This document shows, piece by piece, positions 1 through 23,162 of a stretch of DNA of 23,162 nucleotides (positions within the stretch are counted from its first letter, which is position 1; each line of letters starts with the position of its first letter). Origin of the DNA: a virus; IMG/VR virus record IMGVR_UViG_3300008221_001524, positions 1 to 23,162 of that record; one strand, given 5' to 3'. The notes below the pieces were generated by a model, which searched no databases, had not been told where the DNA came from, and saw only the letters and a list, made by a program, of their open reading frames with translations. The position numbers and the translations under genes are program-made.

Positions 1-678
1 TTACTTATTAAAACCTTTAGTGACCTTATATTTAATTTGTTTGTTGTCGGCATCGATGACATCTATCAGAGCACCTTTATAGCCAATCTCCTTGGATTGT
101 GATAAATCGTATTCAACATCATTATTAAAAGCTGGTCTTGCAGTATCGCTGCTAAATTCACGATAGCCAATATTTATCTTATCGCCTACTTTGCCGTTAT
201 AGAGCAGTGTCTGTTGAAAGCTATTTTTATTAGCAGTCGCCCAATTGGTCTTTTTGTACGGAACGTCTGCGGTACAACTGCTGACATAGTTATAAATCGT
301 CATGACGCAAAGAGCGTTATCCTCTTTTCTAACAGCTAACAAAGCAGGTGGATCTTTTAGCAGGCCCTTTGTAACTTTACCGGCGCCAACATCATTAGAG
401 ATTCTGTACTGCTCATACTTTTCATCTTCACCTTGTTTCGCAAAATAGCCTGAAGATACTCTATTGCCAGACATATTATAGTCGCCATCTATATAAATGG
501 CATCTTGCTCAATCATCATTCCTTGTGTCAGCATATGATCCCCAAGGCTTGCAGTAGTTACCTGTCCGATTGGTGGGTTGCTTATCTCTTTGAGTTCAGG
601 AGTATAGTTGTAATTAGGTGTTGCACAAGCAGACAAAACGCCAGCCGTTATGATTGACGTAAATAGTGTTTTTTTCAT
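1..678 (-). CDS. Prophage lipoprotein (moron candidate)
   Basis: Predicted 225-aa lipoprotein of unknown function. The start chosen is the ATG at 678, because it opens a textbook lipoprotein signal: two Lys, a hydrophobic stretch, then lipobox L-S-A-C with the acylated Cys at residue 18. Residue +2 is Ala, which by the usual rule favours the outer membrane. An upstream in-frame ATG at 693 would put charged residues ahead of the signal and is less likely. No Shine-Dalgarno is evident for either. The mature part has no domain I recognise. It lies just downstream of the tail chaperone G-T gene, where a tape-measure gene would be expected, and has its own promoter (710-738), which suggests expression in the lysogen. 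A surface role such as superinfection exclusion is possible but is inference. The window begins exactly at its TAA stop, so its terminator cannot be seen. Confidence 0.8.
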   Translation of the reverse strand: MKKTLFTSIITAGVLSACATPNYNYTPELKEISNPPIGQVTTASLGDHMLTQGMMIEQDAIYIDGDYNMSGNRVSSGYFAKQGEDEKYEQYRISNDVGAGKVTKGLLKDPPALLAVRKEDNALCVMTIYNYVSSCTADVPYKKTNWATANKNSFQQTLLYNGKVGDKINIGYREFSSDTARPAFNNDVEYDLSQSKEIGYKGALIDVIDADNKQIKYKVTKGFNK

Positions 679-691
679 AATCTGGTACGCC

Positions 692-714
692 ATAGTTAAA
701 TAAAGCTTAACTAT
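692..714. repeat. Inverted repeat over the -10 box (operator-like)
   Basis: Perfect 8-bp inverted repeat ATAGTTAA - 7 bases - TTAACTAT. It covers most of the predicted -10 box (710-715) and the transcription start of the lipoprotein promoter. It has no T-run, so it is not a terminator. The half-site spacing differs from the TAGT-N5-ACTA immunity operators, so a different (perhaps host) regulator would be needed. Confidence 0.4.
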
Positions 715-738
715 AACTGATTGGCAACACTCTAGCAA
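710..738 (-). promoter_or_regulatory. Sigma70-type promoter of the lipoprotein gene
   Basis: On the minus strand, TTGCTA (733-738) and TATAGT (710-715) are separated by exactly 17 bases, matching the consensus boxes at 4/6 and 5/6. The predicted start of transcription is near 703, giving a leader of about 25 bases before the ATG at 678. An inverted repeat overlaps the -10 box. Inference from sequence only. Confidence 0.55.
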
Positions 739-744
739 TATTTC

Positions 745-1068
745 TTAATTATCAATCTGATCTTCAAAGCTTTCAATCACATCATCTTCATTAGGCATAA
801 ACTCAAGTGGTTCCACCCAGTTTTCATACTTAAGACCTTTATTAATATTCATAGCAATGATATTTGCCGATGCTTGCTCAACACGCCTGCCAATATTTAA
901 GCTACCACGCCTTTGGCGGTACTCTGCCCATTGATTAATCTCAAGCATAGTTAGATTGTTTTTAACTTGGTGTATCGTGTTGCCGCCGATACCTGCCAGC
1001 GCTAACTCAAATAGTAATTCATTTTCGCCAGCTATAAATCCTTTTGGCTCCGAGATTTCTCCATCGAC
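745..1068 (-). CDS. Tail assembly chaperone T part, made by -1 frameshift from G
   Basis: Carboxy-terminal half of a G-T fusion. The frame from 1068 to the stop at 745 is open (107 codons) but has no start with a ribosome binding site; the only late ATG (948) would give an unconvincing 67-aa piece. At 1074-1068 gene G reads A AAA AAG, a canonical -1 slippery heptamer, and slipping there continues into this frame without a stop. The product would be 106 residues of G plus 107 of T, about 213 aa. In lambda and many siphoviruses G and G-T assist assembly of the tail tube around the tape measure protein. The T part has a helical middle and ends Pro-Asn-Glu-Asp then an acidic tail, similar in style to other T segments. 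Tail chaperone genes are poorly conserved, so the call rests mainly on position and the frameshift site. Confidence 0.8.
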   Translation of the reverse strand, partial: VDGEISEPKGFIAGENELLFELALAGIGGNTIHQVKNNLTMLEINQWAEYRQRRGSLNIGRRVEQASANIIAMNINKGLKYENWVEPLEFMPNEDDVIESFEDQIDN

Positions 1069-1385
1069 TTTTTTAGATTATCAGCACCATAAACCTTATC
1101 GAATACAGCGACCGCTAATGGTTGTACAAAGTTTTCCTCTACCTGCTTCTTGGTAAACATTACTTTGTCTTTATCGTCAACCAATGCCTTGCTGATCCAC
1201 TCGCTAGATACGTTCTCACCTTCATACAAGCGCTTAAATAGCGATTCAGTTTCAACAAATGGTAGCTGTTTGATACGAATATCCACACTCATTTCTTCGC
1301 CATTATGAAAAAACTCTACTACTTCATCACGCACCTGCGAGACAAGGCTGCCTGACTTAATATCTGATAAGCTTAACTTTGCCAT
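1032..1385 (-). CDS. Tail assembly chaperone, gpG-like
   Basis: A 117-aa protein directly after the major tail protein, the usual slot for the lambda gpG-like chaperone. It opens with a short basic segment (M-A-K-L-S), followed by mixed alpha/beta sequence and a charged, helical C-terminus. The ATG at 1385 is preferred over the ATG at 1391 because AGGA then lies 7 bases upstream; it would be too close for the outer one. Ribosomes that slip at 1074-1068 make the longer G-T protein. It is separated from the major tail gene by a hairpin at 1406-1429, which probably lowers its transcript level relative to the tail tube. Family call is by context and frameshift, with no catalytic motif to see. Confidence 0.75.
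   Translation of the reverse strand: MAKLSLSDIKSGSLVSQVRDEVVEFFHNGEEMSVDIRIKQLPFVETESLFKRLYEGENVSSEWISKALVDDKDKVMFTKKQVEENFVQPLAVAVFDKVYGADNLKKSMEKSRSQKDL
1068..1074 (-). other. Programmed -1 ribosomal frameshift site
   Basis: Minus-strand heptamer A AAA AAG, in the zero frame of gene G (codons CTA AAA AAG), fits X XXY YYZ exactly. The -1 frame beyond it is open for 107 codons. I found no convincing downstream stem-loop or pseudoknot by eye. G itself stops at 1032, twelve codons after the slip. Confidence 0.8.
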
Positions 1386-1405
1386 ATTCATTTCCTAAAA
1401 ATAGA

Positions 1406-1429
1406 TAAACCCTCAGTTAAGAGGGTTTA
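1406..1429 (-). terminator. Hairpin after the major tail gene
   Basis: Perfect 9-bp stem TAAACCCTC / GAGGGTTTA with a 6-base loop. In the gene direction (minus) it is followed by TCTATTTTT; on the plus strand ATTTTTC follows at once. It may act as a partial terminator or mRNA 3'-end stabiliser for the abundant tail tube message. Confidence 0.6.
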
Positions 1430-1455
1430 TTTTTCATTGATGTTATGCAGCGCTT

Positions 1456-1953
1456 TTATGGCGTAGCAGTTTTAAACGCAGTGATTGCTTTCGACTGACG
1501 CTTCATTGAGACCGCATGCTTGACCAAAGAATCAGGGTCAAACGTAGGAGCGCCCGCTTTCAATCGTGCCGTGAATGTCGTCCAAGTTCGCGTTTCAGGT
1601 AGAGTGACCAGCGCGGTCGCCAACGTTGGCGAAATGCCTATACCATCAGACCAACCCACATAAACTTCTACAAACTCTTTATCTTCTGCTAATTGCAACA
1701 GTGTCATGTGAGTTGCATTTTTAGGGTCTGTATTGATAGTGATAGAACCTTCGCCCGGCTTATTAAGGCCGTATGTTGATGTTGATGAATCTGGCTCATC
1801 TAGACACGTATCATCAATTTCGGTTGGGCTATCATCGCCCAGTACGATGCCAGTAATACAGTCCATTTTTGTCAGCGTCGGCTCAGCTTCATCGCCATGC
1901 TTAATCCAGACCTTTGTACCCTGCGAAAATACGCCTTTTTCTTTCTTCGCCAT
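1456..1953 (-). CDS. Major tail (tube) protein
   Basis: A 165-aa protein in the position of the tail tube subunit: after the DUF3168-like tail completion gene and before the G/G-T chaperones. It begins with a short Lys-rich end and then beta-rich sequence with Gly/Asp/Thr turns (pattern T-G-I-V-L-G-D-D around residues 34-41 and Y-G-L-N-K-P-G-E-G near 61-69), typical of tube proteins of siphoviruses. The ATG at 1953 has a clear AGGAG ribosome binding site. A strong hairpin lies just beyond its stop, as expected for a highly expressed cistron. It would polymerise into the tail tube around the tape measure protein. Identification is from context plus overall sequence style. Confidence 0.75.
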   Translation of the reverse strand: MAKKEKGVFSQGTKVWIKHGDEAEPTLTKMDCITGIVLGDDSPTEIDDTCLDEPDSSTSTYGLNKPGEGSITINTDPKNATHMTLLQLAEDKEFVEVYVGWSDGIGISPTLATALVTLPETRTWTTFTARLKAGAPTFDPDSLVKHAVSMKRQSKAITAFKTATP

Positions 1954-1982
1954 GATCGGCTCCTAGTGTGATTGGTAAATAG

Positions 1983-2345
1983 TTAACGCGCTAATATCCA
2001 GTTGGCATCAAAGCCGCGACCGTACAGCTTGGCTTTGCTGTCATATAGATTAATAGATGGATTTAATACCCAAGATTGTTTTTCGAGTGCTGCTCGACAA
2101 GCATCGCGCAAATCGTAAGCAGCCTTTGCATCTGTTGCGTAGACCATCAACTGATACTGTGTGTCGTCAAAATTTGCAGGCTCATCCAAGTGGTTGTTTG
2201 CTTGCCCGCTGATGGTTTGCCAGACGATGTATGGTGGGACCGTATCCTGGCGCGCAACATCTTCAAAGACTTTTTCTTCTACATTAATAAGCGTATTGAC
2301 GTTGGCATCAGCTTTGAGTGTCCGATATATCGGTAAAAAGCTCAT
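1983..2345 (-). CDS. Tail completion / terminator protein (DUF3168-like)
   Basis: A 120-aa protein resembling the DUF3168 family, which contains tail completion proteins comparable to lambda gpU. Seen features: N-terminal helix with L-P-I-Y-R-T-L-K, then P-P-Y-I-V-W-Q, and a later D-D-T-Q-Y-Q-L-M-V-Y-A strand, the usual order of this fold. The ATG at 2345 has a very strong ribosome binding site (AAGGAGG) lying inside the end of the upstream 56-aa gene, and ATG overlaps that gene's TGA (ATGA). It would cap the tail tube so that it can join the head. Confidence 0.75.
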   Translation of the reverse strand: MSFLPIYRTLKADANVNTLINVEEKVFEDVARQDTVPPYIVWQTISGQANNHLDEPANFDDTQYQLMVYATDAKAAYDLRDACRAALEKQSWVLNPSINLYDSKAKLYGRGFDANWILAR

Positions 2346-2512
2346 AATTTACCCGCCTCCTTTAGTGCCTTGTTGATCGCGTCAGACAGAGACACCCATT
2401 CTTTAAAGCTAACTTCCACAATATCAGCGTTAGATTTACGACCAGAGGGCGGAACTTGAATAATCAAAATACGATCTTCTAAAATCTCGGTTATTACGTT
2501 TGAGTCGCTCAT
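2342..2512 (-). CDS. Small late protein (56 aa), unknown
   Basis: Short frame of 56 aa between the gp10-like and DUF3168-like genes. It is joined to both by 4-base ATGA overlaps (2509-2512 and 2342-2345), which is strong evidence of a real, translationally coupled gene. AAGGAG lies about 11 bases before its ATG. The protein is mixed alpha/beta, with I-L-I-I-Q-V-P-P-S-G near residues 15-24 and a C-terminal helix. I do not recognise a family. Without it there would be an unexplained gap of about 160 bases in an otherwise tightly packed operon. Confidence 0.75.
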   Translation of the reverse strand: MSDSNVITEILEDRILIIQVPPSGRKSNADIVEVSFKEWVSLSDAINKALKEAGKL

Positions 2513-3012
2513 AATTTAGCAATCTCCTTATCAAGCTCTTCACTATAAGAGCGAGTAAATTCAGCCCTTACTGCATCGATATTATTATTTAGTGCTGGGC
2601 GTAAAAATGGATGCGCATTATTAGTAGCGGTGCCAAATTCCTCAAAGCGCCAATACCAAGTATCACCGCCGGGGTTTTTCTTATCGCCTTGGGTTTGATA
2701 TCTACGACCTACTCGACCTGCCCGCCTATTGTCTGCATTGGTGCCATATTTTCTCGCACCGCCTTTGACACCCACCTTCATCACAACACCATCAACACCT
2801 TTGGTCTTGCCAGCCTTAGTAATGATATTTTTCCAAATCTTTTCGGGGCTATCTTTATCATCAATCGCCTTGGCATTTTGTACGGCCGCTTTTTTAACGA
2901 TGTTCATGGCTTTACGTGAGGCGCGAGTCGCTGCGTTCTTGGCTTTTTTAGCATTACCAAGCTGACGTAGCTTTGCTTGCACTTCATCAAGACCAGTGAT
3001 TTCGTTTGCCAT
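2509..3012 (-). CDS. HK97 gp10-like head-tail / tail component
   Basis: A 167-aa basic protein of the HK97-gp10 family. The N-terminus I-T-G-L-D-E-V-Q-A-K-L-R-Q-L-G is followed by an Ala/Lys-rich helix, then near residues 120-142 W-Y-W-R-F-E-E-F-G-T and H-P-F-L-R-P-A-L. The motif F-E-x-G-T then H-x-F-L-R-P is the hallmark of this family. ATG at 3012 has AAGGA about 7 bases upstream. Neighbours are the head closure gene upstream and DUF3168 downstream, the standard order in HK97-type phages. It works at the neck where the tail is joined to the head. Confidence 0.88.
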   Translation of the reverse strand: MANEITGLDEVQAKLRQLGNAKKAKNAATRASRKAMNIVKKAAVQNAKAIDDKDSPEKIWKNIITKAGKTKGVDGVVMKVGVKGGARKYGTNADNRRAGRVGRRYQTQGDKKNPGGDTWYWRFEEFGTATNNAHPFLRPALNNNIDAVRAEFTRSYSEELDKEIAKL

Positions 3013-3014
3013 GA

Positions 3015-3371
3015 TTAGTCCTTAAACTGCTCAACGCCACCATTTAGGTTAAAAGTCGTGAACTCCACGCCAGTATCGCTATCATCGAGCCCTTGGCTGT
3101 CTATAGCAAAAACCCGCCCTTTCCAAATGACACGCATGGTCGTATCGATATCAAGACCAGTGCGGTACCGGACCTTCATTCGAGCAGTAATCTCTGAATC
3201 TGCCGCTTGTGCACTAAGCAAATCCTTAGTCGATAGCGGCGTTATCTTTGCATATACTTTTTTGAAGTCCAGCCATTGCGATGGAAAATCATAACCATCA
3301 TCATCTCGTCCGCCACTGACATAGCTTTGGACTGTGACGCGATGTCGTAGCTCGCCAGCTTGCAATGCCAT
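3015..3371 (-). CDS. Phage head closure / head-tail adaptor protein
   Basis: About 118 aa. The N-terminus A-G-E-L-R-H-R-V-T-V-Q is the family signature of head closure proteins (SPP1 gp16 / HK97 gp7 type), and the middle K-V-Y-A-K-I-T-P-L-S is also typical. I chose the ATG at 3371 because the family usually starts within a few residues of this motif and a GGA lies 8 bases upstream. The ATG at 3380, which overlaps the preceding gene's stop by 8 bases, is an alternative adding three residues. It closes the connector after DNA packaging and provides the docking surface for the tail. Confidence 0.85.
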   Translation of the reverse strand: MALQAGELRHRVTVQSYVSGGRDDDGYDFPSQWLDFKKVYAKITPLSTKDLLSAQAADSEITARMKVRYRTGLDIDTTMRVIWKGRVFAIDSQGLDDSDTGVEFTTFNLNGGVEQFKD

Positions 3372-3372
3372 A

Positions 3373-3618
3373 TCAGTCATCCATATCTAAAAAGGTAGAT
3401 CCTGTTTGCTCATCGTCATCTTCTTGCTGTTCGATAAGCTCGTTTAATATCTCATCATGCTGATCAAGCAATCGTAATATCACCCGCTCTTTTTCGGCTG
3501 ACTGCTCAATCAGTACGTTATTTTGTTCGACCAGTTTGGTCACCAGCGTTATTAAGCCTGGCAATAAGCTGCTTTGCTCGTTTTCTGGCTTCGTCGGTTC
3601 TTTGTTTAATCCACTCAC
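3373..3618 (-). CDS. Acidic coiled-coil protein, overlaps the CxxC gene
   Basis: Open frame ending at 3373, with two GTG candidates (3630 and 3618). I prefer 3618 because GAGG lies 6 bases upstream of it; the outer GTG has a ribosome binding site that is too close. The product is about 81 aa. Its middle is a heptad-like helix (L-V-T-K-L-V-E-Q, then E-R-V-I-L-R-L-L), and its C-terminus is very acidic (E-Q-Q-E-D-D-D-E). Its first 101 bases are shared, in another frame, with the 42-aa gene at 3518-3646. The last codons overlap the possible ATG at 3380 of the next gene. No family recognised. Position between gp6-like and head closure genes suggests a minor head-neck role, by inference. Confidence 0.6.
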   Translation of the reverse strand: MSGLNKEPTKPENEQSSLLPGLITLVTKLVEQNNVLIEQSAEKERVILRLLDQHDEILNELIEQQEDDDEQTGSTFLDMDD

Positions 3619-3646
3619 GGCGGGCCTCACATCCTTTGCATGTCAT
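3518..3646 (-). CDS. Small CxxC protein (42 aa), overlapping reading frame
   Basis: A 42-aa frame starting at the ATG at 3646, two bases after the stop of the gp6-like gene, with AGGA 8-9 bases upstream. The N-terminus M-T-C-K-G-C-E-A-R-R-E-W-I-K places a CxxC pair directly before an Arg/Lys-rich amphipathic helix. Similar short CxGC-x-x-RR proteins occur in the head genes of many siphoviruses, to my knowledge without known function. It could bind zinc as a dimer or be redox-active (inference). Most of it overlaps the frame of the acidic coiled-coil protein, so 101 bases encode two proteins. Confidence 0.65.
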   Translation of the reverse strand: MTCKGCEARREWIKQRTDEARKRAKQLIARLNNAGDQTGRTK

Positions 3647-3648
3647 TG

Positions 3649-3957
3649 TTAGATTCCTAGGTTTCGATAAGGTGTGAGCAAACTTGTAACGCCCATCGGC
3701 ACCTCATTCATTGATGTTTCAGACACAGATTCGCGGTGTGCATACCAATGGCCAATCAGCATCAATGTCGCTTGGTCAATAGACGGATTGTCTATCACGC
3801 CATTAGGGTCGTCACTTGGTACCGCGCCTTCGTAAATAGTGCGGTCAAGATGCATTTGTACATGATCTCGAGCGGAGGACATATAACCAGTCAGTAGCGC
3901 ATCTTCATCATCATGATCAATACGGCATTGATACTTGACCTGCTCAAGTGTGACCAT
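3649..3957 (-). CDS. Head-tail connector protein, HK97 gp6-like
   Basis: A 102-aa protein of the gp6-like / DNA packaging connector family. The N-terminus V-T-L-E-Q-V-K-Y-Q-C-R-I-D-H-D-D-E-D-A-L matches the usual opening (a short helix, then R-I-D plus acidic residues), and later Q-A-T-L-M-L-I-G-H-W-Y-x-H-R-E is the conserved second helix. The end shows L-L-x-P-Y-R, also typical. The ATG at 3957 follows the preceding stop (TAA, 3960) by two bases. In HK97 this protein forms a ring below the portal. Confidence 0.88.
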   Translation of the reverse strand: MVTLEQVKYQCRIDHDDEDALLTGYMSSARDHVQMHLDRTIYEGAVPSDDPNGVIDNPSIDQATLMLIGHWYAHRESVSETSMNEVPMGVTSLLTPYRNLGI

Positions 3958-3959
3958 GG

Positions 3960-4169
3960 TTAATCTGCCTTATCTTTTACTTCAGTTGGTTTTGATACTT
4001 TGGTTTTGGCCGCTTCCGCTTTTACAGCCACGGCTTGAGGCGTTTCAATTTCGACAGCGTGACCTTTTTCAACCAGTTGCACGCCGTGGGCTTTATCGAC
4101 TTCAATGATGGTATCGCGTGGCGTCACGGTACGATCTACCATCATGAATCTAAGAGTTTTAATTCGCAT
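3960..4169 (-). CDS. Small late hypothetical protein (69 aa)
   Basis: A 69-aa protein between the gp6-like gene (gap of two bases) and an Ala/Lys-rich small protein. Its first 45 residues read like a compact beta unit (R-F-M-M-V-D-R-T-V-T, then A-H-G-V-Q-L-V-E-K-G-H-A), and it ends in a disordered Lys/Ala/Thr tail. The same plan, a beta unit ending V-x-K-G-x-A plus a Lys/Ala tail, is seen in the next gene (4209-4457), so the two may be distant duplicates. No family name is known to me; small proteins of this style are common between capsid and connector genes. Confidence 0.65.
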   Translation of the reverse strand: MRIKTLRFMMVDRTVTPRDTIIEVDKAHGVQLVEKGHAVEIETPQAVAVKAEAAKTKVSKPTEVKDKAD

Positions 4170-4208
4170 AATGATTACTCAGCTTATTTAGCAGGCTATC
4201 CTTCAGCC

Positions 4209-4457
4209 TTATTTCTTTGTATTGGCAGCGACTTCTTTCGCCTTAGCCTCTTTTTCAGCTTTCGCAGCAGCTTCTTTCTCGGCTTTTTCAGCAGCCGCTT
4301 TAGCCTTAGCGTCATCATCAGATTTTTTCTCAGCAGCCGCTTCGGCATAGCCTTTATCAATCAGTTGTTGACCTGTGATATCGGTAAACTCACCGACTTC
4401 ACCGGCTTTATATGTCTGATTACCCATGCAAATAACATCTTTAAATTTAACTTTCAT
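4209..4457 (-). CDS. Small Lys/Ala-rich late protein (82 aa)
   Basis: An 82-aa protein directly downstream of the capsid terminator, with a strong AGGAG before the ATG at 4457. Residues 1-40 form a short beta-type unit (K-V-K-F-K-D-V, G-N-Q-T-Y-K-A-G-E-V, L-I-D-K-G-Y-A). Residues 41-82 are a low-complexity Ala/Lys/Glu tail, probably a single charged helix. The N-terminal unit resembles the short beta-rich proteins seen next to capsid genes in other phages, but I cannot assign a function. It shares overall plan with the 69-aa product of 3960-4169. Confidence 0.65.
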   Translation of the reverse strand: MKVKFKDVICMGNQTYKAGEVGEFTDITGQQLIDKGYAEAAAEKKSDDDAKAKAAAEKAEKEAAAKAEKEAKAKEVAANTKK

Positions 4458-4511
4458 GACCTGCTCCTTTTAGTAAGACAAAAACAACTTATAAATTGCT
4501 TTTGGCTTAAT

Positions 4512-4545
4512 AAAAAAACGCAACCTGTTAGACAAGTTGCGTTTT
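4512..4545 (-). terminator. Intrinsic terminator after the capsid gene
   Basis: Stem of 8 bp (AACGCAAC / GTTGCGTT), a C-A mismatch, three more pairs and a TAG loop. On the minus strand it is followed by seven T (4518-4512). It lies between the capsid stop (4571) and the next ribosome binding site. Read on the plus strand it has only a short T-run. Confidence 0.8.
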
Positions 4546-4570
4546 GTACTATTAACGATAGTTTTTAAAC

Positions 4571-5797
4571 TTATGGTCCGACAGTTAGTGAGCCTTTAAC
4601 GAACGCTTGGGGACGATAAACTGCCAGTGCCAATCGCTCTTCAGCCCGGACCGAGACCATGTTCTTTTCAAAGTCATCGGCGTTCTCAGTAGAGATAACG
4701 ACGTTAGCATCTTCACGGTCAAAAATTTGCGCAGCATCTGCAAACGAGCCCGTTAAGAAATTACCAAGCATGCCAGCCTGATTAGTCTGAGCAACTGGCA
4801 GACCCCATAGGCGCGCTTCTAACGTGCCAAACGGATTGCTGAACAAGTAGCCTTTGGTATTGGCATCTTTGATCAGCTCAATATCAGTCCAATCAATATC
4901 ATGCATGACGTGACCAGTTGCTGATAGTTCTGCCAAGGTGACCTGCAGCATTGCCAAACGCATCACATCCAAACTATTGGAAGGCGTGGTCTTAGTGCTA
5001 GGATTAGCAAAAGCAGTCGCTTGCGTATAAATACCGTGCAAATTGTTACCCACGCCACTACCAAATAGCAGCTGAGTATCTTCCACACGCTTCAAGCCAT
5101 TAAGCAAACGGCCATTAATGATGCTACGCAGCTGTGGCAAATCATCAAGCGTCTGCTTGGCGATTTTCATCAAGTGAGCAACCGTCTTAACACCAGACAA
5201 CACTTCTTCAAACGTGATTTCTGAATAAGGCTTGGTCGTATTTTCAGCGACCGGTGCAGCGTTGTTCGTAAACAACAATTCACGCAGATATGCCACGGCA
5301 TTTGATTCAGTATCACCAGGTGCCAATAAATCACGAACCGTTAAGCGCTGATTTGGATTGGTGATAATCTTGGTGCTACCATCAACTGGATTCACAGCGA
5401 ATGAAGTCAGCGCGTTACGTGGCATGTCGATTGCCAAGCGGCGACCAGCGGAGACGTTTTTACTAAATTCAATCATTGCTTCATCAACAATAACCAAATC
5501 ACCTGCACGATTCTTCGCAGGCGATTGACCACCATTATTACCAAGGCGCGCAAACATCTGCTCAGCTTCGCCCAATTGGGTTGCTAGTTGGTTCTGTAGG
5601 TCACGCTGAGTATTTAAGTCGGTAAGCAACTTATCCACATCATTTTTGGTTTTCTCTGACAGGTCACCCGCTTTCTTTGCTTCTTTCAAAGCATTTTCGG
5701 CTGCCGGCAGCGCTTTTTCAGTCAGCTCTTTGACGCTAGCATTGACCAGCTTTAGCTGATTGGCCACGTCGTCTTTTTTGATATCTTCAGGATCCAT
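4571..5797 (-). CDS. Major capsid protein, HK97 fold
   Basis: About 408 aa. The first ~90 residues are a charged, helical delta/scaffold-like region (L-K-L-V-N-A-S-V-K-E-L, then Q-R-D-L-Q-N-Q-L). In HK97 relatives this part is removed by the phage protease, here encoded just upstream. The remainder carries features of HK97-type capsids: L-L-A-P-G-D-T-E-S-N-A-V and W-G-L-P-V-A-Q-T. I chose the ATG at 5797, which has GTGAG upstream. An earlier ATG at 5824 lies inside a terminator hairpin and has no ribosome binding site. The gene is bracketed by terminators at 5810-5833 and 4512-4545, so its message may be set apart from the rest of the operon. Confidence 0.9.
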   Translation of the reverse strand: MDPEDIKKDDVANQLKLVNASVKELTEKALPAAENALKEAKKAGDLSEKTKNDVDKLLTDLNTQRDLQNQLATQLGEAEQMFARLGNNGGQSPAKNRAGDLVIVDEAMIEFSKNVSAGRRLAIDMPRNALTSFAVNPVDGSTKIITNPNQRLTVRDLLAPGDTESNAVAYLRELLFTNNAAPVAENTTKPYSEITFEEVLSGVKTVAHLMKIAKQTLDDLPQLRSIINGRLLNGLKRVEDTQLLFGSGVGNNLHGIYTQATAFANPSTKTTPSNSLDVMRLAMLQVTLAELSATGHVMHDIDWTDIELIKDANTKGYLFSNPFGTLEARLWGLPVAQTNQAGMLGNFLTGSFADAAQIFDREDANVVISTENADDFEKNMVSVRAEERLALAVYRPQAFVKGSLTVGP

Positions 5798-5809
5798 AAT
5801 TTTTCTCAC

Positions 5810-5833
5810 AAAAAAAGCCGCCATATAGGCAGC
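5810..5833 (-). terminator. Intrinsic terminator just upstream of the capsid gene
   Basis: On the minus strand GCTGCC-TATAT-GGCGGC (6 bp, one G-U) is followed directly by seven T. It sits between the protease stop (5857) and the capsid ATG (5797), inside an operon whose genes all read the same way. Read-through by a Q-modified polymerase, or partial termination, is expected. Confidence 0.75.
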
Positions 5834-5856
5834 GAGGTGAATTTAATTTAGTTGGT

Positions 5857-6705
5857 TTATTGCAGTTTGATTGAATCAATCGCGTTTTGCAGACCGTCAA
5901 TCAAGCCCGTTAAGTCAACGCCAGCGTTTTGCGTAGCATCTGTTCGAGTAGCGCTAGGCGTACTCTTTAAATCTTTTACAAGCCCACGGCGCTCTTTGCG
6001 AGACATGCCCGCCTGCGCCATGATTAAATCTAGTTTATGAGCTGCGATGCGCTCTTTAGCAGTGTTATTGGTCTGCTCTGCAATCATGTCAGAATCTAAG
6101 AAGCTATCAGCCATACCTGTTTCAACCGCTGTCTTGCCGTTAATCCAAGTCTCCTTGTCCATTTGCGATGAAAGCTCTGTCGCATCCATACCGCTTTTGA
6201 CATGATAGATATCAGCGATGGTCGCATCAATTTGCTCTAAGAAGTCGGCAACTTCGCGCATATCGTTGCGATTTCCGCCAACACCAGTCCAAGCATTATG
6301 AATCATGAAGAAGCCAGCACGCGCAATCTTAACTTCATCAGCAGCCATCGCGATAAATGATGCGGCGCTTGCGGCCATACCCAGCACGCGAACAGTCACA
6401 TGACCAGCATATTCGCGCAGCATGTTGTAGATTGCCAAGCCTTCGAATACATCACCACCAGGGGAATTAATATTAACGACAATATCTGCACCGTTAAATC
6501 TTTTGAGTTGCGTACTAATAGACTTGCCAGTGATACCGCCATCAGTCCACCAGTCATAGCCGATAACTTCTAAAATATTGATAACGTTTTCAGAGTCATC
6601 GTCTGACGCTTTAATGTCTGGATTCCATCGATCCAAAGCAAGCGGCATCTTTACATCATGCGCTGCTTCAAAATCAGCTTTTGGCATCATTGTTCGCTTG
6701 CTCAT
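5857..6705 (-). CDS. ClpP-like head maturation protease
   Basis: A 282-aa serine protease of the ClpP/crotonase fold that acts inside the prohead, removing the capsid delta region. Seen: I-N-S-P-G-G-D-V near 80-87 (oxyanion glycines), G-M-A-A-S-A-A-S with catalytic Ser113, M-I-H-N with catalytic His136, and M-D-K-E-T-W with Asp183 as the likely third residue. The start is the ATG at 6705, which opens M-S-K-R-T-M-M-P-K and has GGAG upstream. It overlaps the portal gene end by 32 bases. The frame stays open to 6825, but that part is the portal gene in another frame. Order portal-protease-capsid is standard. Confidence 0.92.
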   Translation of the reverse strand: MSKRTMMPKADFEAAHDVKMPLALDRWNPDIKASDDDSENVINILEVIGYDWWTDGGITGKSISTQLKRFNGADIVVNINSPGGDVFEGLAIYNMLREYAGHVTVRVLGMAASAASFIAMAADEVKIARAGFFMIHNAWTGVGGNRNDMREVADFLEQIDATIADIYHVKSGMDATELSSQMDKETWINGKTAVETGMADSFLDSDMIAEQTNNTAKERIAAHKLDLIMAQAGMSRKERRGLVKDLKSTPSATRTDATQNAGVDLTGLIDGLQNAIDSIKLQ

Positions 6706-7954
6706 CTTTGGTAACTCCACTGTAGTTTGTGCCCACCTTATCAAGCGGGATAAGTGCTGATTGGATTGTGTATTTATCACCACCTTCAATCGGTGGCATA
6801 TTTTCTTTAGACCGGACTTCATCACGGTTTATCCAACCGTTATTCAGACCAGATGAATAGTATTCAGAGCGCGTCTTACTGTCTGCTCGTAGTAAGCCTT
6901 CAACATTAAACTCAACGTAATACTTGTCGCTATCAATTTTTCCGATAAGACAACGTAAAATTTCTTGCTCAATATTGACCAGCAGCGGTCTAAACGTGTA
7001 TTTCAAAAAATGTAAGTCTTGCGCTTCAGCCGAGGCGGCCCATGAGCTTTGCTTGTCAAAGTGACCAATCATAATGGGCGACACGCGGAACCAACGACAG
7101 ATTTCTTCAATCTCAAAAGAGCGTGTTTGTAACATCTGCGCCGCTTCTGGATTCATGGTCACGCCGTTATATTGCATGCCATGCTCAAGCACCATGGTCT
7201 TGCCAGCGTTGCTACTGCCCATAAACTTACTGATATGGGTATGCAGTTTGTTACGCTGCTCAGTGGTTAGCTTTTGGTCAGTAGTTAAGAACCCAGACGT
7301 TTGCAATCCATTTTCAAAGAACTTACCCGCTGCATGCTCAGCAGATGCAGCAGTCGCAAAAGTCTCTCGGCCCTTATTAATGGTAAAGATACCCATCACG
7401 CCATCAACGCCAAACGCGCGAATATGCATGACATCTTTATGACCAATTTCGCGGCGCGTACCTTCATCTGTGTAGTGATACTGCAGCAGCTGATTGTTTT
7501 TATTGCGAGTTACACTGACATGCTGAGGCAATAGCGGCTCAAGTGATATGATGCGATTGCCTGTGATATTGCGCTTAATCTCAACGTAAGCATTACCCCA
7601 AAGCAGTAGGCTTGCCACAATCATTTGCATAAAGCGACTGGGTGTCATCTCGTAATTGGGTGATCGACTTAGTAGGTCATATAGCGGATGGGTTTTAGCT
7701 ACTATCCGACTGCCATCCGCTTTTTTTTCATAAACCTTAAGCGGCAGTGTTGATACCGTCTCAGATACCAAGCGCACGCACGAAAACACAGTACTAAGCT
7801 GTAAGGCGCTATCAACAGTGACATTTTTGCCACTGGCTGTTCTAGTTGTCACATTGTCGCTAGGCGTTAGACTCAGATGTCCATCCAAGCCTAAAAAACT
7901 AATGGCGGCTTTTGCAGCTTTCGCAAAACGCTTGGGCTTGATTAGATTAAGCAC
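6674..7954 (-). CDS. Portal protein, HK97 family
   Basis: A 426-aa portal subunit. Twelve copies form the ring through which DNA enters the head. Typical signs: D-S-A-L-Q-L-S-T-V-F-S-C-V-R-L-V-S-E near 48-65, T-L-P-L-K-V-Y-E, H-P-L-Y-D-L-L-S-R-x-P-N, the W-G-N-A-Y-V segment near 118-123, and near the clip/stem region C-R-W-F-R-V-S-P-I-M-I-G-H-F. Length is normal for HK97-type portals. AGGGA precedes the ATG at 7954. It is flanked by large terminase upstream and the protease downstream (32-base overlap). Confidence 0.95.
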   Translation of the reverse strand: MLNLIKPKRFAKAAKAAISFLGLDGHLSLTPSDNVTTRTASGKNVTVDSALQLSTVFSCVRLVSETVSTLPLKVYEKKADGSRIVAKTHPLYDLLSRSPNYEMTPSRFMQMIVASLLLWGNAYVEIKRNITGNRIISLEPLLPQHVSVTRNKNNQLLQYHYTDEGTRREIGHKDVMHIRAFGVDGVMGIFTINKGRETFATAASAEHAAGKFFENGLQTSGFLTTDQKLTTEQRNKLHTHISKFMGSSNAGKTMVLEHGMQYNGVTMNPEAAQMLQTRSFEIEEICRWFRVSPIMIGHFDKQSSWAASAEAQDLHFLKYTFRPLLVNIEQEILRCLIGKIDSDKYYVEFNVEGLLRADSKTRSEYYSSGLNNGWINRDEVRSKENMPPIEGGDKYTIQSALIPLDKVGTNYSGVTKDEQANNDAKS

Positions 7955-7971
7955 ATTGAATCCCTTAAATA

Positions 7972-9690
7972 TTAAACGCCGATTATGATTGGGTCATCGT
8001 AGAAGCCATTGTCACCGCCACCATCACCAGCCAATACCATTGCGCGACTGATACCCATAAGCAGGGCAACAGCACCATCGATTTTTTTGTAGTTGGTTTC
8101 TTTACGCGGGAATACATTGTTGTTTGCATCCTCGCGTGATACGACATTACCAATCATCCAAGACAGGACCGGATGACCGTCATGATGAAACCGCCCGCCT
8201 TTCATTGCAGCCTCTAACTCACGCATTGCTGGAGAAAAAGACTTAACCGTCTTGGGAATCTTCACCGCGTCATACCCGGCGGCTTCAATAGTGGCGGCGA
8301 CTTGGAAGCCGCCCCATTCATCGTAAGGTACTTCGGTTAATGGGAAGCTACCCGCATCAGAAACCAAGTCTTCAGCGATGGCATTCAGGTCATTTTCAGC
8401 ACCATCGTGCACTTCAAGCAGCCCTTGGTTCATCCACTTTTGGTAGCGCTCAACCGCTTGTTTCTCATCGCCCTTATAAACCGTGTCTTCTGGTAAATAA
8501 AACCATGGCGCCAAGCAGTAGTAGTGAAGCTTGCCATCGTCTTCGTGTCGATAAAACAGATTGATACGCGCGGCAATATCGATTTTTGACGCCAAATCAA
8601 TCGGCATCACACAAGGTGTGGTTGAAAAATCATCGATGCTTAGCGTGTCATCAGCACACGCGCGCCAATGCTCCATATTAAAGAAGGCAGATTTTGCTGA
8701 TACCCAAACGTTTAGATGCTTGGTCTTAAAAGAGTTTTGACGGCTTGCGTTATTGATAGCTTTGGTTTGCTGCGATGCTAGGAAGTCAGCATATACAGAC
8801 ACGTCATAATTTGGGTTGGCTTTGATCAGTACATTTGGGTCTGTCCAATCATCCCCGTCATCGATACTCCAAATCCAGCCAAATAATTCATCATCTGGCA
8901 CATTGCCAAGCAGCATGTCTTGCACACGACTGCGCAGCTCATAACATGGGCCCTCAATATTGTGACCAGCTGTCGTAATGACAAACATCATCGGTTGACG
9001 ACGCGCGCCCATACCCGTTTGCATCGTGTCATAAAGACGGCTATCCGGATGCTCATGATATTCATCGACGATGGCGCAATGTGGTGACTGACCATCTGGC
9101 GGGTCACCGATAATTGGTTCAAACAAAGAGCCATCATCAGGGCGCTCGAGGCTTGCTGCATTAATCTGTATGCCAGTCGCTGCTACCAAAGCAGGCGACC
9201 GCAATACCATCAAGCGAGCAGGTTTAAAAACCTCCCATGCCTGCTTCTCGGTTGTCGCGCCTGAATAAACCTCGCTACCAAACTCGCCATCATTGGCAAA
9301 CATATTAAGAGCGACGCCAGCAGCAATTGCCGACTTACCATTCTTACGTGGCACCTCCCAATAGGACTCACGAAAGCGTCTGAAGCCATCTTTTTTACGC
9401 ATCCAACCGAACGTGACCGCGATGCCAAATTTTTGCCATGGCTCAAGCTGAATTTTTAAGCGCTTTAGGGCCCACTCACCTTTCGTATGAGGCAGCAATT
9501 CAACAAAAAGTATCTTCTTTTCGGCGGCTTTTGGGTCAAATTTGTATGGATAGTCACGTTTTTTTGATGCTTTTAAGTCGTCTAAGTGACGTTGGCAAGC
9601 CAGAACTACCCATTTGCATGCTGGAACTTTGCCTTTGACGACTGCTCTTGCCCACTTATTGGCGATATCAACATTAGGATAATCGACCAT
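7972..9690 (-). CDS. terL: Terminase large subunit
   Basis: A 572-aa DNA-packaging motor of the Terminase_1 (HK97-like) type. The N-terminal ATPase has a Walker A loop V-P-R-K-N-G-K-S at 113-120 and a Walker B A-I-V-D-E at 206-210. An I-T-T-A-G coupling segment follows, as usual. The C-terminal RNase H-like nuclease begins at M-P-I-D-L-A-S-K (around 363), with a metal-binding Asp, and has further acidic residues near K-K-I-D-G-A. Length is complete. ATG at 9690 lies 22 bases after the small terminase stop. Together with the P27-like small subunit and HNH gene this suggests cos-type packaging. Confidence 0.96.
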   Translation of the reverse strand: MVDYPNVDIANKWARAVVKGKVPACKWVVLACQRHLDDLKASKKRDYPYKFDPKAAEKKILFVELLPHTKGEWALKRLKIQLEPWQKFGIAVTFGWMRKKDGFRRFRESYWEVPRKNGKSAIAAGVALNMFANDGEFGSEVYSGATTEKQAWEVFKPARLMVLRSPALVAATGIQINAASLERPDDGSLFEPIIGDPPDGQSPHCAIVDEYHEHPDSRLYDTMQTGMGARRQPMMFVITTAGHNIEGPCYELRSRVQDMLLGNVPDDELFGWIWSIDDGDDWTDPNVLIKANPNYDVSVYADFLASQQTKAINNASRQNSFKTKHLNVWVSAKSAFFNMEHWRACADDTLSIDDFSTTPCVMPIDLASKIDIAARINLFYRHEDDGKLHYYCLAPWFYLPEDTVYKGDEKQAVERYQKWMNQGLLEVHDGAENDLNAIAEDLVSDAGSFPLTEVPYDEWGGFQVAATIEAAGYDAVKIPKTVKSFSPAMRELEAAMKGGRFHHDGHPVLSWMIGNVVSREDANNNVFPRKETNYKKIDGAVALLMGISRAMVLAGDGGGDNGFYDDPIIIGV

Positions 9691-9712
9691 ATTTATCTCG
9701 CTTGAGCATTCA

Positions 9713-10177
9713 TCACATATTCAGAACACCTGCAAATGGGTTGGTTTGATTCTTATCACCAGCTCCAGTTAAGCGTTGACGAGATGAAGGATCTAATCCT
9801 AGTAAGCTACCAAAAGTTGCCATCTGTCTTGCTGCCTCATTGAGTGCGGTTAATGCTGGATTTTTAATTGGACTGCCTGATGCGCCCATAACGGTAACGC
9901 CTTCTTTCGCAAGCTCCATCTGGCTTTTGCGATAAGTGTCATACGCCATGCAAAACACTTCGACGTTGTGCATATCTGTAATTCTAAGCAATTCGTTTTC
10001 AAGCAATTCTGGAACTATTGACCGCCAAATCATCGGTGCAAATTCTAAATCGCTCATGTATTCAGGCGGCTCGATATCGACCACTTCACTAAATGTTGGG
10101 ATATTAATATTTTTATTTTTTGATTTTCTGGGGTCAGCCTTGCGACCACGACCCGGTACCGCTGCAATCCCTCCCAT
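9713..10177 (-). CDS. Terminase small subunit, P27 family
   Basis: A 154-aa protein. It has a Gly/Arg/Lys-rich N-terminus (G-R-G-R-K-A-D-P-R-K-S), then helices with A-P-M-I-W-R-S-I-V-P-E-L and D-M-H-N-V-E-V-F-C-M-A-Y-D-T-Y, and near the end S-P-I-K-N-P-A-L followed by L-G-L-D-P-S-S-R-Q-R-L. This last pair of motifs is the P27-type small terminase signature. It recognises the packaging site on phage DNA and feeds it to the large subunit. AAGGA precedes the ATG at 10177. The 77-base gap upstream holds no gene and is a reasonable place to look for cos. Confidence 0.92.
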   Translation of the reverse strand: MGGIAAVPGRGRKADPRKSKNKNINIPTFSEVVDIEPPEYMSDLEFAPMIWRSIVPELLENELLRITDMHNVEVFCMAYDTYRKSQMELAKEGVTVMGASGSPIKNPALTALNEAARQMATFGSLLGLDPSSRQRLTGAGDKNQTNPFAGVLNM

Positions 10178-10254
10178 AGCAAATAATCCTTAGTCGGTCA
10201 ATAGGGCAAACTTTTAATTCAACGCTCGTAAAAATGTACTTTAGGGGGCGGTCA

Positions 10255-10515
10255 CTAGGGGCTTCCGGCTGAACAATTTACCCACCCTCCCCCAGTAGAG
10301 TTATTTAAGCGGGCTATCTGATTAAATATATCGTCAATCGCAGCCTGAATCTCAGAGCTAGAATCAATACTAAAGTTATGGCGGTTACCGTTTTGCAATG
10401 TGACTGTTATGCGATGCTGCTGCAACCCATTATGATCTCGATATGTTCCGGGCTGTATGGATTCAATATCTGCTGCATTGATAATCGTCTTGCCTACTTT
10501 GATAAATTTAAGCAT
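10255..10515 (-). CDS. Small hypothetical protein (86 aa)
   Basis: An 86-aa protein between the HNH nuclease (its TAA is a few bases upstream) and the terminase genes. Sequence reads as a small beta-rich domain: F-I-K-V-G-K-T-I-I-N-A, D-I-E-S-I-Q-P-G-T-Y, then H-R-I-T-V-T-L-Q-N-G-N and a short helix. It has some likeness to small phage proteins with a PH-like or KOW-like beta unit, but I cannot name a family. No strong ribosome binding site is visible. Translation may be coupled to the HNH gene. Its 3' end is GC-rich relative to the region (see the cos note). Confidence 0.65.
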   Translation of the reverse strand: MLKFIKVGKTIINAADIESIQPGTYRDHNGLQQHRITVTLQNGNRHNFSIDSSSEIQAAIDDIFNQIARLNNSTGGGWVNCSAGSP

Positions 10516-10520
10516 GGTTT

Positions 10521-10865
10521 TTACTCGTTAGCTGTCTTAGCTTTATGATGCGGATTGCATAGCGACTGTAGGTTGCTGAGCTCGTCCGTACCGCCTTTAG
10601 ACTTTGGTACTATGTGGTCGACGTCGGTGGCTGGCACGTATCTACCTGCTTGCTTACAAGCCACGCAAAGATGACCATCACGCTCAAGTACTTGCGCGCG
10701 AATCTTGCGCCAAGCATGTCCATAACCGCGCTTGGTTGTGCTGCCGGTACGTTCTGGTCGCTTGGTCCAGTTGCTGCGTTGGTCTGCGTGTTCATCACAG
10801 TATCCTTTGTCTTTGCGTTTAACGAGGTTTGGACAGCGATACTGTCTACATGGTGTCGATGGCAT
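10521..10865 (-). CDS. HNH endonuclease
   Basis: A 114-aa HNH nuclease. An N-terminal Cys/His set (C-R-Q-Y-R-C, Y-C-D-E-H) precedes the nuclease core: E-R-D-G-H-L-C-V-A-C, then D-V-D-H-I-V-P (the first His of the HNH), then N-L-Q-S-L-C-N-P-H-H (Asn and last His). In HK97 and many cos phages such an HNH protein next to terminase is needed for cutting at cos. The position here, two genes before the small terminase, fits that job. ATG at 10865 has AAGGA about 8 bases upstream and overlaps the preceding gene by 20 bases. Confidence 0.93.
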   Translation of the reverse strand: MPSTPCRQYRCPNLVKRKDKGYCDEHADQRSNWTKRPERTGSTTKRGYGHAWRKIRAQVLERDGHLCVACKQAGRYVPATDVDHIVPKSKGGTDELSNLQSLCNPHHKAKTANE

Positions 10866-11028
10866 GAGTACTTTCCTTAGCTTCTATGAGCCTAATGAAG
10901 TTCTTGGCTTCAATGTTGCCACGGTCAGCACGGTCTTGTAGCAGCTTGCGCTGATGCGCTTTAAGTATCGGTGTCTCAGCATTGTCATAGCTGTCATAGA
11001 GTTCTTTGCCTGAGTATTCGTACAACAT
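10846..11028 (-). CDS. Small hypothetical protein (60 aa)
   Basis: A 60-aa charged, helical protein. The N-terminal Y-E-Y-S-G-K-E-L-Y-D-S-Y is followed by K-A-H-Q-R-K-L-L-Q and R-G-N-I-E-A-K-N-F-I-R-L-I-E-A. GGAG lies 8 bases before the ATG at 11028. It overlaps the HNH start by 20 bases, pointing to coupled translation. Its leader carries one copy of the ACCAAACGTTA-N3-ATAAAAA repeat. No family recognised. Confidence 0.7.
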   Translation of the reverse strand: MLYEYSGKELYDSYDNAETPILKAHQRKLLQDRADRGNIEAKNFIRLIEAKESTHAIDTM

Positions 11029-11043
11029 GACAGCAGCTCCATG

Positions 11044-11064
11044 ACCAAACGTTAAATATAAAAA
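11044..11064. repeat. Leader repeat, copy 1
   Basis: ACCAAACGTTA-N3-ATAAAAA on the plus strand, just upstream of the gene starting at 11028. The same 18 fixed bases recur at 11329-11349 upstream of the next gene. It contains the palindrome AACGTT. Confidence 0.55.
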
Positions 11065-11088
11065 CCATCAACAAAACGGATAGTAAAA

Positions 11089-11322
11089 TTATTTAGCTAA
11101 GCAACTCTCATTGATTACGCCAATCATTTCATTCATATCATCTTCAAACGTTTCGGTAGAGACATGAGAGAGTTTTGCGGATAAATGAGATAGCAGTGTT
11201 TTGCAATACATGCGCTTAGCTTCTTTGGTTTTTAACTCATCAATTACAGGCTCAAATAATTCTCTAAAATTACGATTAGCCATGTTTGCGGCTACCATTC
11301 CATCTCTTGTTGTTTCTATCAT
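11089..11322 (-). CDS. First late-operon gene, small hypothetical (77 aa)
   Basis: A 77-aa helical protein, first gene after the tRNA-like gene and terminator 11344-11374. I chose the ATG at 11322 (M-I-E-T-T-R-D-G-M), since the longer frame upstream would run through the terminator. A GGTGAT sequence lies shortly before it. The sequence has F-R-E-L-F-E-P-V-I-D-E-L-K and C-K-T-L-L-S-H-L-S-A-K-L and looks like a small all-helical protein. No family is known to me. Its leader carries the second copy of the repeat at 11329-11349. Confidence 0.6.
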   Translation of the reverse strand: MIETTRDGMVAANMANRNFRELFEPVIDELKTKEAKRMYCKTLLSHLSAKLSHVSTETFEDDMNEMIGVINESCLAK

Positions 11323-11328
11323 GTCATC

Positions 11329-11349
11329 ACCAAACGTTAGGCATAAAAA
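11329..11349. repeat. Leader repeat, copy 2
   Basis: ACCAAACGTTA-N3-ATAAAAA, matching copy 1 (11044-11064) at all 18 fixed positions. It overlaps the T-run of the terminator at 11344-11374 and lies just upstream of the ATG at 11322. Confidence 0.55.
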
Positions 11350-11374
11350 AGCCCACGCTATTTCTAACGTGAGC
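11344..11374 (-). terminator. Intrinsic terminator below the tRNA-like gene
   Basis: On the minus strand GCTCACG / CGTGGGC (7 bp, one G-U) encloses a 10-base loop and is followed by TTTTTT. It lies between the tRNA-like gene and the first late protein gene. Late transcription must pass it, which fits Q-type antitermination. Confidence 0.75.
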
Positions 11375-11389
11375 AAAGGAATAATAATA

Positions 11390-11468
11390 TGGCCCGTTGG
11401 GCAGGACTCGAACCTGCGACCTCATGAACTAAACAGTGACGCGCTCTAACCAACTGAGCTACCTACGG
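11390..11468 (-). tRNA. tRNA-Asn(GUU)-like gene with abnormal anticodon arm
   Basis: On the minus strand a cloverleaf can be drawn: acceptor CCGTAGG / CCAACGG (one A-A mismatch at pair 5), D stem GCTC/GAGC with a loop containing GG, variable AGGTC, T stem GCAGG/CCTGC with loop TTCGAGT, discriminator G and an encoded CCA (11392-11390). The anticodon arm (11441-11423) is 19 bases rather than 17. The best stem (4 of 5 pairs) leaves a 9-base loop CTGTTTAGT. If the loop is read as C-T-GTT the anticodon is Asn, and discriminator G agrees with Asn. It could be a degenerate tRNA, a phage tRNA with an expanded loop, or a decoy. It is 193 bases into a region between Q and the first late gene and is flanked by two terminators. 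Confidence 0.65.
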
Positions 11469-11483
11469 GATAATAAGAGCAAT

Positions 11484-11513
11484 AAAAAAGGCGCTTAGAA
11501 TTAACTAAACACC
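11484..11513 (-). terminator. Intrinsic terminator close to the late promoter
   Basis: On the minus strand GGTGTTTAG / CTAAGCGCC (9 bp, two G-U) with loop TTAATT is followed by TTTTTT. It lies about 25 bases downstream of the predicted late start point (near 11538), as lambda tR' lies below pR'. Without Q it would release a short RNA of about 50 bases. Confidence 0.8.
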
Positions 11514-11544
11514 TTTTCGCTGCGGATGCAGACAATATAACATA

Positions 11545-11573
11545 CTTATACTATACGCCTCGGTCAAAGTCAA
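11545..11573 (-). promoter_or_regulatory. Predicted late promoter (pR'-like)
   Basis: TTGACT (11573-11568) and TATAAG (11550-11545) on the minus strand are spaced by exactly 17 bases, 5/6 matches each. The -35 box overlaps the last codons of the Q-like gene. A second pair, TTGACC ... TATGTT, 17 apart, is shifted 6 bases downstream. Followed by the terminator 11484-11513. Confidence 0.65.
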
Positions 11574-12010
11574 ACTGTTTCGGATACAAGCAATCGCTCA
11601 ACCTCATTCTCTGCTGCATCAACTAACTTCTTACAATGCTTATCACACATCTTCATGCCTGCCTTCGTACCGCCACGCCTATATTCAGGCAATTGCTTGG
11701 TAAGCTTTACTGCAAGACGTTGATAACTGTACCCGTATCGATACTTAAGCTTGATCAATCTATAACTAAGCTTATCATGGACCTTAATGTATGCCATGAC
11801 ATGCTCAATATCTAGCATCTCATCATCATATCCAATATCAACACCACCGCCACTATCTGGCAATATCAGACTCCATGCTGATTTATAACCTAGCGGGCTA
11901 CAACTACCTACGCTTCCGCCGCCCACTGGTGACGCTGCTATATTGCCTCGACCTACCCAACGACCCCACATTGCCAACTTTGCCTTAATACCTAATTCAT
12001 CAATTATCAC
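11570..12010 (-). CDS. Antitermination protein, Q-like
   Basis: A 146-aa protein that I assign to the phage antiterminator Q type. The N-terminus has A-M-W-G-R-W-V-G-R-G, the W-G-x-W-x-R style seen in that family. The later part, L-I-K-L-K-Y-R-Y-G-Y-S-Y-Q-R-L-A-V-K-L, resembles a sigma-like helix-turn-helix. Two Cys-His residues (M-C-D-K-H-C) sit near the end. Start is GTG at 12010, overlapping the previous stop (GTGA). Context gives most weight: last gene of the early operon, then a strong promoter, a terminator and the late genes. It would load on polymerase at the late promoter and carry it through the terminators at 11484 and 11344. A Gly/Ser-rich loop (residues 29-40) is unusual. Confidence 0.68.
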   Translation of the reverse strand: MIIDELGIKAKLAMWGRWVGRGNIAASPVGGGSVGSCSPLGYKSAWSLILPDSGGGVDIGYDDEMLDIEHVMAYIKVHDKLSYRLIKLKYRYGYSYQRLAVKLTKQLPEYRRGGTKAGMKMCDKHCKKLVDAAENEVERLLVSETV

Positions 12011-12183
12011 TGGCTCACCTCACTTGTTGGCTCAAAATTATTCAAAAAATAAACTATGTCAGAATGGCACTCTTTGGAATCCATATCGTAGACAATGCAG
12101 CGTTGCATTAACGACTTTACGTCTATCACCTCACCACTTTGTTTGCATCGCCATGTGCTATTAATCTCGACCTCATCCATCAT
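12007..12183 (-). CDS. Small early protein (58 aa)
   Basis: Short frame with a clear AAGGA upstream of ATG ATG at 12183-12178 and a 4-base GTGA overlap with the Q-like gene. The protein has W-R-C-K-Q-S-G-E-V-I near residues 11-20, a common pattern in small phage proteins, and then L-M-Q-R-C-I-V-Y-D and an acidic C-terminus. Three Cys (13, 29, 39) are present. No family recognised. Coupling to Q makes it likely that it is made together with it. Confidence 0.7.
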   Translation of the reverse strand: MMDEVEINSTWRCKQSGEVIDVKSLMQRCIVYDMDSKECHSDIVYFLNNFEPTSEVSQ

Positions 12184-12199
12184 TATTTCCTTAAAACCA

Positions 12200-12376
12200 C
12201 TACTCTATAAGTAGAAACCCAATCACACATATGGAAACAAACAACATTATTAAAGATATCCACCACTGCCTAATTGTGAATGCTGCGCCTGCAATGAGCT
12301 CTATATAAGCCATAACTATTGAAGGCATAGCGAATGCAATAAAAACTACGATGATAAGTTTTATTGTATTTTTCAC
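12200..12376 (-). CDS. Small two-helix membrane protein (58 aa)
   Basis: Start taken as GTG at 12376, with AAGGGAAG about 8 bases upstream and only four bases after the resolvase stop. The product has two hydrophobic segments (about residues 5-29 and 36-57) separated by T-I-R-Q-W-W. An in-frame ATG at 12439 would overlap the resolvase by 59 bases and add a basic tail, and is less likely. Size and layout are like those of a small holin, but the position in the early operon argues against a lysis role. It could alter the host membrane; function unknown. Confidence 0.6.
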   Translation of the reverse strand: MKNTIKLIIVVFIAFAMPSIVMAYIELIAGAAFTIRQWWISLIMLFVSICVIGFLLIE

Positions 12377-12380
12377 AATA

Positions 12381-12863
12381 TTACTTCCCTTTCTTCTTAA
12401 TTGGCTTGGGCGCTGGCACGTCAACCTCACCCTTTTCAATCAATCGATGATATTTATATATAAGCATGCCAGCGTCTCGAGCGTGACCAGATGTGCGAGC
12501 CTTCCAACCAGTGATCATCTCGAAGTCCTCAGCGTTACGCTTGGTATCAATATGAGATGGCGGCACTAAGATATGGCGTAGTCCATTACGCTCACAGAAC
12601 TCTTGCCAGATGCTACAATCCCGTGTGACTGACCCAACGCCTTTTAAGCGTTCATTACCAATACTAGGATCTACCCATTTGCGCTTGCGAACGTCCTCAA
12701 TACAAACCACTAGCTTTACGTCGGACTGGGCAGCCTCGTCTCTTATATCCAAAACCTTGTCTTGGGCACTAAGAATAGATTGAGTAGATACCTCTTGTAA
12801 TACTCCGTCAATACTATGAGCAAAGCCGGTCTTAACGCCTGTGTCGATACCGATTAAAATCAT
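12381..12863 (-). CDS. RuvC-like Holliday junction resolvase
   Basis: A 160-aa RNase H-fold nuclease. Seen: I-G-I-D-T-G-V-K-T-G-F-A with Asp7, V-V-C-I-E-D-V-R with Glu56, and G-H-A-R-D-A-G with His127/Asp130, which together make the metal site of RuvC-type enzymes. It ends in a Lys-rich tail. In a phage it would cut branched DNA formed during replication or recombination before packaging. It is in the early operon with the replication protein upstream. The start ATG at 12863 is preceded by GGGCGGT. Confidence 0.85.
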   Translation of the reverse strand: MILIGIDTGVKTGFAHSIDGVLQEVSTQSILSAQDKVLDIRDEAAQSDVKLVVCIEDVRKRKWVDPSIGNERLKGVGSVTRDCSIWQEFCERNGLRHILVPPSHIDTKRNAEDFEMITGWKARTSGHARDAGMLIYKYHRLIEKGEVDVPAPKPIKKKGK

Positions 12864-12891
12864 ATTGCTTACCGCCCTTTAATCACTTTGT

Positions 12892-13164
12892 TTATCGAAG
12901 AATAGTCAGACTGCAGTTTTCAAAAGGAGATTCTGTACCCAGCGTATTTGCTGCCCCAAACACCCGCATAGCTCTATGCAATTGCATAACATGCTGGCCG
13001 TCCGAATCTATCTTAGTAGCGTTATAATCAGAGAGCATATTGCAAGTAGCTCTAACGTCAGCATTATGATCATCTAGTATTTTTTGACCACGCTTAGTTA
13101 ACTTAAACTTAACCTTTTGGTTAGTGTTTACAACACCATGAGTAAACCCTTCAAAATAAGTCAT
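12892..13164 (-). CDS. Early hypothetical protein (90 aa)
   Basis: A 90-aa protein whose ATG overlaps the stop of the preceding gene (ATGA, 13161-13164). The first half, K-V-K-F-K-L-T-K-R-G-Q-K-I-L-D-D-H, resembles the wing or end of a winged-helix domain, as does the gene before it. The rest (M-Q-L-H-R-A-M-R-V-F-G) is helical. Possibly the two adjacent genes act as a pair. No family can be named. Confidence 0.65.
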   Translation of the reverse strand: MTYFEGFTHGVVNTNQKVKFKLTKRGQKILDDHNADVRATCNMLSDYNATKIDSDGQHVMQLHRAMRVFGAANTLGTESPFENCSLTILR

Positions 13165-13394
13165 AACGCTCTAAACCCCTTAACTTTGCTTTTGACGACA
13201 CGCCAGCCTGCCGGATTGGTATCACTACGCTCTAAATAACCGATACTGACCAATCCACTAAGCAGGCGCTGATGAGTACGTGTGCATCCAGTGAGATACT
13301 GACTTAACTCTTCACGACCCACCCAAGCAGGATGACGTTTAGCAATTTGACTGCATATGGTTAATCGTGTTTCAAAATTACGCTCGATTGTCAT
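13161..13394 (-). CDS. Small winged-helix-like protein
   Basis: About 77 aa from the ATG at 13394 (a GTG at 13400 overlapping the preceding stop is the alternative). It has a plausible helix-turn-helix, E-E-L-S-Q-Y-L-T-G-C-T-R-T-H-Q-R-L-L, followed by L-V-S-I-G-Y-L-E-R and a G-W-R-V strand, which looks like a winged-helix DNA-binding fold. It sits after the replication protein in the early operon and probably regulates or assists replication, which is inference. It overlaps the next gene by ATGA. Confidence 0.65.
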   Translation of the reverse strand: MTIERNFETRLTICSQIAKRHPAWVGREELSQYLTGCTRTHQRLLSGLVSIGYLERSDTNPAGWRVVKSKVKGFRAL

Positions 13395-13396
13395 GT

Positions 13397-13570
13397 TCAC
13401 TTTTGAACAACCCGATGCATTCGCTTGAAATCATCGGCTGTCATATCGACCTTACTGCCATCTGCATAAGTGACAGCGACTTTGGTGCTGCCGGTATATT
13501 CAGACTTCTGTACTACTTTGCCGTTGGCTCTGTGCTCTGTGATTGTTCCCGTGCCAGTTTTAATACTCAT
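13397..13570 (-). CDS. Small early protein (57 aa)
   Basis: Short frame with an excellent AGGAGG ribosome binding site and an ATGA overlap with the stop of the replication gene (13567-13570). The product is basic and beta-rich in the first half (G-T-G-T-I-T-E-H, K-V-V-Q-K-S-E-Y-T-G, K-V-A-V-T-Y-A-D-G) and ends in a helix (D-D-F-K-R-M-H-R). It looks like a small beta-sheet nucleic-acid-binding protein, but that is only an impression. No family known to me. Confidence 0.75.
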   Translation of the reverse strand: MSIKTGTGTITEHRANGKVVQKSEYTGSTKVAVTYADGSKVDMTADDFKRMHRVVQK

Positions 13571-14901
13571 ACCGCCTCCTGCATTTGGTTTAATAATCTG
13601 TCGTAAGCTTCGTCCTGCATTTCACCAGGCATCTGCTGTTGAGCGATGTACTCATAGGTTTCTTGTACACTCATACCAGGCAAAGGCTCTCTCCATAAAC
13701 CATTCAACATAACCGACACGCTTGGATCACGTTTGGCTTGGATAGTTGGTTTGGCATGGCTTTGATGAAATACAGGTGGTAAATCACTATCAAAATTTGA
13801 GTTACCTTTGTTTGCAGTAGTACCCCATTCTTCATTGTCTGTAGAGAAACGACCTTTGGCTTTTTCCTGACGTGCTTGATTGGCTTTTTGGTTATCTGCT
13901 TCGCGCATCATCCATTTGATGAGCTTTACTTTGCGATAAGAATCTGTAGTCAGTGGATTGCCTTTGAGCGCCTGCTCAGCGTAATGAGATTTGAACGCAC
14001 CAATCTCAAACTGATACTGATCATCGTTAAGCTGAATCAGCTTGCCAGCCTTGAACAACTCACCGCGCATTTCATCGATAGTTGGTGCTTCCCAGTTTTC
14101 GATATCATCTGCACGTTGGTCACGTATCTGATCGGCTTTGGTTGCTGGTTGGTTGGCTGATGATTGAGGTGCTACTGGTACAGGTTTATTTGCATCAGTA
14201 GAGTTATCCACAGAATTACCAACAACCGAGTTTTCCTCGTGTGTTCGCGAGTCCTCACTAACTGGTTTATGGTTATTGGTTTCTGGTTCATAGTTACTAG
14301 TTATAGCAGCGTTTTTTGCGTTACTATCGTTACATGGCTCATTGTTATTCGTTACAGTTTCCGTTACATCGGTTGTAACGTTACTTGCAATAGTGTCGGC
14401 GTGAGTTGCATATAACTCTCTTAGGTCAGCAGCTTTAATACTCTTATCTACTGTCACACCTATATTAATAAGACTATCAATCATTAACTTACGGTCTTGG
14501 CGTGATTTACGAGTACGTTCAGCAGCAGTCATCGGTGTGTCGTCATCGTTACACGTAACGTTACTTGGCGTTACGCCTTGCGTTACATCAAACGTTACAG
14601 CGTTACCACTTGCGTTACTGTTTTTGAATTTGTAGTTTTTAATCTCTCTATCGATACGATGATGGTGATGACGCTTACCACGTTTGACAAAATACTCATC
14701 AAGGATGTATTCAAGCATTGCGCGATATTCAGGCGTAGTACATAGCAGACGACGAGCCAGCCTATCCATATCTGATGTGTCGATGGCTTGTTCATTGTGG
14801 TAGTACATATCTATCAGGTCGCGATAGATGGCACGCTCAGGCAATAACAGATGACGTGTTGAATTGTTAAAGTCAGCAGGATTGAACATATAAAAATGCA
14901 T
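13567..14901 (-). CDS. Replication protein, DUF1376 plus DnaT-like domain
   Basis: A 444-aa protein. Residues 1-90 are a clear DUF1376 (YdaU) domain: M-F-N-P-A-D-F, L-L-L-P-E-R-A-I-Y-R-D-L-I-D-M-Y-Y, then L-A-R-R-L-L-C. A Ser/Asn/Thr-rich linker spans about 95-265. Residues ~270-340 resemble the DnaT DNA-binding domain: W-E-A-P-T, G-K-L-I-Q-L, F-E-I-G-A-F-K-S-H-Y, R-K-V-K-L-I-K-W-M. It probably starts phage DNA replication by loading host primosome proteins. The linker DNA carries two clusters of GTAACG iterons (14319-14384, 14547-14618), recalling the origin inside lambda gene O. Its ATG overlaps the stop of the Rha gene by one base (TAATG). Confidence 0.85.
   Translation of the reverse strand: MHFYMFNPADFNNSTRHLLLPERAIYRDLIDMYYHNEQAIDTSDMDRLARRLLCTTPEYRAMLEYILDEYFVKRGKRHHHHRIDREIKNYKFKNSNASGNAVTFDVTQGVTPSNVTCNDDDTPMTAAERTRKSRQDRKLMIDSLINIGVTVDKSIKAADLRELYATHADTIASNVTTDVTETVTNNNEPCNDSNAKNAAITSNYEPETNNHKPVSEDSRTHEENSVVGNSVDNSTDANKPVPVAPQSSANQPATKADQIRDQRADDIENWEAPTIDEMRGELFKAGKLIQLNDDQYQFEIGAFKSHYAEQALKGNPLTTDSYRKVKLIKWMMREADNQKANQARQEKAKGRFSTDNEEWGTTANKGNSNFDSDLPPVFHQSHAKPTIQAKRDPSVSVMLNGLWREPLPGMSVQETYEYIAQQQMPGEMQDEAYDRLLNQMQEAV
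14319..14384 (-). repeat. Iteron cluster 1 (five GTAACG)
   Basis: GTAACG read on the minus strand begins at 14324, 14333, 14355, 14367 and 14384. One copy is part of the perfect palindrome GTAACGTTAC (14375-14384). It lies within the linker of the replication gene. Copies fall in two reading frames (GTA ACG and xGT AAC G), so they are not simply a peptide repeat. Confidence 0.7.
14547..14618 (-). repeat. Iteron cluster 2 (seven GTAACG, about 12-base spacing)
   Basis: Seven copies of GTAACG on the minus strand at plus-strand starts 14547, 14559, 14569, 14581, 14593, 14601 and 14613 (spacing 12, 10, 12, 12, 8, 12). A second perfect palindrome GTAACGTTAC lies at 14555-14564. Copies are in two codon frames. 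Regular spacing near one helical turn suggests a protein-binding array, probably the replication origin. Confidence 0.75.
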
Positions 14902-15608
14902 TACGCCACCTCATGAACAATAGCGAATACATAGGCAAGACGTGTTAAGCCCTTTGGAGTGAATAGAGGCTGAGTGGTTGCCACACGCTCATTACTACTG
15001 CCTTGGTACGTCACTGCGCGCTCTTCCATAAAGCCTTGCTTCATGCGAATGCTGCTCATCTTTAGCTTGTCGCGATTATCTCGGTACATCCAATCATGGG
15101 CTATGCACCAATTAACAAACTTGTTTTGTGGGATGCCTAGCGTTTTGGCAGTATCGCGAACATTTAAGCTACCAATAGAGCTATCAATAACATCCAATGC
15201 CGCGGCTTTAGGCTCAACAAGCGCTAATCGTGATTGTTGGTGCTCGATAAGCTCAGCTTGATCAGCGGCAAGGCGTAATGCTTCAGATAAAGTGGCTGGA
15301 ATAACTGGTGCGCTGGCTTGTGCTTCAAGTTCTTGCCAGCGTCTATTGATGCGTATGCGAATGTCAGCACGATAACCAGTGATCAAATCAATCGTCTGTT
15401 CTTTACTAAGTAAAAATTGGCGATAGCTTTGACCATTATCAGCGGTATAATTTGACTGCCCAACTTTGGGCAGTGCCATTACTTCGTATGTTGCATTCAA
15501 GTCGTCAATATCGCGTAATACATGACGATGATCTTTATTGCACAAGTCAGCAATTTCACGACTGCTCATTGTTTGATTATTATTTGTTTGCAAAGTTTGA
15601 ATATTCAT
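14901..15608 (-). CDS. Rha/KilAC antirepressor-type regulatory protein
   Basis: A 235-aa protein. Residues ~13-97 match the Rha family: M-S-S-R-E-I-A-D-L-C-N-K-D-H-R-H-V-L-R-D-I, then R-Q-F-L-L-S-K-E-Q-T and V-x-G-Y-R-type G-Y-R-A-D-I-R-I. Residues ~125-235 match the KilAC/ANT domain: L-V-E-P-K-A-A-A-L-D, N-V-R-D-T-A-K-T-L-G-I-P-Q-N-K-F, and F-T-P-K-G-L-T-R-L near the end. Such proteins work in the lytic switch or as antirepressors. AAGGA stands 7-8 bases before the ATG at 15608. The gene follows a hairpin at 15651-15680. Confidence 0.9.
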   Translation of the reverse strand: MNIQTLQTNNNQTMSSREIADLCNKDHRHVLRDIDDLNATYEVMALPKVGQSNYTADNGQSYRQFLLSKEQTIDLITGYRADIRIRINRRWQELEAQASAPVIPATLSEALRLAADQAELIEHQQSRLALVEPKAAALDVIDSSIGSLNVRDTAKTLGIPQNKFVNWCIAHDWMYRDNRDKLKMSSIRMKQGFMEERAVTYQGSSNERVATTQPLFTPKGLTRLAYVFAIVHEVA

Positions 15609-15648
15609 TGTAAGATTCCTTCATCAAATGTTTGTATTTCAGAAACAC

Positions 15649-15876
15649 CTAAACCCCATCAGCTCCAACTGATGGGGTTTTTGCTTGCTTGGCTTCTAAG
15701 TCTTCTAATATATCGACGGTATCAATTAAGAGGTCTAACGTACGCAGCGCATCGGTTATCGTCTGATTGCGCTCGATGCGCTCAAACTCACGTTTGATAT
15801 CTGCATCATTGCCAGTCACTTCTGTTGTTTCTCTTAAATGGCAGGTCTTACATTTACTGATAGTGGCATTACACAT
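15649..15876 (-). CDS. Small early protein with CxxC (75 aa)
   Basis: Start taken as the ATG at 15876, which overlaps the stop of the CII-like gene by 8 bases and has GAGGG upstream. A longer frame to 15981 is the CII gene read in another frame. The N-terminus M-C-N-A-T-I-S-K-C-K-T-C-H has three Cys and a His, a possible small zinc knuckle. The rest is an acidic helix (I-L-E-D-L-E-A-K). The last codons lie inside a 12-bp hairpin. Function unknown. Confidence 0.65.
   Translation of the reverse strand: MCNATISKCKTCHLRETTEVTGNDADIKREFERIERNQTITDALRTLDLLIDTVDILEDLEAKQAKTPSVGADGV
15651..15682. terminator. 12-bp hairpin at the end of the small early gene
   Basis: Perfect stem AAACCCCATCAG / CTGATGGGGTTT with a 6-base loop. 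On the plus strand it is followed by further T (five in all), so it would end antisense transcription. On the minus strand the stem ends in TTT and then AGGTGTTT, so in the operon direction it may only attenuate or protect mRNA. It encodes the final residues of the CxxC protein. Confidence 0.6.
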
Positions 15877-16321
15877 GATGATTACCCTCACAATGTTTAG
15901 TAATCTGAATTGCCAACGTACGTAGAGTGACGATAGCGTCTTGAATTTTTGTCTGTAGTGCATCATGCTCTTTACAGTCAATGCGCCCGTCTTCTAACGC
16001 TTGCTGCATCTCTGACATAACATCGCCTTGGCATGCTGATGTAGATAACGCTGTCATGAGTATGCTTGCCTGCGTCACCTCTTCATCTACACGTGCAAAC
16101 ACACCACCAAGGCGGTGAGCCATCGCTTGAATGATGCTGGTGTCGCCTGTGTACTCCATGATCGTGACCGCCTCATCCAGACGCAAATGATGTGTGTTGC
16201 AAGTTGGGCTTACTTTGTTGTTGAGTACGGTGTTAGACATACCCATACGTGCAGCAATAGCTGTTGAACCGCCGTGTAATGGGTTGTGTACTGTCTTATG
16301 TGCTGCGTCTATTACGTTCAT
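15869..16321 (-). CDS. CII-family phage regulatory protein (CP76-like)
   Basis: A 150-aa protein of the phage regulatory CII family. Seen: N-V-I-D-A-A-H-K-T-V-H, G-G-S-T-A-I-A-A-R-M-G-M-S-N-T-V-L-N-N-K-V-S-P (a helix-turn-helix), then H-H-L-R-L-D-E-A-V-T-I and T-G-D-T-S-I-I. This order is typical of the family. It is the second gene of the leftward early operon, after Cro-like, as is cII in lambda. Presumably a DNA-binding regulator of the lysogeny decision. TAGGA lies before the ATG at 16321. Confidence 0.85.
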   Translation of the reverse strand: MNVIDAAHKTVHNPLHGGSTAIAARMGMSNTVLNNKVSPTCNTHHLRLDEAVTIMEYTGDTSIIQAMAHRLGGVFARVDEEVTQASILMTALSTSACQGDVMSEMQQALEDGRIDCKEHDALQTKIQDAIVTLRTLAIQITKHCEGNHHV

Positions 16322-16379
16322 CGTGTCCTACCTATTTATAAAAACGTGTTGTTGATGAATGGTTGGTTGTAGTATTCAC

Positions 16380-16631
16380 TTAAGCGGTTTGCTTTTTGAG
16401 CTCAGGAATCAAATCTTCTAGCTCAACCTTGCCAGCAGACGCTGATACAATTGACTGGGCAAGAGAGATGGAGCAGCCACCCCAGCCATAAGCAACCTGA
16501 CGCAAGTTATCAAAGGATGTGCCGCATTTATCAGCAAAATCCTTACGACCTTCTAATGGCATATCGTTTAATATTTTCTTTAATGCCATAACGACAGGGC
16601 GGCGACGCTCCCTTTTTATTAAGTCATTCAT
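16380..16631 (-). CDS. Cro-like DNA-binding protein
   Basis: An 83-aa helix-turn-helix protein divergent from the repressor. M-A-L-K-K-I-L-N-D-M leads to R-K-D-F-A-D-K-C-G-T-S-F-D-N-L-R-Q-V-A-Y-G, an HTH of the YdaS/Cro type, then S-L-A-Q-S-I-V-S-A-S-A-G-K-V. First gene of the leftward early operon. Expected to bind the same operators as the repressor, opposing it. Two TAGT-N5-ACTA sites lie between its start and its promoter. Confidence 0.85.
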   Translation of the reverse strand: MNDLIKRERRRPVVMALKKILNDMPLEGRKDFADKCGTSFDNLRQVAYGWGGCSISLAQSIVSASAGKVELEDLIPELKKQTA

Positions 16632-16636
16632 AAATT

Positions 16637-16649
16637 TAGTCTCATACTA
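16637..16649. promoter_or_regulatory. Immunity operator (TAGT CTCAT ACTA)
   Basis: TAGT-N5-ACTA six bases upstream of the cro start, near the predicted start of cro transcription. Centre-to-centre distance to the next site is 23 bp. Confidence 0.65.
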
Positions 16650-16659
16650 TATTTTTTAT

Positions 16660-16672
16660 TAGTTTATAACTA
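16660..16672. promoter_or_regulatory. Immunity operator (TAGT TTATA ACTA)
   Basis: TAGT-N5-ACTA covering the predicted -10 box of the cro promoter (16661-16666), so binding would block cro transcription. Confidence 0.7.
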
Positions 16673-16689
16673 AATAAAGACTAATGCAA
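16661..16689 (-). promoter_or_regulatory. Predicted leftward early (cro) promoter
   Basis: On the minus strand TTGCAT (16689-16684) and TAAACT (16666-16661) are 17 bases apart, each 4/6 to consensus. An overlapping TATAAA (16668-16663) gives 15-base spacing. The operator at 16660-16672 lies over the -10 box. Confidence 0.5.
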
Positions 16690-16711
16690 ATTATGTTTGG
16701 CGCTTATTTAC

Positions 16712-16740
16712 TTGTGTACCTATATTTAGTTAAATACTAA
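16712..16740 (+). promoter_or_regulatory. Predicted repressor promoter
   Basis: TTGTGT (16712-16717), 17 bases, then TACTAA (16735-16740). The predicted start is near 16747, 19 bases before the ATG. The operator 16727-16739 overlaps the -10 box, implying that the repressor controls its own gene. Confidence 0.55.
16727..16739. promoter_or_regulatory. Immunity operator (TAGT TAAAT ACTA)
   Basis: The most symmetrical copy: the repeat extends to TATTTAGT-TAAAT-ACTAAATA (16723-16743), 8 bp per arm. It lies over the -10 region of the repressor promoter. Confidence 0.7.
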
Positions 16741-16765
16741 ATACAATCACCAAAAGGATATAGCA

Positions 16766-17515
16766 ATGGACATCGGTCAGATTAGGCTCCAAAACATGCT
16801 ATCTCTTATAAATAACTATAAGACTCAAACAGAATTTGCTGCCGCTATTGACAAGCCAGCCTCTTATATTAGTCAGTTAAAAAAAGGTACCAAGCCTAAC
16901 GGCGACAGTATTAGCATGGGGAGTGACTTTGCACGAGACATCGAAACCAGTCTTGGTTTGAAGCATGGTTGGATGGATGTACTGCACCTTAAGGCACCTA
17001 AACCAAGTCCATCCGAGTTAATGCAGAGAATAAGAGATATTGAGAACGGCGGCGCAAGGGACAGTAGTACAGCTCCATTAGGTACTTCAAATATAGCAAT
17101 GGCTGAAAACTCAGACGAAGTACCTATTTTGAGCTGGGTAGCTGCTGGCAGTTGGTCTAACGTAGAAGCCGTTTGTTTTGATGATGCTATAGGTAGAGTG
17201 TCAAGACCGAAAAATCTATCAAAAAATGGCTTTGCGTTGATTGTACGAGGTGAAAGCATGCTTCCTAAATTTGATCCTGACGATATTATCTATGTAGAGC
17301 CAGAAACCGGATTATTTGCATTAAAGAATAACGATCTTGTGATAGTTCAATGCAATCATGATACCGAGGCTACATTCAAGCAGCTGGTACTAGGTGAGAC
17401 ATCAGAAGATATGTATTTAAGACCTCTCAACCCAAGCTGGCATGAGCAAAAAATGCTACCTATGGGTGACTGTAACTTGGTAGGCAAAGTGGTGGGTAAA
17501 TATGTCGAATACTAA
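16766..17515 (+). CDS. CI-type repressor with S24 peptidase domain
   Basis: A 249-aa lysogeny repressor. Residues ~8-70 form an HTH domain (Q-T-E-F-A-A-A-I-D-K-P-A-S-Y-I-S-Q-L-K-K-G). Residues ~118-245 are a LexA/CI-type S24 domain: likely self-cleavage site Ala127-Gly128 in S-W-V-A-A-G-S-W, catalytic Ser164 in R-G-E-S-M-L-P and catalytic Lys205 in A-T-F-K-Q-L-V. All needed residues are present, so induction by RecA after DNA damage is expected. It is divergent from cro, and TAGT-N5-ACTA sites flank the promoters. A 39-aa frame begins inside its last codons. Confidence 0.95.
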   Translation: MDIGQIRLQNMLSLINNYKTQTEFAAAIDKPASYISQLKKGTKPNGDSISMGSDFARDIETSLGLKHGWMDVLHLKAPKPSPSELMQRIRDIENGGARDSSTAPLGTSNIAMAENSDEVPILSWVAAGSWSNVEAVCFDDAIGRVSRPKNLSKNGFALIVRGESMLPKFDPDDIIYVEPETGLFALKNNDLVIVQCNHDTEATFKQLVLGETSEDMYLRPLNPSWHEQKMLPMGDCNLVGKVVGKYVEY

Positions 17516-17621
17516 TGATTGGGCGTACGTATGGATATGCCATTTTTTAAAGCACGCTAAGCCAGTCGAGACGCTGCCATTAGGGTGGTGCGTGTATCGT
17601 GAGGCATTAGATTGGGATTAG
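17502..17621 (+). CDS. Small protein (39 aa) overlapping the repressor end
   Basis: A 39-codon frame starting with ATG at 17502 inside the last codons of the repressor (other frame) and ending at TAG 17619-17621. GGTGGGT lies just upstream. The product, with W-A-Y-V-W-I-C-H-F-L-K-H and L-G-W-C-V-Y-R-E-A-L-D-W, is rich in Trp and looks protein-like, but it is short and I know no family. It would be co-transcribed with the repressor. It is offered as a candidate only. Confidence 0.4.
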   Translation: MSNTNDWAYVWICHFLKHAKPVETLPLGWCVYREALDWD

Positions 17622-17676
17622 CTTATAGACGCTAAAAACAAGATACTTAGAGGTTACGCTTGTCAACAACTAACGA

Positions 17677-17689
17677 TAGTAAACCACTA
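17677..17689. promoter_or_regulatory. Operator-like site (TAGT AAACC ACTA)
   Basis: Exact match to the 8 fixed bases of the immunity operator, 22 bases before the ATG at 17711, but without the AT flanks of the others. No promoter with good spacing is evident here. Could be a chance match. Confidence 0.35.
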
Positions 17690-17710
17690 CATTTATAAAG
17701 CAGGTAAATT

Positions 17711-17920
17711 ATGGATAACAGCAAACTACCGGTCAACCAACTTATAGCTAGAATCAATCTAGCAGCAAACAACAACGAAGCAATGAATCTATCTGTTGAT
17801 GAAGTTAAGTTGATAGCTAAGCACTTTGGGGATATTGTCATGATTCCAGTTTATGACATGAATAATTTCCCAGTAAAGCAACGAAACCGTGGTGAAGATA
17901 CCAATGTAAATAAAAATTAA
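17711..17920 (+). CDS. Small hypothetical protein (69 aa)
   Basis: A 69-aa protein in the repressor-side cassette, with GCAGGT 8-9 bases before the ATG. It is helical in its first half (V-N-Q-L-I-A-R-I-N-L-A-A-N-N, then S-V-D-E-V-K-L-I-A-K-H-F-G) and ends in a polar tail. No family recognised. Likely co-transcribed with the HIRAN-like and Cas2-like genes downstream. Confidence 0.65.
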   Translation: MDNSKLPVNQLIARINLAANNNEAMNLSVDEVKLIAKHFGDIVMIPVYDMNNFPVKQRNRGEDTNVNKN

Positions 17921-17951
17921 TAATCATATTTATCAAAAAAGGATTTTGCAG

Positions 17952-18455
17952 ATGACGGATTGGCATTTTGGGTATGAGTTCAACACCCCAATCGTGGGTG
18001 AGTCGAAATATCAACCCGCTTTAGACAAAAACTATAAAGATCCTAATGCTTTTAGAAAGGGCGAGTCTGCTTTTGTTGATGTAGATTTGGTGTACGAACC
18101 GAATAACCCTTACGATAAGAATGCTGTAGCCGTCATTTCTACCTATGGCACGTTAGGCTACCTATCTAAGCAGGATGCTATTCGTTATCGTCACCTATGC
18201 GAAGGCAATAGAGACACTCTGTCTGCAAGATGTAAGATATACAGGGGAGATCATCCTATGTACGGCGCTTGGGTTGATTTGAATCTTGAGGATTTGGCTG
18301 GATCGCCGCAAAGTTTAAGAAAATATAAAGATATAGCTAGTCAGCCTCGGCCTACACCGCCAACCCTTCCAGAAACTCCTAAACAAAAAATATCGATTAC
18401 AACTATTGTCGTAGGCATACTAATATTGTTTTTTGTTTTCTCTATAGTCTTTTAA
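17952..18455 (+). CDS. HIRAN-like domain protein with C-terminal membrane anchor
   Basis: A 167-aa protein. Residues ~14-112 resemble the HIRAN fold: I-V-G-E-S-K-Y-Q near 14-21, V-D-L-V-Y-E-P-N-N-P-Y-D-K-N-A-V-A-V near 44-61 and L-G-Y-L-S-K near 68-73. In HLTF/Rad5-type proteins HIRAN binds DNA 3' ends, and stand-alone forms occur in bacteria and phages. After a Pro-rich linker (132-144), residues ~147-167 are a single hydrophobic helix at the very C-terminus, so it is probably tail-anchored in the inner membrane with the domain in the cytoplasm. The ATG at 17952 has AAAAAGGA 8 bases upstream. Located between repressor and terminator, so likely made during lysogeny. Confidence 0.75.
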   Translation: MTDWHFGYEFNTPIVGESKYQPALDKNYKDPNAFRKGESAFVDVDLVYEPNNPYDKNAVAVISTYGTLGYLSKQDAIRYRHLCEGNRDTLSARCKIYRGDHPMYGAWVDLNLEDLAGSPQSLRKYKDIASQPRPTPPTLPETPKQKISITTIVVGILILFFVFSIVF

Positions 18456-18530
18456 AGCTAAGTATTAGCTAAGGATAAATAAGCGTCCGTGCCAGCACGC
18501 TTGAGACTGGCGATAGCATGAGGTGAAACA

Positions 18531-18806
18531 ATGGCTTTATACTCTATAACTTACGATCTTATTAAGAAGAAGGATTACGACCGTATATACGAAGGCATCA
18601 AAACATGTGGAACTGGTGCTTATGCCAGACCAACAGAATCTCAATGGATAGTTAAATCAAACAAGTCAGCTAAAGAGATTGTAGATCATTTACGAAATTT
18701 TACTGATAGTGATGACAAAATATTTGTTATTCCAGTAAATGGGAAACTGTGGGCTTCGTTTAATGTTTCTCAAAAAATTCGGGATTGGCTTGGTAAGCAT
18801 TCCTGA
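18531..18806 (+). CDS. Orphan Cas2/VapD-like protein
   Basis: A 91-aa protein with the ferredoxin-like pattern of Cas2/VapD small nucleases. The first strand A-L-Y-S-I-T-Y-D-L carries the conserved Asp (residue 9), then a helix with Y-D-R-I-Y-E-G-I-K, then Q-W-I-V-K-S-N-K-S-A-K-E-I-V-D-H-L and D-S-D-D-K-I-F-V-I-P-V-N. Related short phage proteins are often labelled 'SinR family' or Cas2. No Cas1 or CRISPR array is present, so an adaptation role is unlikely. VapD-type mRNA cleavage or a DNA-binding role are alternatives. GAGGTG precedes the ATG. The gene is followed by a terminator at 18856. Confidence 0.75.
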   Translation: MALYSITYDLIKKKDYDRIYEGIKTCGTGAYARPTESQWIVKSNKSAKEIVDHLRNFTDSDDKIFVIPVNGKLWASFNVSQKIRDWLGKHS

Positions 18807-18855
18807 TTTTATTGAAGAAAATAACGTAAAGACTTGAAATTTGAAATCTAATATT

Positions 18856-18880
18856 AAACCGCCCCAGTGGCGGTTTTTTT
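18856..18880 (+). terminator. Intrinsic terminator closing the repressor-side cassette
   Basis: 8-bp stem AAACCGCC / GGCGGTTT with loop CCAGT, followed by seven T in all. It separates the repressor-side genes from the operator-controlled operon starting at 19017. Confidence 0.88.
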
Positions 18881-18910
18881 GTGTCGGCAAATTTGATTGC
18901 AACTTAACAT

Positions 18911-18946
18911 TAGCTCATAACTAAATTTTAATTTATCTTTAAACTA
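18911..18946. promoter_or_regulatory. Two degenerate operator-like sites
   Basis: TAGC-TCATA-ACTA (18911-18923, 7/8 fixed bases) and TATC-TTTAA-ACTA (18934-18946, 6/8). Their centres are 23 bp apart, the same as the pair at 16637 and 16660. Both end in ACTAAAT as the strong sites do. Confidence 0.4.
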
Positions 18947-18955
18947 AATTTATAC

Positions 18956-18984
18956 TTGCGTTTTATTTAGTATTATACTAAATT
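18956..18984 (+). promoter_or_regulatory. Predicted promoter of the int operon
   Basis: TTGCGT (18956-18961), 17 bases, TAAATT (18979-18984); TATACT at 18974 is another possible -10 box without a well-spaced -35. The operator 18968-18980 lies within it. The start would be near 18991, about 25 bases before the ATG at 19017. Confidence 0.5.
18968..18980. promoter_or_regulatory. Immunity operator (TAGT ATTAT ACTA)
   Basis: Exact TAGT-N5-ACTA, extending to ATTTAGT-ATTAT-ACTAAAT (18965-18983), within the predicted int-operon promoter. Matches the best site at 16727 in its flanks, so the repressor (or Cro) probably controls this operon too. Confidence 0.7.
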
Positions 18985-19016
18985 AGTATTCATCACAACG
19001 ACACAGAGTAACTGTT

Positions 19017-19268
19017 ATGAATCTTATCCATGTAGTTCATGTCCAAAAGTTCAATAAGCGTCATATGCCTGAACAATTCCACTATGTAGGCACCGTAAGA
19101 GAGTTGACGTCAAAGCTAGTGGGTTATCAACACAGAGGTGATTTTGAGACCGTGCAAGAACTGTTAGGTCACTTACGCAAAAGCGATGTCGATAAAGATT
19201 TTGACTTAGTGCACAGCTACGAATCTGAAAAACACAGTGCTGTTATTCGCAGTCAGATCAGCGGCTAA
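19017..19268 (+). CDS. First gene of int operon, hypothetical (83 aa)
   Basis: An 83-aa protein with basic character: I-H-V-V-H-V-Q-K-F-N-K-R-H, then V-R-E-L-T-S-K-L-V-G-Y and F-E-T-V-Q-E-L-L-G-H-L-R. Alternation of strands and helices suggests a small alpha/beta domain. No family recognised. AGAG is the only ribosome-binding-like sequence, spaced 9 bases or more. It is the first gene downstream of the operator-controlled promoter. Confidence 0.65.
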   Translation: MNLIHVVHVQKFNKRHMPEQFHYVGTVRELTSKLVGYQHRGDFETVQELLGHLRKSDVDKDFDLVHSYESEKHSAVIRSQISG

Positions 19269-19327
19269 ACAAGAAGTTAATAGGTTATAGCCGTTTTAAT
19301 TGGCGACTATCAGAAGGATTAATAATC

Positions 19328-19618
19328 ATGAACTCAATCAAAGACTTTCTAGCCAGCATCGGCGTTATTGCATTGTTAGTAATTGGCATGACAGCGGCAA
19401 CTGCTGGCGTGCAACAAATTAATGATGCATTCAATCGCTCACAAGCAGCCCAAGACGCGCTAATTGCTGAACATAAGGCGTCACTACCTAACGACGATGG
19501 CAACTATGTCACCGACCCGATGAATGGCTTTGATGAAGAAGTGTATGAAGCATCTAAGCAGGCAGAAACAGCAAGGCATGCCAACATCTTCATATCTAAT
19601 GCTTACGGGAGAGAGTAA
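19328..19618 (+). CDS. Small protein with N-terminal membrane helix (96 aa)
   Basis: A 96-aa protein. Residues ~8-27 (L-A-S-I-G-V-I-A-L-L-V-I-G-M-T-A-A-T-A-G) form one hydrophobic helix, either an anchor or an uncleaved signal. The remainder is Ala/Gln/Asp-rich and helical. AAGGA stands about 11 bases before the ATG. It ends two bases before the DUF2786 gene. Function unknown. Confidence 0.7.
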   Translation: MNSIKDFLASIGVIALLVIGMTAATAGVQQINDAFNRSQAAQDALIAEHKASLPNDDGNYVTDPMNGFDEEVYEASKQAETARHANIFISNAYGRE

Positions 19619-19620
19619 GG

Positions 19621-20313
19621 ATGGGTAGCGAAAGAATTATCCGTAAAATCAAACACTGTCTAGCTTTATCAAAATCTTCTAACCCTGATGAAGCGGCCAC
19701 AGCATTACGCCAAGCACAAAAACTCATGCATAAACACAATATCAATGAATTTGACACTCTTTCAGTTGATATTAATGAGCATCGTGTTAATTCGACAACT
19801 AAAACAAATCCACCTACATGGCAATATCGTTTAGCAGGAGTTGTTGCAGATGCAATGGGTTGTGCTTATCACTGCGCTAATTGGAAGAGAGGATCTGGCG
19901 GACAATCTGCTTTTGTGTTTTATGGCTTTGATTATCAACCAGAGATTGCAGCTTACGCACTTGAAGTACTGTTGCGTCAAGTGACTCAAGAAAGAAAACA
20001 GTATGTTGCAAACATGGATATTGACTTCAGTCGCTATGAAAAACGCCGCCACGGTGATTACTTTTGTGCAGGCTGGGTTAAAGGTGTGGACGATGTTGTT
20101 CAGGCATTTGCATTACCAGAACAACAAGAGAAGGCGATTGAAAAATATCAGGAAGACAATTACGAAATAAAACCCTGTAAGCGTAAAACTAAAAGAGCGG
20201 TATGGGGCGCCCATATTTCTGAACAACAAGGTTTTGATCGCGGTCAGAGAGCCAATCTAAGTCGCGGAACAGGTTTTACAGATACTAATCGCTTGGAGAA
20301 ACACAATGGCTGA
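19621..20313 (+). CDS. DUF2786 domain protein
   Basis: A 230-aa protein with a clear DUF2786 N-terminus: R-K-I-K-H-C-L-A-L-S-K-S-S-N-P-D-E-A-A-T near 8-27, then L-R-Q-A-Q-K-L-M-H-K-H-N-I. The middle (F-V-F-Y-G-F-D-Y-Q-P-E-I-A-A-Y, near 97-111) matches the second domain usually fused to DUF2786. The C-terminal third is basic, with G-F-D-R-G-Q-R-A-N-L. Proteins of this type are frequent in phages and mobile elements; their function is not known. Its end overlaps the next gene by 8 bases. Confidence 0.88.
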   Translation: MGSERIIRKIKHCLALSKSSNPDEAATALRQAQKLMHKHNINEFDTLSVDINEHRVNSTTKTNPPTWQYRLAGVVADAMGCAYHCANWKRGSGGQSAFVFYGFDYQPEIAAYALEVLLRQVTQERKQYVANMDIDFSRYEKRRHGDYFCAGWVKGVDDVVQAFALPEQQEKAIEKYQEDNYEIKPCKRKTKRAVWGAHISEQQGFDRGQRANLSRGTGFTDTNRLEKHNG

Positions 20314-20503
20314 TGATATCGACCGCGCCCAAGAGCGCCAAGAGTTAGAGATGGCAGCACGATTGCAGGTAGTACCGCGGTTTGATGCGCCCTCTCTCGC
20401 TGAATGTGATGATTGCGGCGAAGACATCCCTAGCCAGCGCCAAGCGATTGGCGGTGTAAGGCGCTGCGTGGATTGTCAGAACCACTTTGAAGGGCGTAGA
20501 TAA
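20306..20503 (+). CDS. TraR/DksA-type zinc finger protein
   Basis: A 65-aa protein with the TraR/DksA C4 zinc finger: C34-x2-C37 ... C54-x2-C57 (E-C-D-D-C-G-E-D-I-P, then R-R-C-V-D-C-Q). The N-terminal part is a single acidic helix. Short TraR-like proteins of F plasmid and phages bind RNA polymerase in the secondary channel and change transcription without ppGpp, and the same may hold here, although the two Asp at the helix tip cannot be confirmed. GGAG stands 7 bases before its ATG. Overlaps the DUF2786 end by 8 bases. Confidence 0.88.
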   Translation: MADDIDRAQERQELEMAARLQVVPRFDAPSLAECDDCGEDIPSQRQAIGGVRRCVDCQNHFEGRR

Positions 20504-20518
20504 TATAAGGATTTGATT

Positions 20519-20941
20519 ATGCGAAACATAAAAATAAGCTCGGCTTATGCAGAGCATGCTTCTATCAAACGATACAAGAACTACCCTGATGAGCGAATGA
20601 TTTGTGTGCCAATTACTACAGGGCTTGGTTTTAGTTGCGTGATCACTGAGAGTATTGGCAAATCTGAACACAAGGCTTTACTAGGTTTCCATATACCAAG
20701 CGATCATCCGCAGATGCCAAAAGTGCAACTCAGCTGCACTCGTAAAATCACACAGTTGGAGCTTAATACCGTAATTGATGCACTTGCTCAAACCGATACC
20801 AGTTATCTAAAAAATGCGCTGGCAGATATGTTCTGGTTACCGCCTGAATTGCAGCAACCTGTTGTAAGCCATAAGCCAAACCAAAGAACAAAATTACCAA
20901 GAATAACTGAACGCCAGCCCGACCTATTCGAGCCAGCATGA
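20519..20941 (+). CDS. Hypothetical protein (140 aa)
   Basis: A 140-aa protein. The ATG at 20519 has AAGGA 8 bases upstream (a TTG two codons earlier is less likely). No recognised domain. The first 90 residues look like a mixed alpha/beta domain (C-V-P-I-T-T-G-L-G-F-S-C-V-I-T-E-S, Q-L-S-C-T-R-K-I-T-Q-L-E-L). The end, R-Q-P-D-L-F-E-P-A, resembles the Q-x-x-L-F clamp-binding motif of proteins that bind the sliding clamp. That is notable because the next gene encodes a clamp-like protein. Confidence 0.65.
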   Translation: MRNIKISSAYAEHASIKRYKNYPDERMICVPITTGLGFSCVITESIGKSEHKALLGFHIPSDHPQMPKVQLSCTRKITQLELNTVIDALAQTDTSYLKNALADMFWLPPELQQPVVSHKPNQRTKLPRITERQPDLFEPA

Positions 20942-20960
20942 ACGCAAAAAGGAATATACC

Positions 20961-21821
20961 GTGGACCTAATCGAATTAAAAACAGCTTATCTAAAAGCTA
21001 TGCTATGTGCCGCTGCTAAAGAAGATGTTAGATATTACTTAGAAGGCGTTTACTTCGTTGGCGGTGATAACAAAGTATTGGCCTACTCTACTGACGGTCA
21101 TCAGCTATTACGCTGGATTGTGTGTGAAAACTATCAAGGCGATGACTTCTCTTACATTCTTAACCGTAGATCAATAAAAGATGCCATCAAGACCAAGTAC
21201 TACATTCACTTGGAAGCCTCAACTGGTGACATTGTTTGCGCTAAAAACGAAGATTTTAGAAGATTTAAAGGCTTGATTGATGGTAAATATCCAGATGTTA
21301 AGCGCGCTGTTACGGGCTACGTTGAAGATATTAAACAAGCAAAAGATAAGAACGTGTTGCTAAATGGTAATTATCTAAAGAACCTAGGCAAGATAGGTAA
21401 AATTATCGGGAAACATTACAAGATTAAAGATGTGCCAGTGCGTCTTTATAGTTCAAAACCAGTGGATGGCATTACTAATATATTTACGTTCAATGGCAAT
21501 AAAAACCTTATATATATCGTTACCAGCTGCCGCTCTGCAGATATTACAGACGAAGAGCATCATGCGGTTTTGATGGATGAACATCCAATACCGAAGCCTG
21601 AAGTTCAGCAATGGCTTGATGACGGTTATAGGGCAATATGCGGCGTTAGCAATAAGTCACCAGACGAGGCAAAAAGGATAGCCAATTTTACTCGAACGGT
21701 CGTTGTTGACTATGACGACGATGGCTATATGGACTTAACAGGCAACATTTGGCGTTTTGTGTATTTTATCGACGCTCTTGAGCACAATTCGCATTTTAAA
21801 CAAGGAGTAAGTCATGGATAA
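20961..21821 (+). CDS. Sliding clamp (DnaN)-like protein lacking domain I
   Basis: A 286-aa protein starting at GTG 20961 (AAAAAGGA upstream). Residues 20-120 align with domain II of bacterial DnaN: E-D-V-R-Y-Y-L-E-G-V against Q-D-V-R-Y-Y-L-N-G-M in E. coli, S-T-D-G-H-Q-L (43-49) against A-T-D-G-H-R-L, and F-K-G-L-I-D-G-K-Y-P-D (102-112) against T-S-K-L-V-D-G-R-F-P-D. Residues 130-191 (L-L-N-G-N-Y-L, ending I-Y-I-V-T-S-C-R) recall the second half of domain III. Domain I is absent and ~95 unfamiliar residues follow. It may form a ring with another subunit number, cap or displace the host clamp, or bind clamp partners. Its GTG lies 20 bases after a gene whose product ends in Q-P-D-L-F. Overlaps the Xis-like gene by 8 bases. 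Confidence 0.8.
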   Translation: MDLIELKTAYLKAMLCAAAKEDVRYYLEGVYFVGGDNKVLAYSTDGHQLLRWIVCENYQGDDFSYILNRRSIKDAIKTKYYIHLEASTGDIVCAKNEDFRRFKGLIDGKYPDVKRAVTGYVEDIKQAKDKNVLLNGNYLKNLGKIGKIIGKHYKIKDVPVRLYSSKPVDGITNIFTFNGNKNLIYIVTSCRSADITDEEHHAVLMDEHPIPKPEVQQWLDDGYRAICGVSNKSPDEAKRIANFTRTVVVDYDDDGYMDLTGNIWRFVYFIDALEHNSHFKQGVSHG

Positions 21822-22173
21822 CGACACCTTAAATACTCTTCACCAGTTAGGTTTAACCCCGCTTGATTGGGTAGACGCCAAGCAGTTCGCAGCTTTGACT
21901 GGTATCGATGAGCAAAAGCTTACTCACCGTAAGCGAGAGTGGCCAGAAAACGTTGTTTGGATGAAGGAAGCTGGTAGTCTGTATTACTCAATGAGAGGAT
22001 ATAACAAGTGGATGACACAGCAAGCAGACATACGTTACCGCAAGGCGTGCGGCTTAGATCGGGGCGCATTCAGATCTACTTTAGCAGAGACGGTAAGTCC
22101 TATCACGTCACGCTCCCACACCCAGTCACTGCGGAAGGCATCAAGGCAGCTGCTAAAATTAGACGCGACCTAA
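21814..22173 (+). CDS. Excisionase-like protein
   Basis: A 119-aa protein. Its first ~72 residues look like a phage Xis: W-V-D-A-K-Q-F-A-A-L-T-G-I-D-E-Q-K-L (HTH helix), R-E-W-P-E-N-V-V-W, then S-L-Y-Y-S-M-R-G-Y-N-K-W-M-T-Q-Q-A. The family normally ends about here. The remaining ~45 residues come from DNA that also encodes the integrase N-terminus in another frame, and are Ser/Arg-rich without clear structure. It would bend DNA at attachment sites and direct integrase towards excision. AAGGAG precedes the ATG. Confidence 0.75.
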   Translation: MDNDTLNTLHQLGLTPLDWVDAKQFAALTGIDEQKLTHRKREWPENVVWMKEAGSLYYSMRGYNKWMTQQADIRYRKACGLDRGAFRSTLAETVSPITSRSHTQSLRKASRQLLKLDAT

Positions 22174-23162
22174 TAACAAAAGCTGAATGGGGTGTGCTGA
22201 CAGAAGCAGACCTCGCCAGCGCAAAAGGTGAATTAGTTAATGATGATAGCGTCATCGTCGGTGATGGCGCACTATTCCAAGAGATAGCACAAAAGTATCT
22301 GAAGCACTGCGAAGCCAATACTGACTCCAAAAAAGATTATGTCAGCGCATTAAATAAGCATTGGATGCCAGACTTGGCATTAACGCCTATCCATCAAATA
22401 ACATCTGATTTGATACGTGACATCATCTCTGACATAGATTTCAAATCTGATAAGACGTTTAATAACTGCCTGGTACCACTGCGCGGTGTATTTGAAAAGG
22501 CGATTGAGCTGCGTCTTATCACGCCATCAGAAAACCCAATGGCGATGATTAAGAATAAAAAGGTGCAGTCCGGACTGCCGGACCCATTTACCCGCGATGA
22601 AATGAATGCGCTATTAAACTGGTTGGATAAAAATTTGACCGATAAAGACCATTTTTACTATTGGTATTTTGAAGTGGCGTTTTGGACAGGATGTCGTCCT
22701 AGTGAGCTGAACGCTCTAAGATGGAAAGATATTGACTGGTTCAACGGCTCAGTGATTATTAATAAAAGCCGTGTACGTGGTATTGAGAAGCAAGTCACCA
22801 AAACCCATACTGCACGTGAAGTTTATTTGAATGACCGCTCGAAGCGTGCCTTTGAGGCACTGGACGCTATGAAGCTCAGTGATGACTATGTGATGATATG
22901 CCCGGAGACAAGCCAGCCTTTCTACAATGAGAAACCTGCCCGCATGAGATTGGTTGAAGCAATGAAGTCTACGAGGGTAAGACATCGCCCAGCATATAAT
23001 GCTAGACACACCTATGCCACGATGTTATTAATGTCAGACGTGAACCCAGTATTTGTCGCCAACCAATTGGGCCATAGCTTGCAAATGCTTATCAAGCGAT
23101 ACGGTCGCTGGTTGCACGGTGATCAGAACAAGCTTGAGATATCAAAGCTCACAACTGACTGA
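22008..23162 (+). CDS. int: Tyrosine integrase
   Basis: A 384-aa site-specific recombinase. The N-terminus P-Q-G-V-R-L-R-S-G-R-I-Q-I-Y-F-S-R-D-G-K (11-30) is an arm-binding domain of the DUF3596 kind. A core-binding SAM-like domain follows (~85-180). In the catalytic domain: Arg230 (T-G-C-R-P-S-E-L), Lys265 (V-T-K-T-H-T), Arg333 (Y-N-A-R-H-T), His356 (L-G-H-S) and nucleophile Tyr365 (R-Y-G-R-W-L). The usual first His of H-x-x-R is Tyr330, as in a known subgroup. Start is GTG 22008, preceded by in-frame TAA CAA and by GAGAGGA 8 bases upstream, so the 166-base overlap with the Xis gene is real. No attachment site is visible in the window. Confidence 0.95.
   Translation: MDDTASRHTLPQGVRLRSGRIQIYFSRDGKSYHVTLPHPVTAEGIKAAAKIRRDLITKAEWGVLTEADLASAKGELVNDDSVIVGDGALFQEIAQKYLKHCEANTDSKKDYVSALNKHWMPDLALTPIHQITSDLIRDIISDIDFKSDKTFNNCLVPLRGVFEKAIELRLITPSENPMAMIKNKKVQSGLPDPFTRDEMNALLNWLDKNLTDKDHFYYWYFEVAFWTGCRPSELNALRWKDIDWFNGSVIINKSRVRGIEKQVTKTHTAREVYLNDRSKRAFEALDAMKLSDDYVMICPETSQPFYNEKPARMRLVEAMKSTRVRHRPAYNARHTYATMLLMSDVNPVFVANQLGHSLQMLIKRYGRWLHGDQNKLEISKLTTD

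What the first reader, a model, noticed from the sequence alone, without database searches (positions are those of the whole stretch)
14319..14618. Iteron-type origin candidate inside the DUF1376-DnaT replication gene
Twelve copies of GTAACG (minus strand) occur in 300 bases, in clusters of five and seven, each cluster including a perfect GTAACGTTAC palindrome. About 0.15 copies per 300 bases are expected by chance counting both strands, and copies elsewhere in the window are scattered. Spacing in the second cluster is mostly 12 bases. The copies use two codon frames (GTA ACG and xGT AAC G), so selection acts on DNA, not just on a Val-Thr peptide. The position in the linker between the two domains mirrors the origin inside lambda gene O. 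The replication protein itself is the likely ligand (inference).
Basis: partly seen in the sequence, partly recalled or inferred. Interest (0 to 1): 0.78.

Follow-up and report, generated by a model that had tools for sequence, protein, structure and literature searches.

The report
Replication origin inside phage initiator gene
A Psychrobacter-type prophage appears to carry its DNA replication start site inside the gene for its own starter protein (DUF1376), and comparison with about 250 related phage genes shows a shared two-part layout: a variable repeat that matches a swappable basic protein segment, followed by a conserved AACCA repeat ladder.

Summary
Twelve minus-strand GTAACG copies, plus two plus-strand copies that complete two GTAACGTTAC palindromes, lie at 14319-14618. 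They are in two codon frames, and synonymous shuffling of the gene never gives more than 8 (5000 trials).

On the coding strand the order is: DUF1376 winged-helix domain, iteron cluster, small basic helical module, iteron cluster, ladder of AACCA every 7 bp (14263-14288), perfect DnaA box (14204-14212), C-terminal domain. Iterons, ladder and DnaA box lie mainly in DNA that codes for disordered linker.

In 144 related genes, 106 have the ladder (0 of 150 control genes). A blind DNA scan for the ladder in viral contigs landed in DUF1376 genes in 110 of 120 contigs. The iteron sequence varies (GTAACG, GTCAC, GTTGAAC, AACCCA, ATGCGAACG and others) and tracks the type of basic segment after DUF1376, not the DUF1376 domain. 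This held in a separate set of 103 genes for the two classes with enough members.

So 'the DUF1376 domain binds the iterons' is probably wrong in detail. Origin activity and binding are inferred, not shown.

The parts
13567..14901 (-). Gene for the DUF1376 replication initiator (444 aa) that contains the origin
   Evidence: ORF; PF07120 E=1.7e-21; phrog_6950 E=1.1e-128 and several 'primosomal protein' PHROGs
14617..14901 (-). Codes for the DUF1376 domain, residues 1-95, winged-helix topology
   Evidence: AlphaFold2 helices 20-36, 45-51, 57-70, hairpin 72-79, helix 81-95, mostly pLDDT 86-94; 'winged helix' is read from the topology, PDB search not significant
14547..14618 (-). Iteron cluster next to DUF1376: 7 GTAACG plus 1 on the other strand
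14555..14564 (.). Palindrome GTAACGTTAC
14383..14535 (-). Codes for the small basic helical module (about residues 123-173, AERTRKSRQDRKLM...LRELYATH) lying between the two clusters; candidate iteron reader
   Evidence: AlphaFold2 helices 126-146, 157-166, 168-173, pLDDT about 85; module type tracks iteron type
14319..14384 (-). Second iteron cluster: 5 GTAACG plus 1 on the other strand
14375..14384 (.). Palindrome GTAACGTTAC
14263..14288 (-). Ladder: four AACCA at exact 7-bp spacing on the coding strand; candidate unwinding element or single-strand binding site
   Evidence: coordinates; chain of 4 or more in 29 of 5000 synonymous shuffles; conserved across the family
14204..14212 (-). Perfect DnaA box (TGTGGATAA on the coding strand, TTATCCACA on the plus strand), 55 bp past the last ladder unit
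   Evidence: 18 Psychrobacter-type genes have one or two perfect boxes 43-88 bp past the ladder
13855..14139 (-). Codes for the C-terminal helical domain, residues 255-349, possible helicase-loading part
   Evidence: AlphaFold2 helices, pLDDT mostly 77-88; function inferred

Best explanation
This is the replication origin of a temperate Psychrobacter-type phage, placed inside the gene of its own initiator. Proposed mechanism: several copies of the DUF1376 protein bind the GTAACG iterons in double-stranded DNA through the small basic helical module encoded between the two iteron clusters. The assembled complex, helped by host DnaA at the adjacent box, opens the easily melted stretch at the AACCA ladder. 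A sequence-specific contact of the ladder, most likely by the DUF1376 domain because the ladder is conserved with that domain, holds one strand, and the C-terminal domain helps load the host helicase. Shown by sequence: the repeats, the ladder, the DnaA box, DNA-level selection, the conserved layout, and the pairing of iteron type with linker module type. Inferred: origin activity, all binding, strand opening and helicase loading.
For: DNA-level selection: 12 GTAACG against null maximum 8 of 5000; class B genes exceed all 25 synonymous shuffles in 36 of 44 cases, control ORFs in 9 of 150. Layout: in the AlphaFold model most of the iteron DNA and all of the ladder and DnaA box code for disordered stretches 94-123 and 175-253. 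Ladder: chains of 3 or more AACCA at 6-7 bp in 106 of 144 genes, never on the other strand, in all three codon frames, 7 bp spacing dominant; 0 of 150 control ORFs; blind scan of viral contigs: 110 of 120 contigs in a sense-strand DUF1376 ORF and 5 more in truncated genes with the same linker motifs; present with several different C-terminal families; median 87th percentile of duplex instability in its own gene. Iteron pairing: B module with GTNAC 40/44 vs 1/93, GKKGGRP with AACCCA 12/14 vs 1/123, SAxARW with GCGAAC 4/4 vs 1/133, AGKASA with TCAAC 42/72 vs 4/65; held-out genes: A 22/28 vs 0/75 (p=2.5e-17), C 13/25 vs 2/78 (p=3.9e-8). DUF1376 domains 92% identical with different iterons (L026 or L209 vs L103). 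DnaA boxes: mean 0.61 per class B gene vs 0.08 in shuffles. Context: repressor, CII and antirepressor genes upstream, the place lambda O holds. Independent precedent: repeats in the middle of an Obolenskvirus replication gene were already suggested as an origin (PMC10888812).
Against: No binding, replication or read-depth data exist. The linker module and the iterons are neighbours in DNA, so they would travel together by recombination even if another protein or domain read the iterons. The DUF1376 tree rests on 87 columns and few supported branches; on supported branches only 1-4 independent pairs test each pairing. Classes were first defined by eye and partly assigned by hand. Class B, the window's own, had only 2 hold-out calls, one of them a misassigned A type. 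For NQNQNQ-type linkers the peptide alone predicts much of the ladder (19 of 144 genes have a null mean chain of 3 or more). DnaA boxes are confined almost entirely to the Psychrobacter-type genes.
Confidence: 0.72

Rival explanations
1. It is the origin, but the DUF1376 winged helix reads the iterons, as the N-terminal domain of lambda O does, and the linker basic segment only adds non-specific DNA contact.
For: DUF1376 has winged-helix topology; lambda O precedent (established knowledge); in class A the basic segment is a continuation of the DUF1376 C-terminal helix (helix 80-112), so domain and segment may act as one unit.
Against: L026 or L209 vs L103: 92% identical DUF1376, different iterons; class B shares GTNAC across DUF1376 identities down to 14%.
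Confidence: 0.25
2. The repeats are operators for another phage regulator (for example the Rha/KilAC antirepressor, CI or CII) rather than an origin.
For: Regulator genes lie just upstream; palindromic repeats can be operators.
Against: Iteron type follows a segment of the same DUF1376 protein across phages; 12-16 copies inside a coding region is unusual for an operator; the ladder and DnaA box accompany them.
Confidence: 0.07
3. The ladder works as RNA (for example a translation-control, Rho or primer-RNA site), not as a DNA unwinding or single-strand binding site.
For: It is always on the mRNA-sense strand (106 vs 0), and is G-poor and regularly spaced, like some RNA-binding arrays.
Against: Fixed place just after DNA-type iterons; duplex-unstable. 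Strand bias is equally expected of a one-strand DNA element.
Confidence: 0.12
4. The repeats are only a by-product of a repetitive Val-Thr / Ser-Asn linker peptide.
For: The linker is disordered and repetitive, and such linkers expand easily.
Against: Two or three codon frames per repeat; synonymous null; array-wide GTAAC to GTCAC change alters the peptide (N to H) while keeping repeat number and place.
Confidence: 0.03

Closest known systems
Phage lambda ori inside gene O
   Same: Iterons plus an adjacent easily melted tract in the middle of the initiator gene, in the linker between domains, in an early operon behind repressor genes (lambda layout as described in PMC7466680).
   Different: No Pfam match to any replication family other than DUF1376; iterons are 6-bp cores repeated 12-16 times instead of four of about 18 bp; a second folded basic module sits between two clusters; AACCA ladder; DnaA box; many iteron alleles.
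Iteron plasmid origins and Vibrio cholerae ori2
   Same: Iterons, DnaA box and a DUE; in those systems initiators bind both dsDNA iterons and one DUE strand with sequence preference, ori2 having a short repeated motif in its DUE (PMC10797057).
   Different: Initiator is unrelated by family search; the origin is inside its gene.
Obolenskvirus Brutus/Scipio replication gene
   Same: Direct repeats of 9 to about 20 bp in the middle of the replication protein gene upstream of the helicase gene, proposed as an origin (PMC10888812); the related phage KEN_01 has a DUF1376 gene directly upstream of a DnaB-like helicase.
   Different: That paper names no DUF1376, no ladder and no link between repeat type and protein segment. 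That its replication gene is a DUF1376 gene is my inference from the KEN_01 gene order.

Membership tests
PF07120 (DUF1376) | Profile match over the curated cut-off | tested here: met
   76.8 bits against cut-off 30.1, positions 1-85 of 86
Lambda-type in-gene origin | Iterons inside the initiator gene, between coding regions of folded domains | tested here: met
Lambda-type in-gene origin | Easily melted tract next to the iterons | tested here: met
   Ladder is at the median 87th percentile of instability in its own gene over the family; window sequence is A/T-rich there
Lambda-type in-gene origin | Initiator belongs to the lambda O family | tested here: not met
   Pfam scan to E=10 finds only DUF1376
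Lambda-type in-gene origin | Initiator binds the iterons and replication starts there | not testable with these tools
   needs binding and replication assays
Lambda-type in-gene origin | Helicase-loader gene next to the initiator | tested here: inconclusive
   The two small ORFs downstream have no family match; the third is a Holliday junction resolvase
Iteron plasmid origin | DnaA box beside iterons and DUE | tested here: met
   Perfect TTATCCACA at 14204-14212
Iteron plasmid origin | Plasmid Rep-family initiator | tested here: not met
   No such Pfam match

The most novel reading that the evidence does not exclude
DUF1376 proteins are a large family of phage initiators built like a lock with exchangeable keys: a constant winged-helix domain paired with a constant AACCA ladder, and a short exchangeable basic segment that sets which iteron is read, in at least five and perhaps seven matched segment-iteron classes (GTTGAAC, GTNAC, AACCCA, ATGCGAACG, a C5-rich motif, possibly GCACGAA and TCAGAA), each class encoding its own iterons right beside the segment, so that one recombination moves both and changes origin specificity.
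Probability: 0.45. Interest if true: 0.85.

Novelty: new variant of a known kind. Interest (0 to 1): 0.74.

Why it matters
DUF1376 is annotated as a domain of unknown function. If right, this gives the family a function, lets origins be located in hundreds of phages and prophages from sequence alone, and supplies natural matched pairs for working out how a short basic helix reads DNA. It would also explain how related prophages in one cell could avoid cross-firing each other's origins. The AACCA ladder is a concrete, untested candidate for the strand-opening element.

Tried and rejected
Peptide-only origin of the repeats: rejected by codon frames and the synonymous null. DUF1376 as sole specificity domain: disfavoured. 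C5 run or hairpin after the ladder as a third universal element: only 17 of 106 genes, against 8.8 in shuffles and 1.9 elsewhere in the genes, so at most subgroup-specific. DnaA box as a universal element: rejected, only Psychrobacter-type genes plus one distant gene have it. PDB fold search: no significant hit, best E about 1; several insignificant hits are winged-helix proteins. PDB sequence search: none credible. First control set for the ladder was contaminated with DUF1376 genes from later loci and was redone clean. Literature: no paper joins DUF1376 with 'origin of replication', five open-access papers mention DUF1376 at all, none found for the ladder sequence in a phage context; subscription papers and preprints were not searchable. 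GC-skew mapping was not run, because gene orientation in a lambdoid-like layout confounds it and the contig is a fragment.

Full report
WHAT IS THERE. The window is a 23 kb viral contig with a temperate-phage layout whose nearest relatives are Psychrobacter prophages. The finding lies in a minus-strand gene, 13567-14901, coding for 444 residues with a DUF1376 domain at the N-terminus (E=1.7e-21). The whole protein matches phrog_6950 (unknown function), and several weaker PHROG hits are named primosomal protein. Upstream lie an Ant/Rha antirepressor, a CII-type regulator and an S24 repressor. The twelve GTAACG are real, at the stated coordinates, with two more on the opposite strand that complete two palindromes.

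DNA-LEVEL SELECTION. The copies use two codon frames. Shuffling synonymous codons within the gene, which keeps the peptide and the codon usage, gives on average 3.66 copies and never more than 8 in 5000 trials, against 12 observed. In close viral homologues the array is kept at 13-16 copies in eight. In four it is largely or wholly replaced by GTCAC[A/G] at matching places, and in one by GCGAATG/ATGACGAAT. The change from AAC to CAC turns the encoded Ser-Asn into Ser-His. This array-wide replacement is how iterons behave, and it is not how a conserved peptide behaves.

THE LARGER STRUCTURE. Reading on from the iterons on the coding strand, the gene has four AACCA units at exact 7-bp spacing (14263-14288), then a perfect DnaA box (14204-14212). 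An AlphaFold2 model from 32 homologues (mean pLDDT 66.8) shows a confident domain at 1-95 (DUF1376, winged-helix topology), disorder at 94-123, a small confident helical module at 126-173, disorder at 175-253, and a C-terminal helical domain at 255-349. Most of both iteron clusters, the ladder and the DnaA box therefore lie in DNA coding for disordered peptide, where the DNA is freest to serve a second purpose.

THE LADDER IS A FAMILY HALLMARK. In 144 non-redundant DUF1376 genes from Moraxellaceae, other Pseudomonadota and viral contigs, 106 have at least three AACCA at 6-7 bp spacing, always on the coding strand, never on the other. The units fall in all three reading frames (243/143/111), with 288 gaps of 7 bp and 103 of 6 bp. 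Of 150 control ORFs from the same loci none has it. By my arithmetic fewer than one would be expected by chance for 20 fixed bases in a collection of this size. Of these, 107 lie on the sense strand of a DUF1376 ORF when the longest covering ORF is taken; checking the rest frame by frame adds 3, making 110, and 5 more are genes cut off at a contig end that show the same linker motifs. The ladder accompanies several C-terminal families, so DUF1376 itself is the constant partner. The ladder is among the less stable duplex stretches of its gene (median 87th percentile). I infer that it is the opening element or a one-strand binding site.

THE ITERON IS VARIABLE AND PAIRED WITH A PROTEIN SEGMENT. 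Immediately after DUF1376 the proteins carry one of several basic segments. In the first 137 genes: the AERxRKSRQ...LRxLYxxH module (the window's type) goes with GTNAC in 40 of 44 against 1 of 93 others; NGKKGGRPRK with AACCCA in 12 of 14 against 1 of 123; SAxARW with GCGAAC in 4 of 4 against 1 of 133; AGKASAxxR with TCAAC/GTTGA in 42 of 72 against 4 of 65. Because these classes were noticed in part of the same data, I tested them on 103 further non-redundant genes found only by the ladder: A 22/28 against 0/75 (p=2.5e-17), C 13/25 against 2/78 (p=3.9e-8), D 3/3 against 2/100. Four of the out-of-class hits (two for C, two for D) are proteins whose own segment is of that type and was missed by my pattern. 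The window's class B had only two calls there, one of them a misassigned A type, so class B is not independently validated. The hold-out set also suggested further pairs: GKRGAAKRW with C5-rich repeats (88% against 1%), SARNANRIK with TCAGAA (4 of 4), and NKRIA..RE.KR with an ACGAA/GCACG motif (5 genes, weak). These last were not tested on fresh data.

WHICH DOMAIN READS THE ITERON. DUF1376 domains that are 92% identical (L026 or L209 against L103) carry different modules and different iterons, while class B genes with DUF1376 identity down to 14% share GTNAC. On a DUF1376 tree the segment class needs at least 18 changes (shuffled mean 55.7), so it is clustered but has moved repeatedly; in almost all random independent pairings the iteron changes with it or does not differ, though only 1-4 such pairs per class lie on supported branches. 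In class A the segment continues the last DUF1376 helix (residues 80-112). Within class B all 11 clear GTCAC genes have Q or K after AER, while GTAAC genes have T, V, I or A in 22 and Q in 5, a lead on a specificity residue. The caveat is linkage: segment and iterons are neighbours and would move together in any case.

KNOWN OR NEW. Origins inside initiator genes are known from lambda and its relatives, and repeats in the middle of an Obolenskvirus replication gene were already proposed as an origin. Initiators that bind a DUE strand specifically are known in iteron plasmids and Vibrio chromosome 2. I found no paper on DUF1376 as an initiator, on the ladder, or on the pairing of segment and iteron; the library lacks most subscription papers and all preprints. 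I rate it a new variant of a known kind.

LIMITS. Everything functional is inferred. The window is a fragment. Class assignment used patterns plus hand decisions for a minority of genes. The tree is poorly resolved. For linkers of the NQNQNQ type the ladder is partly predicted by the peptide alone.

Noticed in passing
L094 (first DUF1376 ORF, 168 aa), L197 (second ORF, start offset 2401) and L057: DUF1376 domain joined to what looks like an HNH endonuclease (CxxC...DHI/DHV...CxxCN pattern), without iterons or ladder; perhaps a separate branch of the family with another role.
   Followed up: no
L044, DUF1376 gene: The iteron array and the basic module are duplicated in tandem as one near-identical block (21 GTAACG in one gene), a snapshot of array growth.
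   Followed up: no
L016 (Acinetobacter phage AbIPP1, PQ201581.1, 28104-29507): An Acinetobacter baumannii phage carries a Psychrobacter-type initiator (71% identity) with 14 GTAACG, suggesting transfer of the replication cassette between host genera.
   Followed up: partly
L017, L094, L021, L067, just past the ladder: After the ladder some groups have ATATATACACACAC then GCGCGCGAG, others a C5-6 / G5-6 inverted repeat; subgroup-specific elements of unknown role.
   Followed up: partly
window 5631-5639: A second perfect DnaA box lies inside a structural gene far from the origin candidate; possibly chance.
   Followed up: no
L048 and L049: Genes with the B-type basic module but no clear GTNAC array; GGAACGTC occurs three times instead, perhaps another allele.
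   Followed up: no
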